Shown: piece after piece, positions 1 through 64,000 of the stretch | How the letters are laid out: each line of letters opens with the position of its first letter | How positions within the stretch are numbered: position 1 is the first letter of the stretch | DNA from: Acidobacteriota bacterium | Lineage (GTDB): Bacteria; Acidobacteriota; Terriglobia; Versatilivoradales; Versatilivoraceae | Direction of reading: 5' to 3' | Assembly (NCBI GenBank): GCA_022826755.1 | Contig: JAJDUG010000053.1 | Coordinates: forward strand, 1-64,000 | DNA length: 64,000 nt | Position numbers and translations under genes: made by a program | The notes under the pieces: model-generated | Database searches by the model: none | What the model was told of the DNA's origin: nothing | The model's input: only the letters and a program-made list of their open reading frames with translations

Positions 1-96
1 CCCATGATCGCACAGCCCACCCCGTTGCAACGCAAGGCCTTTGCACTGCTGGAGATCGACCCGGCCAAAGTTGTTCCCAGTACCAAGCCAGTTTGA
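1..96 (+). CDS. C-terminal fragment of an unidentified gene (possibly a transposase)
   Basis: An open frame enters at the left edge and stops at 94-96. The visible tail is about 31 residues and includes TPLQRKAFALLEIDPAK. A short TPLQ-x-lALLxIDP ending resembles the C-termini of some DDE transposases, but too little is visible to name a family. It is either the end of a gene starting outside the window or a remnant. Repeat DNA follows immediately, which fits a mobile-element boundary. Confidence 0.3.
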   Translation, partial: PMIAQPTPLQRKAFALLEIDPAKVVPSTKPV

Positions 97-152
97 TCTC
101 GCCTAACTCACTGGTATCATGGAGTTATTGCTGATTTTCGGCAATGAAGTTC

Positions 153-216
153 CGCTTAGTGGCCCTTCGTCATCCTTCGTGTGTCTTCGTGGATAACTCT
201 TTTTTTCTGTTGTTTC
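153..216 (+). repeat. Dispersed repeat, right-end copy (CTTCGTG family)
   Basis: This segment contains several CTTCGTG units and ends in GGATAACTCTTTTTTTCTG. Near-identical copies lie at 35577-35632, 46182-46229, 55488-55555 and 62679-62746, with an inverted copy at 60161-60240. All are intergenic. Here it sits between the left-edge gene fragment and the 3' end of the DUF6941 gene. Confidence 0.8.
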
Positions 217-256
217 AAATAAGACAGGGGCGGTCCGTAGCCTACAGGAGATGGGG

Positions 257-676
257 CTAATTCACCCTGGTGTTGGGGGTCGGGGGCTTCAGAACGTTCA
301 AGGGCAGTTCCTTCATCATGAAGCCGTCGAGGTAGACCTGCAGGATATGGGTTCCGTATTCCGAGAAGCCCAGGTTGTTGAAGAGGGTTACGTTATCGGC
401 GAAGCTCCTCGGGTCCAGGGAGAACCTGGAGGGGCTGGTCTTCATGAGGGTCTTGCCGCGTCCGGGCGACAGCAGTTGAATCTGGGTCTCGTGCCGGCCC
501 TGGCCCACCCAGTGGTTCAGCAGCGCGAACCGGAGCACCGTGGAGGGCAGCGAAGGCAGATAGATGTCCTGAAAGATGCCCATGATGCTGAGCTTGTTCC
601 CGGCCTCCAGGCGGACGTCGTCGCAGAGAAGCGAATAGGACAGGTGAACGTGCCCGGCTGGCGATTGCGAGTTCAT
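257..676 (-). CDS. DUF6941 family protein
   Basis: A 139-residue soluble protein without signal peptide or membrane segment. The N-terminal half has the pattern CDDVRLEAGNKLSIMGIFQDI, followed by a PSLPSTVLRFAL segment, typical of the short DUF6941 family, whose function is unknown. It lies 102 bp downstream of mpl on the same strand and could be co-transcribed. The ATG at 676 is the only good start because the family motif begins about 17 residues later. No biochemical role can be assigned from sequence. Confidence 0.6.
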   Translation of the reverse strand: MNSQSPAGHVHLSYSLLCDDVRLEAGNKLSIMGIFQDIYLPSLPSTVLRFALLNHWVGQGRHETQIQLLSPGRGKTLMKTSPSRFSLDPRSFADNVTLFNNLGFSEYGTHILQVYLDGFMMKELPLNVLKPPTPNTRVN

Positions 677-778
677 GGTTGGCGGATTGCTGTCCGGGGT
701 AGGGAGAAGGCCATGGTTGGCTGGTTCATGAAGCCCGCGCGGGAGTCGGTTGCGGTTCGGCTCTCTTTTCCCGGATCT

Positions 779-2197
779 TCAATTCCGGTCGAGCTCGGCC
801 AGGAGTCTGGCGTGAATGGCGTCGAAGCCGCCGTTGGACATGATCACCACCTTGTCTCCTGATTGAAGGCGGGGGGCGATCTGTTGGACTATCTCGCTGG
901 CCGTGGGAAAGCAGTGTGCGTCCTGGCCCTGCTTCCTCAGGTCTTGCACCAACCGATCCAGGTCGAGCCGAAGGTCGGGGTCCAGCTTCTCGGGAGCGAA
1001 GATCGAGCACAATATTACGTGGTCGGCATCGGCGAAACAACGGGAAAATCGGCTCTGAAAAACCCGTCGGCGGGCGGTTGCAGACCGTGGTTCGAATATC
1101 GCCCACACCCGGCTTTGGGGAAATTGGTTCCTGACGGCGGCCAGAGTGGCGGCAATGGCGGTGGGGTGGTGCGCGAAATCGTCGAAGACGGTGATTCCGG
1201 CTGCCTCGCCGCGGATCTCCAGGCGTCGCTTGACGCTCTTGAAAGAGCCTAGTCCCCGGGCAATGGCGTCCCGGGACAGGCCCAGTCGATGAGCGCAGGC
1301 CAAGGCCGCCAACGCATTCCTGACATTGAAGCTTCCGGCGAGGGGAACCTCGAACCGGCCCCAATCCCTGCCGTCCTGCAAGGCCTGGAAGCAGGTGGAC
1401 TGTTTCAGATATCGTATCGAGGACGCGGTCCAGTGGGCAGCCGGGTCCAAACCGAACGAAATGACGTTGGTGGGAGAATCGGCACTCAGCGTTCGAACCA
1501 CCGCATCGTCCCAGCCTGCGATCAATGCCCCCTTGGAAGGGATAATGTTCAGCAGCCGGCGGAAGCTCTGCTTGACTGCCGAAAAATCGGGATAGATGTC
1601 GGCGTGGTCGTACTCGCAGTTGTTGAAGATGACCAGGTCGGGCAAGTAGTGCAGGAATTTGGGTCCCTTGTCGAAGAAGGCGGTGTCGTATTCGTCTCCT
1701 TCGATCACGAAATGCGCTCCATCGGCCACCCGGAAGCTGGTGTTGAAGTTGCGGGCGATGCCCCCGATCAGAAAGGATGGCCGGAGTCCGGCGGACTCCA
1801 GCAGCCAGGTCAGCAGGGCCGCCGTGGTGGTCTTTCCATGGGTTCCCGCCACCACCACCGAGATTTTCCCGCGGATGAAGACTTCCTTCAGAATTTCCGG
1901 CAGGGAGCGGTAGGGAATTTTCTCATTCAGCGTCGCCTCCACTTCCGGATTGCCCCGGGAGACCGCATTGCCGATCACCACCAGGTCGGGGCGAGGGCTG
2001 AGATGGGATTCGGAAAATCCCTCGAGGATGTCAATGCCCCGGTCCCGCAGGAAGGTGGACATGGGCGGGTAGACATTGCGGTCCGAGCCGGTGACACGGA
2101 ATCCCTGCTGCTGGAGCATGCCCGCCAGCGAGGCCATGGCCGTGCCGCAGATTCCGACCAGGTGGATGTGTCTGGCGCCGCTGAGAACATCAACCAT
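779..2197 (-). CDS. mpl: UDP-N-acetylmuramate:L-alanyl-gamma-D-glutamyl-meso-diaminopimelate ligase
   Basis: Mpl ligates the recovered tripeptide L-Ala-D-Glu-mDAP directly to UDP-MurNAc, so cytoplasmic murein precursors are rebuilt from recycled peptide. The 472-residue protein has the Mur ligase order: N-terminal Rossmann domain (HLVGICGTAMASLAG, residues 11-25), ATP-binding GTHGKTTT (118-125), FVIEGDEYD (about 163-171), and C-terminal domain with DDFAHHPTAI (339-348). The DDFAHHPTAI and FVIEGDEYDTAFFD forms separate Mpl from MurC. It lies just downstream of ldcA, a second murein-recycling enzyme, 72 bp away on the same strand. Length is normal for the family. Confidence 0.93.
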   Translation of the reverse strand: MVDVLSGARHIHLVGICGTAMASLAGMLQQQGFRVTGSDRNVYPPMSTFLRDRGIDILEGFSESHLSPRPDLVVIGNAVSRGNPEVEATLNEKIPYRSLPEILKEVFIRGKISVVVAGTHGKTTTAALLTWLLESAGLRPSFLIGGIARNFNTSFRVADGAHFVIEGDEYDTAFFDKGPKFLHYLPDLVIFNNCEYDHADIYPDFSAVKQSFRRLLNIIPSKGALIAGWDDAVVRTLSADSPTNVISFGLDPAAHWTASSIRYLKQSTCFQALQDGRDWGRFEVPLAGSFNVRNALAALACAHRLGLSRDAIARGLGSFKSVKRRLEIRGEAAGITVFDDFAHHPTAIAATLAAVRNQFPQSRVWAIFEPRSATARRRVFQSRFSRCFADADHVILCSIFAPEKLDPDLRLDLDRLVQDLRKQGQDAHCFPTASEIVQQIAPRLQSGDKVVIMSNGGFDAIHARLLAELDRN

Positions 2198-2269
2198 CGG
2201 CGGACTTCTCCTACGGGGTGGTCGATGGGGCGGGGCAATCCCTCCGGTTGAGAAGGGAATCGCCGGTAT

Positions 2270-3193
2270 TCATCCCGAGGCCACGGCTGTTTCCTCGAAC
2301 TGGAGCCAGCGCTGCCCGGCATCCAGTCGAACCTCCACACCGAAGGGAAGGGTCAAGCACCCGGTGCTGGTGTGGCCGGAATGCAGTCCGTACCAGATGG
2401 GGACCTGAAATTCCTGCAACAGGCTCAAGACGATCTCCGGTATGGCCGGCGCTTGTCCGGCCTGGTCGCAGTCGAGCATTTCGCCGAAGACGAAGCCCCG
2501 AACGCCCTGCAATTTTCCCGCCAGCTTGAGCTGCATCAACATTCGGTCCACCTGGTAGGGCCTGGCGTTGATGTCCTCCAGAAAGAGAATCCTGTCCTGA
2601 GACTGCAACTCATAGGGCGTACCCAGGGAGGCGACCAGAAGCGACAGGCATCCCCCGGTCAAGCGCCCGCGAGCGGTTCCGGCTTGCAGAGTCAGGCTGT
2701 CGGGGGAGTGGAGCCTCCGGCCGGGCCGAGATCCGGTCAGGCAGCCCAGCAGGTTGTCGCGAACGTAGTAGGGCTCGCCCTGGGCGAACTCCTTGGCCAC
2801 CATGGGTCCGTGGAAGCAGACCAGGCCGCACTGGTTTTCCAGGAACTGCAGCAGGACGGTGACATCGCTGTAGCCCAGAAAAATCTTGGGATGCGCCCGC
2901 AGGCTCTCCGGATCCAGCAGTTCCAGCAGGTACTGGCAGCCGTAGCCGCCGCGGGCGCAAAAAATCGCCTTCACCCCGGGGTCGGTGAACAGATCCGTGA
3001 GCGACTGCGCCCGTTGCCGATGGGAGCCGGCAAAGTAGCCGTGCCTGGAAAAGACGGAGTCGTGGTAGCGAACCTGGTAGCCCAGTCTCCGGATCTCCGA
3101 GATGCCCTGCAGCAGGTCCTCGCGCCGGACGCACCCCGACGGGGCTGCGATGCCGACCGTGTCCCCGGGTTGAAGCGGATTAGCTTTTTGCAT
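2270..3193 (-). CDS. ldcA: LD-carboxypeptidase (peptidase family S66)
   Basis: A cytoplasmic serine peptidase of the LdcA family. It trims the terminal D-Ala from murein tetrapeptides to give the tripeptide that Mpl uses. The 307 residues show the S66 layout: N-terminal GDTVGIAAPSG, the nucleophile in LGYSDVT (Ser109), Glu206 in FLEDINARPYQVDRM and His274 in LHSGHTST, giving the Ser-Glu-His triad. No signal peptide is visible. Its start overlaps the end of the upstream CbiX-like gene by 14 bases, so the two are translationally linked. Adjacency to mpl supports a recycling role. Confidence 0.9.
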   Translation of the reverse strand: MQKANPLQPGDTVGIAAPSGCVRREDLLQGISEIRRLGYQVRYHDSVFSRHGYFAGSHRQRAQSLTDLFTDPGVKAIFCARGGYGCQYLLELLDPESLRAHPKIFLGYSDVTVLLQFLENQCGLVCFHGPMVAKEFAQGEPYYVRDNLLGCLTGSRPGRRLHSPDSLTLQAGTARGRLTGGCLSLLVASLGTPYELQSQDRILFLEDINARPYQVDRMLMQLKLAGKLQGVRGFVFGEMLDCDQAGQAPAIPEIVLSLLQEFQVPIWYGLHSGHTSTGCLTLPFGVEVRLDAGQRWLQFEETAVASG

Positions 3194-3581
3194 TGTCTGA
3201 GCAGCGAAGGATCTCGGCCTCCCTGATTCGCTCCAGGATCAGCTCTCCCATTTTGGAATGGGGCCCCAGCGGGGCGCTGAAACGAATGGCAACCCGGGGA
3301 TGGTTTCGGGCTGCTTCCCGGACCATCCTGGGAATGTCGCTGGTGGAGTGTCTTCCCGGACCCAGGAAGTAGGGCTGGACCATGATCGCGTCCACCCCGG
3401 CCGCCACACAGGTCTCGAACCCCTGTTGGATGGTGGGCTCCGCCAATTCCATGTGGGCGTGCTGGACAATCAGGAAACGGGACTTCTCCCGAACCATTTC
3501 GGCAACCTGGCGCACCACTCGATTGGCGTCGGGCCGGCGACTTCCATGGTCGATAATCAGTAGTCCCGTCCTCTCAGCCAT
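3180..3581 (-). CDS. CbiX/SirB-type sirohydrochlorin chelatase-like protein
   Basis: A single CbiX/SirB domain of 133 residues. The family inserts Co2+ or Fe2+ into sirohydrochlorin for cobalamin or siroheme. Visible motifs are IIDHGSRRPDAN at the N-terminus with metal-binding His12, HMELAEPTIQQGF, and FLGPGRHSTSDIP with a second histidine. The half-size single-domain form occurs in several phyla. No other tetrapyrrole genes are nearby, so the substrate is inferred only from the family. It lies 1 bp from the acyl-CoA dehydrogenase stop and overlaps ldcA, inside a tightly packed minus-strand operon. Confidence 0.75.
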   Translation of the reverse strand: MAERTGLLIIDHGSRRPDANRVVRQVAEMVREKSRFLIVQHAHMELAEPTIQQGFETCVAAGVDAIMVQPYFLGPGRHSTSDIPRMVREAARNHPRVAIRFSAPLGPHSKMGELILERIREAEILRCSDNAKS

Positions 3582-3582
3582 T

Positions 3583-4740
3583 TCAGGATCGGTCCTTCAA
3601 CACGGCCCGGGCGATGGTCTCGAGCTGCATGAACGAGGTTCCTTCGTAGATCTTGCCGATCTTGGCATCGCGGTAGAATTTTTCGACCGGGTAGTCGCGG
3701 GTATAACCGTAGCCTCCAAAGATCTCGATGACCTCGGAGGCAATCCGCTCGGCCACCCGAGAGGCATAGTACTTGGCCATGGCCGCCTCCTTCAGGAACG
3801 GTGTGCCGGCGTCCTTCATCCGGGCCGCGTTGTAGGTCAACAGGCGGGCCGCTTCCAGCTCGGTGGAGAGCTCCGCGATCTGGAATCGTATCGCTTGAAA
3901 CTTGGAGAGCGGGCGTCCGAACTGCTGCCGCTCTCCGGCGTAGCGGGTTGCCTGTTCCAGCGCCCCGGCAGCCAGTCCGATCATCTGTGCGGCGATTCCG
4001 ATTCTGCCTTCATTCAGGGTTTCAATGGAGACCTTGTAACCCTTGCCGCGCTCGCCCAGGACATTCTCTGCAGGAACCCGACAATGGTCCAGCACCAACT
4101 CGCAGGTGCTGCTGGCGCGGATGCCCAGCTTCTCTTCCTTCTTGCCCACCGAAAACCCGGGGAAGTCCTTTTCGATGAGAAAGGCGGTGATGCCCCGATA
4201 TCCCAGGCCGGGGTCGAGGGTTGCGAACAGAATGAAGAGGTCGGCCTCCAGGGCATTGGTGGTCCACAGCTTCTGGCCGCTCAGAAAATAAGCGCCGTCC
4301 GTTTCCACCGCCCGGGTGCGGAGTGCAAAGGCATCGCTGCCCGCGGCCGCCTCCGACAGCGCGTAGGCCCCCACGGTGTCAGTAGCCAGTCGGGAAAGAT
4401 ATCGGGACTGCTGCGCCTGGCTGCCCCAATTCAGCAGGGCATTGTTGACCAGGGTATTCTGGACATCCACGATCACCGCGGCGGAGGGGTCCACCCGAGA
4501 GAGCTCTTCCACCGCCAGGACGGACAGGAAGAAGGTGCCCTCGGCTCCCCCCCACTGCTGGGGAATCTGAATGCCCATCAGGTTCAACTCGAAAAATTGC
4601 CGCAGGAGGCCGGGGTCGAATGATTCCCGCTCATCCATTTCCTTGACACGGGGACCGATCTCGGAGCGCGCGAAGTCGCGAACGGCATCCCGGAACAACT
4701 CCTCCTCGGCCGTCAAATGAGTCAGGGCTTGACTGTTCAT
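3583..4740 (-). CDS. Acyl-CoA dehydrogenase
   Basis: An FAD-dependent flavoenzyme that oxidises acyl-CoA to trans-2-enoyl-CoA and passes electrons to ETF. The 385 residues contain YALSEAAAGSDA and LWTTNALEADLF (FAD and substrate contacts), the arginine-rich GERQQFGRPLSKFQA helix, FGGYGYTRDYPVEKFYRDAKI, and the catalytic base in IYEGTSFMQ (Glu366). I chose the ATG at 4740 (MNSQALTHL) because the earlier in-frame ATG at 4770 adds only a basic, non-conserved leader. Short- or branched-chain specificity cannot be decided. It lies between the hydrolase and the CbiX-like gene on the same strand. Confidence 0.9.
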   Translation of the reverse strand: MNSQALTHLTAEEELFRDAVRDFARSEIGPRVKEMDERESFDPGLLRQFFELNLMGIQIPQQWGGAEGTFFLSVLAVEELSRVDPSAAVIVDVQNTLVNNALLNWGSQAQQSRYLSRLATDTVGAYALSEAAAGSDAFALRTRAVETDGAYFLSGQKLWTTNALEADLFILFATLDPGLGYRGITAFLIEKDFPGFSVGKKEEKLGIRASSTCELVLDHCRVPAENVLGERGKGYKVSIETLNEGRIGIAAQMIGLAAGALEQATRYAGERQQFGRPLSKFQAIRFQIAELSTELEAARLLTYNAARMKDAGTPFLKEAAMAKYYASRVAERIASEVIEIFGGYGYTRDYPVEKFYRDAKIGKIYEGTSFMQLETIARAVLKDRS

Positions 4741-4779
4741 GAGAGGCAGCGGCCGCTTCCGTTCCCGCACGGCACCGTT

Positions 4780-5592
4780 TCAGACGTGCAGCGGCGCACG
4801 GTGGCGATGGAGGAAGTCGAGGGTCACGCGATTGAATTCCTCCGGCCGCTCGACATTGTGCAGATGGCCGCCATTCTCGAAAATCACCAACTCGCTGTTG
4901 GGGATGGCGGCGGCGACCTCTTGAGCATACATCGGGGGAAGGGCGAGATCAAAGCTTCCCACCGTGATCAGGGTCGGCACCTGAATCTCATGAAGACGCC
5001 CAAGAGCGTCATGATCCAGGTCCGCCCGGTACTGTTGCCTCAGCAGTTCCCGGTTCGGGAGGTTGCGGACGATGTGCTGAATTTGCCGCTCCACCCGATC
5101 CGGATGGAGATGCATGGTTTCCGGGGTGATGAACCACAACACGTTGATGGCGTAAAAGGTGGCGAGATCGAGCGTCTCCAGCAGCTTGAGCTGAGCCCTG
5201 AACTTTCTGGCGGCGTATCCGTGCGCCCGTCCCCAGGTTCCATGAAGCTGCAGGGTCAAGACCAGCTCGGGGTGATTCAAGGCCAGTTCCTGGGCGATGC
5301 AGGAACCCAGGGACAATCCCGAGACATGGGCCGGGCCCGCTTCCAGGGACTTCAGCAGGGCGGCCGTGTCCTCGGCCATGAGAGGGACGCTCAGCGGTAC
5401 CGGGGGAGCCTCGGTCTTTCCCGCGCCGCGGTTATCGAAGCGAATACAGTCGAATTCCTGTTGGTAGGCTTCCACCTGGGGGATCCAGCAGGAGCAGTCC
5501 AGCCCGGTGCCCATGATGAGGATCAGAGGCGGCCCGTTTCCCTGGCGTTCATAGTGGAGGCGGACTCCCGTCGGAAGATTCAGAAAGGGCAT
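4780..5592 (-). CDS. Alpha/beta-fold hydrolase
   Basis: A 270-residue alpha/beta hydrolase with oxyanion-region motif LIMGTGLDCSCW, DNRGAGKTEAP, nucleophile elbow GLSLGS (Ser94), acid in VGSFDLALPP (Asp215) and histidine in ENGGHLHNVERPEEF (His243). The full triad is therefore present. The fold covers esterases, lactonases and C-C hydrolases; the substrate is unknown. I place the start at 5592 (MPFLNLPTG); a longer reading from 5646 adds 18 unconserved residues. It is the first gene of the minus-strand cluster that continues with the acyl-CoA dehydrogenase. Confidence 0.8.
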   Translation of the reverse strand: MPFLNLPTGVRLHYERQGNGPPLILIMGTGLDCSCWIPQVEAYQQEFDCIRFDNRGAGKTEAPPVPLSVPLMAEDTAALLKSLEAGPAHVSGLSLGSCIAQELALNHPELVLTLQLHGTWGRAHGYAARKFRAQLKLLETLDLATFYAINVLWFITPETMHLHPDRVERQIQHIVRNLPNRELLRQQYRADLDHDALGRLHEIQVPTLITVGSFDLALPPMYAQEVAAAIPNSELVIFENGGHLHNVERPEEFNRVTLDFLHRHRAPLHV

Positions 5593-5999
5593 GGTCGTGC
5601 AGCCGATTTCCCTTGAAAACCAAGATCTTACCACAGGCTCCGGCACCCACGGCTCGACCCGAGCGACTGGTCCCGTGTCTCAACCCGGCAGGTGTACGCT
5701 AAGGATTTAATTTTTGAAATTCGGAATTAGGCAAGACGCCTGGTTCGGCGCTCAAGATCACTCCCCCCTTGAAGGGGAGTCGGCGAGACAAGGGCGCAGC
5801 CCGCCGTCGAGCCGGAGGGGGCCAACGCCACGTCGAGAGAGGGCACGGCCCGTAGTCGGGCTGGAGGTGAGATCCAGTTTAAAATTGCGCCAACCCGGGA
5901 TTTGTGACTAAGATACCAAGCTTTTCCGGCGTCCGGACGGGCGGTCGGTAGAATTCAGCGGCAGGCGGGGTTGTCGAAGCTCCAGGAGAGGGTTGTCCC
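5593..5999. other. Intergenic region between divergent hydrolase and mqnD, with palindromic repeat
   Basis: About 400 bp without a supported gene. At about 5757-5865 there is a GC-rich palindromic block beginning CTCCCCCCTTGAAGGGGAG and continuing with GGGCGCAGCCCGCC and CACGGCCCGTAGTCGGGCT. Such blocks are typical dispersed intergenic repeats, but I see no second copy in this window. Promoters for the two divergent genes must lie here; no convincing -35/-10 pair was found. Confidence 0.5.
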
Positions 6000-6860
6000 A
6001 TGCCGGGTCGATTGATCACCGTAGCCCACAGTCCGGATTCGGACGACGCCTTCATGTTCTATGCGCTGGCGAAAAGCCGGATCGACAGCGGCGGGTTCGA
6101 GTTCCGGCACGTCCTGAAGGACATCGAGACACTGAATCGAAGCGCCCTGGAGGGTCGCTACGAGGTCACGGCCATCTCCTTTCATGCCTACGCCTTCTTG
6201 AGCGATCGATACAGCCTGCTGGACAGTGGAGCCAGCATGGGGGATCGGTACGGCCCCCTGGTGGTCTCCAAGAGACCCATGGAGCCGGGAGATCTCAAGG
6301 GCAAGGTCGTTGCCATCCCCGGCACCATGACCTCCGCCTTTCTGATCATGAAGCTCTTCCAGCCCGACTTCACGCCGGTGGTGGTTCCCTTCGACCGGAT
6401 CTTCGAGGCGGTGGCCGATGATCGTGCCGATGCCGGACTGATCATTCACGAGGGCCAATTGACCTATTCCAGTCTGGGCCTGCACGCGGTGGTCGACCTG
6501 GGGGAGTGGTGGCACCGGGATACCGGCTTGCCGTTGCCCCTGGGCGGCAATGCCATTCGCAAGGACCTGGGGTCGAGCGCCATCCGGCGGATTGCGCGCA
6601 TCCTCAAGCAGAGCATCCAATACGGGCTGGACCATCGGGCCCAGGCCCTGGACTACGCCATGAGCTTCGCCAGAGACATGGACCCGCGCCTTGCAGACCG
6701 ATTCGTCGGCATGTACGTGAACCAAAGGACTCTGGGCTACGGCCCGGCCGAGCGCCGTGCGGTGCAACTGTTGTTGGACCGGGGTTGCCGGGAGGGGATT
6801 ATCGACCACCGGGTCCAGGTTGAATTCGCGGGCCGCGACGGGTCGGACAATCAGGAGTGA
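6000..6860 (+). CDS. mqnD: 1,4-dihydroxy-6-naphthoate synthase (futalosine pathway)
   Basis: MqnD converts cyclic de-hypoxanthine futalosine to 1,4-dihydroxy-6-naphthoate in the alternative menaquinone route. The 286 residues match the MqnA/MqnD periplasmic-binding-protein-like fold but without signal peptide, so it is cytoplasmic: AHSPDSDDAFMFYAL near the N-terminus, KDIETLNRSALEGRYEVTAIS, YGPLVVSKRP, IPGTMTSAFL, and DAGLIIHEGQLTY. These favour MqnD over MqnA, but the paralogues are similar. It implies a menaquinone-based respiratory chain, consistent with the fumarate reductase at 12738-16138. No other mqn gene is in the window. Confidence 0.85.
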   Translation: MPGRLITVAHSPDSDDAFMFYALAKSRIDSGGFEFRHVLKDIETLNRSALEGRYEVTAISFHAYAFLSDRYSLLDSGASMGDRYGPLVVSKRPMEPGDLKGKVVAIPGTMTSAFLIMKLFQPDFTPVVVPFDRIFEAVADDRADAGLIIHEGQLTYSSLGLHAVVDLGEWWHRDTGLPLPLGGNAIRKDLGSSAIRRIARILKQSIQYGLDHRAQALDYAMSFARDMDPRLADRFVGMYVNQRTLGYGPAERRAVQLLLDRGCREGIIDHRVQVEFAGRDGSDNQE

Positions 6861-6887
6861 TTTGGCCGGCTCACCCGCCGGTGAACG

Positions 6888-6917
6888 TTGACAGGTTCGA
6901 ACAGCTCCCCTTATAAT
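6888..6917 (+). promoter_or_regulatory. Consensus sigma-70 promoter for rplU-rpmA
   Basis: A perfect TTGACA at 6888-6893 and a perfect TATAAT at 6912-6917 are separated by 18 bp, 24 bp upstream of the rplU ATG. Exact consensus hexamers in a GC-rich genome upstream of a ribosomal protein operon make this a strong housekeeping promoter prediction. Confidence 0.8.
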
Positions 6918-6940
6918 CTCGGGCCACGGAGCGAAGTGTC

Positions 6941-7267
6941 ATGTACGCAGTGATCAAGACCGCCGGCAAGCAGTATCGGGTAGCCCCTGGAGAGGTGCTC
7001 CGCCTGGACAAGATGGAGGAGCAGGTTGGGGATCGGGTCGAATTCGACAAGGTGCTGGCCATTCAGGACGAGGAGCAGCATACCATCGGCCGGCCCACCA
7101 TTGACAACGCCAAGGTTCTGGGGACCGTGGTCGAAACCGGCAGGGCCAAGAAGATCCGCGTCCTGAAATTCAAGCGCAGAAAACAGTATCGCGTGTTGCA
7201 GGGTCACCGCCAGGCGTTCACCGCCGTCAAGATCGACGCCATCCGCACTGAACCACAGGAAGGTTGA
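6941..7267 (+). CDS. rplU: 50S ribosomal protein L21
   Basis: L21 binds 23S rRNA in the large subunit. The 108 residues start [14 protein letters not shown] and carry the diagnostic [23 protein letters not shown]-type basic segment near the end, of normal family length. It is the first gene after the consensus promoter at 6888-6917 and lies 13 bp before rpmA, the usual rplU-rpmA-obgE order. Confidence 0.98.
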
Positions 7268-7280
7268 AGGAGGAGAGCCC

Positions 7281-7541
7281 ATGGCCCACAAGAAAGGGGT
7301 GGGCAGTTCCCGAAATGGCCGCGATTCCAATGCTCAGCGGCTCGGCGTCAAGCGGTTCGACGGACAGCAGGTCACGGGCGGTTCCATACTGGTCCGCCAG
7401 CGGGGCACCAGAATCAAGCCCGGCGCCAACGTGGGCCTGGGGAAGGACGACACGCTCTTTGCCCGCATCGGTGGGCTGGTGAAGTTTGAAGACAAGGGAC
7501 GAAAAGGACGGTTTGTCAGCATCTATCCCCCGGCTGAATAG
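7281..7541 (+). CDS. rpmA: 50S ribosomal protein L27
   Basis: L27 reaches toward the peptidyl-transferase centre with its N-terminal tail. The 86-residue protein starts [16 protein letters not shown] with no cleavable N-terminal extension of the Firmicutes kind, and contains [28 protein letters not shown] ribosome binding site precedes the ATG. It is followed by a hairpin-plus-T-tract before obgE. Confidence 0.98.
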
Positions 7542-7559
7542 AAAAAATTGATCCGGATG

Positions 7560-7608
7560 AATCCCCTGAAGTGGACTTTCAAAGTTCACGGCAGGGGATT
7601 TTGTTTTT
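7560..7608 (+). terminator. Rho-independent terminator or attenuator between rpmA and obgE
   Basis: AATCCCCTG at 7560-7568 pairs exactly with CAGGGGATT at 7592-7600, with a further inner TGgACTT/AAGTtCA stem, then TTTTGTTTTT. The T-tract ends 9 bp before the obgE ATG and abuts its GGAG Shine-Dalgarno. It would end most ribosomal protein transcripts and let only read-through reach obgE. Confidence 0.8.
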
Positions 7609-7617
7609 GGAGTCGGG

Positions 7618-8646
7618 ATGTTTCTGGATGAGGCTTCCATCAGCGTCAGGGCAGGTGACGGCGGGTGCGGCTGCGTTGCCTTTCGACGGGAAAAGTTCGT
7701 TCCCCGAGGAGGGCCGAGCGGTGGCGACGGAGGGCGTGGCGGGCACATCCATATGCAGGCCTCCATGCGCCACAACACTCTGATCCAATACAGATACAAG
7801 AGAAATTTTCGGGCTCGGCGCGGAACCCACGGTCTTGGAAGCAAGTGCCACGGCAAGGACGCTCCAGATCTGACTCTGACCGTACCGGTCGGCACCGTTG
7901 CCCGCGACGCCGGCAGTGGCGAAGTGGTTCATGACTTCCTGGTTGCCGACGAAAAAGTTCTGCTGTGTCGGGGGGGGCGCGGAGGGAGGGGCAACGCGCA
8001 GTTCGCCAGCTCGGTGAACCAGGCGCCCCGCCGATTCGAGTACGGTTTTCCCGGAGAGAGCCGCCAGCTCAAGCTGGAACTGAAGCTCCTGGCCGACGTG
8101 GGACTGGTCGGTTTTCCCAATGTGGGGAAGTCCACCCTGATCTCCCGTCTTTCGGCTGCCCGGCCCAAGATCGCCAACTACCCGTTCACCACCCTGGAGC
8201 CGAACCTTGGAGTGGTCGAACTGGAAGACTATCGGAGCTTTGTGGTCGCCGACATCCCGGGGTTGATTGCCGGAGCTCACCTCGGGCAGGGACTTGGCAT
8301 CCAGTTTCTGCGCCATATCGAACGGACCAAGGTGCTCCTGCACCTGGTGGATCTGGCCGGAGACCATGGACGCGATCCAGCCGTCGACTACGAGACGGTC
8401 AATCGGGAACTGGCGGCCTTCAATCCGGAAATGCTCCGAAAGCCGACCCTGGTAGTTGCCTCAAAGATCGATGCCATGGGCAATTCGACTTACCTGGAGG
8501 CGCTGAGCAGGGTGGCGCGGGAGCGCGGCCTGGATTGTCACTCCATTTCCGCGGTCACCGGTCAGGGTATTGAGGACCTCAAGGTCAAGATCTGGGGTAT
8601 GTTGCAGAGACTGGCCGCGCCAGGAGCGCCGGCCGCAGGCGGCTAA
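7618..8646 (+). CDS. obgE: Obg-family GTPase (CgtA)
   Basis: Essential GTPase of late 50S assembly and stringent-response control. The 342 residues comprise the glycine-rich Obg fold (1-157, with [15 protein letters not shown] and [14 protein letters not shown]) and a GTPase domain with G1 GFPNVGKST (165-173), G3 DIPG (212-215) and a G4-like ASKID. No C-terminal OCT domain is present, as in many Gram-negatives. It follows rplU-rpmA in the conserved order and ends 7 bp before nadD. Confidence 0.96.
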
Positions 8647-8653
8647 CGATCCT

Positions 8654-9319
8654 ATGAATGACCGAGTGGTTCGAGTCGGCTTGTTGGGAGGAACCTTCGA
8701 CCCCGTTCACCGGGGTCACCTCCAACTCGCGGAGGCGGCCCTCAGGGTGGCGGACCTGGAGCAGGTCTACCTGGTGACGTCGGTGCGGCCCCCTCACAAG
8801 ACTCGAGGGACGGAGGCCAATTTTCTTGACCGCCACGCCATGGTGGCTCTGGCCGCTGTCGACCACCCCCGGTTGATTCCCTCCAGTCTGGAGCATGGTC
8901 GGAAGGGGAAGTCCTACGCCGTGGACACCATTCGGCAGTTCAAGCAACGGCTGGGAGCCGCCACGGAAGTCTTTTTCATCCTGGGCATCGATACGTTTCT
9001 GGATATTTCAAGCTGGAAGGATTTTGAGCGTCTTCCCCGGCTCTGCCGGTTTCTGGTCTTTGCCCGGCCAGGTTTCGACGAGAGCCGGTTGACCCTGAGA
9101 ATTCCCGACGCGTTTCTCAGGTCGGTCAGTTTGATCGACGACCGAACCCCGCTTCCTCTGGATCCGCATTGTCGTTGTTACTTTTATCGTGAGTTCTCCA
9201 ACCCCGTTTCGTCCTCGGAGGTTCGGGAACGGATTCGGCGCGGGCAGCCGGTGAGGGAGATGCTGCCGCCGGCAGTGCTGGAATACATCGGGAAGAACCG
9301 TCTTTATAGTGAAGAGTGA
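8654..9319 (+). CDS. nadD: Nicotinate-nucleotide adenylyltransferase
   Basis: NadD joins ATP and nicotinate mononucleotide to form deamido-NAD. The 221 residues begin MNDRVVRVGLLGGTFDPVHRGHL, the GGTFDPxHxGH nucleotidyltransferase motif, and contain SSSEVRERIRRGQPV, the second ATP-binding motif near the C-terminus. The ATG at 8654 is chosen because the family motif starts about 9 residues in; an earlier ATG at 8570 would read through the end of obgE. The last codons (Ser-Glu-Glu-stop) lie inside a dispersed repeat that begins at about 9308, so the native C-terminus may have been replaced by repeat sequence. Confidence 0.95.
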   Translation: MNDRVVRVGLLGGTFDPVHRGHLQLAEAALRVADLEQVYLVTSVRPPHKTRGTEANFLDRHAMVALAAVDHPRLIPSSLEHGRKGKSYAVDTIRQFKQRLGAATEVFFILGIDTFLDISSWKDFERLPRLCRFLVFARPGFDESRLTLRIPDAFLRSVSLIDDRTPLPLDPHCRCYFYREFSNPVSSSEVRERIRRGQPVREMLPPAVLEYIGKNRLYSEE

Positions 9320-9450
9320 AGAGTGGAGAGTGAAGGGTTATGGGAGCAACAAGCGCTTGGTGACGCGGTTGCACTCGTAAGACAGCTGCGCCAAGATCAA
9401 TAGGATGTTCGACGTGTCGATTCAACAACTCTTCACTCTCCACTAATCAC
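9308..9450. repeat. Inverted-repeat element, GAGTGGAGAGTGAAG family, copy 1
   Basis: The left end (about 9308-9338) reads GTGAAGAGTGGAGAGTGAAG; the right end (about 9428-9450) is its inverse, CTTCACTCTCCACTAATCAC, preceded by CGTGTCGATTCAACAA. The second copy at 46046-46327 has the same ends and the same GTGTCGAT-x-AA inner motif. The middle sequences differ. It has the form of a small non-autonomous inverted-repeat element between nadD and rsfS. Confidence 0.7.
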
Positions 9451-9515
9451 TTGGCACTAACCACGGTACGGGTCGCAAAGGATGAAACAAAGGTGTTTCA
9501 CACACGAGGTCTTTT

Positions 9516-9905
9516 TTGAACACGGACGAACCCCTCCTCAGTTGTGCGTTTGAAGCCGCCCGGGACAAAAAGGCGCTCGATCTCATCGTTCTGGATCTCA
9601 GGGAGATGGCGGCCTTTACCGATTACTTCGTCATTTGTTCGGGCACCTCGGCCCCCCAGATCCAGGCGATCTCCAACGAGATCGAGATCAGGCTGAAGAA
9701 AGTCGGAAAAACCCCCGACCACATTGAGGGTTACCGGCAGGCACAGTGGGTCCTGATGGATTATTCGGAGTTCGTCGTCCATATTTTCTCTCCGGACAGG
9801 CGGTCCTACTACAACCTGGAGCGCCTGTGGCGCGGGGCCGCCAGGATTGACGATTCCGACCCTTCCGCAATTGCGCCCCCCGGTTCGCTATCGCAAATGT
9901 CCTGA
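9516..9905 (+). CDS. rsfS: Ribosomal silencing factor RsfS
   Basis: RsfS binds L14 and blocks 30S-50S joining when nutrients are scarce. The 129 residues contain KKALDLIVLDLREMAAFTDY, FVICSGTSAPQIQAIS, HIEGYRQAQWVLMDY and VVHIFSPDRRSYYNLERLW, all diagnostic. The start is a TTG at 9516 preceded by a GAGG ribosome binding site. It sits in the usual nadD-rsfS-rlmH order, with a repeat insertion between nadD and rsfS. Confidence 0.95.
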   Translation: MNTDEPLLSCAFEAARDKKALDLIVLDLREMAAFTDYFVICSGTSAPQIQAISNEIEIRLKKVGKTPDHIEGYRQAQWVLMDYSEFVVHIFSPDRRSYYNLERLWRGAARIDDSDPSAIAPPGSLSQMS

Positions 9906-9908
9906 GGC

Positions 9909-10370
9909 ATGAAACTGATTCTGCGGTGGATCGGAAAGACCAGGAATCCCCATCTGGCGGCACTCATAGGCGACTACCAGGCTCGCGTCGGCGGCTTGGC
10001 GGATCTGACTCTTTCCGAAGTCAAGGGCGTTGAGTTTCAGGATCCCGTCCGGGCAGTCGAGGCCGAGGGGCGACAGCTACTCAGGGGACTGGGCCGGGAT
10101 GACTATCTGATTGCCATGGACCCGCAAGGCCAATCCTTGAATACGGAGGAATTTGCCCGACTCATCGCCGACAGGAGGGAACATTCCCTGAAGAGACTGG
10201 TATTCGTCATTGGGGGACCGGAGGGGTTGTCACGGGAAGTTCGGAGCCGCAGTCATCGAGTCATTTCCCTGTCCTCCATGACCTTCAGCCACGAGATTGC
10301 GCGCCTGCTGCTCCTGGAGCAGATTTATCGGGCCTTTACCCTGGTCCACCGCATTCCCTACCACAAATAA
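9909..10370 (+). CDS. rlmH: 23S rRNA (pseudouridine1915-N3)-methyltransferase
   Basis: RlmH is a SPOUT methyltransferase that methylates pseudouridine 1915 in helix 69 of 23S rRNA. At 153 residues it has family length. The knotted SAM site is seen as VFVIGGPEGLSREV, and the C-terminus carries FSHEIARLLLLEQIYRAF and HRIPYHK, the conserved tail. It starts 3 bp after rsfS. Confidence 0.97.
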   Translation: MKLILRWIGKTRNPHLAALIGDYQARVGGLADLTLSEVKGVEFQDPVRAVEAEGRQLLRGLGRDDYLIAMDPQGQSLNTEEFARLIADRREHSLKRLVFVIGGPEGLSREVRSRSHRVISLSSMTFSHEIARLLLLEQIYRAFTLVHRIPYHK

Positions 10371-10371
10371 T

Positions 10372-10401
10372 TTGGGTCTTACCGCGTTTTTGGGGTAGTA
10401 T
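10372..10401 (+). promoter_or_regulatory. Possible promoter for dksA-like gene
   Basis: TTGGGT at 10372-10377 and TAGTAT at 10396-10401 are separated by 18 bp. Each matches consensus at four of six bases. It lies directly after the rlmH stop and about 80 bp before the dksA-like start. Confidence 0.3.
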
Positions 10402-10479
10402 TCCCGGTTTCGTCGGCCCTGTGCGCGGCGGATGCGCGAGGCTGTCATCGCCTCAACCCCGCGTTCGGATGTCATGGTC

Positions 10480-10851
10480 ATGGATGCCAAGAAGCTGGAC
10501 CACTTCAGAAAGAAGCTGCTGACAAAGAAGGAAGAGCTTCACCGGATGGTCACCAAAACGGAGCAGTATGGCCGGGAGGCGGACGAGGAGAGTTCCCAGG
10601 ACGTTGCCGACAAGGCGGCCAGCTCCTACACCAAGGAGTTTCTCTTCAGCCACAGCAGCAGCGAACGCTCCATCATGCAACTGGTGGATGAGGCCCTGGC
10701 CAGGGTCGGCACCGACTCATTCGGCGTGTGCGTCGCCTGTGGAAATGCCATTCAAGCCAGAAGGCTGGAGGCGGTTCCATGGACGCGCTACTGCATTAGC
10801 TGTCAGGAGAAACAGGAAGAAGGCCTACTGGAGGAATCCTACTTCTACTAA
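10480..10851 (+). CDS. DksA/TraR-family zinc-finger transcription factor
   Basis: DksA-type proteins insert a coiled coil into the RNA polymerase secondary channel and respond to ppGpp. From the ATG at 10480 the protein has 123 residues: an N-terminal helical hairpin (MDAKKLDHFRKKLLTKKEEL), then a C4 zinc finger with Cys84, Cys87, Cys105 and Cys108 (CVACGN and CISCQE). Upstream in-frame ATGs at 10432 and 10474 give longer forms with an unconserved leader. The coiled-coil tip region has DEESSQDVADKAA, as in the TraR/DksA group. It is shorter than E. coli DksA. Confidence 0.85.
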   Translation: MDAKKLDHFRKKLLTKKEELHRMVTKTEQYGREADEESSQDVADKAASSYTKEFLFSHSSSERSIMQLVDEALARVGTDSFGVCVACGNAIQARRLEAVPWTRYCISCQEKQEEGLLEESYFY

Positions 10852-10893
10852 TCCCTCCCTCGCTGTCCGATCCGTCGTTTGAATCCTGTCTTC

Positions 10894-10910
10894 GGGCGTT
10901 TTCGCCCTTT
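10894..10910 (+). terminator. Short hairpin between dksA-like and comF genes
   Basis: GGGCG, loop TTTT, CGCCC, then TTT. The stem is perfect but short and the T-run has only three bases, so it is a weak terminator at best. It lies 1 bp before the comF ATG at 10912 and could instead affect ribosome access. Confidence 0.35.
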
Positions 10911-10911
10911 A

Positions 10912-11640
10912 ATGGAATCGCTGGTCTCGGTTCTGTCGCCCGCCACTTGCGTGGTCTGTCAGAGCTCCGTGGAAACGTTGGGGTGCGGGGTCGTTTGCCG
11001 GCCTTGCTGGCAGCGCATTACCCGGCTGGACGGAATTCTGTGCGACCGGTGCGGCTACTCCTTTGCTTCCCGCAATCTGCCGGCCGAGAAGGCATTGTGC
11101 GCGGCTTGCCGCCGAGGTGACTTCCATTTCGATTTCGCCCGATCCTATGGCAGGCTCGAGGATCCGCTCCAGGCGATCATCCACCAGTTCAAGTACGGCT
11201 CCCATGCCAGCCTGGCTCGTCCGCTGGCCCGCCTGCTCCACGCGCTCTGGGTGCAGAGCTGTCAGGACCGGGATGCGGACATGATCGTGCCGGTGCCCCT
11301 CCACAAAGCTCGCCGGAAGGAACGCGGCTTCAACCAGGCCTGGCTGCTGGCCCGGCACCTGAGTCGTTGGACTCAAATCCCTCTAAAGGACAAGGTTCTT
11401 GTCAGGTATCGGGCCACTGCAGTCCAGGCGGGGCTCTCGCGCGGACAGCGGCGCCGGAATATCCAGGGCGCCTTCAGAGTGGTGGATCGGGCGGCTGTCC
11501 GCAAACGAACGGTCCTCCTGGTGGACGATGTTTTCACGACCGGTGCCACCTTGAACGAGTGTGCTAGGATGCTAAGAAAACAGGGGGCAAATCGAGTCGA
11601 TGTCTTGACCGTTGCGCGAGTCGTGGCCTGGTCAGTCTAA
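10912..11640 (+). CDS. comF: ComF-family phosphoribosyltransferase-like protein
   Basis: A ComF/GntX homologue of 242 residues; the family supports DNA uptake in competent bacteria, with an uncertain biochemical role. The N-terminus has four cysteine pairs (CVVCQ, CRPCW, CDRCGY, CAACRR) forming a zinc-binding double-wing. The C-terminal half is a type I phosphoribosyltransferase fold with VPLHKARRKERGFNQA and the PRPP loop VLLVDDVFTTGAT. I chose the ATG at 10912; a TTG at 10879 adds 11 residues. No competence machinery is nearby. Confidence 0.88.
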   Translation: MESLVSVLSPATCVVCQSSVETLGCGVVCRPCWQRITRLDGILCDRCGYSFASRNLPAEKALCAACRRGDFHFDFARSYGRLEDPLQAIIHQFKYGSHASLARPLARLLHALWVQSCQDRDADMIVPVPLHKARRKERGFNQAWLLARHLSRWTQIPLKDKVLVRYRATAVQAGLSRGQRRRNIQGAFRVVDRAAVRKRTVLLVDDVFTTGATLNECARMLRKQGANRVDVLTVARVVAWSV

Positions 11641-11654
11641 TTGGAGTGAGCCTC

Positions 11655-12728
11655 ATGGCACGGTTCAGTCCCGTAGCCAATGCCGCCGCAGCCTGTGGGG
11701 TCCTTTGGGGCCTGTGGTGTGTTCTGGCGCCGCCGGGGATCGAGCCGCCTGTCCGTGCAAACCCGGTTTCCCTCACCGATGAGACCGAGGTCCGGCAGGA
11801 CTATTTTCTCAGTCCCGACTATCTCCCACTGCAACTCGGAAATCGCTGGATCTACGATCGGGAGGACAGCCGATTTCAGAGAACCACTCAGGTCAAGGTC
11901 GAGATTATCGCCAGGCCCATTTTGCAGTGGACCACTTACTACGTTTTCAATCAACTTCCGTTTGTGCCGGGTCTGGAAGGCGAGCCAAACGTGGTGGTTC
12001 GCTACGATCAGGACGCTCGTCGGTTCCTCCGCTTGATTGCTCAGGACCAGGACCAGGAGGAAATTCCCCTGTTTCCGGTGGGGGAATCGGCCGACGCCAT
12101 CCTCGACCAGTCTCCGGGCGATGACGGACTTCCGGTGGCCAACCGCTTGAGCTATCTGACCTGTCCGGACTGTGAGGATTCAGGCCTGGAGATGATCTTC
12201 GACAGAGGTATGGGGATCGTGGAGGTGGGCATCTTTTCCGACTGGGGCTCGGAGAGCTACCGACTGAAATCGGCCCTGGTCAACGGCCGCAATTTCGGTG
12301 AGCCCATGCAGCCGGAGGCCGAAGGCGAACCGGAACGTCCCAGGTCCGAGGTGGTGATCAGCCGGGCCGACCCCGTGCTGAGCCTGGAGTTCCAGAAAAA
12401 ACCCGAGACAGTCGATCTGTTGCTCGTGGTCAAGAACCCGACCGACTACTTTCTGAGCTTCAACTTCGACTCAAGCCAGACCTATGACTTTGTCGTCAGA
12501 GAGAAGCAGACGGGATTCGAGGTCTGGCGCTGGTCGAAAGGCTACTTCTTTACACCGGTGATCCGCAGCCATGCCCTGCTGCCTCAGAAGGAATGGAAGT
12601 TCAAGGAAGTCTGGAACTTGAAGGACAACGAACGCAATGATATCAGGCTGGGGTCCTACGAGGCCGTGGCCATACTAACCTCCCAAGTACCCCGCGAATC
12701 CTCGGCAGTGGAGATCGTGCTGCCTTGA
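11655..12728 (+). CDS. Secreted protein with BsuPI-type C-terminal domain
   Basis: A 357-residue protein with an N-terminal hydrophobic segment (ACGVLWGLWCVLAPP) that could be a signal peptide. The middle part contains YLPLQLGNRWIYDRE, a motif common in acidobacterial secreted proteins of unknown function. The C-terminal ~110 residues have the BsuPI pattern: NFDSSQTYDFVVREKQTGFEVWRWS and, later, LLPQKEWKF and GSYEAVAIL, as in the intracellular proteinase inhibitor family. The start at 11655 has GGAG 8 bp upstream. The exact role is unknown. It is convergent with frdD, 9 bp away. Confidence 0.6.
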   Translation: MARFSPVANAAAACGVLWGLWCVLAPPGIEPPVRANPVSLTDETEVRQDYFLSPDYLPLQLGNRWIYDREDSRFQRTTQVKVEIIARPILQWTTYYVFNQLPFVPGLEGEPNVVVRYDQDARRFLRLIAQDQDQEEIPLFPVGESADAILDQSPGDDGLPVANRLSYLTCPDCEDSGLEMIFDRGMGIVEVGIFSDWGSESYRLKSALVNGRNFGEPMQPEAEGEPERPRSEVVISRADPVLSLEFQKKPETVDLLLVVKNPTDYFLSFNFDSSQTYDFVVREKQTGFEVWRWSKGYFFTPVIRSHALLPQKEWKFKEVWNLKDNERNDIRLGSYEAVAILTSQVPRESSAVEIVLP

Positions 12729-12737
12729 GCCGCCATA

Positions 12738-13091
12738 TTACGGGAGGGTCCACAACAGGTAGGCGGCCGCCACCGTTCCCGTCACGGCTCCTCCGTAACA
12801 GAAAAGGTTGATGACCAGATTGAGATGCTTGATCTGCAGGCCGTCGTAGAGGGTGAAGCGAAATCGATGGGCCCAGTGAAAGAGCGACAGAAAGCAGAGC
12901 AGGAAAAGGATCGGGCGGGCCAGGGGATGTTGGACCAGCTCCAGCGTTCTCTCGTAGTCCGGGGGCTGCAGCCATCCCAGCGGGAAAGCCAACCCGTACA
13001 GGAAAATGAGAACCGGGAGCAGAAAGGCAGCCACCACGCCTCCCCCGCTGAAGAGGGCCCAGAGAAGAGGTTCGTTGGATCGCTTGGCCAT
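12738..13091 (-). CDS. frdD: Fumarate reductase membrane anchor subunit D
   Basis: A 117-residue membrane protein with three hydrophobic helices and the FrdD motif FLSLFHWAHRFRFTLYDGLQ, in which the histidine and the HRFR segment belong to the quinone site region. Together with FrdC it anchors FrdAB to the inner membrane and passes electrons from menaquinol. It is the last gene of the frdABCD operon, 3 bp after frdC, and of family length (E. coli FrdD has 119 residues). Confidence 0.85.
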   Translation of the reverse strand: MAKRSNEPLLWALFSGGGVVAAFLLPVLIFLYGLAFPLGWLQPPDYERTLELVQHPLARPILFLLCFLSLFHWAHRFRFTLYDGLQIKHLNLVINLFCYGGAVTGTVAAAYLLWTLP

Positions 13092-13094
13092 GGG

Positions 13095-13514
13095 TCAACC
13101 TTGTCGCGTCAGGAGAAAAACGACCAGCGCGGAAACCGCCAGCCAGGCCACGTAGTTGGGAGCGGCCACCAGCACATTGGGCAGCCGTTTGCCTCGCAAG
13201 CGCACCGCCATCGCCTTGGGAGTCAAGTTGAACCAGGTCACCGCGTGAAAGAGCACGAACAAAAAGCTGACGCCGTTGAGAATTACCAGCCACGGGTCCT
13301 TGAGCCAGTCCTGGAACCCCTGATAGGCGTCGGGCCCTCCCCTCAAGGCGTGGAGCTGCAACAGAAGGATCACCACGTAGCAGGCCACAAAGACACTGCT
13401 GAGCTCCCTGAGCATGAACTTCAGGTAGGACCACTTCCGGCTCCACCATAGGGTCGAGACCCGGGTTCGGTACCACTTGGGATGGTATTGGCGATAAGCC
13501 GTGGATGGCTTCAT
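13095..13514 (-). CDS. frdC: Fumarate reductase membrane anchor subunit C
   Basis: A 139-residue three-helix membrane protein. Motifs include the N-terminal [53 protein letters not shown], matching FrdC. The ATG at 13514 overlaps the frdB stop in an ATGA arrangement, showing coupled translation; longer readings upstream run into frdB in another frame. The anchor is diheme-free (E. coli-type C/D pair), not the single cytochrome b subunit seen in many other anaerobes. Confidence 0.88.
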
Positions 13515-14254
13515 TGCTTGCTCCAGGGCATCAGGAAGGACTTGAACCATTCCTTGGTGGCCGCGAGCTTGTATTGCTGGATGGCTCCCGCCGGATCCAC
13601 GTCCTTGGGACAGACCTCGGTGCACTCGCCCACGAAGGTGCACCCCCAAATCCCCTCATGCTGGGAGAGGACATCCATGCGTTCCTGCTCCCCCTGATCG
13701 CGGGAATCCTGGTTGTATCGCTGCGCCAGGGCAATGGCAGCCGGTCCGACGAATTGCGGGTCGAGTCCGTAGACGGGACAGGCGGCGTAGCAGATCATGC
13801 AGTTGATACACATGCTGAACTGCTTGAATTCATCCAACTGTTCCGGAGTTTGCAGAAACTCTCCCTTAGCGGGAGCGGGATCGTCCTGTCGGACAATCCA
13901 GGGCTTCACCGACTGCAGTTTTTCCATAAAGTCGGTCATTTCGATAACCAGGTCCCGAACGACCGGAAAATTCTTGAGGGGCTCCACGCGAATGGGTCCA
14001 GGCGCGTAGTGGGACAGGAAGGTGGCGCAGGTCAGCTTGGGTTCGCCATTGACGGTCATGCCACAACTCCCGCAGACGCCCATGCGGCAGGACCAGCGAA
14101 AGGAGAGGGAACCATCCACATGGTCCTTGATGTGATTCAAGGCGTCGAGAACCACCCAGTCCTTGTTCAAGGGCACCTCGTAGGATTGTAAGGCGGGTTC
14201 GCCCTCCTGCTCGGGTCGGTATCGAGCCACTTCGATGGTTATCGTTTCAGCCAT
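13511..14254 (-). CDS. frdB: Fumarate reductase iron-sulfur subunit
   Basis: FrdB carries three Fe-S clusters between quinol and FAD. The 247 residues hold [2Fe-2S] ligands Cys56, Cys61, Cys64 and Cys76 ([12 protein letters not shown]...C), and two further groups, Cys149/152/155/159 ([12 protein letters not shown]) and Cys205/211/215 ([17 protein letters not shown]), supplying the [4Fe-4S] and [3Fe-4S] clusters. Spacing matches E. coli FrdB. It lies 99 bp after frdA and overlaps frdC by 4 bp. Confidence 0.95.
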
Positions 14255-14353
14255 ATCTCCTCTAGCCTGGTTGATTCCCGGGTGTCCATTGGTTCAGAAG
14301 CAGTCCAGCGGCCTTCAAAACACTTCCGGCAGGCCCTCTCGGCCTGCCCGCCG

Positions 14354-16138
14354 TTACCCCGGCGGCGCCGGTGCCGCCGGCCGGCCGTAGACCCGTTCGC
14401 CCGGGGGCCAGCGGGTGATGGTCACCGGCAGATACTCGACCCGGGGGCGATCGTCGGGGCGGTGCGAGACCAGAGAGTGGGCCAGAAACCTCTCGTCGTC
14501 CCGCCGTGGAAAATCGATACGCTGGTGGGCTCCCCGGGATTCGGTTCGATGCAAGGCGCACTCGACCACGGCCTCTGCCACGTCCAACATGTACGAGAGT
14601 TCCAGGGCGGCCGTCAACTCGGTGTTGAAGGTGTGGCTGTGGTCCTGGATGGCGACCTGGCGGAAGCGTTCCTTCAATTCCGCCACCTTGGCCTGAGCCT
14701 CTTCCAGCAGAGTCCCCGTCCGGTAGATCCCGGCGCTCTTTTCCATAATGGATTGCATTTCCCCGCGCAGGCCTGCAATGGGCTCGGTGCCGCCGCTCTT
14801 GTGGAGAAACTCCCGTTCCAGGCGCTTTTTCTCATCGGCCGCCTGGGCCTCGATGCCGGCGCTCAGCGGCTTGTCCTGCAGGGCGTGTTCGGCGGCCGCC
14901 CGCCCGGCCCGCCCGCCGAAAACCAGGAGCTCGGTCAAGGAATTGGAGCCCAGGCGGTTGGCCCCGTTGATACTCACGCAGGCCGCTTCGCCGGCGGCGA
15001 ACAGGCCCGCCAAGGGCGTGGCCCCCTGGATGTCGGTGTGGACGCCGCCCATCATGTAGTGAACCACCGGGCGGACCGGAATCAGCTCGCTCACCGGGTC
15101 GATGTTCTCGTACTTGAGGCAAAGTTCGCGAACGAAGGGCAACTTGGTGTCGATGATCTTCTTGCCCAGATGGGTAAGGTCGAGATGGACGTAGGGTCCA
15201 TAGGGCCCCTCGAGCGTCCGGCCCTTTTCCAGCTCCTTCATGAAGGCCTGCGACAAGCGGTCCCGAGGGCCCAGCTCCATGGACCGCAGCACCGGCTTGG
15301 GCTGAGGCGTTCCCAGATCGTAGTCCTGCAGGTAGCGGTACCCGTCCTTGTTGAGCAGGAAGCCGCCTTCCGCCCTGGAGGCTTCGGTGATCAGAATCCC
15401 GGTGAAGGGGAGTCCGGTGGGATGGTACTGCACGAACTCCATGTCCTTCAGGGGCACTCCCGCACGGTAGGCCAGGGCCATGCCATCGCCGTTCTTGATG
15501 TTGGCGTTGGTAGTGAAAGGGAACACCTTCCCGCAACCGCCGGTACAGATGATGACGGACTTGGCGGTGATGGCCTGGATCTTTCCGGTCATCAGCTCAA
15601 TGGCCACCACGCCCTGTACCCGGCCATCCTCGACCAGGAGCCTGGTGACGAACCATTCGTCGTAGCGAGCGATGGATCTGTACTTGAGAGAGGTCTGAAA
15701 GAGCGCGTGGAGCATGTGGAAGCCGGTCTTGTCGGCGGCGAACCAGGTGCGTTCCTTCTTCATTCCGCCGAAGGGGCGAACGGCCACCCGCCCGTCGGGT
15801 TCCCGGCTCCAGGGGCAACCCCAGTGCTCCAGTTGAAGCATCTCCCCCGGGGCCTCGTTGACGAAGAGCTCCACGGCATCCTGATCGCACATCCAGTCCC
15901 CGCCGGAGATGGTGTCGTAGGCGTGTTCGTCCAGGCTGTCGCCCTCCTTGATGACGGCCGCCGATCCGCCCTCGGCCGACACGGTGTGGCTCCTCATGGG
16001 ATAAACCTTGGAGACCACCGCCACGCTCAGATTGGGGTCAACCTCGGAAACCGCAATGGCGGCTCTCAGGCCGGCTCCACCACCACCCACCAAAAGTACG
16101 TCATGGGAAGGCATTTCTGAAGACAAACTGTCTGTCAT
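14354..16138 (-). CDS. frdA: Fumarate reductase flavoprotein subunit
   Basis: FrdA holds covalent FAD and reduces fumarate to succinate on the cytoplasmic face. From the ATG at 16138 it has 594 residues: dinucleotide site [16 protein letters not shown], the FAD-linked histidine in [14 protein letters not shown], substrate loop [39 protein letters not shown] with the catalytic-region arginine, and [15 protein letters not shown] near the C-terminus. A longer reading to 16378 adds 80 unconserved residues. The protein resembles FrdA more than SdhA, and the four-gene order frdABCD supports this. Direction in vivo (fumarate reduction or succinate oxidation) cannot be decided. Confidence 0.94.
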
Positions 16139-16423
16139 GATGTTTCCAGCGGCCCGGTGAGAAATGCGGGCCAGGGCTTGCCCGTTTCCCTGCAGGATTC
16201 GCGACCGCCTGAAGCGGATTGCGTGAGGACTTGGCAGGATGGTTGGGACGACTCGGGACGCACCAGCCAGGAACAACTCCCGCAAGACTACCCCAACCCT
16301 TCCCGTGGAATCAAGAGAGGATTTGGGACCCTTCCACCCTCTCGGCGGAGAAGTTGATTCTCTTGGCGAAGCCGACAAACCTCAACCTGACTGCTGCCGC
16401 TGGATCGATCTTGGGAGGTGCGC
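16139..16423. other. Intergenic region upstream of frdA
   Basis: 285 bp between the frdA start and the 3' end of the first hybrid kinase. At 16147-16174 the sequence CAGCGGCCCGGTGAGAAATG continues with CGGGCC and closely resembles 48594-48621 upstream of purS, suggesting a small shared repeat. No clear FNR, ArcA or -35/-10 motif was recognised. Confidence 0.4.
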
Positions 16424-18763
16424 TCAGGGCCGACTCGCTTCGCTGGGATCGGGCATGCGGTAGCCGACGCCGAACTCATTGAAGATGTAGGTTGGCCGCA
16501 CCGCGTCGTCGCCGAGCTTGCGGCGGAGCTTCTTCATGGAGGTGCGGACGGCATTCGGGCCGGCGGTGTCGCGGTCGTTCCACACATCGCGGAGGAAGAC
16601 ATCGTAAGCGACGACCCGCCCGGCGTTGCGGGAAAGAAGGCGAAGCAGCTCGAACTCGGTTGCGGTCAGGTTCAACAGGCGGCCGGCAAGGGTCACGCGG
16701 CGCCGGTCGTAATCGATGGCGAGATCTGCGAGACGGAAGGCGGCGGGGCGGGAGCGCAGGCGAAGGGCTGCCTGGACGCGGGCTGTCAGTTCGGTGGGGG
16801 AGAAGGGCTTGACGATGTAATCGGCGGCGCCGGCCCTGAGCGCCCTGGCGATGGTCTCGTCGCGGTCATAGCCTGAGAGGAAAATGACGGGGAGATCAGC
16901 GAGGCCGGGGACGGATTCCATCAGCTCAATGCCGTCGGCCCCGGGCAGCATCAGGTCCAGCAGTACCAGGTGGGGCCTCTTGGTGCGGAGGAGGTGGGGA
17001 AGTTCCCCTGGGTCTCCGGTGATGAGGGGGGTGTAGCCGGCGGGCGCGAGTGCACTGTGGACCTGGCGCAGCGTCTCCGGGTCGTCGTCGAGGACCAGGA
17101 TGCGGGTAGGGTCGGACCGGTAGCGGGCGGGGGCCTGATGGAGGGAGTTAGAGGTGGGGTCTTCACCGGCCAATGAGGCCACTGGAAGCGTGAAGGTGAA
17201 GCGGGTCCCCTGACCGGTCCTGCCGCTGGAGGCCCGGATACGCCCCCCGTGCGCTTCGACCAGCCCTTTGCAGATGGCAAGGCCCAGTCCGTAGCCTCCG
17301 CGCCCGCCACCGTACTTGCGGAAAAGGTGGAGCAGCAGGTTGGGCGGCAGACCGGAGCCTTCATCGGAGACCGAGAGGGCGACGTGTCCCCCGTCGCGTA
17401 CGGCATCGATCCGGATCACGGAGGTCTCGGGGGAGTGCCGGGCGGCGTTGGAGACGAGGTTGTTGAGGACCTGGACGATGCGCCGTTCATCCGCCATCAC
17501 TGGGGGCAGATCCGTCGGCAGGTCGATTCTGAGGCTGTGCCGGCCGCCGCCGCTGAGGAAGGTGTTGCGCGCCTCATCCACCAGGGCGGCCACCGCGGCG
17601 GGCTCGGGGGCGACCGACAACGTGCCGGTCTTGATGCGTCCGGCGTCGAGCAAATCGCTTATCAGCCCGTCCATGCGATTGGCTTGCTGGTCGATGATGC
17701 GGAAGAACTGGCGCACCTCGGCCGGGTCGAGGACCCGGGAGGTGCGCAGCACCGTGGCGGTGGAACCCTTGATGGAAGTCAGCGGCGCCCGCAGTTCGTG
17801 GGTCACCATGCTGAGGAACTCGGCACGGGAGCGCTCCAACTCCTCTAGCGGCGCCAGATCCTGCATGGTGACAATTACCGACTCGACCTCATCCCCGGCG
17901 GACTGGATCGGTGTGGCGTTGACCAGCACCGTGATGCGCCGCCCATCGGGGGCCGACAACTCGATCTGCTCAGCGCGCACCGTCTCGGCCCCGCTGAGCA
18001 CCCGGGCGATCGGCAGTTCGGCGAGGGCGATCTCGCGGCCGTCGAGGAAGCGGCAGGTCGCCACGTTCAGCAGGTGTTCCGGGGGGTGGCCCGGTATGCG
18101 GATACGCGAGAGGATGCGGTCCGCCTCGCGGTTGAACGAGACCGGGTGCCTGGTCCCGGCATCGAACACCACCACGCCAACCGGTGAGGTCTCGATCAAG
18201 GTCTGCAGATCGGTCCGAGCCCGATGCTCGTCCCGGTAAGCGCGTGCGTTGGCGATGGCGGCTGCTGCCTGCGAGGCTAACAAAACCAACACCTCCTCGT
18301 CCTGGCTGGTGAACTGCTGATGGCCGGCCTTATCGGCCAGAAAGAAGTTTCCGAAATGCACCCCCCGGTGACGCATCGCCGTTCCCTGGACGGTCTTGGG
18401 CAGGCGCGGGTGAGGGGAATAGCCGCGTGAGCGGAGGTCGTCGTGCAGATCCGGCAGTTTCAGCGCTCCCTGAGAGTCGCGGACGCGTTCGCACAACTGC
18501 GGCCCGGCGGCCGAGTCCAGTAACAGGCGGTGCTCGTCGGGAGTGAAGCCGGAAGTGACGAAGTCTTCGAACGGCCCCGAGTCTCCGATGGTTGTTATCA
18601 AACCGTAACGGGCCTCGGTCAAGGCGCGGGCGCTCTCCACAACCTCCGACAGGATCGTATCGAGGTCGAGGCTTGCGCTGATGCGCAGGCTGGCTGCGCT
18701 CAGTTTGGAGATGCGGTTGCGCAGCGCCTCGTTTTCCTGCTTGAGTGCGTCGATGCTCGTCAA
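16424..18763 (-). CDS. Hybrid histidine kinase-response regulator with C-terminal DNA-binding domain (copy 1)
   Basis: A 779-residue soluble protein that appears to hold a full two-component pathway in one chain. Order: short coiled coil (1-30), GAF (about 35-175), PAS-like (185-305), HisKA with phospho-accepting His322 in MVTHELRAPLTS, HATPase with QVLNNLVSNAARHSP, SDEGSGLP and YGLGLAICKGLVEAHGG (430-528), receiver with DD559-560, phospho-acceptor Asp603 in LLDLMLPG and Lys652, and an OmpR-type winged helix (about 675-770, ending IFNEFGVGYRMPDP). No membrane segment, so a cytoplasmic signal or ligand of the GAF domain is likely. The start is TTG at 18763 with GGAGG 8 bp upstream. A close paralogue lies at 27677-30028; the giant secreted-protein gene lies between. 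Confidence 0.88.
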   Translation of the reverse strand: MTSIDALKQENEALRNRISKLSAASLRISASLDLDTILSEVVESARALTEARYGLITTIGDSGPFEDFVTSGFTPDEHRLLLDSAAGPQLCERVRDSQGALKLPDLHDDLRSRGYSPHPRLPKTVQGTAMRHRGVHFGNFFLADKAGHQQFTSQDEEVLVLLASQAAAAIANARAYRDEHRARTDLQTLIETSPVGVVVFDAGTRHPVSFNREADRILSRIRIPGHPPEHLLNVATCRFLDGREIALAELPIARVLSGAETVRAEQIELSAPDGRRITVLVNATPIQSAGDEVESVIVTMQDLAPLEELERSRAEFLSMVTHELRAPLTSIKGSTATVLRTSRVLDPAEVRQFFRIIDQQANRMDGLISDLLDAGRIKTGTLSVAPEPAAVAALVDEARNTFLSGGGRHSLRIDLPTDLPPVMADERRIVQVLNNLVSNAARHSPETSVIRIDAVRDGGHVALSVSDEGSGLPPNLLLHLFRKYGGGRGGYGLGLAICKGLVEAHGGRIRASSGRTGQGTRFTFTLPVASLAGEDPTSNSLHQAPARYRSDPTRILVLDDDPETLRQVHSALAPAGYTPLITGDPGELPHLLRTKRPHLVLLDLMLPGADGIELMESVPGLADLPVIFLSGYDRDETIARALRAGAADYIVKPFSPTELTARVQAALRLRSRPAAFRLADLAIDYDRRRVTLAGRLLNLTATEFELLRLLSRNAGRVVAYDVFLRDVWNDRDTAGPNAVRTSMKKLRRKLGDDAVRPTYIFNEFGVGYRMPDPSEASRP

Positions 18764-19339
18764 TGCTCAGTCCTCCGCCATGCCGACGCGGCCCTGAAAG
18801 CGGTTACGCAACAGGCCGGTTCAGGTGGCCGAATCCGGCACGGGCCGCGACCGGGTGGTGGGTTCAGAAAATATTAGTATAAGCATATGCTCCAGATAAG
18901 CATCAAGGTTCTGCTCGGCGTTGTGATGAGCGGGGACCTGGTGGAACTTGCCTCGCTTTTCATGGAGGCGGAGCCACCAGCGCTTGGTTCTGCTGCTTGA
19001 GTGCGTTGATGCCCGCTCCCCAAACCGACCTATCTTCCTAACGACACTATAAAGACACATTTTCAACACGCCTGTACCCACTTGGTACACGAGCATAGGG
19101 GATGATCCCCGACCAAGGAGTACAGCCGCAAGGTCGCTGATGCGTGACCCGGCAGGGGCCGAATTGCGACTGGGAAGGAAGTCTTAGGGCAACCCGAGCA
19201 GCGGGTCGCCGTGGGGATGTGTGGGATGCTTCGATCCCCGGCGGTGGCAACGGGGGGGATCCCCCAAGGCCCACTACTATACCGGCTAAACGGCCCTCAT
19301 CGCCTCCGGTTTCGCCGTTGGTTCCACAGGGTCATCAAA
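18764..19339. other. Regulatory region between hybrid kinase 1 and the giant secreted-protein gene
   Basis: About 575 bp of divergent upstream DNA with an AT-rich patch near 18868-18905 and a TATAAA at 19048-19053. At 18981-19015 the sequence matches the 5' end of the kinase gene (18724-18758) at 29 of 35 positions, a remnant of a duplicated kinase start. A six-base-arm palindrome is at 19073-19089. No gene is supported here. Confidence 0.5.
19073..19089. promoter_or_regulatory. Palindrome TGTACC-N5-GGTACA, candidate operator
   Basis: Perfect six-base arms TGTACC and GGTACA around CACTT, 20 bp downstream of a TATAAA. It lies in the divergent region between a DNA-binding hybrid kinase and its presumed target gene. 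A similar half-site, GGTACAC, occurs at 30219-30225 upstream of the second kinase. Function is inferred only. Confidence 0.3.
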
Positions 19340-22300
19340 ATGAGCGGCATCCACATGGCCTCCGCCGGCATGACCGATCCCGCGCGCCATGCTGGGAGCA
19401 TATCCATCCCGGCCCTTCTCTCCTTGCTGTTCATCCTGGTGACCAACCAGGGAACGCTTTTGGCTGACAACGATCCACTCCCCAATGTGCGGCCGAGCTC
19501 AACGGAGAGTGATCCAATGGCCAGGGTCGAGTCGTCAGCCACCTATACGGTAACGTTCCAGGGCAACTGGACGGCCGCCAGCACACCCGGCGGCGTTGTA
19601 GGCGGTGCCCACTTCACCACCCTGATCGGCGCCATACACAATGACATGGTGACCTTCTGGGAGAGCGGAGGAACGGCCACCGCGGGGGTCGAGAATGTGG
19701 CGGAACTCGGTTCCACGGGCACGTTCAAGTCTGAAATCAATGCCAACTCGAATGCGGTCACCGTAATCGAGCAGAGTGTCAGCGGAGGTGGAACCGGCAG
19801 CGCCACATTCGAAATCACGGTCACCGACACACACCCCCTGGTCACCCTTCTCTCGATGATCGGACCCAGTCCGGACTGGTTCGTGGGCATCTCGGGGCGA
19901 TCCCTGCTCAATGCTCAGGACGAATGGATGTCAACGCTCGAGATCGACCTGTTTCCCTACGATGCCGGGACCGAGGACGGAACCGAGTTCTCGCTGAATA
20001 ACCAGGCCACCTCGCCGCAGGGTGTCATCAGCAGCATCAAGGGAATGGGCAAGTTCTCGAACGTGCGCATGGCGAGGTTGATCTTCACTCGCCAGTCGGT
20101 CAACACCGCGCCATCCTTCACCAGCGATACCAGCTTCGAGGTGGACGAAAACCAGACGGCGGTGGCCACGGTGGTCGCCGATGACCCGGACAGCGGAGAC
20201 GATATTGCCTATTCGATCGGCGGCGGGGCTGACGCCTCGGCATTCGAGATCGGTGAAACCACGGGCGTGCTGGCCTTCAACACGCCGCCGAATTACGAGA
20301 GACCGGCGGATGTCGCCAGCAGGGATCCGGTCAACGCCAAGGCTGACAACCAATACGTCGTAACCGTGACGGCGACAGGCGGTACGGGTGATCGGGCCGT
20401 GGCAACAGACCAGACCGTTACCGTCACAGTGGCAAATCTGGAGGAAGCCGGAACGGTAAGGTTTTCAAAGTCCGGGTCTCAGATCCGGGCAACCTTGAAG
20501 GATCCTGACGGAAGTGTGAGCGATTCAAGCTGGCAATGGGCAAGGTCTTCGGACCGCGACATGGGATGGGCGAACATCGACGGTGCGACGACGCGCAGCT
20601 ACAGCCCGTCCAGCGAGGATAAAGAAATGTACTTGCGGGCCACGGTGTCCTACAACGACGGGCATGGATCCGGCAAGCAGGCGCAGGGCGTAAGCACCAG
20701 CGAGATCACCCCACCCTATCTCCAGGTTGACACCCTGGTCTCCGGCCTGACCATTCCCTGGGGCATCGCCTTCGCGCCCGACAAAACGATGCTGTTCACA
20801 GAGCGGAGAGGCGTGTTGAGTGCCCGGCTCACTGACGGCACGGTCCAGACCGTGGACGCCGAGTTGGGGGACCTGTTCTCCGGAAGAGAGACCGGGTTGA
20901 TGTCCATCGTCGTTGATCCCGATTTCACTTCCAACCGGCGCTTCTACACCTGCCAGGGCCACACCGGGCCCGAGGTTCAGGTGATCGCCTGGACCGTCAA
21001 TTTGGACTACACGGCCGCCACTCGGGTGGCCGATCCCCTGGTCGGGGGCATGCCGGCCACCAGTGGCCGTCACGGCGGCTGTCGGCTGCGCTTCGGACCG
21101 GAGGGCTATCTGTGGATTGCGACTGGAGATGCGGCCTCGGGAAGCACTCCGCAGGATCTGACCTCGCTCGGAGGCAAGGTCCTTCGGGTCGACTCCTCCA
21201 CCGGCGCCGGGGCGCCGGCAAATCCCTTCGCTTCATCCCCAAGGATCTACACCTATGGCCACCGGAACGTGCAGGGCTTGGCGCTCCGCCCCGGCACCAG
21301 CCAGATGTGGGCGGTGGAGCACGGACCGAGGGTGGACGACGAGATCAACCTGCTGGTGGCCGGCGGCAACTACGGCTGGGATCCTGTTCCCGGATACAAC
21401 GAATGGGTTTCCATGACCGACGTGGTGAAGTTTCCCAATGCGGTTGAGGCCAAGTGGTCTTCGGGGTCGCAGCGCCTGGCCGTCAGCGGTGGCATCTTCC
21501 TTGAGGGAGGCCAGTGGGGTGTCTGGGAGGGGCGGCTGGCGGTGGCCACGCTCAGGAATGAGAAGCTGCGCCTGTTCGAGTTCACCCCGGAAGGCTCACT
21601 TGTAAGTCAGGTCGTCGTCCCCGAGCTCAACCGTGCTTTCGGTCGGCTCCGGACCCCGATGCTGGGCCCCGACGACGCCCTGTATGTGACCACCTCCAAC
21701 GGCGGCGGTCAGGACCGGATCCTCAGGATCTCCGAAGACTCGACGCCTCCAACGGTTAGCAAGGTGGTGATCAGCTCGAACCCCGGGGTGGACCGGACCT
21801 ACGCGATCGGCGAGGCGATCGAGGTGACGGTGACGTTCAGCGAGACGGTGGACGCGACGGGGACGCCGCAGTTGACTCTGGGACTGGGGGAAGGGACGCG
21901 AGCGGCGGCCTACAAGGGCGGAACGGGAACAGCGGCTCTTGTCTTTGCTTACGAGGTGGCCGATGGGGACAGCGACACGGACGGGGTGGGGGTCGAGGAA
22001 AACAGCCTGTCGGGCGGGACGATCGAAGATCCTTCGGACAATACCGCCGAGCTGGCCCATGACGGGCTGGCGGGCGACTCCGGCCACAAGGTGGACGGGG
22101 TCAGGCCAGGGCTGGCCGCAACCGGCGGAGCGGTGGTGGATGGGACGACGCTGATACTGACCTACGATGAGGCGCTGGACCGGAGCTCGACCCCGGCGGC
22201 CGGTGACTTCACGGTGTCTGGTGGCGACCGGACGCGGACGGTCACCCGTGCTTCGATGAGCGGCAGCGCGGTGACGCTGACCCTGAATGTGGGCGCCGAG

Positions 22301-25300
22301 CACGAGGAAGCGGGGATCCAGGTGAGCTACACGCCGGGGACCCATCCCATCCGGGACGTTCCCGGCAACCAGGCGGCGGGGCTGAGCCAGGAGTCGGTGA
22401 GAAACGACACGCCCGACACCACCCCGCCGGAGGTGAGCAGCCTGGCCATCACCTCGGACCCGGGATCCGACCAGACCTACGCGGCTGAGGACACCATCGA
22501 GGTGACGGTGACCTTCAACGAGACGGTGAAGGTGGAGGGAACGCCGCAGTTGAGGCTGAGAGTGGGAACCAGGAACCGGACAGCCGGCTATCTGAGCGGC
22601 ACGGATACGGCGGTGCTGGTGTTCGGCTATGAGGTGGCCGTGGGAGATGAGGACACCGACGGGATCAGTATCGAGACCAACCCACTGAGACTGAACGGGG
22701 GGACGATCAAGGACGAGGCGGAGAATGCCGCCGACCTGGCCCATGAGGCGGTGGCGGCTCAGACGGGGCACAAGGTGGACGGGGTGAAGCCGGCCTTTGT
22801 GAGCGCGGCGGTGGACGGGGCCTCGCTGACCTTGACCTACGGGGAAGCGCTCGACGGGGGATCGAGTCCGGCGACGGGAGACTTCACGGTCACGGTAGGA
22901 GGCAATACCAGAACCGTTTCGGGAGTGGGGATCAGCGGGAGCGTGGTGACGCTGGCGCTCAATCCGGAGGTGGAGCACGGGGACACGGGAATCCGGGTGA
23001 GCTACACGGTACCGACGGGGGCGGGAGCCAACCCGATCCGGGACGCGGTGGGCAACGAAGCCGTGGCCCTGAGCAACCGGTCGGTGACCAACACCACCGA
23101 GGCGCCCAACACGGCGCCTGAGATCACCAGTTCGAGTTCGATCAGTGTTCCGGAAAACCAGGTGCTGGCGAGGCGGCTGGCGGGGAGGGACACCGACCCG
23201 GGGGACGAGGTGACGGGCTGGGCGATCGCGGGCGGAGCCGACCAGGGGCAGTTCGAGATCACCTCCGATACGGGGGATCTGAGCTTCCAGGATGCGCCGG
23301 ACTTCGAAGGTCCGGGAGACAACCAGTATGAGGTAACGGTGGAAGTGACCAGCGGAGCGGGAGGCAGGGAACTGGCGGCGGAGAAGACGTTCACGGTAAC
23401 GGTGACCGACCGGCAGGAACCGCCGGAGGCGCCGGAAGCGCCGACCATATCCGGGGAGACGGCCGAGAGCCTGACGGTGAGCTGGACGGAGCCGGACAAT
23501 ACGGGTCCTGAGGTCACCGACTACGACGTGCAGTACCGGGAGAAGGGCAGGGGGAGCTTCAGGGGCGTAACGCACGATGGGCCGGGGCTGACGGCAGATA
23601 TCGAGGACCTCGACCCGGGGACGGCCTACGAGGTGCAGGTTCGGGCCAAAAATGACGAGGGGACCGGCGGCTGGTCGGCCTCGGGCGAGGGGATGACCAT
23701 TACGCCGCTGACGCTTGAGATAATGACCATGGAAGAGTCTCCGGTGTCGGACTCTTTCACCATGAGGTTCAGCTTCTCGGAGCCGGTGACGAGCTTCAAC
23801 ACGGGCGACATCCGGACGGAGCAGGATCCGGCCTGCAGGGATGATCAGAACGATCCGGTCTTCTGCGAACCGGTGTTCGGCAACCTGCAGACGGGAGACA
23901 ACCGAATCTACACCACTACGGTGACGCCGGAGACCGCCCGGGTGGCCCACAGCTACACGCTGAGGTTGACGGTGGAGGGAGACGATGTGCGCTCGTCGGT
24001 GGGGAACAAGGGGAACGAGGAAGCGGTGGCGGAAGTGCGGGTATCGCCGCCGGGGGCGCCCGAGCCGATCTCGGCCATCGGTCTCCGGACGAGTCCCGCA
24101 AACGGATCGGCGAGGCTGAGCTGGAGCCGACCCTCGGATAACGGGGGGTCTGCCATCATCCGCTACGAGTACCGGTATGCCCCCAGGGGAAAGGCGTGGA
24201 GCGAGTGGGAGAACGTGGGAGCCAGTGCGCTGGGGGTGACGGTGGGAGGGCTGATCAACGGCCGGGAATATGTCTTTGAGGTGCGAGCAGTCAATGGTTT
24301 GGGCAAGGGAGTGGCGGAGACAGCGATGGCGACGCCGGAGCAGGGGGTAACGACGCCCGGCACAGGTGGCGGCGGAGGCGGCGGAGGCGGCGGCGGAGGA
24401 GGAGGGGGGCTGCTGTTTCCTCCGGAAGCCCCGGCGAGCCTGACGGCCGCGGCTGGAGACGGAGTGGTGCGGCTGGAGTGGAGCCCGCCGGAAATCGACG
24501 GGGGCAGTCCTGTCGCGCGCTATGAGTTCCGCCTGAAGGAGGGCCGTGGAGAGTTCGGGGAGTGGACCCCCATCCCGGACAGCGCTCCAGAGGAGGCCAA
24601 TGCCTCGGGGTATACGGTCATGGAGCTGGGCAACGGGACGGTCTATGCCTTCGAGCTGCGGGCGGTCAACGCGGCCGGCAATGGCCAGGAGTCGGAGTCG
24701 GTGGAGGTAGTGATGCCGCTCGATCCGGCCTGGTGGGCCAACTTCCGGGCGGAAGACCTGCAGGGGGGGCAATTGAGGCTGGAGGTGTTTCTCTCGGGCG
24801 GAAGTGGAGACCGCCGGTTGAGGTTCTCGGAGGGGCTGCGGTTTGAGGAAGACGAGCTGGACGGGCAAGGGGAGGTGACGGCCACCCGCATGGGCAGCTA
24901 CGGGTACCGCTACACCAGCCGGACGACGGGAGAGTTGAGCCTGGAGTTCGACGGGGAAGAAGCCTGCCAGGTGAGGCTGACCTTTGCCGGGGAGGGAGAG
25001 GGCAGCTACGTCCACCGCTGCGGCGGGTCGTCGGTGGGACAGGGGAGCTTCGAGCTGAGCGAGTTGGAGAACCGGGTGCCGGAGATCACCGGCGCAGGTC
25101 CGTTCGAGGTCGAGGAGAACACGACGGCGGTAGGGAATCTGGGGGCGGTGGACTGGGACGATGAGGACGAGGTTGCGGGATACGGGATCGCGGGGGGAGC
25201 GGACAGGGCGCTGTTTGCCATCGATGCGGAGACGGGAGAGCTGAGCTTCCGGGAGGCGCCGGACTACGAGGCTCCGGCGGATGTGGAGAGCGAGGACCCG

Positions 25301-27271
25301 GCAAGCCCGGCGGGGGACAACGAATACATCCTGGTGGTGGAGGTGACGAGTGGAGAAGGAGACAGGGAGCGGAGCAGGCAGCAGGCGATCCGGGTGCGGG
25401 TGAGTGACGTGGAGATGGAAGAGGCGGGAGAGGAAGAGACGGAGGAGGATCCGTCCGACTTCACCGGGGCGGACCTGGAGGGGAGACGGCTGACCCTGCG
25501 GCTCGCGGGTGAGGAGGGAGCAGCCGGAAGCCTTGAGCTGCGGTTTGGGCCCGGCAGCCGGTTCGAGCAGATCGAGTCGGGCGGGCAGCAGGCGTCCACC
25601 CGGAGTGAGAGAGAGACGCGGAGCCAGGGGGCCATCCGATCGGGCACCTACACGTATGAAAGGACAGGTCCCCGCATGGGAACGGTGAGGCTGGCCTACG
25701 ATGACGGGGGCTCTTGCGAAGTGTCCCTTACCTTTGCCGAGTCGGGAGTGGGGGCATTCGCCTATTCCTGTGGCGGCGCCGACCCGGGCGAGGGGAGCTT
25801 CCGGCTGACGACGGGGTCGCTGTTGGTGCCGGTCCTGCTGACCTCGGCGGGCCTCAACAATTCCTACTTCACCTCCGAGCTGACGCTGACCAACCGGGGG
25901 GACGAGGAGGTGAAGCTCGACTACGCCTATACGTCCAGGGACGAGCCCGAGAAGAGAAGCGGCACCGCTTCGGATGTTCTCCCCACCGGCAGACAGACGA
26001 TCCAGGCCGACGCCCTCACCTATTTGAGGGGCCTGGGGATGCCGATTCCCGAAACGGGGAACCAGATCGGGACGCTGAGGGTGGAGGTCCCGCCGGGTTC
26101 CGAGGTGGAGGCGGTGGTGCGGACCACCACGCTGGTGCCGGACGGACGGGCGGGACTGGCCTACCTGGGGGTGGCCGAGGAGGAGGGCTTTACCGAGCCG
26201 GTCTACCTGTGCGGGCTGCGTCAGAACGGCCAGGACCGCTCCAACGTGGCCTTCCAGAACATGGGAGCTCCCGGGGAGGAGGCGATCACCCTCAGGACCA
26301 CGGTGTATTCGGGAGGGGCGGGAGACTCCGAGGTCCGAGAGCTGGACGATGTGATACTCGAGCCGGGAGCGTTCCACCAGTACTCGGGGCTGCTGGGCAG
26401 GCTGGGCAGTCCGGCCCAGGGCTACGTGAAGGTGGAGCGTGTGGAGGGAGCGGCGCCCTTCTACGCCTATGGGGTGATCAACGACCAGGCCAACTCGGAC
26501 GGGTCGTTCGTCTTTCCGGTGACGGCCAGTGCACTGGAGGGAAAGACGGGTCAGACCCTGCCGGTGATCGTGGAGACCCGTGAGTTCCAAAGCGAGCTGA
26601 CGGTGACGAACTTCTCGGATTCACCGAGGACCCTGACATTCCAGTTTGTGGCAGAGCAGATCAGGACCGACGACAAGACGGTGGGCTTTCGCATGGAGCT
26701 GGAGGCCGGGGAGCAGGAGATTGTACCGGAATTGGTGGAGGAGTTGCGGCTCCAGGTGGCGGGGCTGGGGACGAGGCGGGGCTTCTACGCGGGGCCGTTG
26801 TTTGTAGAAGCCGAAGACGGTGACATGAGCGGGATCGTGATCGGGGCCAGGACGGGCTCTGAGGGAGGCGGGGGCTCCTACAGCGTCTTCTACAACGCGG
26901 TGCCCAACGGCGAGGCCTTCAATGAGGAGGCCTGGGTGATGGGTCTGCAGCAGAACGAGGAGAACCGCAGCAACCTGGCGCTGGTCAACACGGGAGAGGA
27001 AGACGGAAGTGAGAGCATCTTCCATCTGGAGATCTTCGACGGAGAGACGGGAATGCTGGCGGCGACGGTGGTGACAGGGCCGATCCCGGCCCGGAGCTGG
27101 CATCAGATCAACGGGATCCTGGGCAGGTATGCTCCGGACACCCGGCAGGGGTATGTCCGGATCGAGAAGGTGTCGGGGGCCAACCCCTTCCTGGCCTACG
27201 GAGTGGTCAACGACGGCGGGGCTCCGGGAGCGCGCAGCGGTGACGGGGCCTACCTGCCGGCGAGGGAGTAG
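19340..27271 (+). CDS. Giant secreted mosaic protein: Spondin_N, GSDH propeller, cadherin-like, SwmB, FN3
   Basis: About 2643 residues. A signal peptide is visible (ISIPALLSLLFILVTNQGTLLA); the start may be 19340 or 19370. Domains by nucleotide position: Spondin_N (19530-20098); cadherin-like with FEVDENQTAVATVVADDPD (20107-20440); Ig-like (20450-20700); glucose/sorbosone-dehydrogenase beta-propeller with GGCRLRFGPEGYLWIATGD and YGHRNVQGLALRPG (20725-21745); two SwmB-like repeats (21750-22415, 22420-23100); cadherin-like (23100-23410); FN3 (23420-23710); Big-like (23720-24050); FN3, a poly-Gly linker (24364-24415) and FN3 (to 24720); then two copies of a Cys-pair domain (24731-25070, 25458-25818) separated by another cadherin-like domain; and two ~235-residue C-terminal repeats. 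It is likely extracellular or surface-bound, with calcium-binding adhesive modules and possibly a PQQ-type sugar dehydrogenase. No sortase or LPXTG signal was seen. Confidence 0.85.
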   Translation: MSGIHMASAGMTDPARHAGSISIPALLSLLFILVTNQGTLLADNDPLPNVRPSSTESDPMARVESSATYTVTFQGNWTAASTPGGVVGGAHFTTLIGAIHNDMVTFWESGGTATAGVENVAELGSTGTFKSEINANSNAVTVIEQSVSGGGTGSATFEITVTDTHPLVTLLSMIGPSPDWFVGISGRSLLNAQDEWMSTLEIDLFPYDAGTEDGTEFSLNNQATSPQGVISSIKGMGKFSNVRMARLIFTRQSVNTAPSFTSDTSFEVDENQTAVATVVADDPDSGDDIAYSIGGGADASAFEIGETTGVLAFNTPPNYERPADVASRDPVNAKADNQYVVTVTATGGTGDRAVATDQTVTVTVANLEEAGTVRFSKSGSQIRATLKDPDGSVSDSSWQWARSSDRDMGWANIDGATTRSYSPSSEDKEMYLRATVSYNDGHGSGKQAQGVSTSEITPPYLQVDTLVSGLTIPWGIAFAPDKTMLFTERRGVLSARLTDGTVQTVDAELGDLFSGRETGLMSIVVDPDFTSNRRFYTCQGHTGPEVQVIAWTVNLDYTAATRVADPLVGGMPATSGRHGGCRLRFGPEGYLWIATGDAASGSTPQDLTSLGGKVLRVDSSTGAGAPANPFASSPRIYTYGHRNVQGLALRPGTSQMWAVEHGPRVDDEINLLVAGGNYGWDPVPGYNEWVSMTDVVKFPNAVEAKWSSGSQRLAVSGGIFLEGGQWGVWEGRLAVATLRNEKLRLFEFTPEGSLVSQVVVPELNRAFGRLRTPMLGPDDALYVTTSNGGGQDRILRISEDSTPPTVSKVVISSNPGVDRTYAIGEAIEVTVTFSETVDATGTPQLTLGLGEGTRAAAYKGGTGTAALVFAYEVADGDSDTDGVGVEENSLSGGTIEDPSDNTAELAHDGLAGDSGHKVDGVRPGLAATGGAVVDGTTLILTYDEALDRSSTPAAGDFTVSGGDRTRTVTRASMSGSAVTLTLNVGAEHEEAGIQVSYTPGTHPIRDVPGNQAAGLSQESVRNDTPDTTPPEVSSLAITSDPGSDQTYAAEDTIEVTVTFNETVKVEGTPQLRLRVGTRNRTAGYLSGTDTAVLVFGYEVAVGDEDTDGISIETNPLRLNGGTIKDEAENAADLAHEAVAAQTGHKVDGVKPAFVSAAVDGASLTLTYGEALDGGSSPATGDFTVTVGGNTRTVSGVGISGSVVTLALNPEVEHGDTGIRVSYTVPTGAGANPIRDAVGNEAVALSNRSVTNTTEAPNTAPEITSSSSISVPENQVLARRLAGRDTDPGDEVTGWAIAGGADQGQFEITSDTGDLSFQDAPDFEGPGDNQYEVTVEVTSGAGGRELAAEKTFTVTVTDRQEPPEAPEAPTISGETAESLTVSWTEPDNTGPEVTDYDVQYREKGRGSFRGVTHDGPGLTADIEDLDPGTAYEVQVRAKNDEGTGGWSASGEGMTITPLTLEIMTMEESPVSDSFTMRFSFSEPVTSFNTGDIRTEQDPACRDDQNDPVFCEPVFGNLQTGDNRIYTTTVTPETARVAHSYTLRLTVEGDDVRSSVGNKGNEEAVAEVRVSPPGAPEPISAIGLRTSPANGSARLSWSRPSDNGGSAIIRYEYRYAPRGKAWSEWENVGASALGVTVGGLINGREYVFEVRAVNGLGKGVAETAMATPEQGVTTPGTGGGGGGGGGGGGGGGLLFPPEAPASLTAAAGDGVVRLEWSPPEIDGGSPVARYEFRLKEGRGEFGEWTPIPDSAPEEANASGYTVMELGNGTVYAFELRAVNAAGNGQESESVEVVMPLDPAWWANFRAEDLQGGQLRLEVFLSGGSGDRRLRFSEGLRFEEDELDGQGEVTATRMGSYGYRYTSRTTGELSLEFDGEEACQVRLTFAGEGEGSYVHRCGGSSVGQGSFELSELENRVPEITGAGPFEVEENTTAVGNLGAVDWDDEDEVAGYGIAGGADRALFAIDAETGELSFREAPDYEAPADVESEDPASPAGDNEYILVVEVTSGEGDRERSRQQAIRVRVSDVEMEEAGEEETEEDPSDFTGADLEGRRLTLRLAGEEGAAGSLELRFGPGSRFEQIESGGQQASTRSERETRSQGAIRSGTYTYERTGPRMGTVRLAYDDGGSCEVSLTFAESGVGAFAYSCGGADPGEGSFRLTTGSLLVPVLLTSAGLNNSYFTSELTLTNRGDEEVKLDYAYTSRDEPEKRSGTASDVLPTGRQTIQADALTYLRGLGMPIPETGNQIGTLRVEVPPGSEVEAVVRTTTLVPDGRAGLAYLGVAEEEGFTEPVYLCGLRQNGQDRSNVAFQNMGAPGEEAITLRTTVYSGGAGDSEVRELDDVILEPGAFHQYSGLLGRLGSPAQGYVKVERVEGAAPFYAYGVINDQANSDGSFVFPVTASALEGKTGQTLPVIVETREFQSELTVTNFSDSPRTLTFQFVAEQIRTDDKTVGFRMELEAGEQEIVPELVEELRLQVAGLGTRRGFYAGPLFVEAEDGDMSGIVIGARTGSEGGGGSYSVFYNAVPNGEAFNEEAWVMGLQQNEENRSNLALVNTGEEDGSESIFHLEIFDGETGMLAATVVTGPIPARSWHQINGILGRYAPDTRQGYVRIEKVSGANPFLAYGVVNDGGAPGARSGDGAYLPARE

Positions 27272-27676
27272 TAACCGGAGCTATCTTACTGCTGAAGTGG
27301 GTTTTACCCTCGGCAACTCATATCAGCGAGTTATGAACGTATCACAGTAAAACGTTGGGACAGTAGTGATGGTGCATCTGTGAAAACAGGGGACGTTGTT
27401 GAACAAGCGGAAATACCGGGAAGGTGATGTTGTGATGCCTTGTATACGGACTCGCGGACTCGATACCGCGTGGTGTGACCGGGTGTGCCGCCAACCAGCC
27501 TCTTGCAGCCGGGCTTGACGGAGCGTCGGCTGCTCCTCTTTCTGCCAGCCAAGACTCGGAAGCCGGAACAAAGTTATTCCAGTGATTCAACAACGTCCCC
27601 TTGCTTTTCCCACTCGATTGGCTTCAATCAACAAAATCAGAGGCCGTCGCCGGCCGTTCACCCCCGGGAAGCAGCT
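27272..27676. other. Intergenic region after giant gene
   Basis: About 400 bp between the convergent giant gene and hybrid kinase 2. It holds copy 1 of the 232 bp inverted-repeat element (27379-27611) and nothing else recognisable. No clear terminator was found. Confidence 0.6.
27379..27611 (+). mobile_element. MITE-like element, copy 1
   Basis: A 233 bp element with imperfect terminal inverted repeats. The left end is TGTGAAAACAGGGGACG followed by TTGTTGAA; the right end is the inverse, TTCAACAACG then TCCCCTTGCTTTTCCC. A second copy at 33247-33478 aligns over its whole length in the same orientation with few differences. No transposase gene is inside, so it is non-autonomous if mobile. Target duplications were not evident. 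Confidence 0.75.
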
Positions 27677-30028
27677 TCACCAGTCGTCTTCTCGGGCCAT
27701 GCGGTAGCCGACTTGGCGTTCGGTAAAGATGTAGGTGGGGTGGGCCGCGTCATCGCCCAGCTTGCTGCGAAGTCTCTTAACAAAGGCGCTCACCAGTCGG
27801 GCGTTGCCGGATTCTGTCCGGGCCCACACCTGGCGCAGCAGGGATTCGTGGGTCATGACCCGTCCGGCGTTGACCGAAAGCACGCGGAGCAGATCGTATT
27901 CGGTGGCCGTCAGTTCCACCCGCCGTCCGGCCAGAGTCACCCGGCGACTTTCGTAGTCGAGCGACAGGTCCCCCAGCCTGAAGGGCTCCGACGGCCCAGT
28001 CCGGCTGCGCAGAGCCGCTTGCACTCTCGCCGCCAGTTCCGTCGGCGAGAAAGGCTTGACGATGTAGTCGGTGGCTCCCCTCCGCAGGGCCTTTGCAATC
28101 GTCTCGTCCCGTCCATAGCCCGAGATGAAGATGACCGGCAGATCGGCCATCTCCGGAAGGCTCTCCATCAACTCGATGCCATCGATTCCGGGCAGCACCA
28201 GGTCCAGCAGGACCAGTTGGGGCTTCTTGGTATTGATCAGCTGAGACACCTCCCGGGGATCTCCTGTCACAATCGGCGAGTAGCCCTCGGCCGTCAGAGC
28301 GTCCCGAACGGTCCGTAGGGTCAGCGGATCGTCGTCTATCACCAGGATGCGCGTTCCCTCCCCTGTTCCCCGAGGCGATCGTGAGGCACTCCGGGTGATG
28401 TCTGCGGTGGCACGGCTGGGGGGCTCTTCAGCTACCGGAATCGTGAAGGTAAAGCGTGCGCCCAACCCTGCTCCACCGCTCGCGGCCCGGATACGCCCTC
28501 CGTGGGCTTCCACCAACCCCTTGCAGATGGCCAGCCCCAGGCCGGACCCTCCGATCCCGGCCTCGCTGTCTCCCACGCGGGCGTACTTGCGGAACAGGCG
28601 CGGCAACTGGTCCGGCGGTATGCCGCGTCCTTCATCGGAGACCGAGATCGCCACGTGAAGTCCATCCAGCACGGCTGAGACCCGGATGGGTAATGTCGCG
28701 GGAGAGTGCCTCGAGGCATTGGAGAAGAGGTTGTTGAGAACCTGGACGATGCGGCGCCGGTCAGCCAGCACCCGGGGCAGGTCCGGAGGCAGATCGATCA
28801 GGATGGCATGGCGGCCGCCCCCACTCAGGAAGGTGTTCCTGGCCTGGTCCACCAGGTCGGCTACCTCGGTCGACTCCGTCGTGACCGACAGAGTACCCGC
28901 CTCGATACGGCCAGCATCCAGCAGGTCGCTGATCAGACCCTGCATGTGATCGGCTTGTTGTTCGATGATACGGAAAAACTGCGCCATCTCGGCAGGGTCC
29001 GGAGAGGCTTCCTTGACGGTGGCGGCCAAGCCCTTGATGGAGCTCAGCGGAACGCGCAGTTCGTGACTCACCAAGCTGAGAAACTCGGCCCGGGACCGCT
29101 CCAGTTGCTCCAGCGGGGCCATGTCCTGCAGGGTAACGATCACTGACTCGACCCGTCCCTCCTCGGAATGGATCGGCGTGGCGTTGATCAAGGTGGTGAT
29201 GCTCCGGCCGCCGGGGACCTCGAGCACGACCTCTTCGGCACGCACCGTCATTGCGCTGCTCAACACCTGCGGCAGGGAAGACTCGTCCAATGAGATTTCC
29301 CGTCCATCGGCGAACCGGCACTTCAATATCTCCGGCAACGGCCCCGCGGAGGGATCTTCCACACCCAGGCCCTTTGACATCCGCCGAGCCTCCCGATTGA
29401 ACAACGCCGGCTTTCCGGTCCGTGCATCGAAGACCGCTACGCCCACCGGCGAGGTATCGACCAGAGCCTCCAGATCCGTGCGGGCTCGATGCTCGTCACG
29501 GTAGGTGCGCGCGTTGGCGATGGCTGTGGCCGCCTGGGCGGCGAACAATACCAGCAACTCCTCGTCCTGGCTGGTGAACTCGCCTCCGCCGGCCTTCCCA
29601 GCCAGAAAGAAGTTGCCGACATGCACACCCCGGTGACGCATCGCCGTCGCCTGCACGGTCTTCGGCACGACCGGGTGCGGGGGAAAACCGAGCGACCGGA
29701 TGTAGCCGTGCAGGTCCTTCATGTTCAGTGTGCCTTCAAGGTCGCGGACGTGTTCGCACAACCGTGGCCCCTCGGCCCAGTCCAGCAACTGGCGGTGCTC
29801 TTCGCCGGTTAATCCGGAAGAGACGAAGTCGAAGGCCCCTCCCCCCTCGCCGGTGGTCACGATCCCACCATAGCGGGCGCCGGTCAGAGAGCAGGCGCTT
29901 TCAACCACCTCGCTCAGGACGGTGTTGAGGTCGAGGCTGGCGCTGATGCGCAGGATGGCCGCGCTCAGTTCGGAAATGCGGTTCCGAAGCATCTCGTTCT
30001 CTGGTTTCACGTCGTCGGGACGGTTCAC
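27677..30028 (-). CDS. Hybrid histidine kinase-response regulator with C-terminal DNA-binding domain (copy 2)
   Basis: A 783-residue paralogue of the kinase at 16424-18763, clearly similar along the whole length. The order is the same: coiled coil, GAF with HRGVHVGNFFLAGKAG, PAS-like, HisKA with SLVSHELRVPLSSIKG, HATPase with NNLFSNASRHSP and GSGLGLAICKGLVEAHGG, receiver with LVIDDDPLTL and LLDLVLPGIDGIE, and OmpR-type winged helix ending IFTERQVGYRM. I chose GTG at 30028, with a GGGGG Shine-Dalgarno-like run just upstream; this gives the same length as copy 1, while the open frame to 30205 adds an unrelated leader. It is divergent from the VWA gene and convergent with the giant gene. Confidence 0.87.
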   Translation of the reverse strand: MNRPDDVKPENEMLRNRISELSAAILRISASLDLNTVLSEVVESACSLTGARYGGIVTTGEGGGAFDFVSSGLTGEEHRQLLDWAEGPRLCEHVRDLEGTLNMKDLHGYIRSLGFPPHPVVPKTVQATAMRHRGVHVGNFFLAGKAGGGEFTSQDEELLVLFAAQAATAIANARTYRDEHRARTDLEALVDTSPVGVAVFDARTGKPALFNREARRMSKGLGVEDPSAGPLPEILKCRFADGREISLDESSLPQVLSSAMTVRAEEVVLEVPGGRSITTLINATPIHSEEGRVESVIVTLQDMAPLEQLERSRAEFLSLVSHELRVPLSSIKGLAATVKEASPDPAEMAQFFRIIEQQADHMQGLISDLLDAGRIEAGTLSVTTESTEVADLVDQARNTFLSGGGRHAILIDLPPDLPRVLADRRRIVQVLNNLFSNASRHSPATLPIRVSAVLDGLHVAISVSDEGRGIPPDQLPRLFRKYARVGDSEAGIGGSGLGLAICKGLVEAHGGRIRAASGGAGLGARFTFTIPVAEEPPSRATADITRSASRSPRGTGEGTRILVIDDDPLTLRTVRDALTAEGYSPIVTGDPREVSQLINTKKPQLVLLDLVLPGIDGIELMESLPEMADLPVIFISGYGRDETIAKALRRGATDYIVKPFSPTELAARVQAALRSRTGPSEPFRLGDLSLDYESRRVTLAGRRVELTATEYDLLRVLSVNAGRVMTHESLLRQVWARTESGNARLVSAFVKRLRSKLGDDAAHPTYIFTERQVGYRMAREDDW

Positions 30029-30477
30029 GTCATCCCCCTTTGATTGGGCCTCCGAGCCAAACCAGTTGAGCGTCGGCCAGGGGCAACTCGACGGAAGAGC
30101 CGGTTTCGAGTGCCTCCAATCTCCGATACTGTCGATTCTAGCAGTAATGGGACATAAATTCGCAACGTATTCACCTTGGCATTTATGTCTTCGTATTAAC
30201 GTCACATATATTTAGTAAGGTACACAGGCTTCTCGAGGTGGGGGCCTGTGGAAAAATCGCAGTCCCCGGTCGCGATGGAGCTTTCAGCCGGCAGGGCGTG
30301 CGACACAGCGGGGGCCGTGCCCGAGCTTGGTGTTCGTTCTCGCGATGCACGCATCCACGAATCCTGACTTGTCTGCCTCTCTGCTTACTCTGATTCGGAG
30401 ACATTCAAGCGGTTTCACGACCGTCTGCGATAGATCGCGCGACGATTCAACAACGAGGAAACACCTGGAGGCTTCCC
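30029..30477. other. Divergent intergenic region between hybrid kinase 2 and VWA gene
   Basis: About 450 bp. An AT-rich stretch at 30145-30225 would suit promoters in both directions. GGTACAC at 30219-30225 resembles one arm of the palindrome at 19073-19089. No gene or repeat was recognised. Confidence 0.4.
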
Positions 30478-31749
30478 ATAAGCGACATAGCAAGAGCAGC
30501 GATAACGGTCTTTGTGGCGATGGCCGCCATTGGCTGGGGGTCTGAGGCGCTTTCTCAAGGCCGTGGGCCGGTCCGAAGCAGCTTGCTGCTGCTGATCGAC
30601 GCCTCTGGAAGCATGGGCAACGAAATCGGGAGCGGCAATTCCCAGGTGAAGATCGAGGCCGCCAAGCAGGCTGCAATCGATGCCTTGGGCAGGGCCGCCA
30701 AGAGCGGCTCGGTCGAAGTGGCGGTGCTGGCCTTCAGCGGTGACTGCCAGAACCCTGTCCCGCGCTATCAGGATTTCACTGGTGACGTCAATCGGCTCAC
30801 CCAATTCATCGGCAGCCTGCAGCCGGGTGGCGGCACGCCGATGGCCGACGCTCTGCTCTTCGCCAATCGCTACATGGACAAGAACGGAGACGCCGGCGCA
30901 TCCACCCGGATGATCATGCTGCTGGCAGACGGCCAAAACGACTGCGGCGACGTCGATCAGGCCATGGCCAGCCTGAAGTCGAGCGGGATCGTCTTTCGCC
31001 ATGAGACCGTGGGGTTCGGCATCGCTCCCAACTCCCGGGCCGCCCAGGACCTGCGCGACATTGCCACGCAAACCGGGGGCGCCTACCACCATGCCGTCGA
31101 CGCCAACCAGCTTGCGGACGTATTCATGGAGTTCGTGGACACCTTTACGGTCATCGATATGCTGGGAATGTTCGGCCGCAGTGGTGAAAGCGCATCGGCG
31201 ACAATTCAGTCAGAGCAGCCCAAGGACAAACAAGCGCCGTCTGCCGCCCCGACGCCTTCCCAACCGGCATCCGGTCAGGTGACAAGCATGCTCGGCCTGT
31301 TCGAGCCCAAGCAGGCTGTTGCGAAGACCGGCGGCTCGGGTGAGTTCTACGTTGCCGTTGCAACCGAACTTGCAGGCCGGCAGCTTGCGGTCGGGCCGGG
31401 GTTCAGGTGGCACTACGCGACCGGATGGAGTGTGGATTCGGGCCACGAAGCGGGACAGGCGGCTGAAGCGGCGTGCAGCAAGAGCTCCGGAACCACGTGT
31501 TGGCACGAGGGGCTATCTTCCATGAAGGGAGGATGCGTGGCCATGGTCGAGGGGACATGGCGTGACCAGGACGAACCGCAACCGGAGCTGGACGTGTTCG
31601 TAGATACCAGTCAATCCCGAAGGAGTGCGGAATCAGGGGCTTTGCGTCAGTGTAAGGTTGAGATTCATGCGGGGAAGTACCAGGGAACCGTTCAGGAGTA
31701 CGAGTGCATCCTGAAGGTTTCATTCTGTTCGGAAGATGTCAGACCTTGA
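30478..31749 (+). CDS. Secreted VWA-domain protein with DUF4189-like C-terminus
   Basis: The VWA domain has an intact MIDAS: DASGSMG, the threonine of GGTPMADAL and LLADGQNDCGD, indicating a divalent metal-dependent protein-binding module. After a Pro/Ser linker, the C-terminal part (from about 31338) has spaced small residues and cysteines (AEAACSKSSGTTCW and GGCVAMVEG), similar to DUF4189. The first standard start is GTG 30514, which cuts into the signal peptide. In-frame ATA at 30478, preceded by GGAGG with 6 bp spacing, would give a complete signal peptide (DIARAAITVFVAMAAIGWG). I annotate from ATA as an inference. It is 16 bp upstream of the FGE-like gene and forms a two-gene operon with it. 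Confidence 0.75.
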   Translation: MSDIARAAITVFVAMAAIGWGSEALSQGRGPVRSSLLLLIDASGSMGNEIGSGNSQVKIEAAKQAAIDALGRAAKSGSVEVAVLAFSGDCQNPVPRYQDFTGDVNRLTQFIGSLQPGGGTPMADALLFANRYMDKNGDAGASTRMIMLLADGQNDCGDVDQAMASLKSSGIVFRHETVGFGIAPNSRAAQDLRDIATQTGGAYHHAVDANQLADVFMEFVDTFTVIDMLGMFGRSGESASATIQSEQPKDKQAPSAAPTPSQPASGQVTSMLGLFEPKQAVAKTGGSGEFYVAVATELAGRQLAVGPGFRWHYATGWSVDSGHEAGQAAEAACSKSSGTTCWHEGLSSMKGGCVAMVEGTWRDQDEPQPELDVFVDTSQSRRSAESGALRQCKVEIHAGKYQGTVQEYECILKVSFCSEDVRP

Positions 31750-31765
31750 GGATGGGAGAGAGGCC

Positions 31766-33187
31766 ATGAGGAAAGTGATCGGCAGCGTTGTGCTTGCAGC
31801 CTTGCTTGGTGCTTTCATGGAGGCGGCCACCCAACTCCCGCCTGAGATCATGGCCGACCGCTACCTGGTGGAGGCGGAACGGCTGATGAAAGAGAAAGAG
31901 TTCAAAGCCGCTCTGGAGGCCATGGAGAAGATCGTGGCGCTGCAAAAGGAGCACGATCTATCGTTGCCTGCCGAGTTCCACTTCAAGTATGCGCAGATTG
32001 CCCAGTCGGCCGGCTTGCTCGAGGCTGCGATTGACGCTGTGAACCGATATCTGGTGGCGGCAGGGAGGGCAGGCAAGTTCTATCGGGAGGCGCTGGAGTT
32101 GCTGGACCAAGCGGAGCTGAAACAGGCCGAGTTATTGGAGGAGGCGGAAAAGAAGCAGGCTGAGCGGATAAGGGCTCAGGAAGAAGCAGACAAGCATCTG
32201 GCTGAAGCGTTGCGGCTGATTGGTGAAAAGAAGTACAAGGACACGGTTGACGTGGTCAATTCCATACTTAATTTGCGAAGGCAACATGATCTCACCTTAC
32301 CCAACGAGGTCCACTTTGTTGTTGCACGGGCGGCGTTGTCTGTGAATAGGTTCAAGCTCGCTAAGGACGCGGCGAACCAGTACTTGTCTGTGGCCGGGAC
32401 GTCAGGCAAGTACTACGGGGATTCGCAGGAGTTGTTGGAGGAAGTCCGCGCAAAGATACGTGAGGAAGCCCGCGCAAAGTGGCTGAGTCCGAACGAGATG
32501 GTGGTGATTCCCGGGGGGCGTTTTCAGATGGGCTGCCTGTCCGGCAAAAGCTGCGGACGGGACGAGAAACCGGTGCATGAGGTGAGGATGGCGTCGTTTG
32601 GGATGTCGAAGTATGAGGTGACGTATGAGGAATACGATCGTTTTACGGCTGAGACGGGCAGAGCACGGGCGGAGGACAAAGGCTGGGGGAGGGGGAGGCA
32701 TCCGGTGATCAACGTTTCCTGGGAAGATGCGGTGGCTTATACGAAGTGGCTGTCGGAAAAGACGGGGGAGCGGTACCGGTTGCCGAGCGAGGCCGAGTGG
32801 GAGTACGCGGCGCGGGCGGGATCGACGACGAAGTATAGCTGGGGAAACGAGATTGGCCACAACCGAGCCAACTGCGATGGCTGCGGAAGCCAGTGGGATA
32901 ATGAGAAGACGGCGCCTGTGGGCTCATTCAGCCCCAACGCCTGGGGCCTGCATGACATGCACGGCAACGTGTGGGAGTGGGTGGGGGACTGCTGGAACAA
33001 GAGATACAAGGGTGCGCCGACGGATGGCTCTGCCTGGGAAACCGGCAACTGCGAGAGTCGCGTGTTGCGCGGCGGTTCGTGGAGCAACCAACCTGAGTTC
33101 CTCCGCGCTGCCATCCGCTACTGGAGCTCCACCGGCGCTCGGTACTACAGCTTCGGTTTCCGTGTGGCCCGGACGCTCACCCCTTGA
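31766..33187 (+). CDS. Secreted FGE/SUMF1-like protein with N-terminal helical repeats
   Basis: 473 residues. Signal peptide MRKVIGSVVLAALLGAFMEA, then two ~85-residue helical repeats (RYLVEAERLMKEKEFKAALE and HLAEALRLIGEKKYKDTVD, each followed by a LP-x-E-x-HF segment), a charged helix between them, and an FGE-sulfatase domain (from about residue 244): MVVIPGGRFQMG, EVTYEEYDRF, HPVINVSWEDAVAYTKWLS, RLPSEAEWEYAARAG, GLHDMHGNVWEWVGD, RVLRGGSWSNQPEFLRAA. The two catalytic cysteines of true formylglycine-generating enzymes are absent from the RGGSW segment, so a sulfatase-activating role is unlikely; a binding or other oxidase-like role is possible. It is linked to the VWA gene. Confidence 0.82.
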   Translation: MRKVIGSVVLAALLGAFMEAATQLPPEIMADRYLVEAERLMKEKEFKAALEAMEKIVALQKEHDLSLPAEFHFKYAQIAQSAGLLEAAIDAVNRYLVAAGRAGKFYREALELLDQAELKQAELLEEAEKKQAERIRAQEEADKHLAEALRLIGEKKYKDTVDVVNSILNLRRQHDLTLPNEVHFVVARAALSVNRFKLAKDAANQYLSVAGTSGKYYGDSQELLEEVRAKIREEARAKWLSPNEMVVIPGGRFQMGCLSGKSCGRDEKPVHEVRMASFGMSKYEVTYEEYDRFTAETGRARAEDKGWGRGRHPVINVSWEDAVAYTKWLSEKTGERYRLPSEAEWEYAARAGSTTKYSWGNEIGHNRANCDGCGSQWDNEKTAPVGSFSPNAWGLHDMHGNVWEWVGDCWNKRYKGAPTDGSAWETGNCESRVLRGGSWSNQPEFLRAAIRYWSSTGARYYSFGFRVARTLTP

Positions 33188-33246
33188 ATCTTCAACTCTT
33201 TACCTCGGGGGTCCAGGCCCTTGTAATTGCGAAGGGGTTCTCACCG

Positions 33247-33478
33247 TGTGAAAACAGGGGACGTTGTTGAATAAGTGGAAATATCGGGAGGGCGATTCTG
33301 TGATGCCTTGCATACGGCCTCGCGGACTCGATTCCGCGTGGTGTGACTAGCTTTGCTGCGAACCGGCCGCTTTCAGCCAAGCTTGACGGGGCGTCGGCAG
33401 CTCTTTTTCTGCCATCCAAGACTCCGAAGCCGGAACAAAGTTATTCCAGTAATTCAACAACGTCCCCTTGCTTTTCCC
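33247..33478 (+). mobile_element. MITE-like element, copy 2
   Basis: A 232 bp copy with the same terminal inverted repeats (TGTGAAAACAGGGGACG and CGTCCCCTTGCTTTTCCC) as 27379-27611, in the same orientation. The two copies bracket hybrid kinase 2 and the VWA/FGE operon, a span of about 5.6 kb. Confidence 0.75.
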
Positions 33479-33541
33479 GTGCTCCCACGGGCTGCCTTCC
33501 CGGCAAACCTCCCGCTGTCAGCCGATTGCTGCAAAAGGCTC

Positions 33542-33613
33542 GACCACAAAAGCACAAAAGGCACAAATTGAGATTCGAGACGTGTCTATGGGTGTTTTGT
33601 GCCTTTTGTGGCC
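33542..33613. repeat. GGCACAAAA hairpin repeat, copy 1
   Basis: An inverted repeat: ACCACAAAAGCACAAAAGGC near the left end and GTGCCTTTTGTGGCCATTC at the right. An inverted copy lies at 55193-55283 with matching ends. The transcript of either strand would fold into a hairpin. Confidence 0.65.
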
Positions 33614-33757
33614 ATTCAGGTATTGAAGCAAAGCAGCTATGCATAGCAGCTAGTTAGACTTGATCATTCGGTGCCAATGGGCTAACGTCGCTTACTGTTC
33701 GACAGAACCGTAAAATGGGGTTGTCTCCGCTTTCGTTAGCGACTTAAGGTCAGCAAT

Positions 33758-34918
33758 ATGTCGAAACAACGGAAGTTCAAGGTCTACCTTGCTGGCCCGA
33801 TCAGTGGATGTAACCGGGTCCAGGTGCGCCGGTGGCGCGAGGAAATCGAGCAGAAGTACGACAAGGATTTTGAGTGTAGTGATCCCAGCAAGTATATATA
33901 TCCCAATGAGATAGACTCCAGTGAGGCGTCATCGGGAGAGAAAAAGACAACCCCTTCCCAAATTGTTGAAGCTGATCTCTCTTTGATCGGAAAGGCGGAC
34001 GGACTGCTCGCGAACATGTGGCGTGAATCCATAGGAACCGCCATTGGCATTGTCCACGCAAACTTGGCAGGGAAACCGGTGGTTGTCGCTGATCCGAACC
34101 ACCTGGGCAGCAAGACACTTGCCTTCTACGCGGATAGGGTGGAGGAGACGCCACTGAAGGCCGCGACATTCCTGCGGAAACTCTTGCGCACCGAGGCGAA
34201 GTGGAGCGTCCTAAAATCGTCTGGGCGAGTGGAGTCGTTTAACCGCCGGAAGTTAATGGACGCAATCCGCTCGGCCTGCCGTAACGCCAAGTGCGATGAC
34301 GTCGTGGGGCCGAGGCTCGTTTCGTCGAAAGTGATCGGTCGGTTGCAGGAGAGTAGCCGAAGTTTGAAGGAGCAATTTCCAACAACGCAGCTCGATGATG
34401 TGATCCGGGAGGCATTGAAGGAACTCGAAAATGACTTTAAGGCCATTGAGGGAGTTTTGTCGACATGGGAGCGCCTCCGGGAAGAGGAGCAAATCGGCTT
34501 TCCGTTACAATCTCCAAGCAGTGCAGCGTTCCAAAAACCAGCGACCCAGGCTCGTGTTGAAATCTCTACAGGGGGGAGGAAGAACCACGCCACGATTTGG
34601 GGAAAGCCGGTGAATCAACTCCGCGATATTCCGTCAGCTCGGGCCCGTCGCGTGTTCGAGATCATCGGCGAGACCCACGGCATCACGCGGATAACCCTGG
34701 GACCTAAAGGTCAAGGTAATAAAGAATCCCGATCCTCTTGCAAGGCAACCGTCAATACGTCCAAGACGCTTGGAGTCATCGAAGGAAAACTGTTCGACCC
34801 TAAGGGAGCGGAAGGAACGATGCAGACGTTTCAGGTAAGGGTACAATACGAGTCCGACAAGGGAGCGATTCTGAAAGACATCATCAAGAAACTGGAGGAG
34901 GGCGATCTTCTGGCCTGA
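33758..34918 (+). CDS. Nucleoside 2-deoxyribosyltransferase-like domain fused to an ATP-cone-like domain
   Basis: 386 residues, no signal peptide. Residues 8-135 resemble the nucleoside 2-deoxyribosyltransferase fold: KVYLAGPISG at the start, IVEADLSLIGKADGLLANM and SIGTAIGIVHANLAGKPVVV. In catalytic members the nucleophilic glutamate lies in GTA-x-E-IG; here it is Gly (GTAIGIVHA), so hydrolysis or transfer is doubtful. Residues 148-222 (KWSVLKSSGRVESFNRRKLM, then a helical stretch ending TTQLDDVIREAL) fit the ATP-cone, the allosteric nucleotide sensor of ribonucleotide reductases. Residues 275-386 are unrecognised. GC content is visibly lower than in neighbours, which suggests transfer. It is convergent with another gene of the same superfamily. 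A role in sensing nucleotides is an inference. Confidence 0.6.
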   Translation: MSKQRKFKVYLAGPISGCNRVQVRRWREEIEQKYDKDFECSDPSKYIYPNEIDSSEASSGEKKTTPSQIVEADLSLIGKADGLLANMWRESIGTAIGIVHANLAGKPVVVADPNHLGSKTLAFYADRVEETPLKAATFLRKLLRTEAKWSVLKSSGRVESFNRRKLMDAIRSACRNAKCDDVVGPRLVSSKVIGRLQESSRSLKEQFPTTQLDDVIREALKELENDFKAIEGVLSTWERLREEEQIGFPLQSPSSAAFQKPATQARVEISTGGRKNHATIWGKPVNQLRDIPSARARRVFEIIGETHGITRITLGPKGQGNKESRSSCKATVNTSKTLGVIEGKLFDPKGAEGTMQTFQVRVQYESDKGAILKDIIKKLEEGDLLA

Positions 34919-35010
34919 CGGGCCGTCCGCAATTCCCACGTCCGCAAGTGCGTTCTATAACGATAGGCGGACCGTCAACATGAAGGGGCTTCACTGTCGA
35001 AAACGCAACA

Positions 35011-35487
35011 CTACCTGCCGCTCAACCATTGGGCCAGCGCTTTGTCCGGGTCTGCCAGTTCCTCCATCGAGGTGTACCAACTGGATTCCCAGCCATTTTC
35101 CGGAAGTCCGGTGAATACCATCAGGTTGATGGGGTAGCCCTCGCTGTCGGTGCAGCGACGGAAGTCGTCCCGGAAGAGGAACACCGGCTTATTCCAGGCG
35201 ATCGCCATTCCCAGTTCCACCATAACGCCTTCGTCGGGTGGACAGCCGTTGACCACTGCAAACAGCCCATCCGCTTCCCGTACGTCGCGAAGGTCGGCCT
35301 GGCCGATCCGATAGGCCCAGTTGGGACTGCTCCGGTCGATCTGGTTGTTACGGGCAAAGGGCTCCCAGACTTCGGCTCCCATCGACTCCAGGGCCGATAC
35401 CAGTTCCTGCAGCGGACCCCGGCGCTGCTGAGCCGAAAATCCGTAGGGATTGGCCAGATACAGGGTCTTGGGATTCGTGGTGTTCAT
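35011..35487 (-). CDS. Nucleoside 2-deoxyribosyltransferase family protein
   Basis: 158 residues from ATG 35487. Visible motifs are TLYLANPYGFSAQQR at the N-terminus, WEPFARNNQ, READGLFAVVNG, and PPDEGVMVELGMAIAWNKPV, in which the glutamate of VELG fits the catalytic nucleophile. The family cleaves or transfers N-glycosidic bonds of (deoxy)nucleosides or nucleotides. A reading from 35544 adds 19 unconserved residues. It is convergent with the cone-fused relative that lacks this glutamate, 92 bp away. The pairing of an active and an inactive-looking member is notable. Confidence 0.75.
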   Translation of the reverse strand: MNTTNPKTLYLANPYGFSAQQRRGPLQELVSALESMGAEVWEPFARNNQIDRSSPNWAYRIGQADLRDVREADGLFAVVNGCPPDEGVMVELGMAIAWNKPVFLFRDDFRRCTDSEGYPINLMVFTGLPENGWESSWYTSMEELADPDKALAQWLSGR

Positions 35488-35576
35488 GTCAGCAGATCTC
35501 CGATTGGAACTCCCACGCGGATGTGTCTTTCTCCTCATCGACAATTGGCAAATCCCTCTTGAGGCTCCGCCAACTC

Positions 35577-35632
35577 CTTAGTGTGACTTCGTGGACCTTC
35601 GTGCCCCTTCGTGGATATCTTTTTATCTTCAT
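35577..35632 (+). repeat. Dispersed CTTCGTG-family repeat
   Basis: Right-end copy with CTTCGTGGACCTTCGTGCCC and CTTCGTGGATATCTTTTTAT, more diverged than the other copies. Between two minus-strand genes; its 3' end reaches into the stop region of the hydrolase gene. Confidence 0.6.
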
Positions 35633-36501
35633 TGCTTGTGGGTCTGAGGCGAGTCCTCGCCATCCGGTCCGCTGCCCGAGACCTCATTCAGGAAGTCGTC
35701 GATTTTCTTCCAGTAGGATTGTCCCCCTACGGCAAACACATCATTGTGGGCGGCGCCGGGAACCGGCAGCCACTCCTTGGGCTCCGGGGCCGCTTCAAAG
35801 AGGGCCCGGCCCAGGGAGAGGGGGACCGTCCTGTCCCGGTCGCCGTGAATGGCCAGCAGCGGGCAGCTCAGGCCCCTGATCTTGGGCAGGGAATCGAAAG
35901 GGTCCTTCATCAACAGGCCCACGGGCAGAAGAGGGTACCGGTGTTGGCCGACATCCGCGGCCGACGAGAAACCCGATTGGATGATGAGTCCGGCCGGCGC
36001 GGCTCGTGTCGCCATCTCCACCGCCACTCCGGATCCCAGTGATTCTCCGAGGTAAGCCAGTTTCCGACCCGGGTCCCTGGCGAGCCAGTTCACCGCGGCC
36101 CGGGCATCCCGGTAGAGGCCCGTCTCGGTGGGAGTTCCCGAGTTGCCCCCGTACCCACGATAGTCCAGAAGAAGAAGGCCGTAGCCCAGGCGGTGAAAGT
36201 CCCGCGCCCACTCGAGGCGATCGGCGCGGTTGCCGCCGTTGCCGGGAAAATAGACCAGGGTCAGCGGCTTTTCTCCCGGCCAGTGCCAGCCCTGCAACCG
36301 GTGCCCGTCCTCTGTTGGCAGCGCGACTTCCTGGAGTCCCCGGAATGCCTCTCCCCGGGGCAGGGGAACCGGATCGGGGTTGGGGAAGTACTGGAGTTTC
36401 CTCTGCAAAAGGTAGACGCTTCCGACCAGGACGACATAGATCACCACCAGGCCCTTCAGGAGCGGCCACAGGAAGGAGAGGTCGTGCTGGGAGGTCGCCA
36501 T
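35629..36501 (-). CDS. Membrane-anchored alpha/beta hydrolase
   Basis: 290 residues from ATG 36501. The N-terminus has one membrane helix (LLKGLVVIYVVLVGSVYLL), so the protein is anchored with the hydrolase domain outside the cytoplasm or at the membrane surface. The domain has LVYFPGNGGNRADRLEWA, LLLDYRGYGGNSGTPTE, nucleophile elbow YLGESLGSGVA, and acid-histidine segments IHGDRDRTVP and AAHNDVF. It resembles the BEM46/ABHD13-type family. Its ATG overlaps the prolyl oligopeptidase stop (ATGA), so the two are co-translated. Confidence 0.82.
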   Translation of the reverse strand: MATSQHDLSFLWPLLKGLVVIYVVLVGSVYLLQRKLQYFPNPDPVPLPRGEAFRGLQEVALPTEDGHRLQGWHWPGEKPLTLVYFPGNGGNRADRLEWARDFHRLGYGLLLLDYRGYGGNSGTPTETGLYRDARAAVNWLARDPGRKLAYLGESLGSGVAVEMATRAAPAGLIIQSGFSSAADVGQHRYPLLPVGLLMKDPFDSLPKIRGLSCPLLAIHGDRDRTVPLSLGRALFEAAPEPKEWLPVPGAAHNDVFAVGGQSYWKKIDDFLNEVSGSGPDGEDSPQTHKQ

Positions 36502-38711
36502 CAGTTGTTTCCGGTTCGGGAGGAGTCCGCCGCCTCCGCATCGGACAGCTCCATCTTCAAGGCGTGGACCACGAAACCCCACTGGTCGGCCACTTCCTCG
36601 ATGATCTTGCCGGTGGGCTTGCCGGCTCCGTGGCCGGCCTGGGTCTCGATCCGGATGAGCACGGGCGCCTCGCCGGACTGGGCGGCCTGCAGGGCGGCGG
36701 CGAACTTGTAGCTGTGAGCCGGCACCACCCGGTCGTCATGGTCGGCGGTGGTGATGAGGGTCGGCGGGTAGCGAGCGCCCTGCCGGAGGTTGTGAAGCGG
36801 GGAGTAGGCCAGCAGCGCCTTGAACTGTTGGGGATCCTCGGAGGATCCGTAGTCCGATACCCAGGCCCATCCGATGGTGAATTTCTGGAAACGCAGCATG
36901 TCCAGCACCCCGACTGCCGGCAGGGCCGCGCCGAACAGTTCCGGTCGCTGGGTCATGACGGCTCCCACCAGCAACCCTCCGTTGCTGCGCCCGCCGATGG
37001 CCAACTGGGAAGGACGGGTGTATCCCTGCCGGATCAGCCATTCGGCAGCCGCGATGAAGTCATCGAAAACGTTCTGCTTGTTTTCCTTGGTCCCGGCCCG
37101 GTGCCACTCCTCTCCGTACTCGCCGCCGCCGCGTAGATTGGGAATTGCCAACACGCCCCCCAGTTCCAGCCAGACCAGGTTGGAGACGGAGAAGTAGGGA
37201 GTGATGGAGATGTTGAAGCCCCCGTAGCCGTAGAGGTAGGTTGGGTGCGGTCGCTCCGTTGAGAGGCCCTTCCGGTGAGTCAGGAACATGGGGACCCGGG
37301 TTCCGTCCTTGCTACGGTAGAAGACCTGACGAGTTTCATAGGCGCCGGCGTCGAAGTCGACGCTGGGCTCACGGAACAGCCGCCGCTCACCTGATTCGAG
37401 GTCCTGGTGGAAAATAGTCAGAGGAGTGGTGAAGCTGGTAAAACCGAAGAAGGTTTCCGAGTCGTCTTTTTTGCCGTCGAGGCCGGTGACGGTGCCGAGT
37501 CCGGGAAGGTCAATGGAGCCGGCCGACTCTCCTTCGAGCCCAAAGAGCCGCACCAGGGAGTGGGCGTCCTTGAGGTAGGTGGCGATGAACCGGTGGTTGA
37601 CCAGGCTCACCTGTTCCAGCGTTTCGGCCGATTCCGGGATGACTTCCCGCCAGTTCGACCGCCCCGGCCGTCGAACGTCCACCGCAATGACCCGCCCCCG
37701 CGGGGCCTCCAGGTCGGTGCTGAACCAGAAAAGGGAACCCTCGTTGCCGATGAAGCGGTAGGAAGCGTCGAAGTCGTCCAACAGGGGAACCACCTCCGAG
37801 GCGGTGCCTTCGAGTGCCCGGATATAGACGCGGTTTCGCCTGTCGGTGCCTTTCCAGACGTGGATGACCAGGTAGCTCCCGTCCTCGGTGACCCGAGAGC
37901 TGAAGCCCCACTCCTTGCGGTCGGGACGCTCGTAGATCAGCACATCCTCCGACTGGGGTGTGCCGATTCGGTGGTAGAAGAGTTTCTGGTGGTAGTGGGT
38001 GTCCGCCGAGCCGGCAGTTCCCTTGGGTTCGTCGTAGCGGCTGTAGTAGAATCCCCGGTTGTCATGGTCCCATGAGGCTCCGGAAAACTTGATCCAACGC
38101 AGCGTCTCCTTCAAGTCTTTGCCTGTCGAGACCTCTCGAATCTTCCATTCCATCCAATCCGAACCGGAGGTTGAGAGACCGTAGGCCATGAACCTGCCAT
38201 CAGGACTGATGGAATAGTTGGCCAGGGAGATGGTCCCTTGATCGGACAGCCGGTTGGGGTCCAGCAGCACCCGGGGCTTGCCGGTCAGGCTGGGAACCGT
38301 ATAGAGCACGCTTTGGTTCTGGAGGCCGTCGTTCTTTCGGTAAAAGTAGCGGCCGCCTTCCTTGTGGGGTACGCCGTAGCGTTCATAGTTCCACAGCCGC
38401 TCCAGTTTCCTCCTGATGGGTCCCCGCTGGGATATTTTTCCGAGGTAACGGAAGGTCAGTGAATTTTGGGCCTGAATCCAGGAACGCGTTTCTTCCGAAT
38501 CGGGGGTTTCGAGCCAGCGATAGGGGTCCCGGACATCGATGCCATGGTAGCGGTCGACCTGATCGGCTTTCCTGGACTTGGGGTAGGCAAGGGTGAGGTC
38601 TTCGGGTGAGGTGCCCGAGGCGTGGATTCGTGGCTGCATGATCGCCCCTGCCAACCATCCCAGGGATAGTGCCGCCGTCAAGACAACTACGAGGGCAAGC
38701 GCGCGTTTCAT
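36501..38711 (-). CDS. Prolyl oligopeptidase family serine peptidase (S9)
   Basis: 736 residues from ATG 38711, beginning with a signal peptide (MKRALALVVVLTAALSLGWL), so it is exported. An N-terminal beta-propeller (opens with YHGIDVRDPYRWLE, typical of S9A) is followed by the peptidase domain: AIPNLRGGGEYGEEWH, nucleophile AIGGRSNGGLLVG, acid in TTADHDDRVVPAHSYKF and histidine in ETQAGHGAG. It cleaves short peptides after proline. A longer reading from 38783 adds a hydrophilic leader. It is coupled to the downstream hydrolase. Confidence 0.92.
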   Translation of the reverse strand: MKRALALVVVLTAALSLGWLAGAIMQPRIHASGTSPEDLTLAYPKSRKADQVDRYHGIDVRDPYRWLETPDSEETRSWIQAQNSLTFRYLGKISQRGPIRRKLERLWNYERYGVPHKEGGRYFYRKNDGLQNQSVLYTVPSLTGKPRVLLDPNRLSDQGTISLANYSISPDGRFMAYGLSTSGSDWMEWKIREVSTGKDLKETLRWIKFSGASWDHDNRGFYYSRYDEPKGTAGSADTHYHQKLFYHRIGTPQSEDVLIYERPDRKEWGFSSRVTEDGSYLVIHVWKGTDRRNRVYIRALEGTASEVVPLLDDFDASYRFIGNEGSLFWFSTDLEAPRGRVIAVDVRRPGRSNWREVIPESAETLEQVSLVNHRFIATYLKDAHSLVRLFGLEGESAGSIDLPGLGTVTGLDGKKDDSETFFGFTSFTTPLTIFHQDLESGERRLFREPSVDFDAGAYETRQVFYRSKDGTRVPMFLTHRKGLSTERPHPTYLYGYGGFNISITPYFSVSNLVWLELGGVLAIPNLRGGGEYGEEWHRAGTKENKQNVFDDFIAAAEWLIRQGYTRPSQLAIGGRSNGGLLVGAVMTQRPELFGAALPAVGVLDMLRFQKFTIGWAWVSDYGSSEDPQQFKALLAYSPLHNLRQGARYPPTLITTADHDDRVVPAHSYKFAAALQAAQSGEAPVLIRIETQAGHGAGKPTGKIIEEVADQWGFVVHALKMELSDAEAADSSRTGNN

Positions 38712-38957
38712 GAGAAATCTTGAATTTAGGAATCGGTGCGGCCGTTTCGGCTTGTGCCAGATGATCGGTCGTGACGCCAGCACCTCCGACTAAAATACAG
38801 CAGCGTCCACCATTGGGCAATGGGCGTCCAAATCCCTATAGTGGGGAGTGGAGATTGGATAGTGATTTAATCGATACGTTAAGCAACTTGTCGATCTCGG
38901 CGAAGTCTTTTCGATAAAGCTAAACGAGGTTGTCAGTTGTTTCAGACAGGGGTCTCA

Positions 38958-39719
38958 GTGTCACCAGTGATTCTGGCTGTCAATAACCTGTTCAAGAGAT
39001 ATGGGGACCTGGTCGCGGTGGATCGGGTCAGCTTTTCGGTCCATTGCCAGGAAATCTTCGGCATCCTCGGGCCCAACGGCGCCGGAAAGACCTCCACTCT
39101 GGAAATGATCGAAACGCTGAGGCCCATCGATGCCGGGACGGTCATTCTGGATGGGCTGGACGTCAGCAGCCACCCCCGGCAGGTTCAGCAGCGGATTGGC
39201 GTTCAACTCCAGTCGGCTTCCTTTTTCGAGAAACTCAATCTGAAGGAGTTGCTGCTCTTGTTGGGAGAACTCTACGGCCGGGTGGTCGATCCGTTGGAAC
39301 TGTTGAGCGAGGTGGATCTGCAGGATCGGGCCAAAGCGCAGGTGGAGCAGCTTTCGGGAGGGCAGCAACAGCGATTCTCCATAGCCGCGTCCCTGGTGAA
39401 CGATCCGCTGCTGGTATTTCTGGACGAGCCGACCACCGGACTGGACCCTCAGGCCAGACGACACCTCTGGGGAGTTATTCGCAGAATCCGTTCCGAGGGA
39501 AAGACGGTGGTCCTGACGACCCATTACATGGAAGAGGCCGAGGAGTTGTGCGATCGAGTGGCCATCATGGACCGGGGGCGTATTGTTGCCGATGCGCCCC
39601 CCCGCACGCTCATCGGCGACCTGCTGGCATCCGGATTCAAGAAGGAACGAGTGGAGCGGCTGGCCAACCTGGAAGACGTCTTTCTCCACCTCACCGGCCA
39701 CGCCTTGCAAGAGGATTGA
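38958..39719 (+). CDS. ABC transporter ATP-binding protein
   Basis: 253 residues with Walker A GPNGAGKTS, Q-loop GVQLQSASFFEKL, signature LSGGQQQRFSIA, Walker B LLVFLDEPTTGLDPQ and H-loop TTHYMEEAEEL. It belongs to the DrrA/CcmA-like exporters that pair with ABC-2 permeases. I favour GTG 38958 with AGGGG 5 bp upstream over TTG 38937. Upstream DNA is AT-rich (38840-38935) and probably holds the promoter. The permease gene follows 104 bp later. Confidence 0.92.
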   Translation: MSPVILAVNNLFKRYGDLVAVDRVSFSVHCQEIFGILGPNGAGKTSTLEMIETLRPIDAGTVILDGLDVSSHPRQVQQRIGVQLQSASFFEKLNLKELLLLLGELYGRVVDPLELLSEVDLQDRAKAQVEQLSGGQQQRFSIAASLVNDPLLVFLDEPTTGLDPQARRHLWGVIRRIRSEGKTVVLTTHYMEEAEELCDRVAIMDRGRIVADAPPRTLIGDLLASGFKKERVERLANLEDVFLHLTGHALQED

Positions 39720-39823
39720 AGCGGAGACTTCGCCCGGCCCTCGCCGGGACCGATGAAATATCGGAGGAAGTGCCTGGAAACGCTGGCAATTCCGGCTCAC
39801 TCCGCAACACGCGGTGACGAACC

Positions 39824-40891
39824 ATGCGGCTTCGGTGGAAATTGACGGTGGCGTCTCTGAAGATGTTCACCCGACAGAAGGAGGCCATCGTCTGGACCAT
39901 GTTGCTGCCGCTCTTCATGGTTTTTCTGTTCGGATTTGTCAGCTTCGAGGGCTTGGGGAGGATTCAGCTCGGGGTGGCTGGCGCGGAGAATGAACCGGCC
40001 GCAAGGCTGGTGGGGAGGCTTGGGGAGGTCCGGACGGTACAGGTCACTCGGGGAGCGGAAAGCGCAGAGCTGGAGCAGCTCAAGGCCGGCAAACGCCATC
40101 TGGTCCTGGTCCTTCCCGAGGGGTTCGATCCCGCCGGGAAGCAGGAGTTGCGGGTCCTGGTCAATGACGGCACACCCGAGGAAACGCAGATGGGCCTGCT
40201 GATCCTCCGCAAGTTGCTGGACGATGCGACCTTCGGGATGCAATCGGCGCCGGATCGAATTCCATTGGCGATCCAATCGGTAGCCAGCCGCCGCTCCAGC
40301 TACATCGACTTTCTGCTTCCCGGGGTGCTGTCCCTGGCCATCATGCAGAGCGGCATCTTCGGGGTGGCCTTCGGATTCGTTTCGCTCCGCAAGCGAGGGG
40401 TCCTTCGCCGCCTGTCAGTAACTCCCATGAGACCGCAGGACTTCATTGCGGCCCAGGTGACCATGCGGCTGATGGTTCTGCTGGCGCAGATCGTTGTCCT
40501 GGTAGGGGTGGGAATTCTCTTCTTCGACCTGCAGTTCATGGGAAGGCTGCTGGATCTCTTCGCCATGGGTCTGCTGGGCGGGGCCGTGTTTCTGGCCATC
40601 GGCTTCTTCCTGGCCGGTATCGCCAAGACGGAGGATCAGGTCGTTCCCCTGGCCAACGTGGTCTCGCTTCCCATGATGCTCCTCTCGGGAGTTTTCTTCA
40701 GCCGCACCAACCTGCCCGAGCCGGTTCGAGTGGTCACCGAGTTCTTCCCCCTCACCTACCTGGCCGACGGCATGCGAAGCATTGTGCTGGAAGGCTCAAC
40801 CCTCCCGGCCCTTGGGCTCCAGTTGGCCGGCCTGGGAGTGTGGAGCATCGTTTCGGTCTGGTTGGCGGTGAGGGTTTTTCGATGGGAGTAG
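39824..40891 (+). CDS. ABC-2 type transporter permease
   Basis: 355 residues with one N-terminal membrane helix (TMLLPLFMVFLFGFV), a ~140-residue extracytoplasmic part and a C-terminal cluster of about five helices. LPGVLSLAIMQSGIFG, FLAGIAKTEDQVVPLANV and PLTYLADGMRSIVLEG are typical ABC-2 features. It partners with the upstream ATPase; the substrate (drug, lipid or polysaccharide) is unknown. Confidence 0.9.
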   Translation: MRLRWKLTVASLKMFTRQKEAIVWTMLLPLFMVFLFGFVSFEGLGRIQLGVAGAENEPAARLVGRLGEVRTVQVTRGAESAELEQLKAGKRHLVLVLPEGFDPAGKQELRVLVNDGTPEETQMGLLILRKLLDDATFGMQSAPDRIPLAIQSVASRRSSYIDFLLPGVLSLAIMQSGIFGVAFGFVSLRKRGVLRRLSVTPMRPQDFIAAQVTMRLMVLLAQIVVLVGVGILFFDLQFMGRLLDLFAMGLLGGAVFLAIGFFLAGIAKTEDQVVPLANVVSLPMMLLSGVFFSRTNLPEPVRVVTEFFPLTYLADGMRSIVLEGSTLPALGLQLAGLGVWSIVSVWLAVRVFRWE

Positions 40892-40931
40892 CCCCGTCTT
40901 CCCCCCAACCCAAGACTACAGCTTCCCTTTC

Positions 40932-42152
40932 ATGGACTTGCTTTTCCTCCTTCTGGCCGCAGTGGTTCTCCTCAAGGGCTTGGCCGGTGGACTGCACAGC
41001 CTGAGCTACCGGCGTTATCTCGACCGCGAGTTGTCCCGAACACCGCCCGCCTGGATGCCTCCAGCTTCGGTGATTGTTCCCTGCAAGGAGACCGATTTCG
41101 AGTTGCAGGAGAACATGGAGGCCATCCTGGATCAGGAGTTTGAAGACTACGAGGTCATCTTTGTGACCGCCACCGAGTCCGATCCCTCGCTGGTGGTCCT
41201 GCGCGGGGCGGCCCGGAAATTTCCCGGGCGGCGGATCAAGTTCGTGGTGTCCGGATTTTCGAACCAGCGCGGAGAGAAGGTGCACAATCTCCTGCGGTCA
41301 CTGGATCGGGTGGATTCGGGTTCGCAGGTTCTGGTCTTTGCAGACTCGGACGGAAGGCCGCACCGGCATTGGTTGCGGGACCTCCTGTCGCCCTTGAGGG
41401 ACCCCGAAATCGGAGCCTCCACCGGGTACCGGTGGTTCTTTCCCCGCAGTGGAAACCTGGCCGGCCTTCTGCGAGCCACCTGGAACGGTTCCGTAGCCAC
41501 GCTGCTGGGGGAACACCGCCACAACTTCGCCTGGGGAGGCTCGATGGCGATCCGGCGGTCGACCTTTGCGGCGGTCGACGTTCCGGCCCATTGGCAACAT
41601 TCCGTCAGTGACGACTACTCCCTGACGGAGGCCCTGCATTCGGCAGGCCTCCGGATCCATTATCAACCTCGCTGTCTGGTGGCCTCCCATGGAGACTGCA
41701 CCTGGAGGGAACTGCTGGAATGGTCCACACGCCAAGTCATCATTACCAAGGTTTACTCGCGGGGCCTCTGGAGGATGGCCCACCTTTCGGAGTGGCCCTT
41801 CGTGCTGTTCTGGTGGTGGGCGGTGGGTGAGCTGCTGGCGTCAGCCCTTGGGGTGGGCGGAGCGATCCGGATCGGTTGGCTGCAGGGCGCCCCGCTGCTG
41901 CTCCTGCTGGGGACGGTCTGGTTGCTTGGCGCCGTTCGAGGACTCTTCCGCTGGAGAATGATCCGGCGGATCCGCCCCGAGCAGCGAGAGAGCCTCAAGC
42001 GAGACTTTTGGGGATACCTGCTGCTGGGGCCCCTGACGGCAACGCTGACCGCCTGCAATCTTGCGGTCTCCTTGTTTACCTCCACCATCCTCTGGCGCGG
42101 GGTTCGCTACGAGATGGCATCCAGCCGTGAGGTGCGGGTGGTTCGGGAATGA
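40932..42152 (+). CDS. Family 2/21-type glycosyltransferase, membrane-bound
   Basis: 406 residues. N-terminal membrane helix (LLFLLLAAVVLLKGLAGG), then a GT-A domain: ASVIVPCKETDFELQENM, VFADSDGRPHRHW (DxD-like), VSDDYSLTEALHSAG with the catalytic-site aspartates, and STRQVIITKVYSRGLWR, followed by C-terminal helices. The layout resembles ceramide-glucosyltransferase or HpnI-like lipid glycosyltransferases. The acceptor is unknown. Its 3' end overlaps the convergent rlmN gene by 46 bp. Confidence 0.8.
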   Translation: MDLLFLLLAAVVLLKGLAGGLHSLSYRRYLDRELSRTPPAWMPPASVIVPCKETDFELQENMEAILDQEFEDYEVIFVTATESDPSLVVLRGAARKFPGRRIKFVVSGFSNQRGEKVHNLLRSLDRVDSGSQVLVFADSDGRPHRHWLRDLLSPLRDPEIGASTGYRWFFPRSGNLAGLLRATWNGSVATLLGEHRHNFAWGGSMAIRRSTFAAVDVPAHWQHSVSDDYSLTEALHSAGLRIHYQPRCLVASHGDCTWRELLEWSTRQVIITKVYSRGLWRMAHLSEWPFVLFWWWAVGELLASALGVGGAIRIGWLQGAPLLLLLGTVWLLGAVRGLFRWRMIRRIRPEQRESLKRDFWGYLLLGPLTATLTACNLAVSLFTSTILWRGVRYEMASSREVRVVRE

Positions 42153-43213
42153 TGACCAGCGGCCAGGTGCAGTTGCCCGCAAGCGGCATAGATGTCCATC
42201 CCCCTGGGTTTCCGGACATAAGCCGGCAGGCTCCTGCCGGTGAGGATCTCCCGAAAGCGGTTGACCCGCTCGGGGGGTGAGGGTCTCAAGCCGTTGGCAT
42301 TGCCGGGGTTCAGCGGAAGGAGGTTGACCTTGGAACGCAGGCGGGCCAGCAGTTTGACCAGCCGCCGGGCATCGTCGTCGCTGTCATTGACTCCGTCCAT
42401 GAGGACGTACTCGAAAGTCACCCGCTGGTTTCGTTTCAGAGGATAATCGGCGCATGCGCGCAGGATGGTGTCGATGGGATACCTTCGGTTGATGGGCATC
42501 AGCCGGTCACGAACCTCATCGGTGGTGGCGGAAAGCGAGACGGCCAGGTTGGGTACTACGGGTGCCTGAGCCAGTTTCCTCAGCTGGGGAACCAGCCCCA
42601 CCGTCGACAGTGTGATTCGGCGCGGAGAAAAAGCCATTCCCCCGGGATCGGCCAAAATGATCAGGGTCTTGAGGACATTATCGAGATTGAGAAGGGGCTC
42701 GCCCATTCCCATCAGCACCAGGTTGGTGAGCGCGGGACGGCTGCCGTCACCCTCCGAGTATATTGCCAGGTTTCTATCGGCAAGCACGTAGAGGATCTGC
42801 CCCAGGATTTCTGCCGGGTTGAGGTTGCGCCCGAACCCCAGCATGGCCGTCAAGCAGAAGCGGCAATCCAGAGGGCAGCCCGCCTGAGTGGAGATACACA
42901 GGGTATTGCGCTTTCGCTCAGGGATCAGAACGCACTCGATCTTCTCCCCGTCCGCCAGTTCAAGCAGGTATTTCTCGGTGCCGTCGGCCGCTCGCTGACG
43001 CTTTTGCAGCCGGGGCAGGGAAATGACGCAGCTCTCAAGTTTCCGCCGGAGGGACCTGGAGAGCTCTGTCATGGATTCCGGGTCGAGTTGCCTTCGGCGG
43101 TAGAGGGCCCCGTAGAGCTGGCGTCCGTGATAGGGTTTCTCACCCCAATCGACCATCAGGGCAGCCAGTTCGTCGGCGGTCAGCCCCAAAAGCTCGCCCC
43201 TGGAAGCGGCCAT
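42107..43213 (-). CDS. rlmN: 23S rRNA/tRNA adenine-C2 methyltransferase RlmN
   Basis: Radical-SAM dual-specificity enzyme methylating A2503 of 23S rRNA and A37 of some tRNAs. 368 residues; cluster cysteines Cys113, Cys117 and Cys120 (AGCPLDCRFC), the mechanistic Cys106 and the methyl-carrying Cys345 near the C-terminus (YAACGQLHLAA). Also TNLVLMGMGEPLLNLDNV and FEYVLMDGVNDSDDDA. An internal Cys at the Cfr-specific positions is not evident, so RlmN is preferred. Confidence 0.95.
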   Translation of the reverse strand: MAASRGELLGLTADELAALMVDWGEKPYHGRQLYGALYRRRQLDPESMTELSRSLRRKLESCVISLPRLQKRQRAADGTEKYLLELADGEKIECVLIPERKRNTLCISTQAGCPLDCRFCLTAMLGFGRNLNPAEILGQILYVLADRNLAIYSEGDGSRPALTNLVLMGMGEPLLNLDNVLKTLIILADPGGMAFSPRRITLSTVGLVPQLRKLAQAPVVPNLAVSLSATTDEVRDRLMPINRRYPIDTILRACADYPLKRNQRVTFEYVLMDGVNDSDDDARRLVKLLARLRSKVNLLPLNPGNANGLRPSPPERVNRFREILTGRSLPAYVRKPRGMDIYAACGQLHLAAGHHSRTTRTSRLDAIS

Positions 43214-43451
43214 TGCGGGAAGTCTCCTGTTTTCAACCGGTTCAAGCTGGAATGGGGATCATAACAGACGGGTTGGAGATAGTGCAATCGGCTGCGGAGC
43301 CGGGGCCCCGCTATTGGTTGCCGGTAGTGTTCGGTGCTATATTTTCGGGTTGACTCAGCGACCCGGTCCACGGCATGAAGCGCCCGGGGTTTTTGGCGCG
43401 GAAGGGCGAAGCAACCCGCCCTCGTTCAGGGCCTGTTGCGTCGGAGGTGTG

Positions 43452-44603
43452 ATGGGCGGAGACCTGCGTTTCCGGCGTCTGCGATTACGGAATTGGCGAA
43501 ACTTCACCGGCATCGAGGTGGCCATTCCGAAACGTCTGTGTCTCATTGGACCCAACGCGTCGGGGAAGTCCAACTTTCTGGATTCCTTCCGTTTCCTGCG
43601 GGACCTGGCTGCGCCCGGCGGCGGCTTTCGGCAGGCGGTGGCTCGACGGGGTGGGCTGAGCACCATCCGCTGCCTGGCGGCGCGCAGGCAGTCGGAGGTC
43701 GAGATTGGAGTTGAGTTGACCGAAGGAAAAGCGGGGACTCAGTGGAACTACGAGTTGGGTCTGCACCACGATCGGCAAAGACGCCCCCTGATTTGCAGGG
43801 AGCGGGTCTTGCGCGATTGCGTGGAGCTGGTCAAACGTCCCGATGATCAGGATTACGCCGATCCCGAGCGTCTCACCCAGACCAGCCTGGAACAGGTGAA
43901 CGCCAACCGGGACTTTCGCGAGTTGGCCGCCTTCTTTGCTTCCATTCGCTACCTGCACATCGTCCCCCAACTGATCCGCGACCCTGACCGTTCGGGGGGA
44001 GGCTCGAACGACCCCTTCGGCGGCGATTTCCTGAAGCAGGTGGCCGGCGTCCCGGATCGAACCCGCAATGCACGTCTCCGGCGGATTGGAGAGGCACTTC
44101 AGATGGCGGTGCCCCAACTGGAGGCCATCGACCTGTGGCGCGATTCCCGGGGGACACCCCATCTTCGCGGCAAATACCGGCACTGGCGCCCCCAGGGCGC
44201 CTGGCAAACGGAAGAGCAATTCTCCGACGGCACTCTGAGGCTCATCGGCCTGTTCTGGTCGGCCATGGAGAAGGAGGGTCCGCTGTTGCTCGAGGAACCG
44301 GAACTCTCGCTCCATCCGGGCATGGTCCGGACACTGCCGAAGATGCTGGCCCGGGTCCAGCGCCGCACCGGAAGGCAGACCCTGCTGAGCACCCACTCTC
44401 CCGAACTGTTGCGAGACAAGAGAAGTGCGCTTCAGCAGACTCTGGTCATCATTCCGGGGGTGGAGGGGGCCCGGGCGATTCCCCTGGAATCGAACGGCAA
44501 GGCCCGTGAACTGCTGGAAAGCGGCTTTCCCCTTGCCGAAGACCTGACTTCCAGGGCGAGCGCGGGCCACGCAGGCCAACGTCCCCTGTTCGGGGAGGAG
44601 TGA
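43452..44603 (+). CDS. AAA family ATPase (AAA_21 type)
   Basis: 383 residues. Opens with FRRLRLRNWRNFTGIEVAIP, the RecF/SMC-like N-terminal strand, then Walker A GPNASGKSNFLD, Walker B-like PLLLEEPELSLHPG and TLLSTHSPELL. It resembles standalone AAA_21 ATPases, several of which act with nucleases or toxins in phage defence, but no partner gene lies beside it. I place the start at ATG 43452 behind GGAGG. The ORF 5' extension to 43314 overlaps non-coding DNA. Function unknown. Confidence 0.78.
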   Translation: MGGDLRFRRLRLRNWRNFTGIEVAIPKRLCLIGPNASGKSNFLDSFRFLRDLAAPGGGFRQAVARRGGLSTIRCLAARRQSEVEIGVELTEGKAGTQWNYELGLHHDRQRRPLICRERVLRDCVELVKRPDDQDYADPERLTQTSLEQVNANRDFRELAAFFASIRYLHIVPQLIRDPDRSGGGSNDPFGGDFLKQVAGVPDRTRNARLRRIGEALQMAVPQLEAIDLWRDSRGTPHLRGKYRHWRPQGAWQTEEQFSDGTLRLIGLFWSAMEKEGPLLLEEPELSLHPGMVRTLPKMLARVQRRTGRQTLLSTHSPELLRDKRSALQQTLVIIPGVEGARAIPLESNGKARELLESGFPLAEDLTSRASAGHAGQRPLFGEE

Positions 44604-44761
44604 GTTCGCCCTGTGAATTCGCCCTGTTGAAAACCCGCTGGGGTTGTGTTAGCTTCATAGCTTAAGCAGTCACCTACGCGGCTCGACCCATTTTCCCACT
44701 GCCGCAGCCACAGTCGAGCCTTCCGGAACAATCCAGTTCGCACCCCCGGGACACGGACTCC

Positions 44762-46030
44762 ATGGAGAATGTCAATAAGGACGTGTTGGACAATGGGCTT
44801 ACGGTTCTCACCGAGCGCATGCCTCATGTCCGTTCCGTTTCCATGGGAGTCTGGGTCAAGACCGGCTCTCGCAGCGAAACCCCTGAACTGAATGGTGTGG
44901 CCCATTTCGTGGAGCACCTGCTGTTCAAGGGCACCCGGCGGCGCACGGCCGAAGAGATCGCCAAAGAGGTGGACTCGATCGGCGGCCATCTGGATGCCTT
45001 CACGGGAAAGGAAACCGCCTGTTACAGCGCCAAGGTCCTGGATGATCATCTTCCTCTGGCATTCGACATCCTTGCGGATCTCGTCCTCAACCCGCGGTTC
45101 GATCCCGATGAGATGGAGCGGGAACGCTGCGTGGTTCTGGAGGAGATCAAGATGGAGGAAGACAATCCGGACGATCTGGTTTGCGAGATTTTCACCCAGA
45201 ACTTCTGGAAGAACCAACCGCTGGGACGGCCGATCCTGGGAACCAGCCGGACGGTCAGCCGACTGGACCGGGGCCGGGTGGCCGGTTTTTTCCGAGAGCA
45301 CTACACTCCGGATCAACTGGTGGTGTCGGCTGCGGGCCACCTGGACCACCGCAACATCCTGGACCTGGCCCTGCACCATTTCGGCCACCTGGAAGGCCGG
45401 TCGAACGGGCGGGCTCTGGCCCCGGCCAAGCCTTGCAATCCCATCTCATTGCGCACCAAGAAAGAGCTGGAACAGGCCCACATCTGCCTGGGCGTGCCCG
45501 GCTGCGCCCTCACCGACCGGGACCGGTTCGCGTTCTACCTGTTGAGCACCATCCTGGGAGCCGGAATGAGTTCCCGTCTCTTTCAGAACATCAGGGAAAA
45601 ACAGGGTCTGGCCTATGCCATCTACTCGGGTTTGAGTTCGTTCCGGGATACCGGCTGTCTATCGGTCTTCGCAGGAACCTCTCTCGAAAACGTCGGCAGG
45701 GTGATCAGTTCCATCGTGCGGGAGTTCCGCGACCTCAAGCGGAATCGAGTACAGGACGAGGAACTCCGGCGCGCCAAGGATCACCTCAAGGGGAGCCTGC
45801 TGCTGAGCCTGGAATCCAGTTCCAGCCGCATGGCCAACCTGGCGCGGCAGGAACTCTATTTCGGGGACTACACACCTCCACAGGAGACCATTCGGGATAT
45901 CGATCGAGTGTCCGCGGATGAGGTTCAGGGGTTGGCTTGTTCGGTTTTTGACACTCGCCAGGTATCACTGACCGTGTTGGGCAACCTGGAGGGGGTCCGT
46001 TTGAACCGTACAGACCTGGACTGCGGATGA
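44762..46030 (+). CDS. M16 family zinc metallopeptidase
   Basis: 422 residues with the inverted zincin motif HFVEH (His48, Glu51, His52) and the downstream acid in RCVVLEEIKMEEDNP. The C-terminal half has the inactive-domain arginine/tyrosine region REKQGLAYAIYSGLSSF. It is a pitrilysin-like peptidase of the soluble PqqL/YmxG type; bacterial members process small peptides or signal sequences. No signal peptide is seen. Upstream 44604-44761 contains TTGAAA-N17-TAGCTT (about 44629), a weak promoter candidate. Confidence 0.9.
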   Translation: MENVNKDVLDNGLTVLTERMPHVRSVSMGVWVKTGSRSETPELNGVAHFVEHLLFKGTRRRTAEEIAKEVDSIGGHLDAFTGKETACYSAKVLDDHLPLAFDILADLVLNPRFDPDEMERERCVVLEEIKMEEDNPDDLVCEIFTQNFWKNQPLGRPILGTSRTVSRLDRGRVAGFFREHYTPDQLVVSAAGHLDHRNILDLALHHFGHLEGRSNGRALAPAKPCNPISLRTKKELEQAHICLGVPGCALTDRDRFAFYLLSTILGAGMSSRLFQNIREKQGLAYAIYSGLSSFRDTGCLSVFAGTSLENVGRVISSIVREFRDLKRNRVQDEELRRAKDHLKGSLLLSLESSSSRMANLARQELYFGDYTPPQETIRDIDRVSADEVQGLACSVFDTRQVSLTVLGNLEGVRLNRTDLDCG

Positions 46031-46045
46031 GCGGTTGGCTGAGGC

Positions 46046-46327
46046 AAGTGGAGAGTGAAGAGTGGAGAGTGAAGAGTGGAGAGCGCGTCTCCGCCCCGGA
46101 CGACGGGGCGGATCATCCGAGGATGAAGTCGGGGACCTGAATGGCGTTTCGGGAGCACCGGCGGGTACCGGTTCCCCTCGGCTTCTTGCTTCGTGTGTCT
46201 TCGTGTCCCTTCGTGGATAACTCTTTTCTCCCCGTCGCATGCAGCGCGAAACCGGATTGTTCCAGGCAAGCTACGTAACGTGTCGATCAAATAACTCTCC
46301 ACTCTCCACTAACCACTCTTCACTCTT
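46046..46327. repeat. Inverted-repeat element, GAGTGGAGAGTGAAG family, copy 2
   Basis: Left arm 46046-46084 is a tandem of GTGGAGAGTGAAGA units; right arm 46292-46327 is the inverse with CTCCACTCTCCACTAACCAC. The inner GTGTCGATCAAATAACTC matches the copy at 9308-9450. Contains a nested composite repeat. Confidence 0.7.
46182..46229 (+). repeat. Dispersed CTTCGTG-family repeat, shortened copy
   Basis: Right-end copy with CTTCGTGTGTCTTCGTGTCC and CTTCGTGGATAACTCTTTTC, lacking the 3' CTGTTG. About 65-85 bp upstream lies the left-end motif GGGGCGGATCATCCGAGGAT, so this is an internally deleted composite element. Confidence 0.7.
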
Positions 46328-46339
46328 ACAAGGGCGACA

Positions 46340-47116
46340 GTGGCGGTTACGGTTTCAGTTCTGGGCAGCGGGAGTTCCGGCAACTGCACCTTCATTGCCA
46401 CCGGAAGGGTCAAGCTGCTGTTGGATGCAGGATTCAGTCGGGCTCAGACGGCCAAGAGGCTGCTGGCCATCGGAGAATCCCTGGACGACATCGATGCCCT
46501 GGTCATCTCACACGAGCACACGGACCACGTCAAGGGTCTGACGGGGCTCCTGAAGACCTGTGATATTCTCACCTTCATCGGAGACGCGACCTACGAGGCG
46601 CTCTCAGTCAAGCCGGTGCTGAAAAGGAGGGAGTGCCTCAAGGCCGGGGAGTCGTTTCAGCTCGGCGATTTGAAGATATCCCCGTTTTCCGTTTCCCACG
46701 ATGCTGCCGATCCTCTGGCGTTCAACCTGGAAGCCGGGGGAGTCAAAATCTCCCATGTGACGGACCTGGGTGTCCTTACCGAATTGGTCCGGCGCCGCAT
46801 GGCGGGCAGTGACCTGCTGGTCCTGGAGTCGAACCATGACCTGGAAATGTTGCGTCTCAGTCCCTATCCCTGGGCGGTGAAGCAACGGATCATGAGTCGC
46901 CATGGCCATCTTTCCAACGAAAGCGTCGGAAAATTCTTCGAGGAGGACTTTGACGGAAAGGCTGCCTACATCCTGCTGGCTCACCTGAGCGAGAACAACA
47001 ACCATCCCGATATCGCGCGCATGGTCGCCCGTAAGGCCTTGGAAAAGAGAGCCTTTGACATCGACAACCTGCTCTTGGCTTCCCGGTCCGATCCGAGCAG
47101 GGTCATCCGCTTTTAG
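46340..47116 (+). CDS. MBL-fold metallo-hydrolase (YycJ/WalJ-like)
   Basis: 258 residues; starts at GTG 46340. Metal-binding motif SHEHTDHVKG (HxHxDH), preceded by GSGSSGNCTFI and LLLDAGFS, and later SHDAADPLAFNL, LESNHDLEMLRLSPYP and LAHLSENNNHPDIA. These match the YycJ/WalJ group, linked to cell-wall coordination and possibly exonuclease activity in Firmicutes. In this organism the role is inferred only. It precedes purB by 29 bp. Confidence 0.87.
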   Translation: MAVTVSVLGSGSSGNCTFIATGRVKLLLDAGFSRAQTAKRLLAIGESLDDIDALVISHEHTDHVKGLTGLLKTCDILTFIGDATYEALSVKPVLKRRECLKAGESFQLGDLKISPFSVSHDAADPLAFNLEAGGVKISHVTDLGVLTELVRRRMAGSDLLVLESNHDLEMLRLSPYPWAVKQRIMSRHGHLSNESVGKFFEEDFDGKAAYILLAHLSENNNHPDIARMVARKALEKRAFDIDNLLLASRSDPSRVIRF

Positions 47117-47145
47117 CCCGCATTTTTTCAGGAGGACTTCTCACT

Positions 47146-48441
47146 GTGATTGAGCGTTATACCCGTCCCCGCATGGGGCGGATCTGGTCTCCGGAAAACA
47201 AGTTTCGGAAATGGTTGGAAGTGGAGTTGGCCTGTACGGATGTCCTGGCTGAGCGGGGCGTCGTCCCCCGGGGTGCGGCTCGGGTGATTCGGGAGAAGGC
47301 CGACTTCGACGTGGCCCGGATCGACGAGATCGAGCGCGAGGTCAAGCATGACGTGGTCGCCTTCACCACCTCGGTGGCCGAGCACGTGGGGCCGGAGTCC
47401 CGCTACGTTCACTACGGCCTGACCTCCTCCGACGTGGTGGATACGGCCCTGGCTCTGCAGCTCAAGGAAGCATCGGGGATTCTCACCGAAGGGCTGGCCC
47501 GGTTGGTGGAGGTGCTGGAGAAGCGAGCCCGTGAGTTCAAGAGGACGGTCATGGTGGGGCGGACCCACGGGATTCATGCCGAACCCACCACGCTGGGCCT
47601 CAAGCTGGCCGTGTGGTACGAAGAAGCCCGCCGCAACCAGAGGCGGCTCCAGGCCGCGGCCGAAGGCGTTCGAGTGGGAAAGTTGTCGGGAGCGGTCGGG
47701 ACCTTTGCCCACCTCGATCCCACGGTCGAGGAATCCGTCTGCCGCATCCTGGGGCTGCAGCCCGACCCGGTATCGACCCAGATCGTGCAACGCGACCGCC
47801 ATGCCGAATTCCTGTCGGCGCTGGCCCTGATCGCCGCCAGCCTGGAGAAGATCGCCACCGAGGTCCGGGGACTGCAGCGCACCGAGGTCCGGGAGGTGGA
47901 AGAGTACTTCTCGGCCGGACAGAAGGGCTCTTCGGCAATGCCGCACAAGAGGAATCCCGTGACCTGCGAACAGATCTCCGGACTGGCCCGGGTGGTGCGC
48001 TCCAATCTGCTGGCCGGGCTGGAAAACATCACGCTGTGGCACGAGCGGGATATTTCCCACTCTTCGGTGGAGCGCGTGATTCTGCCGGATTCAACCATTC
48101 TGGTCGACTACCTGTTGGCCAAGACGACGCGACTGCTGGAAAGACTGCTGGTCTACCCGAAGCGGATGCTGGAGAACCTGAACTTGATGAAGGGGCTGGT
48201 CTTTTCCGGGCAGATTCTCCTCGACCTGACTCGAAAAGGAGTCAGCCGGGAGCAGGCCTATCGGTGGGTGCAGCGAAACGCCATGCGCGTCTGGTCGGAG
48301 GAGACGGATTTCAAGAGCCTGGTGCTGCAGGACGAAGACATCCTGAAACATCTGTCCCGATCCGAGATCGAAACCAGCTTCGATCTGAAGCACCAGTTGC
48401 GGCACGTGGACGCCGTTTTCGAGCGTGTGTTCGGTGCGTGA
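47146..48441 (+). CDS. purB: Adenylosuccinate lyase
   Basis: PurB removes fumarate from SAICAR and from adenylosuccinate. 431 residues; GTG start 17 bp after AGGAGGA. Signature GSSAMPHKRNPVTCEQ, plus VHYGLTSSDVVDTALALQ, VGRTHGIHAEPTTLG and the LLERLLVYPKRML tail. The N-terminus, IERYTRPRMGRIWSPENKF, is the PurB form. First gene of the run purB-S-Q-L-F-M-N. Confidence 0.96.
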   Translation: MIERYTRPRMGRIWSPENKFRKWLEVELACTDVLAERGVVPRGAARVIREKADFDVARIDEIEREVKHDVVAFTTSVAEHVGPESRYVHYGLTSSDVVDTALALQLKEASGILTEGLARLVEVLEKRAREFKRTVMVGRTHGIHAEPTTLGLKLAVWYEEARRNQRRLQAAAEGVRVGKLSGAVGTFAHLDPTVEESVCRILGLQPDPVSTQIVQRDRHAEFLSALALIAASLEKIATEVRGLQRTEVREVEEYFSAGQKGSSAMPHKRNPVTCEQISGLARVVRSNLLAGLENITLWHERDISHSSVERVILPDSTILVDYLLAKTTRLLERLLVYPKRMLENLNLMKGLVFSGQILLDLTRKGVSREQAYRWVQRNAMRVWSEETDFKSLVLQDEDILKHLSRSEIETSFDLKHQLRHVDAVFERVFGA

Positions 48442-48484
48442 TCGGTTCTGAAGCGAGGTCATGCCTCGGACCGACAAGCATTCG

Positions 48485-48580
48485 TATTGTTGATTGCCGA
48501 TTTCTGATTGTTGATTGGGGAGATACGGGACTTGGCTTTTGCCCGAATCAGAAATCTGCAATCCACAATCGACAATCCTA
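48485..48580. repeat. GATTTCTGATTGTTGATTG hairpin repeat, copy 1
   Basis: Left arm ATTGTTGATTGCCGATTTCT and right arm AATCAGAAATCTGCAATCC are inverse to each other and would form an imperfect long hairpin. A single-arm copy is at 58316-58354. It lies between purB and purS and separates them by 169 bp. Confidence 0.65.
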
Positions 48581-48610
48581 TACAGCGTGTATTCAGCGAC
48601 CCGGTGAGAT

Positions 48611-48853
48611 ATGCGGGCTAGAGTCTACGTCAGCCTCAAGAAAAGCGTTCTGGACCCCCAGGGCAAGACCATTCATCACAGTCTGGAGAACATCGGCTTT
48701 CAACAGATTACCGAGGTGCGCCAGGGCAAGTTTTTCGAAATCGACTTTGCCCCTGAGCTGACCCGGGAAGAAGTTCGAGCCGAGGTCGAAAAGATAGCCA
48801 AGGACGTATTGACCAACCCGGTGATCGAGGAATTCAGCTACCGGATCGAGTAA
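48611..48853 (+). CDS. purS: Phosphoribosylformylglycinamidine synthase subunit PurS
   Basis: 80 residues, small dimeric subunit that bridges PurL and PurQ in the three-part FGAM synthase. Motifs [28 protein letters not shown] and [14 protein letters not shown] at the C-terminus fit the family. The start region lies right after a small repeat (48594-48621). Confidence 0.95.
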
Positions 48854-48933
48854 TTGCGTCCTGGATGGGAGAGTGGGGTCGCGGGGAAGGGAAGGCTTCT
48901 GCCTTCCGACCGGATTCCAGGAGACGGCTGAAG

Positions 48934-49629
48934 ATGAAATTCGGCGTGCTGATGTTCCCGGGGAGCAACTGCGAGCACGATGCCTATCACGCCATTCGCA
49001 AGGTGCTGCGGCAGCCGGCGGAGTTTATCTGGCACCAGTCGACCGATCTCAGGGATTGCCAGGCCATCATCGTTCCCGGAGGATTTTCCTACGGGGACTA
49101 CCTGCGCACCGGGGCCATCGCCCGCTTCTCTCCGGTGATGGGAGCGGTGCGGCGTTTCGCTGACCGGGGCGGACTGGTCCTGGGCATCTGCAACGGCTTC
49201 CAGATACTGCTGGAATCGGGGCTGCTGCCGGGAGCCATGCTGAGGAACCGCGGGTTGAAGTATGTGTGCCGGCAGGTCTCGATTCGCGTGGAGAACGCCC
49301 GGATTCCCTTTACCGGTCTGGCCAGGGAAGGGGATGTCTGGAACATTCCCATCGGACACATGGAGGGCAACTACACCCTGGACGCCGACGCTTTCCGGTG
49401 GCTGGAGCGCAATCGGCAGGTGGTGTTCCGCTACTGTAACCCGGACGGTGAGATTACCGCCGAGGCCAATCCCAATGGCTCGGTAGCCAATGTGGCCGGG
49501 ATCTGCAATCCCCGTGGCAACGTTTTGGGAATGATGCCCCACCCGGAAAGGGCCAGCGAGCCGCTGCTGGGCAGCGAGGACGGGGTGCGCCTTTTTCAGT
49601 CGATGATCCAGTCCCGATCCCAGGCCTGA
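48934..49629 (+). CDS. purQ: Phosphoribosylformylglycinamidine synthase subunit PurQ
   Basis: Class I glutamine amidotransferase that gives ammonia to PurL. 231 residues: [20 protein letters not shown], oxyanion region [17 protein letters not shown], nucleophile [10 protein letters not shown], and [11 protein letters not shown] with catalytic His and Glu. I prefer ATG 48934 over 48865, as the family starts with this segment. It is 2 bp before purL. Confidence 0.96.
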
Positions 49630-49630
49630 A

Positions 49631-51910
49631 ATGCAAGCCAATCTGTCGATTACGGCTGACGTGCTGGAACAGCACAACCTGACCCAAGCCGAATACGATC
49701 GCATCCTGTCGATCCTGGGCCGCTGCCCCAACCTGACGGAACTGGGGATCTTCAGCGTCATGTGGAGCGAACACTGCAGTTACAAGAGTTCCAAACTCCA
49801 GTTGAAGCGGTTGCCCACGCAAGGCCCCCAGGTGCTGCAGGGGCCTGGCGAGAACGCCGGGATCATCGATATCGGCGATGGCTACGCGGTGGCCTTCAAG
49901 ATCGAGTCCCACAATCACCCCAGCTTCGTCGAGCCCTACCAGGGAGCGGCCACCGGAGTCGGGGGGATTTTGCGCGATATCTTTACCATGGGCGCCCGTC
50001 CCATCGCCGCCATGAACTCCCTGCGCTTCGGGCCTCCCGATCAGCCCCGGAACCGGCGCATCATGGAGGGCGTGGTAGCCGGTATCGCCGGATACGGCAA
50101 CTGTTTCGGGGTGCCGACCGTGGGCGGGGAAGTGGTGTTCGAGGGATGTTATTCCCAAAACCCCCTGGTAAACGCCTTCGCCCTGGGTCTGTTCAGAAAG
50201 GACCGGATCTTTTACGGGAAAGCCGCGGGTATCGGGAATCCGGTGATCTACGTCGGCGCCAAGACCGGCAGAGACGGCATTCACGGAGCCACCATGGCTT
50301 CGGCCGAGTTCGATGAAGCCTCGGAAAGCAAGCGCCCCAACGTGCAGGTTGGCGATCCCTTTCTGGAGAAACTGCTGCTGGAAGCCTGTCTGGAGGCCAT
50401 GAAGACGGGTGCCGTGGTGGGCATCCAGGATATGGGGGCCGCCGGACTGACCTGTTCCACCTGCGAGATGGGCGGACGGGCGGACACGGGGATCGAGATC
50501 GATCTGGCAAAGGTGCCTCAACGCGAGGAGGGCATGACTCCGTACGAAATCATGCTGAGCGAATCCCAGGAACGGATGCTCCTGGTGGCTGAACGGGGCA
50601 GGGAAGAGGAGATTTTCCGGATCTTCCGAAAATGGGAGATCGATGCCGTCGCCATCGGAGAAGTCACCGGGGACGGAATGCTTCGAATCCTGGAGCGAGG
50701 ACGGAAAGTGGCCGAAATACCCAATCGGGTCCTGACCGATGAGGCTCCCCTTTACCGCCGACCGGTGGCAGCCCCCGCACGGACCTCGCCGCCCCCGCCC
50801 CCGCCCGGTCCCCTGTCCATGGATTGGGGAGGCCTCCTGGAATGTTTTCTGGCTTCCCCCAATCTGAGCTCACGGGAGTGGGTCTATCGCCAATACGACC
50901 ACATGGTACGGACCAATACGGTTCAGGTTCCCGGCGCCGATGCAGCCGTGGTTCGGGTCAAGAATACCCGGAAGGCGCTGGCCATGAGCCTGGATGGCAA
51001 TGGCCGCTACTGCCGCCAGGATCCCCGCGTGGGAGCCCAGTTGGCCGTGGCCGAGAGCTGCCGCAACCTGGTCTGTGCCGGCGCCCGTCCCCTGGCGGCC
51101 ACCAACTGCCTGAATATGGGCAATCCGGAAAAACCCGAAATCATGTGGCAAATGACCCAGGTGGTCGAGGGAATGGGCGAAGCCTGCCGTGCCCTGGGGA
51201 CGCCTGTCACCGGCGGAAACGTCAGCCTCTACAACGAGACGCTTGGGGAGGGCATCGACCCCACTCCCGTCATTGGAATGGTGGGCTTGATCGAACCCCT
51301 TTCACGCCTGCGTGGCTCCTGGTTTGTCCGGGAAGGCCATCGGATCGTCTTGTTGGGTCCACTGGTCGGGCGCCCGACCGGCTATTCGAGCGCTGTCCGC
51401 CACAACCTGTCGAGGCTGCAACCGTCTCGGGAAAACGGCGCGGACGTCTATACGGGTTGGGTCAGTCGGCTTCCCTGTCCGCCCTTGGACCTGGACCTGG
51501 AGGTGCGTGTGCAGAGGACCTGCCGCGAGGGCATCGAGAAAGGCCTGATCCTCTCCGCGCACGACTGTTCGGATGGAGGTTTGGTCGTAGCCTTGGCGGA
51601 GATGGGCTTTTCCCGCTTTGGCGCCGGGACTCTGGGGGCCGATATCCTGTTGCCTTCCGCCGAAGAAGTGGGAGAGGCGTTGTTTGCGGAATATCCCTCC
51701 CGGATTCTGGTTACAGTCGAGGAGGAAAACCTGGCGGCCCTGGAAGACATTGCCGGGCTTCAAGGCGTGCCGGTGACTCCTCTGGGATGGGTAGTTCCGG
51801 ATGTGCTCAGCGTGCGTCGTTCCGGTTCAGTCGTGCTCGAAAGATCGGTCGTCTCGCTGGAGAAGATCTGGAGAAATTGTCTGGGTGGATTGTTCGCAGA
51901 TCCATTATAA
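49631..51910 (+). CDS. purL: Phosphoribosylformylglycinamidine synthase subunit PurL
   Basis: The ATP-dependent synthetase subunit converting FGAR to FGAM. 759 residues, the small form that needs PurS and PurQ. Visible motifs: [79 protein letters not shown] and [15 protein letters not shown]. Gene order S-Q-L is that of the Bacillus-type complex. Confidence 0.97.
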
Positions 51911-52003
51911 TTTTCGCTTAGCGCCGCTGGTCATTCCTGTTGCCACTCCCTGACAAATGCCGCTGGCCGCGGTACCGACAGAGCGAGGTATCCCGGGTAA
52001 CCG

Positions 52004-53395
52004 ATGTTTGACAAGTTTCGGGAAGAGTGCGGAGTCTTTGGGGTGTTCGGGCATCGGGAGGCGTCCCGGATCACCTATCTGGGCTTGTACGCCCTTCAGC
52101 ATCGGGGACAGGAGAGCGCGGGCATCGTCTCCAGTGACGGCAACGGGCTCCACAGTGAGACGGGGATGGGCCATGTGGCCGACATTTTCGACCACTCTCG
52201 CCTGGAGCATTTGAAGGGGGAGGCGGCCATCGGCCATACTCGCTACTCCACGGCGGGTGAAAGCGCCTCAAAGAATGCCCAGCCCCTGGTCGTTTCCTGC
52301 AGCCAGGGTGACCTGGGGCTCTGTCACAACGGGAACCTGATCAACGCCTTGCAGGTGAGGGGGCAGCTCGAGAAGTCGGGGTCGATCTTCCAGTCGACGA
52401 CCGATAGCGAGGTCATTCTCCACCTCATTGCCCGATCCCCCCAGGAAACCATCGAGGACGCCATCCAGGAAGCCCTGTCGCAGTTGACGGGAGCCTACTC
52501 GCTGATCTTCCTGACCCGGGAAAAGGTGATCGCCGTTCGGGATCCGCGAGGTTTTCGCCCCCTTAACCTGGGTTGGCTGGACGATTCTCCCGTGCTGGCC
52601 TCGGAGACCTGCGCCTTTGACCTCATCGAGGCCCGCTTCGACCGCGAAGTCGCTCCCGGGGAAATGCTGACGCTTTTCAAGGGCGGGACGCGGTCACGCC
52701 AGATCTCGCCGCCGCGGTCCCCCTCCTTCTGCGTCTTCGAGCACGTCTACTTTTCCAGGCCCGACAGCCATATCTTTGGCCGGTCCGTTTACGAAAGCCG
52801 TCACCTTCTGGGGAGGACCCTGGCGCAAGAGCAGCCGGTGGAGGCCGACATCGTGGTGCCGGTTCCGGATTCGGGCGTGGCCGCGGCCATCGGCTTCTCC
52901 CACGAATCCAGGATCCGGTTCGAGTTCGGGCTGATCCGCAACCACTATGTCGGCAGGACCTTCATCGAGCCCAGGCAATCCATTCGCCATTTCGGGGTCA
53001 AGATCAAGTTGAATCCGGTGGCGGAGCTGATCCAGGGGAAACGGGTGGTTCTGGTGGACGACTCCATCGTGAGGGGAACGACCAGCCGAAAGATCGTCAA
53101 GATGGTCCGGGACGCCGGCGCCCTGGAAGTCCATGTACGGATCAGTTGCCCACCCACCATCTCCCCCTGCTTTTATGGGGTGGATACGCCTACCAAGAGG
53201 GAGTTGATTGCCTCCAGCCATTCGGTCGATGAAATTCGCAGGTATATCGAGGCCGACACCCTGGGATATTTGAGCCATGAAGGCATGCTCCGCAGTTGCG
53301 GCGTGGAGCAGGGCCAGGGACATTTCTGCTCGGCCTGCTATACCGGTGACTATCCGGTGCCTTTTCCCCAGATGCCCGCGGTCGAGACTGCCTGA
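52004..53395 (+). CDS. purF: Amidophosphoribosyltransferase
   Basis: First committed step of purine synthesis: PRPP plus glutamine to phosphoribosylamine. 463 residues. N-terminal nucleophile Cys9 in [11 protein letters not shown] after a short propeptide; glutaminase motifs [12 protein letters not shown] and [15 protein letters not shown] loop [16 protein letters not shown]. The C-terminal cysteines in [20 protein letters not shown] suggest the Bacillus-type [4Fe-4S] form. A GAGG ribosome binding site is upstream. Confidence 0.97.
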
Positions 53396-53402
53396 AAAGC
53401 CC

Positions 53403-54446
53403 ATGACCTCCAAGACTGTCTTTGCCTACCGGGACGCCGGCGTGGACATAGACCGGGCCGATGCCGCCAAGAAACGCATCAAGGCGCTGGCCCGCCGGAC
53501 CTTCACTCCGGAAGTCGCCAGCGAGATCGGCACCTTCGGTGGGCTCTTTCGCCTGAAGAGGGAGGGGACGCCTCAGCCCATTCTGGTGTCCAGCGTAGAC
53601 GGCGTCGGGACCAAGCTCAAGATTGCCTTCGCTACCGGCGTCCATCACACCGTGGGCAGGGATCTGGTGGCTCACTGTGTCAATGACATCCTGGTTCAGG
53701 GAGCCGCGCCCCTCTTCTTCATGGACTACGTCGCAACCCACCGGATGGAGCCGGAGGTCATCGCCAGGGTCGTGGAGGGGATCGCCGCCGGTTGCCGGGA
53801 ATCGGAATGTGCTCTGCTGGGAGGAGAAACGGCCGAGATGCCGGGGTTTTACTCCAGCGGGGAATACGATCTGGCCGGTTTCATCGTGGGCCTGGTCGAT
53901 CAGTCGCACCTGGTGGACGGACAGCGCATCCGGCCGGGGGATGCCATCCTGGGACTGGCATCCACGGGATTGCACACCAACGGCTACTCCCTGGCGCGCA
54001 AGTTGTTGTTCGAGGTGGGCGGTCATGAGGTTGGCACCAGGCTCCCCCGATTGTCGCTTCCCCTGGGAGAGGTTCTGCTGCAGCCTCATCGGAACTATCT
54101 GTCCCTGTTGAAGCCGCTGCTGGACCGGGGCTGGCTCAACGGGCTGGCCCACATCACCGGAGGGGGACTCACCGACAATCTCCCCCGCATTCTCCCCGGT
54201 GGCTGTTCAGCCCACATTCAACTGAAGTCCTGGCCCGAGCCGCCCATCTTTGGCGTTCTTCAGGAGTTGGGCCGGATCGATGAGGCCGAAATGCTGCGTA
54301 CTTTCAATATGGGTATCGGCATGGCGCTGATCGTTTCGCCAGGGGAAGTGTCGAGAGTGGAAGAACATCTTGCCCGTAATCGGGAGCCCCTCTACCGGAT
54401 CGGCGAGATCCGTTCGGGAAAGCGTCGGGTTCATTACCGGCGGTAG
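53403..54446 (+). CDS. purM: Phosphoribosylformylglycinamidine cyclo-ligase
   Basis: Converts FGAM to AIR. 347 residues. Motifs FAYRDAGVDIDRADAAKKRI, SSVDGVGTKLKIAF, HTVGRDLVAHCVNDILVQGA, LGGETAEMPGFY, STGLHTNGYSLAR and HITGGGLTDNLPRIL, all diagnostic. ATG 53403 is 8 bp after purF; an upstream ATG at 53277 lies within purF. Confidence 0.97.
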   Translation: MTSKTVFAYRDAGVDIDRADAAKKRIKALARRTFTPEVASEIGTFGGLFRLKREGTPQPILVSSVDGVGTKLKIAFATGVHHTVGRDLVAHCVNDILVQGAAPLFFMDYVATHRMEPEVIARVVEGIAAGCRESECALLGGETAEMPGFYSSGEYDLAGFIVGLVDQSHLVDGQRIRPGDAILGLASTGLHTNGYSLARKLLFEVGGHEVGTRLPRLSLPLGEVLLQPHRNYLSLLKPLLDRGWLNGLAHITGGGLTDNLPRILPGGCSAHIQLKSWPEPPIFGVLQELGRIDEAEMLRTFNMGIGMALIVSPGEVSRVEEHLARNREPLYRIGEIRSGKRRVHYRR

Positions 54447-54509
54447 AGACAGGGAAAGGCCGCCGTCCGCTTTGACGGCAGCCGGGTCTTCAGCGTGGTC
54501 TTGCATCCA

Positions 54510-55112
54510 ATGAAGCGTCTTGCGATCTTGCTGTCCGGACGCGGCTCCAACTTCGAAGCCATTGCCGACAGCATCCGGCAGGGGCGTTTGCCGGCCCGCA
54601 TCGAAGTGGTGGTCAGCAACCTGGCCTCGGCAGCCGGACTGGAAAAGGCCCGGACCCGGGGGTTGAAGACTCTGGTAATCCCCTCCAGGGGTGTGCCACG
54701 AGAGGATTATGACCAAAGCCTGGTCTACGAGCTGAAGCGGCACCGTGTCGAACTGGTTTGCCTGGCCGGGTTCATGCGGATCCTCAGCCCGGTGTTCGTC
54801 CGGGCCTTTCCCAACCGAATCCTGAACATCCATCCCTCTCTGCTTCCGGCCTTTCCCGGACTGCATCCCCAGCGCCAGGCGCTGGAATACGGCGTCCGGT
54901 TTTCGGGTTGCACCGTCCACCTTGTCGACGAAGGGGTCGACTCCGGCCCCATTCTGTTGCAGGCCGCGGTGCCCGTGCTGGAGAGCGATGACGAAGAGTC
55001 GCTGGCCGCGAGAATCCTGGCGGAAGAGCACCGGCTCTATCCCCAGGCGATCGGAATGCTGGTTCGGGGTGAAGTGCGCCTGGAAGGTCGCAGGGTAGTG
55101 CGGAGGTCCTGA
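54510..55112 (+). CDS. purN: Phosphoribosylglycinamide formyltransferase
   Basis: Transfers the formyl group of 10-formyl-THF to GAR. 200 residues from ATG 54510: RLAILLSGRGSNFEAIAD, ASAAGLEKARTRG, CLAGFMRILSPVFV, LNIHPSLLPAFPGLHPQRQA with catalytic His, and VHLVDEGVDSGPILLQAAV. Last gene of the purine run. Confidence 0.96.
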   Translation: MKRLAILLSGRGSNFEAIADSIRQGRLPARIEVVVSNLASAAGLEKARTRGLKTLVIPSRGVPREDYDQSLVYELKRHRVELVCLAGFMRILSPVFVRAFPNRILNIHPSLLPAFPGLHPQRQALEYGVRFSGCTVHLVDEGVDSGPILLQAAVPVLESDDEESLAARILAEEHRLYPQAIGMLVRGEVRLEGRRVVRRS

Positions 55113-55192
55113 CTGTCGGATCGCGGAGCGTTATTCCTCCCGAGTTCGTCACGGGTCCGGTGACACTGAACCCGTTTTCCGTCTAGAGCTCA

Positions 55193-55283
55193 ATGGCCGC
55201 AAAAGGCACAAAAACACAAAAAGAACCATCGGATCGGCAAGACTCGAAATCAAGAAACTCGTTTTGTGCTTTTTGTGGCGAAT
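55193..55283. repeat. GGCACAAAA hairpin repeat, copy 2
   Basis: Left arm TGGCCGCAAAAGGCACAAAA, right arm GTTTTGTGCTTTTTGTGGC. On the opposite orientation to the copy at 33542-33613, with GTGCCTTTTG(T/C)GGCCATT at the matching end. Confidence 0.65.
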
Positions 55284-55487
55284 GCCGGATGCTGCAGCAC
55301 ATCACCTTTGCCGCCTCAATGTCATTCCCGATTGCGAGCTTGGCAAAAGGCTCTGGAATTTGAACATGGATGCACAGGATGCACAGGATTAACAGGACGA
55401 GAGGCTGTTGCACGGAAAGCTGACTGGCTGCGTTTTCCCTCACCCGAACCCAAGGGGCGTTCCCTTTGAGTGGGTCAAGAACATTGT

Positions 55488-55555
55488 CTTTCTTCGTGTG
55501 TCTTCGTCGTCCTTCGTGTGTCTTCGTGGATAACTCTTTTTTTCTGTTGTTTCAG
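55488..55555 (+). repeat. Dispersed CTTCGTG-family repeat
   Basis: Contains two CTTCGTGTGTCTTCGT units and ends GATAACTCTTTTTTTCTG then TTGTTTCAG, almost identical to 153-216 and 62679-62746. It sits immediately upstream of tyrS, so it may supply or displace the native leader. Confidence 0.8.
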
Positions 55556-55574
55556 GTTAGGGAATTCTCCATCC

Positions 55575-56792
55575 GTGATTATTGAGGAACAACTGACCTT
55601 CCTGCAGCAGGGAGTCGCCGAGTTGATTCGACCGGAGGAGCTTCGAGACCGGCTGGTCCGCTCGGCGGAATCCGGAAAGCCGTTGCGCGTCAAGGCCGGA
55701 TTCGACCCCACGGCGCCGGACCTGCATCTGGGCCACACGGTCATGCTGCGCAGCATGAGGCGTTTTCAGGACCTGGGCCACACCGTCATCTTCCTGATCG
55801 GCGACTTCACCGGTCTGATCGGGGACCCGTCCGGCCGCAGCGCCACCCGAAAGCCCTTGACCCGGGAGCAGGTGGCGGAGAATGCCGAGACCTACAAGCA
55901 GCAGGTGTTCAAGGTCCTGGATCCGGACAAGACCGTTATCGACTTCAACAGCCGCTGGATGATGCCCTTTAGCAGCGAGCAGTTCCTTGCCTTGGCCGCC
56001 CGCTACACCGTGGCCCGCATGCTGGAGCGAGACGACTTCAGCAAGCGCTTGAAGAGGTCGCAGCCGGTCGCCATTCACGAGCTCCTCTATCCCCTGATTC
56101 AAGGGTACGACTCGGTGGTGTTGGAGGCCGACGTGGAAATGGGCGGCACCGATCAGAAGTTCAATCTGCTGGTGGGGCGGGAGTTGCAGAGGGAATTTGG
56201 GCAGGCCCCCCAGGTGCTGCTGATGCTGCCGCTGCTGGAGGGATTGGACGGGGTGCAGAAGATGTCGAAGTCCCTGGGAAACACCATCGGGATCCAGGAA
56301 CCGGCCTCGGAGATCTTCGGGAAGGTCATGTCGATTTCGGATGACCTCATGTATCGCTACTACGAACTCTGCACCGACCTGAGTTCGCCGGAGGTCGACC
56401 GAATCCGAAAACAGGTGGCTCAAGGCAGCCTGCATCCCAAGGCAGCCAAGGTGGACCTGGCCAAGAGGATCGTGGGGGAGTTTCATTCGCGCCAGGCCGC
56501 CAACCGGGCCGAGGAGGCCTTCCATCGCATCCATTCCCAACGGCTGCTCCCGGAAAAGATCGAAGAAAAGAGGCTGCCGGTTTCTCGGGAGCGGTTGCGC
56601 CTTTCGAAGTTGATGGTTCGCGTGGGACTGGCTGCCTCGGTGGGCCAGGCGGTACGCCTGATCTCCCAGGACGCCGTTTCCCTGAACCAGGAGAGGGTCA
56701 CCGATGTGAAGGCGGAGATGGATTGCTCCCGGCCCTCATCCGCGGTGCTGAAGGTGGGAAAACGGGGATTCGTGAAGGTGATTGTCGGGTAG
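55575..56792 (+). CDS. tyrS: Tyrosyl-tRNA synthetase
   Basis: 405 residues from GTG 55575. Class I motifs: HIGH-like [12 protein letters not shown] and KMSKS (QKMSKSLGN), plus [16 protein letters not shown], and a C-terminal S4 RNA-binding domain ([20 protein letters not shown]). This is the TyrRZ-type subclass with LHLGHT. A longer reading to ATG-like 55470 would translate the CTTCGTG repeat and is rejected. Confidence 0.95.
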
Positions 56793-56877
56793 GGGCAACG
56801 CTTGTGGTCGCCCGTTGTCCGCTCAGTCGTCCTGACCTGCCCTTCGCCTCAAATCCAACAGAGTGGGATAACCCTGG

Positions 56878-56906
56878 TTGACAGGGAACAGTCATTGAAG
56901 TAGCCT
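56878..56906 (+). promoter_or_regulatory. Possible promoter for small secreted protein
   Basis: A perfect TTGACA at 56878-56883 is followed after 17 bp by TAGCCT at 56901-56906. The -10 is weak. It lies 52 bp before the ATG of the small gene at 56959. Confidence 0.35.
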
Positions 56907-56958
56907 TAGTTGCTGTAGTCCATGAATCAATGACATTGCTCGGGAAGCGGGAGGAACT

Positions 56959-57279
56959 ATGAAAAAGGCAGTCCTGATTTTGTTGCTGGCGGTTGCGGTG
57001 GCCGGCGGGCAATTCCTGGCGGGTGAGACCTTGACCGGACACGTCTCCGACGCCAAGTGCGGCGCTGCCCACGCCGACCATTCCGAAAAGTCGATCGGTT
57101 GCGTCAAGGGGTGTGTCAGTGGCGGTACGGCTCCCGTCTTCGTCACGGGAGACAAGAAGGTCCTCAAGATCGCCAATGCCGACAAGGTGATGGGCCATCT
57201 CGGCCACAAAGTCGAGGTCACCGGCAAGGTGATGGACGGTACCCTGACCATCAAGTCGGTGAAGCACCTGGCTCCTTAA
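56959..57279 (+). CDS. Small secreted protein of unknown function
   Basis: 106 residues with a clear signal peptide (MKKAVLILLLAVAVAGGQFLA). The mature part has TLTGHVSDAKCGAAHADH, a pattern widespread in acidobacterial small secreted proteins, and ANADKVMGHLGHKVEVTGKV, which resembles an OB-like beta segment. Four cysteines could form disulfides or bind metal. No function is known. GGAGG precedes the ATG. Confidence 0.7.
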   Translation: MKKAVLILLLAVAVAGGQFLAGETLTGHVSDAKCGAAHADHSEKSIGCVKGCVSGGTAPVFVTGDKKVLKIANADKVMGHLGHKVEVTGKVMDGTLTIKSVKHLAP

Positions 57280-57498
57280 GGGGTCGAACCCCACGTCCAT
57301 CTTCCGGGGCAAGCCTTCCAGCCTGCTCCGTCTCCTTTCAACAGGTCGCTGACCTGTGAGGTCCCCGTTGCGCCAGGGGTGCGACGGGGGCCGTAGTATC
57401 CTCCGAGGCAGTCCCTCGATCCCCCCTGCTTCAATTTTTAGATGTGCATCGCACTCACCGGAGAAGTCCAGCCGCTCCGCCTGTGCCATAATGGTTTC

Positions 57499-57891
57499 AT
57501 GTTCAAGATTCTTGCGCCCTTCCTTCTCGTTCCCCTGATAGAGTTGGCCCTTCTGGTCGAGATCGGCAGCCACATCGGCACCTTGGCCACTGTGGCGCTG
57601 ATCCTCGCCACCGGGGCTCTGGGCGCCTTTCTGGCACGCAGCCAGGGGCTGGAGGTTCTACGCCGGTTGCGGGCGGAAACAGCGGCCGGAAGGCTTCCGG
57701 CGGCTCCGCTGGTTGACGGGGTGATCATCCTGCTGGCGGGTGCTGTTCTGCTGACCCCCGGAGTCCTGACCGACATCCTGGGCTTTCTGTGCCTGGTTCC
57801 CGCTTTCCGTCAGTTCCTGAAAGCAGTGCTCTGGCGAAAGATGAGGCATTGGGTGGAACAGAACCGGGTTCAGGTCTCGGTCAATCTCTAA
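57499..57891 (+). CDS. fxsA: FxsA family membrane protein
   Basis: 130 residues with helices FKILAPFLLVPLIELALLVEI, ATVALILATGALGAFLARSQG and GVIILLAGAVLLTPGVLTDIL, the typical FxsA pattern. FxsA in E. coli counteracts F-plasmid exclusion of phage T7; other members have no known role. I prefer ATG 57499; the reading from 57442 adds 19 residues. Confidence 0.85.
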   Translation: MFKILAPFLLVPLIELALLVEIGSHIGTLATVALILATGALGAFLARSQGLEVLRRLRAETAAGRLPAAPLVDGVIILLAGAVLLTPGVLTDILGFLCLVPAFRQFLKAVLWRKMRHWVEQNRVQVSVNL

Positions 57892-57928
57892 CCCTTGGGC
57901 AGATACCCGGCCTCGGGCGCGACAAACC

Positions 57929-58288
57929 ATGCAATCTTCAGGGGCTTCCACCGATGTGATCGTCGACAGCCGCACGGGCCTGGTCTGGAGCCGGCGAGAC
58001 AACGGAAGCCGCCTCAACTGGCATGACGCCACCCGATGTGCGCAGAGTCTGGATTTGGGTGGCTATGGCGATTGGCGCCTGCCGACCCTGGAGGAGCTCC
58101 ACGGGCTGTGGGACCCGCCCCGCCGCACCATTCGAAAGCCTTTCGAGCTGACCGGAGCCTGGCTGTGGAGCGCTACCCGGGCCGGAGCCGACCACGCCTG
58201 GTGCTTCTACTTCGCCATCGGGATGCGGATGCCCTATCCGCTCAATGTGTCCTATGATTTGAGGGCGCTGTTTGTGAGAGACCCCTAG
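57929..58288 (+). CDS. DUF1566 (Lcl-type) domain protein
   Basis: 119 residues, nearly a single DUF1566 domain: IVDSRTGLVWSRRDNG, LNWHDATRCAQSLDLGGYGDWRLPTLEEL, WLWSATRAGADHAWCFYF. The Lcl C-terminal domain is found in adhesins and lipoproteins; this one has no signal peptide. Function unknown. 37 bp after fxsA. Confidence 0.8.
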   Translation: MQSSGASTDVIVDSRTGLVWSRRDNGSRLNWHDATRCAQSLDLGGYGDWRLPTLEELHGLWDPPRRTIRKPFELTGAWLWSATRAGADHAWCFYFAIGMRMPYPLNVSYDLRALFVRDP

Positions 58289-58315
58289 CGGGGCTCTGTT
58301 GCGTGTCAACAAGAC

Positions 58316-58354
58316 TATGGATTGTTGATTGCTGATTTCTGATTGTTGATTGGC
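58316..58354 (+). repeat. GATTTCTGATTGTTGATTG repeat, single arm
   Basis: TGGATTGTTGATTGCTGATT then TCTGATTGTTGATTGG, near-identical to the left arm at 48485-48520. The matching right arm is missing. Confidence 0.6.
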
Positions 58355-58369
58355 CGGTCCCCCACCGTG

Positions 58370-58445
58370 CCATGCGGATCATTCGAGGAAAAACAGCCAT
58401 TCGTCAAAAATGACGAACCACGAACGAACACGAAAACGGTGTCAA
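58370..58445 (+). repeat. Composite dispersed repeat, left-end fragment
   Basis: Holds GCGGATCATTCGAGGAAAAA, then GACGAACCACGAACGAACACGAAAACGG. This matches the left part of the full composite elements at 60161-60558 (inverted) and 62392-62746. Confidence 0.65.
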
Positions 58446-58513
58446 CGTTCCCGTGTTGCCGGGATGGCGGTGCGCACCGGCTTGCCGGGGTTTGATCGCA
58501 GGAAGGAGACAAG

Positions 58514-60154
58514 ATGCTGGGCAGCCAGGTGATCGCCGAACTCTTGAAACGCGAAGGCGTGGAACAGATATTCTGCTTTCCGATGACTCCCATCCTCGAG
58601 GCCTTGACCGAGGCCGGGGTTCGCCTGATCGTGGCCCGTCAGGAACGGGTGGCGGGAAACATGGCCGACGGCTTCTCGCGGACTTCGTGCGGGGACCGAA
58701 TCGGAGTCGTAACGGTGCAGCAGGGCCCGGGAGCCGAAAACGCCTTTGCCGGGATCGCCCACGCCTATACCGATTCCAGCCCCATCCTCTTCCTTCCGGG
58801 GCATCCGGGGCGAAACCAGGCCGGGGTTCCGCCCACCTTCGGCTCGCTCGAGAACTACCGGGCCACCACCAAGTGGGCGGACCGGGTCCCGTCGGCGGCA
58901 GCCATTCCCGGCCGGATGGCCCGGGCCTTTACCGCCTTGCGGTCGGGGCGGCCCGGCCCGGTCCTGCTGGAGATTCCGGTGGACGTGGCCGAGGAGGAGT
59001 ATCCGGGCGCCCTGGAGTACCGGCCGGTGCCGGCAATCAGGACCGGACCGGACCCCGCGGCCGTGAGCGAAGCCGTTCGGGTGCTACTGGCCGCCAGGCG
59101 GCCGCTCATCTGGGCAGGGCAGGGGATATTCTACGCCAAGGCCTCCAGGGAGCTGGAGCAGGTGGCGGAGCGGTTGGGGGCGCCGGTGATGACCTCGCTG
59201 CAGGGCAAGAGCGCCTTCAACGAGACCCATCCTCTGGCTCTGGGAACGACCGGATACAGTCAAACCGACATGGTGGGAGAGCACCTGGCGGCCAGCGATG
59301 CCATCTTGGCCATCGGCTCCAGCCTGACCCGTTCCTTGTTCGCGCCAGCCATCCCCGGCGACGGCAGGGTGATCATTCACGCTACCCTGGACTGGAAGGA
59401 TCTGAACAAGGACTATCGGGCCGATCTACCCATCCTGGGGGACGCCAGGCTGGTCCTGCAGCAGGTGCTGGAGGAGATCGACCGCCAATCCGGGAAGGGA
59501 AAGAGAGACGACCGGCGCCGATCTGTCGAGGCCGGCATTGAAAAGCGTCGAAGGGCCTGGCAGGCCCGCTGGGCCGGCAAGCTCCAATCCTCCCAGGTGC
59601 CCATCAACCCCTATCGAGTCATCGGGGAGTTGAAGAAAGCGGTGGACCCGGCCTCGACCATCGTCACCCACGACTCCGGCTCGCCCCGAGATCAGATCGC
59701 GCCGCTCTACGAGGCGGTCAACCCGCGCGGTTACCTGGGATGGGGAAACTCAACCCAACTGGGCTTTTCCCTGGGCGCCGCCATGGGGGCCAAGCTGGCC
59801 GCTCCCGACAAGCTGGTGGTTACCCTGATGGGAGATGCCGCCTTCGGGATGGTGGGCATGGACCTGGAGACGGCGGTGCGGGGAAAGATCCCCATCCTGG
59901 TTCTGATTCTGAACAACTCGGCCATGGGCGGCTACGAACAGTACATCCCCAAGGCCGCCATAGAGGGTCGCGCCAAGTTTCTGTCGGGAAACTACAGCCA
60001 GGTGGCTCGGGGGCTGGGGGCCTACGCCGAACGGGTTGAGGATCCGGAGGCGGTGCAGGCTGCCTTGCAACGCGGAATAGCCGCAACCCGGGAAGGGCAA
60101 GCGGCCTTGCTGGAGTTCATCACCTGCGAGGAAACGGATATCGCCAAGCGCTAG
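58514..60154 (+). CDS. Thiamine pyrophosphate-dependent enzyme, acetolactate synthase-like
   Basis: 546 residues in the usual three domains: N-terminal PYR domain with catalytic glutamate in ARQERVAGNMADGFSR, central domain (QGKSAFNETHPLALGTTG), and C-terminal PP domain with the GDG-type motif MGDAAFGMVGMDLETAVRG ending in NN. The family includes acetolactate synthase, benzoylformate decarboxylase, oxalyl-CoA decarboxylase and sulfopyruvate decarboxylase. No small regulatory subunit gene is beside it, so a catabolic role is at least as likely as valine/isoleucine synthesis. Confidence 0.85.
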   Translation: MLGSQVIAELLKREGVEQIFCFPMTPILEALTEAGVRLIVARQERVAGNMADGFSRTSCGDRIGVVTVQQGPGAENAFAGIAHAYTDSSPILFLPGHPGRNQAGVPPTFGSLENYRATTKWADRVPSAAAIPGRMARAFTALRSGRPGPVLLEIPVDVAEEEYPGALEYRPVPAIRTGPDPAAVSEAVRVLLAARRPLIWAGQGIFYAKASRELEQVAERLGAPVMTSLQGKSAFNETHPLALGTTGYSQTDMVGEHLAASDAILAIGSSLTRSLFAPAIPGDGRVIIHATLDWKDLNKDYRADLPILGDARLVLQQVLEEIDRQSGKGKRDDRRRSVEAGIEKRRRAWQARWAGKLQSSQVPINPYRVIGELKKAVDPASTIVTHDSGSPRDQIAPLYEAVNPRGYLGWGNSTQLGFSLGAAMGAKLAAPDKLVVTLMGDAAFGMVGMDLETAVRGKIPILVLILNNSAMGGYEQYIPKAAIEGRAKFLSGNYSQVARGLGAYAERVEDPEAVQAALQRGIAATREGQAALLEFITCEETDIAKR

Positions 60155-60160
60155 CCGGCC

Positions 60161-60558
60161 ACGAAGGCGCCGAGCGACAAAAAAGAGTCATCCACGAAGT
60201 TACACGAAGGACGACGAAGGGTCACGAAGGCGCTGAGGTTATCCGTGACGGTATAGCAGGGTAACGAAAGGATGGAAGATACCCAGGAAGGAAAACGACG
60301 AACCACAAATGGACACGAATGAACACCAATGAACGGCCTGATGAGTCGTTCATTGGGGGGTAACGACCGATATCGAGGAGGTTGTCTGCGAAGGACACGA
60401 AGTGATGCCAATGCAACAAGATTGCAGAAACATTTGTGTCCCTTGTCTGTTGAAGGAAGTCCCTCCGTTTTCGTGTCTATTCGTGTTCATTCGTGGTTCG
60501 TCTTTATTGACGGCCACCTGTTTTTCGTCCAGATGATCCGCCCCGTCGTGGGGGCGGC
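60161..60558 (-). repeat. Composite dispersed repeat, full-length copy, inverted
   Basis: The right end lies at 60161-60240 (reverse of CTTCGTGGAT-ACTCTTTTTT) and the left end at about 60555 (GATGATCCGCCCCGTC). The inner part holds inverted ACGAACCAC-AATGGACACGAATGAACAC arms (60297-60334 and 60468-60507). It aligns with the copy at 62392-62746 over most of its length. Confidence 0.7.
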
Positions 60559-61587
60559 CTAACCTCCGGCGTCCAGATAGTAGCTGGCCACCGTATACAC
60601 GACATAAATGACCAGCATGACCACTCCGTAAGAGCGGCCCAGCCGATCTTGGCCAGGGAGCAGGCCGACCCTCAAGGTCAACATCAACAGCAGCATGGTC
60701 GGGAAAAGAAGAATGAAGAACATGGGATCGGCGCTCAGGCCCCCGCGCGTGACTGCCCCCGCGGCTCCGACCACCAACAGGACGTTGAGGATATTGGCTC
60801 CGACCACGTTGCCCAGCGCCAACTCCCCGTGACCCCGCAAGGCTGCGGTGGCGGCGACCACCAGCTCCGGCAGGGACGTGCCGAAAGCCACCAGGGTGGC
60901 CGCGATCACGCTCTCGGGAACCTCCAGCCGGACCGCGGACTCCGTGACCGCGGGCAGGAGAATGCGGGCCGAGACCACCACCAGCGCGACCGATCCCACC
61001 AGCCGGGCGACAATCACCCCAACCGAATCCGTTTCGCTCTCCTCACCCTCTCCCGATTCCGGGTTCCTCTCCCGGGCCCAGCGGATCGATTGCCAGACAT
61101 AACCGGCAAGGGCCAGCAGAAAGGTGACGGCCACGACTTGGGTGACTTGGCCGCCACGGGTGAAGGCGTCGCCTGCCGCAGGCCAGGGGAAGCAGGCCAG
61201 AACCAGCAGGATGACCGCCGCCAACTGGATGGCGTTCTGCCGCATGACGATCTTCCGGGCGATCCTGGGCGGGTCCAGCATGCAGGACAGCCCCAGAATC
61301 AGGCCCGTGTTGCAGATGATGGAGCCGACGGCGTTTCCCAGGGCCAGGCTCGATTGCCCCCGAATGGCGGCCAGAACCGAGACGGCCACCTCGGGTGTGG
61401 TCGTTCCCAGGCTCACGATGGTGGCACCGATCACCACCTTCGGAATGCGCGAGCGCTGCGACAGGCTGACGGCCGCCGAGATCAGCCAGTCGGCCGCCTT
61501 TCCCAAGATGAGCAGGCTGCCCAGGATGACTCCGGTCAGCAGGCTCCAATGGATTTCGGACAAAAGGGATTGAAAGGCTTGTTCCAA
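60559..61587 (-). CDS. Cation/Ca2+ antiporter (CaCA family)
   Basis: 342 residues, about ten hydrophobic helices. Two inverted alpha repeats: SLGTTTPEVAVSVLAAIRG with ALGNAVGSIICN and AFGTSLPELVVAATAALRG with ALGNVVGANILN. These are the ion-binding repeats of YrbG-like Na+/Ca2+ or K+-dependent exchangers. The substrate ions are inferred from the family. The C-terminal helix ends near the composite repeat at 60161-60558. Confidence 0.9.
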   Translation of the reverse strand: MEQAFQSLLSEIHWSLLTGVILGSLLILGKAADWLISAAVSLSQRSRIPKVVIGATIVSLGTTTPEVAVSVLAAIRGQSSLALGNAVGSIICNTGLILGLSCMLDPPRIARKIVMRQNAIQLAAVILLVLACFPWPAAGDAFTRGGQVTQVVAVTFLLALAGYVWQSIRWARERNPESGEGEESETDSVGVIVARLVGSVALVVVSARILLPAVTESAVRLEVPESVIAATLVAFGTSLPELVVAATAALRGHGELALGNVVGANILNVLLVVGAAGAVTRGGLSADPMFFILLFPTMLLLMLTLRVGLLPGQDRLGRSYGVVMLVIYVVYTVASYYLDAGG

Positions 61588-61709
61588 GGGGTCGAGCGCG
61601 GGTCGTGGGGTGACGGCAGTTAGAGCGGCGAGTGGCCATTAGCGAAACCCGCTTGGGAATCGGCGGGTCTCGCAGGCAGGATGCTATTCGTTTCCGGCCC
61701 GGATGGCAA

Positions 61710-62318
61710 TCAAATCCCGTCTTTGGTGCTCTCGCCGGAGACCTTGCCACCCGGGTCCGGCTCCAGGTGCACCGTGTACTTCTGGGTGACCGGAATGCAG
61801 AAGGTGTCGGCGTCGTCGCAGGCAAAGTAACGTACGGTAAGGCGCAACGGCTGGCCCAGGCGGGTGGCGGCGATGTTCAGCAGGAACTCCCGAGGGTCCT
61901 TGTCGGCCGGTTGTTTCACCTTGGGGCCGGTCCCGCGGCTGGGTGTGACCCGGACTCCCTCGGCAGTCTCCAGGCGGAATTCCAGCGGCTTGACCCGGTT
62001 GTTCCAGTGGACGGCGTAGCCTGGATCCAGATGGAATCCGAGATAGAGCTTGCCCTCGCCCCGAGTCAGAAAGGGTCGGTCCACCTCCGCCCGCAGGGTG
62101 GCGTAGAAGGGGATGGGCCTTCTCTGTTTTCCCGGTACGATTTTCAGCGGGACCATTTCGGCAGGGCGCCGCACCCCGGGAACGATGCCTGAGGGAATGT
62201 TCGAGCGGGGGGCGCCGGGCTTTGTCTCCGCCTGCGGCTCGGCTGCAGCAGCCCGGCCCGGACTGCCGGACGTCGAGGCCAGCAGGGCTACAAATAGCCA
62301 TGCGGTTGTTTGGGTCAC
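61710..62318 (-). CDS. Secreted DsbD N-terminal-like protein
   Basis: 202 residues from GTG 62318, behind AGGAGGA. Signal peptide TTAWLFVALLASTSGSPGRA. The beta-rich part carries VDRPFLTRGEGKLYLGFHL, GYAVHWNNRVKP and RYFACDDADTFCIPVTQKY; the Cys pair resembles the DsbD-alpha domain, which transfers electrons to periplasmic thiol proteins. No membrane or thioredoxin part of DsbD is present. The reading from 62603 would include repeat DNA and is rejected. Moderate confidence. Confidence 0.6.
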   Translation of the reverse strand: MTQTTAWLFVALLASTSGSPGRAAAAEPQAETKPGAPRSNIPSGIVPGVRRPAEMVPLKIVPGKQRRPIPFYATLRAEVDRPFLTRGEGKLYLGFHLDPGYAVHWNNRVKPLEFRLETAEGVRVTPSRGTGPKVKQPADKDPREFLLNIAATRLGQPLRLTVRYFACDDADTFCIPVTQKYTVHLEPDPGGKVSGESTKDGI

Positions 62319-62391
62319 CGGTCCTCCTCGCCTTTTAGTGTATCGCCTGTTGAACAGCAGTCGCCACCGGTTTTGGAGAAGGGGCGCCCCC

Positions 62392-62746
62392 GGCCCCCGG
62401 ACGGGGTGGATCATTCGAGAGTGAAACAGGAGGTCGCCAATAAAGACGAACCACAAGTGAACACTAATAGGCACGAATACGGGTGGACTCGCTCGAACGA
62501 CAAGGGACACCGAAACGCTTTTGTAACTTCTGCACCCTTGCCATGACTTTGTGGATAACCCCTCGATATCGATGGTCACACCCGCCAATCGACACCTCAT
62601 CAATCCGTTTGTTGGTGTTCATTCGTGTCCATTGGTGGTTCGCCGTTTTCCTTGGCATCCCGTCACGGTTAACCTCAACGCCTTAGTGGCCCTTCGTCGT
62701 TCTTCGTGTGTCTTCGTGGATAACTCTTTTTTTCTGTTGATTCAGG
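62392..62746 (+). repeat. Composite dispersed repeat, full-length copy
   Basis: Left end ACGGGGTGGATCATTCGAG, inner arms AAGACGAACCACAAGTGAAC (62445) and GTGTTCATTCGTGTCCATTG (62615), right end CTTCGTGGATAACTCTTTTT then TTCTGTTGATTCAGG (to 62746). Its right end overlaps the MATE stop codon region (62742-62744). It is the inverse of 60161-60558, so the two form a large inverted pair around the antiporter and DsbD-like genes. Confidence 0.75.
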
Positions 62747-64000
62747 TAAGTCCCGCCGTCCGGCCCTCCCTGAGTTCCTTGGACTTGCGGGTCCAGACCA
62801 CCAGCAGCACCGCGCCGATGCCGATCAATCCGGCCGACAGTCCGACCCACAGGCCCTGGACCCCCCAGTTGAAGTGAAAACAGAGAAAATATCCCAGCAC
62901 CATGCCTACCGGCCAGTGTCCGACCAGGTTGACCACCATGGGCGTCCTGGTATCGGCGGCGCCTCTCAGGACCCCGGTAGCCACAACCTGTATGCCGTCG
63001 AAAAACAGGAAAGCGGCGGCGATCAGCAACAGGGACGTTCCGATGGAGATCACCTGCAGGTCCGCGGTGAAGAGGCGGATGATCCCTTCCGGCAGCAGGA
63101 CAAAGAACAGACCGGCCAGCAGCATGAAGCCGCTTCCCAGCAGCAGGGCCATCCAACCCGAATCGGCCGCCCGCCGTGGATCTCCACGCCCGATTTCCTG
63201 GCCCACCCTCACCGCTCCGGCCGAAGAGACGCCCAGCGGGACCATGAACACGAAGCCGGCGGCGTTCAACGCGATCTGGTGGGCGGCCACCGCTGCCGGC
63301 TCCAGCTTTCCCGCCAGCGAGGTCACGGCGGCGAAGACGCCCACCTCCAGGGTGGTCTGCATCGATGCCGGAAGACCCAGGTTCACCAGGCGGCGCATTC
63401 TGTCCAGGTCGGGCCTGAAAGAGATCCGTAGAAGAGGTGTCTGCCGGCGGCGGTGGTGACGGAAGATGAGCATCCCCAGGCCGAGCGCCATGTAGAGGCG
63501 CGAGATGCAGGTGGCCCAGCCCGCGCCCTCGACCCCCATGGCGGGGAACCCCAATTTGCCGAATATGAGCACCCAGTTGGAGGCCACGTTCACCAGGTTG
63601 GCGGTGACCAGCACCAGCATGATCCCCTTGACTCGCCCGATTCCCTGCAGGTAGCGGCGAAAGTTGTTGTAGAGCATCAGGGGGAAAATGCCCCAGCTCA
63701 CCGCCTTCAGGTAGGGCGGCGTGAGCGCCAGCACATCGGGGTGGAAGCCCCAGAGGCCCAGGTAGGGCAGGCCGCACCAGAGGATGAGCATCATGAGGGG
63801 GCTGAGCAGAATACTGAGATGGATGCCCTGCACCAGCCATTCCTGGCATTCCTGCCATCGATTGCCTCCGTGGGCTTGCGAGACCAGGGTGTCCAACCCC
63901 AGCAACAGGCCCATTCCCAGGATGGTTGCCGCCAGAAAAACCGCCGTCCCGATGCTCACGGCCCCGATGGCTTCCGCGCTCAGGCGCCCCACCATCATGG
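62742..64000 (-). CDS. MATE family efflux transporter (5' end outside window)
   Basis: At least 419 residues with repeated hydrophobic helices. The visible N-terminus starts MMVGRLSAEAIGAVSIGTAVF; the MVGRLS motif lies about 40 residues into normal MATE proteins, so the true start is beyond the right edge. Motifs include LVSQAHGGNRWQECQEWL, FRRYLQGIGRVKGIM, ARPAS-like GLPASMQTTLEVGVFAAV and GQEIGRGDPRRAADSGW. It exports cationic drugs or metabolites using Na+ or H+ gradients. The stop codon lies in the composite repeat. Confidence 0.9.
   Translation of the reverse strand, partial: MMVGRLSAEAIGAVSIGTAVFLAATILGMGLLLGLDTLVSQAHGGNRWQECQEWLVQGIHLSILLSPLMMLILWCGLPYLGLWGFHPDVLALTPPYLKAVSWGIFPLMLYNNFRRYLQGIGRVKGIMLVLVTANLVNVASNWVLIFGKLGFPAMGVEGAGWATCISRLYMALGLGMLIFRHHRRRQTPLLRISFRPDLDRMRRLVNLGLPASMQTTLEVGVFAAVTSLAGKLEPAAVAAHQIALNAAGFVFMVPLGVSSAGAVRVGQEIGRGDPRRAADSGWMALLLGSGFMLLAGLFFVLLPEGIIRLFTADLQVISIGTSLLLIAAAFLFFDGIQVVATGVLRGAADTRTPMVVNLVGHWPVGMVLGYFLCFHFNWGVQGLWVGLSAGLIGIGAVLLVVWTRKSKELREGRTAGLT

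What the first reader, a model, noticed from the sequence alone, without database searches (positions are those of the whole stretch)
33758..35487. Convergent pair of deoxyribosyltransferase-fold proteins, one fused to an ATP-cone and lacking the catalytic glutamate
The first gene combines an NDT-like domain (KVYLAGPISG, SIGTAIGIVHANLAGKPV) with an ATP-cone-like segment (VLKSSGRVESFNRRKLM) and an unrecognised ~110-residue C-terminal domain. The position of the nucleophilic Glu is Gly. The facing gene of the same superfamily keeps it (VMVELGMAIA). ATP-cones sense dATP/ATP in ribonucleotide reductase and NrdR. A cone on an inactive base-binding fold beside an active relative suggests a nucleotide-pool sensor-effector pair, possibly in defence or stress. 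Lower GC than neighbours and flanking mobile-like repeats support transfer.
Basis: partly seen in the sequence, partly recalled or inferred. Interest (0 to 1): 0.68.

Follow-up and report, generated by a model that had tools for sequence, protein, structure and literature searches.

The report
ATP-cone fused to dead nucleotide hydrolase
This bacterial gene makes a protein that joins a nucleotide-cutting fold that has lost its cutting residue, the ATP/dATP-sensing domain of ribonucleotide reductases and an unknown third domain; the same rare protein occurs in unrelated bacteria without the neighbouring gene, so it is probably a stand-alone nucleotide sensor of unknown output rather than half of a two-gene system.

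Summary
The sequence observation holds. ORF 33758-34918 (+, 386 aa) is an NDT/DNPH1-fold domain (residues 7-148), an ATP-cone (149-226; Pfam E=1.4e-7, above cut-off) and an orphan alpha-beta4-alpha domain (266-386) with no match in Pfam, PDB or viral structures. The nucleophile position (Gly97) is Gly in every cone-fused relative examined, while Tyr10, Asp73 and phosphate-binding Ser91 are invariant; stand-alone relatives keep the Glu. The ATP-cone keeps most nucleotide-contacting residues.

The "sensor-effector pair" is not supported. Relatives in six phyla lack the facing NDT gene, except one congener. Congeners keep the NDT gene without the fusion; one shows a stop-containing fusion remnant at the site, another a remnant pair elsewhere. 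The flanking palindromic repeat is a genome-wide dispersed element (29 copies).

New here: rarity and phyletic scatter; a second architecture with the same sensor module and a different C-terminus; and a mosaic between congeners, with the sensor part at 50% protein identity but the C-terminal domain at 72%, the most discordant of 105 pairs.

Best reading: a stand-alone nucleotide sensor in which a dead nucleotide-hydrolase domain and an ATP-cone gate an unknown output domain. A defence role is possible but weakly supported. New variant of a known kind; interest about 0.5.

The parts
33758..34918 (+). Fusion gene: NDT/DNPH1-like domain, ATP-cone, orphan C-terminal domain (386 aa)
   Evidence: ORF; AlphaFold2 mean pLDDT 84.9 on 16 homologues
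33776..34201 (+). NDT/DNPH1-fold domain, residues 7-148; keeps Tyr10, Asp73, Ser91
   Evidence: PF05014 5.7e-5; Foldseek to NDT, DNPH1 and BcmB, prob 1.00; residue table
34046..34048 (+). Codon of Gly97 at the position of the catalytic Glu (human DNPH1 E104)
   Evidence: Gly in 15/15 fused proteins; Glu in stand-alone relatives; register to Rcl/BcmB
34202..34435 (+). ATP-cone, residues 149-226; V151, K153, E159, K165 match NrdR V48, K50, E56, K62; NrdR R51 is Ser154 here
   Evidence: PF03477 1.4e-7; NrdR profile match; Foldseek; residue table; NrdR contacts from PMC9110341
34493..34552 (+). Low-confidence linker, residues about 246-265
   Evidence: pLDDT below 50 for residues 247-264
34553..34915 (+). 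Orphan C-terminal domain, residues 266-386, alpha-beta4-alpha, motifs HxTIWG and GxxQxFQ
   Evidence: Domain model pLDDT 85.9, pTM 0.81; no Pfam, PDB or BFVD match; not found outside the fusion in 347 genomes of the phylum
35011..35487 (-). Facing NDT-family gene with catalytic Glu; present in most congeners with or without the fusion
   Evidence: PF05014 8.7e-29; genus survey
33552..33611 (.). Inverted repeat (GCACAAAAGGCACAAA ... TTTGTGCCTTTTGTGG) upstream of the fusion
   Evidence: 29 dispersed copies in the genome; also upstream of the fusion in congener G297

Best explanation
The 386-aa protein is a stand-alone nucleotide sensor with three parts. (1) A DNPH1/NDT-fold domain has lost its nucleophile but keeps the sugar/acid and phosphate residues, so it should bind, without cleaving, a nucleoside 5'-monophosphate. 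(2) An ATP-cone should bind ATP or dATP and set the oligomeric state, as in NrdR and ribonucleotide reductase. (3) An orphan C-terminal domain is the output. Adenine-nucleotide status plus a monophosphate ligand would gate that output. Shown: the domains, the loss of Glu together with conserved ligand-shell residues, the conserved cone residues, C-terminal exchange in a second architecture, patchy cross-phylum distribution, and no conserved partner gene. Inferred: ligand binding, oligomer switching and what the output does.
For: Pfam and Foldseek assign both known domains. Tyr10, Asp73 and Ser91, equivalent to human DNPH1 Y24, D80 and S98 (functions from PMC10603095), are invariant in 15/15 while E104 is Gly in 15/15, so the fold is conserved as a binder rather than decaying. 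Stand-alone Planctomycete and phage relatives keep Glu in nearly the same motif. Cone positions V151 and K153 are invariant, E159 is kept in 13/15 and K165 in 12/15; the equivalents in NrdR contact nucleotide or are needed for its binding (PMC9110341). A second architecture joins the same NDT-cone module to a different C-terminus. No neighbour family with a plausible link recurs across 18 loci within 10 kb (shared ORFs lie between closely related loci or are scattered), and the NDT partner is missing elsewhere, which favours a stand-alone role.
Against: No ligand, oligomer or activity has been measured. The phosphate-contacting Arg of NrdR (R51) is Ser in the window and variable in the family, so cone binding could be weak or altered. 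Trp88, invariant and in the active-site loop, could block ligand entry, making the NDT part only a dimerisation scaffold. Another residue could in principle restore catalysis; Glu90 is not a universal substitute (Ala or Pro in three members). Higher dN/dS than neighbours (0.44 against 0.09 and 0.17) and remnants in congeners also fit relaxed constraint.
Confidence: 0.5

Rival explanations
1. Antiphage or stress effector: the NDT-cone module senses infection-related changes in nucleotide pools (dNMP release, dATP/ATP shift, modified phage nucleotides) and the exchangeable C-terminal domain acts as toxin or effector.
For: Rare, patchy, cross-phylum distribution; fast evolution and remnants in congeners; C-terminal exchange; neighbours include Fic genes with PADLOC SoFic or PDC-S04 matches at two loci, both divergent with a gap of about 245 bp, a PDC-S01 ATPase plus type II RM at one locus, and a PIN gene at another; sensor part swapped or diversified between congeners.
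Against: No PADLOC hit for the protein itself; most loci sit beside housekeeping genes; no viral or phage match beyond the bare NDT fold; no background rate for defence neighbours was measured; the C-terminal domain has no known toxin fold.
Confidence: 0.2
2. Two-gene nucleotide-pool system: the active NDT (35011-35487) makes or removes the ligand sensed by the cone-fused dead paralogue.
For: Convergent adjacency in the window and congener G297; a remnant of the fusion next to the intact NDT in G300 and next to an NDT remnant in G299 suggests the pair is ancestral in the genus; G315, outside the family, carries both genes, unlinked.
Against: No NDT relative in the flanks held of the other fusion loci; four congeners keep an intact NDT at the same site without an intact fusion; the genes are convergent, not an operon; very different constraint (dN/dS 0.09 and 0.44).
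Confidence: 0.12
3. A transcriptional or enzyme regulator of nucleotide metabolism of the NrdR kind, with the C-terminal domain as DNA- or protein-binding part.
For: ATP-cones control oligomerisation in NrdR and ribonucleotide reductase (PMC9110341); the family profile's best PDB sequence match is NrdR.
Against: No Zn ribbon or other DNA-binding domain recognised; neighbours are not nucleotide-metabolism genes and are not conserved; distribution too patchy for a housekeeping regulator (3 of 347 genomes).
Confidence: 0.15
4. Decaying genomic passenger without a current function in this genome.
For: Remnants in G299 and G300, a split gene in a Fimbriimonadaceae genome, a frameshifted second-architecture copy; omega 0.44.
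Against: Intact ORF in the window and in most relatives; more than 20 invariant residues across the family; omega below 1.
Confidence: 0.1

Closest known systems
DNPH1/Rcl (2'-deoxynucleoside 5'-phosphate N-hydrolase) and CMP N-glycosidase BcmB
   Same: Fold of residues 7-148; equivalents of Tyr24, Asp80 and phosphate-binding Ser98 kept
   Different: Catalytic Glu104 replaced by Gly in every fused member; fused to an ATP-cone and an extra domain
YtoQ (PDB 8of6)
   Same: Best sequence-profile match of the NDT part in the PDB (9e-8); also departs from Glu (Asp in the printed alignment)
   Different: Stand-alone 170-aa chain, no ATP-cone
NrdR
   Same: ATP-cone with conserved V, K, E, K positions
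   Different: NrdR is Zn ribbon plus cone and represses nrd genes; no Zn ribbon here
ATP-cone of ribonucleotide reductase (NrdA, NrdB, NrdD)
   Same: Cone fold and likely ATP/dATP binding
   Different: No reductase domains; cone lies in the middle of the chain
Stand-alone Planctomycete NDT-like proteins (L077-L087)
   Same: Closest Glu-keeping relatives found, same motif layout
   Different: No cone, no C-terminal domain, catalytic Glu present

Membership tests
ATP-cone (PF03477) | Profile match above the curated cut-off | tested here: met
   32.4 bits against 25.8; 16 of 16 family members match at E<=0.01
ATP-cone (PF03477) | Cone fold | tested here: met
   Foldseek probability 1.00 to NrdB, NrdA, NrdD and NrdR cones
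ATP-cone (PF03477) | Nucleotide-binding residues (NrdR V48, K50, R51, E56, K62) | tested here: inconclusive
   V151, K153, E159, K165 kept; R51 equivalent is Ser154
ATP-cone (PF03477) | Binds ATP/dATP and changes oligomeric state | not testable with these tools
   Needs purified protein
Nucleoside 2-deoxyribosyltransferase / DNPH1 (PF05014) | Fold | tested here: met
   Top Foldseek matches
Nucleoside 2-deoxyribosyltransferase / DNPH1 (PF05014) | Profile match above the curated cut-off | tested here: not met
   23.7 bits against 28.8
Nucleoside 2-deoxyribosyltransferase / DNPH1 (PF05014) | Catalytic nucleophile Glu | tested here: not met
   Gly97, Gly in 15/15; hence the fold, not the enzyme family
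Nucleoside 2-deoxyribosyltransferase / DNPH1 (PF05014) | Tyr, Asp and phosphate-binding Ser | tested here: met
   Y10, D73, S91 invariant
NrdR | N-terminal Zn ribbon | tested here: not met
   The N-terminus is the NDT-fold domain
Known defence systems (PADLOC-DB 2.0.0) | Profile match of either protein | tested here: not met
   No family up to E=1
Two-gene NDT/fusion system | Conserved adjacency of both genes | tested here: not met
   Only in congeners

The most novel reading that the evidence does not exclude
A new class of modular nucleotide sensor-effectors: a catalytically dead DNPH1-like domain serves as receptor for a nucleoside monophosphate (perhaps phage-derived or modified), an ATP-cone reads ATP/dATP, and exchangeable C-terminal domains act as outputs in stress or phage defence, with the sensor part diversified or replaced by recombination between related strains.
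Probability: 0.2. Interest if true: 0.78.

Novelty: new variant of a known kind. Interest (0 to 1): 0.5.

Why it matters
Well-characterised ATP-cones regulate ribonucleotide reductases or their repressor. A cone on a dead nucleotide-hydrolase fold would be a further use of this sensor and would suggest two nucleotide signals read by one chain. The family is defined well enough to be cloned and assayed at once, and its C-terminal domain matches nothing in the libraries searched, so a structure would probably give a new fold or an unforeseen output.

Tried and rejected
(1) Conserved partner gene: all-against-all comparison of ORFs within 10 kb in 18 loci found none beyond closely related pairs and scattered common families. 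(2) Fic as general partner: motif scan of all loci found Fic at only two distinct loci, of different Fic types. (3) C-terminal domain as known fold: Pfam, PDB sequence, Foldseek PDB and BFVD, all without a significant match. (4) C-terminal domain as separate protein: none in 347 genomes of the phylum or in viral contigs. (5) Phage or plasmid carriage: no phage match; one plasmid match to a bare NDT domain only. (6) Repeat as a mobile element carrying this gene: 29 dispersed genome copies. (7) Glu90 as substitute nucleophile: Ala or Pro in three members. (8) Recent acquisition by the window's species: rejected, because G297 has the gene at the same site and G300 a remnant there. (10) Literature for the fusion: nothing found.

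Full report
OBSERVATION. The two ORFs lie where stated, tail to tail with 92 bp between them. The first (33758-34918, +) has an ATP-cone above Pfam's curated cut-off (E=1.4e-7, residues 151-225) and a weak, sub-threshold NDT match. With an alignment of 16 homologues AlphaFold2 gives mean pLDDT 84.9. Foldseek against the PDB returns NDT, DNPH1/Rcl and BcmB for the N-terminal part and the ATP-cones of NrdB, NrdA, NrdD and NrdR for the middle, all with probability 1.00. The second ORF is an ordinary PF05014 protein (8.7e-29) that keeps its Glu.

THE FAMILY. One scan of 84,980 species genomes gave 16 loci coding for relatives of the query, most of them full length, in Acidobacteriota, Gammaproteobacteria, Nitrospirota, Gemmatimonadota, Armatimonadota and Planctomycetota. 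It is rare: 3 of 347 genomes of the own phylum for the C-terminal domain; for the NDT-cone module 5 of 343 in the Planctomycete centre's phylum, 2 of 201 and 1 of 185 in two further groups, the seed genome included in each. A 100/100 clade of ten mixes Acidobacteriota, Gammaproteobacteria, Nitrospirota and Gemmatimonadota, which suggests transfer, although binning errors in metagenome-assembled genomes cannot be ruled out for each case.

LOSS OF THE NUCLEOPHILE. Profile alignment to Rcl and BcmB fixes the register. Human DNPH1 uses Y24, D80 and E104 for catalysis and S98 for the phosphate (PMC10603095). In the fusion the equivalents are Tyr10, Asp73, Gly97 and Ser91. Across 15 members Tyr, Asp and Ser are invariant and the Glu position is always Gly; the second-architecture proteins also have Gly. 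Stand-alone relatives, from Planctomycetes (VNYSKASVGTSMEVFYA) and from viral contigs, keep Glu. Loss of Glu thus goes with the cone fusion, with the rest of the ligand shell under constraint: this looks like a pseudoenzyme receptor, not a decayed enzyme. That it binds a monophosphate is inference.

THE ATP-CONE. In NrdR K50, R51 and E56 contact the inner nucleotide and K62 the outer one, and mutating V48, K50, E56 or K62 impairs binding (PMC9110341). By the printed alignment the window has V151, K153, Ser154, E159 and K165; V and K153 are invariant in the family, E159 is kept in 13 of 15 and K165 in 12 of 15, while the R51 position varies.

THE THIRD DOMAIN. Residues 266-386 form a confident alpha-beta-beta-beta-beta-alpha domain (pLDDT 85.9, pTM 0.81) with conserved HxTIWG and GxxQxFQ motifs. 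It has no significant match in Pfam, PDB sequences, PDB structures (best E 0.12) or viral models (best E 0.024), and was not found apart from the fusion. Two Terriglobia genomes carry the same NDT-cone module with a different C-terminus (L066, L067), so the module is combined with more than one output domain.

THE PAIR. Across the fusion loci with flanks, the NDT gene occurs only in the congener G297/L014. In the genus of seven, an intact NDT is found in six genomes, and in the five examined besides the window it lies on the same syntenic block; an intact fusion occurs in two. In G300 an 80-bp fusion remnant with an in-frame stop lies directly beside the NDT; in G299 a 185-bp remnant lies beside an NDT remnant at another locus. 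The pair is therefore probably old in this genus and was broken several times, the NDT surviving alone. It is not a general system.

MOSAIC DIVERGENCE. Window and G297 are 83% identical in the upstream non-coding stretch, 80% in the C-terminal domain, 84.5% in the NDT gene and 86% in the next gene, but only 62-67% in the NDT-like and cone parts; the breaks fall near the start codon and near residue 280. At protein level N is 50% and C is 72%, the largest discordance of 105 pairs (z 3.9). The pairs are not independent and other L014 pairs follow next in the ranking, so part of the effect may be acceleration on the L014 side. The remnants in G299 and G300 resemble L014 (85-86%) more than the window (70-73%). 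Synonymous divergence is also higher in the cone (1.36) than in the C-terminal domain (0.38), which favours replacement by recombination over selection alone, but with two sequences this is not settled. In trees of each part the two remain sisters (92/91 and 91/95).

NEIGHBOURS AND DEFENCE. Most neighbours are housekeeping genes: succinate dehydrogenase-like, GlmS-like, SurE, sulfatase, histidinol dehydrogenase, ROK. Exceptions: Fic genes immediately upstream and divergent at L015 and L021; a PDC-S01 ATPase next to, and a type II RM system within 2 kb of, the fusion at L016; a PIN gene near the fusion at L020. This is suggestive but no background rate was measured. PADLOC has no model for the protein.

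REPEATS. The palindrome upstream (33552-33611) exists in 29 places at up to one mismatch, against 0 for the reversed control, so it says nothing about this gene's mobility.

CONCLUSION. I favour a stand-alone nucleotide sensor with an unknown output (0.5), ahead of a defence effector (0.2), an NrdR-like regulator (0.15) and the proposed pair (0.12); these overlap, since a stand-alone sensor could serve defence. No paper on the fusion was found in the library searched.

Noticed in passing
L066 1447-2691; L067 1540-2568: Second architecture in two Terriglobia genomes: same NDT-cone module, different unrecognised C-terminus. The L067 copy appears frameshifted near its N-terminus; its neighbourhood (L094) holds a helicase-like gene and what looks like a transposase fragment (by eye).
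   Followed up: partly
L015 8867-9757; L021 8607-9755: Fic-family genes immediately upstream of and divergent from the fusion in a gammaproteobacterial and an acidobacterial MAG, with nearly equal gaps of about 245 bp, of different Fic types.
   Followed up: partly
L016 8510-14740: Fusion homologue flanked by a PDC-S01-type ATPase on one side and an HNH gene, a type II restriction enzyme and a methyltransferase on the other (Nitrospira MAG).
   Followed up: partly
L058 9359-9829 (G315): An NDT gene 84% identical in protein to window 35011-35487 in a genome of another family without surrounding synteny; the same genome carries the fusion on another contig.
   Followed up: partly
window 33552-33611 and 55197-55278: Palindromic TTTGTGCCTTTTGTGG repeat pairs, 29 copies genome-wide at up to 1 mismatch.
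   Followed up: yes
window 28000-33482: This stretch has no counterpart beside the conserved 35-44.7 kb block in any congener stretch fetched, so a synteny break lies at the fusion's left edge.
   Followed up: no
L060 280-387; L061 9014-9121: Short matches to NDT residues 120-155 only, at other loci of two congeners; perhaps eroded NDT copies.
   Followed up: no
L015, L016 record titles: Bin names STY2 and RHO3 suggest sponge metagenomes (recall, not verified), which could explain gene sharing across phyla.
   Followed up: no
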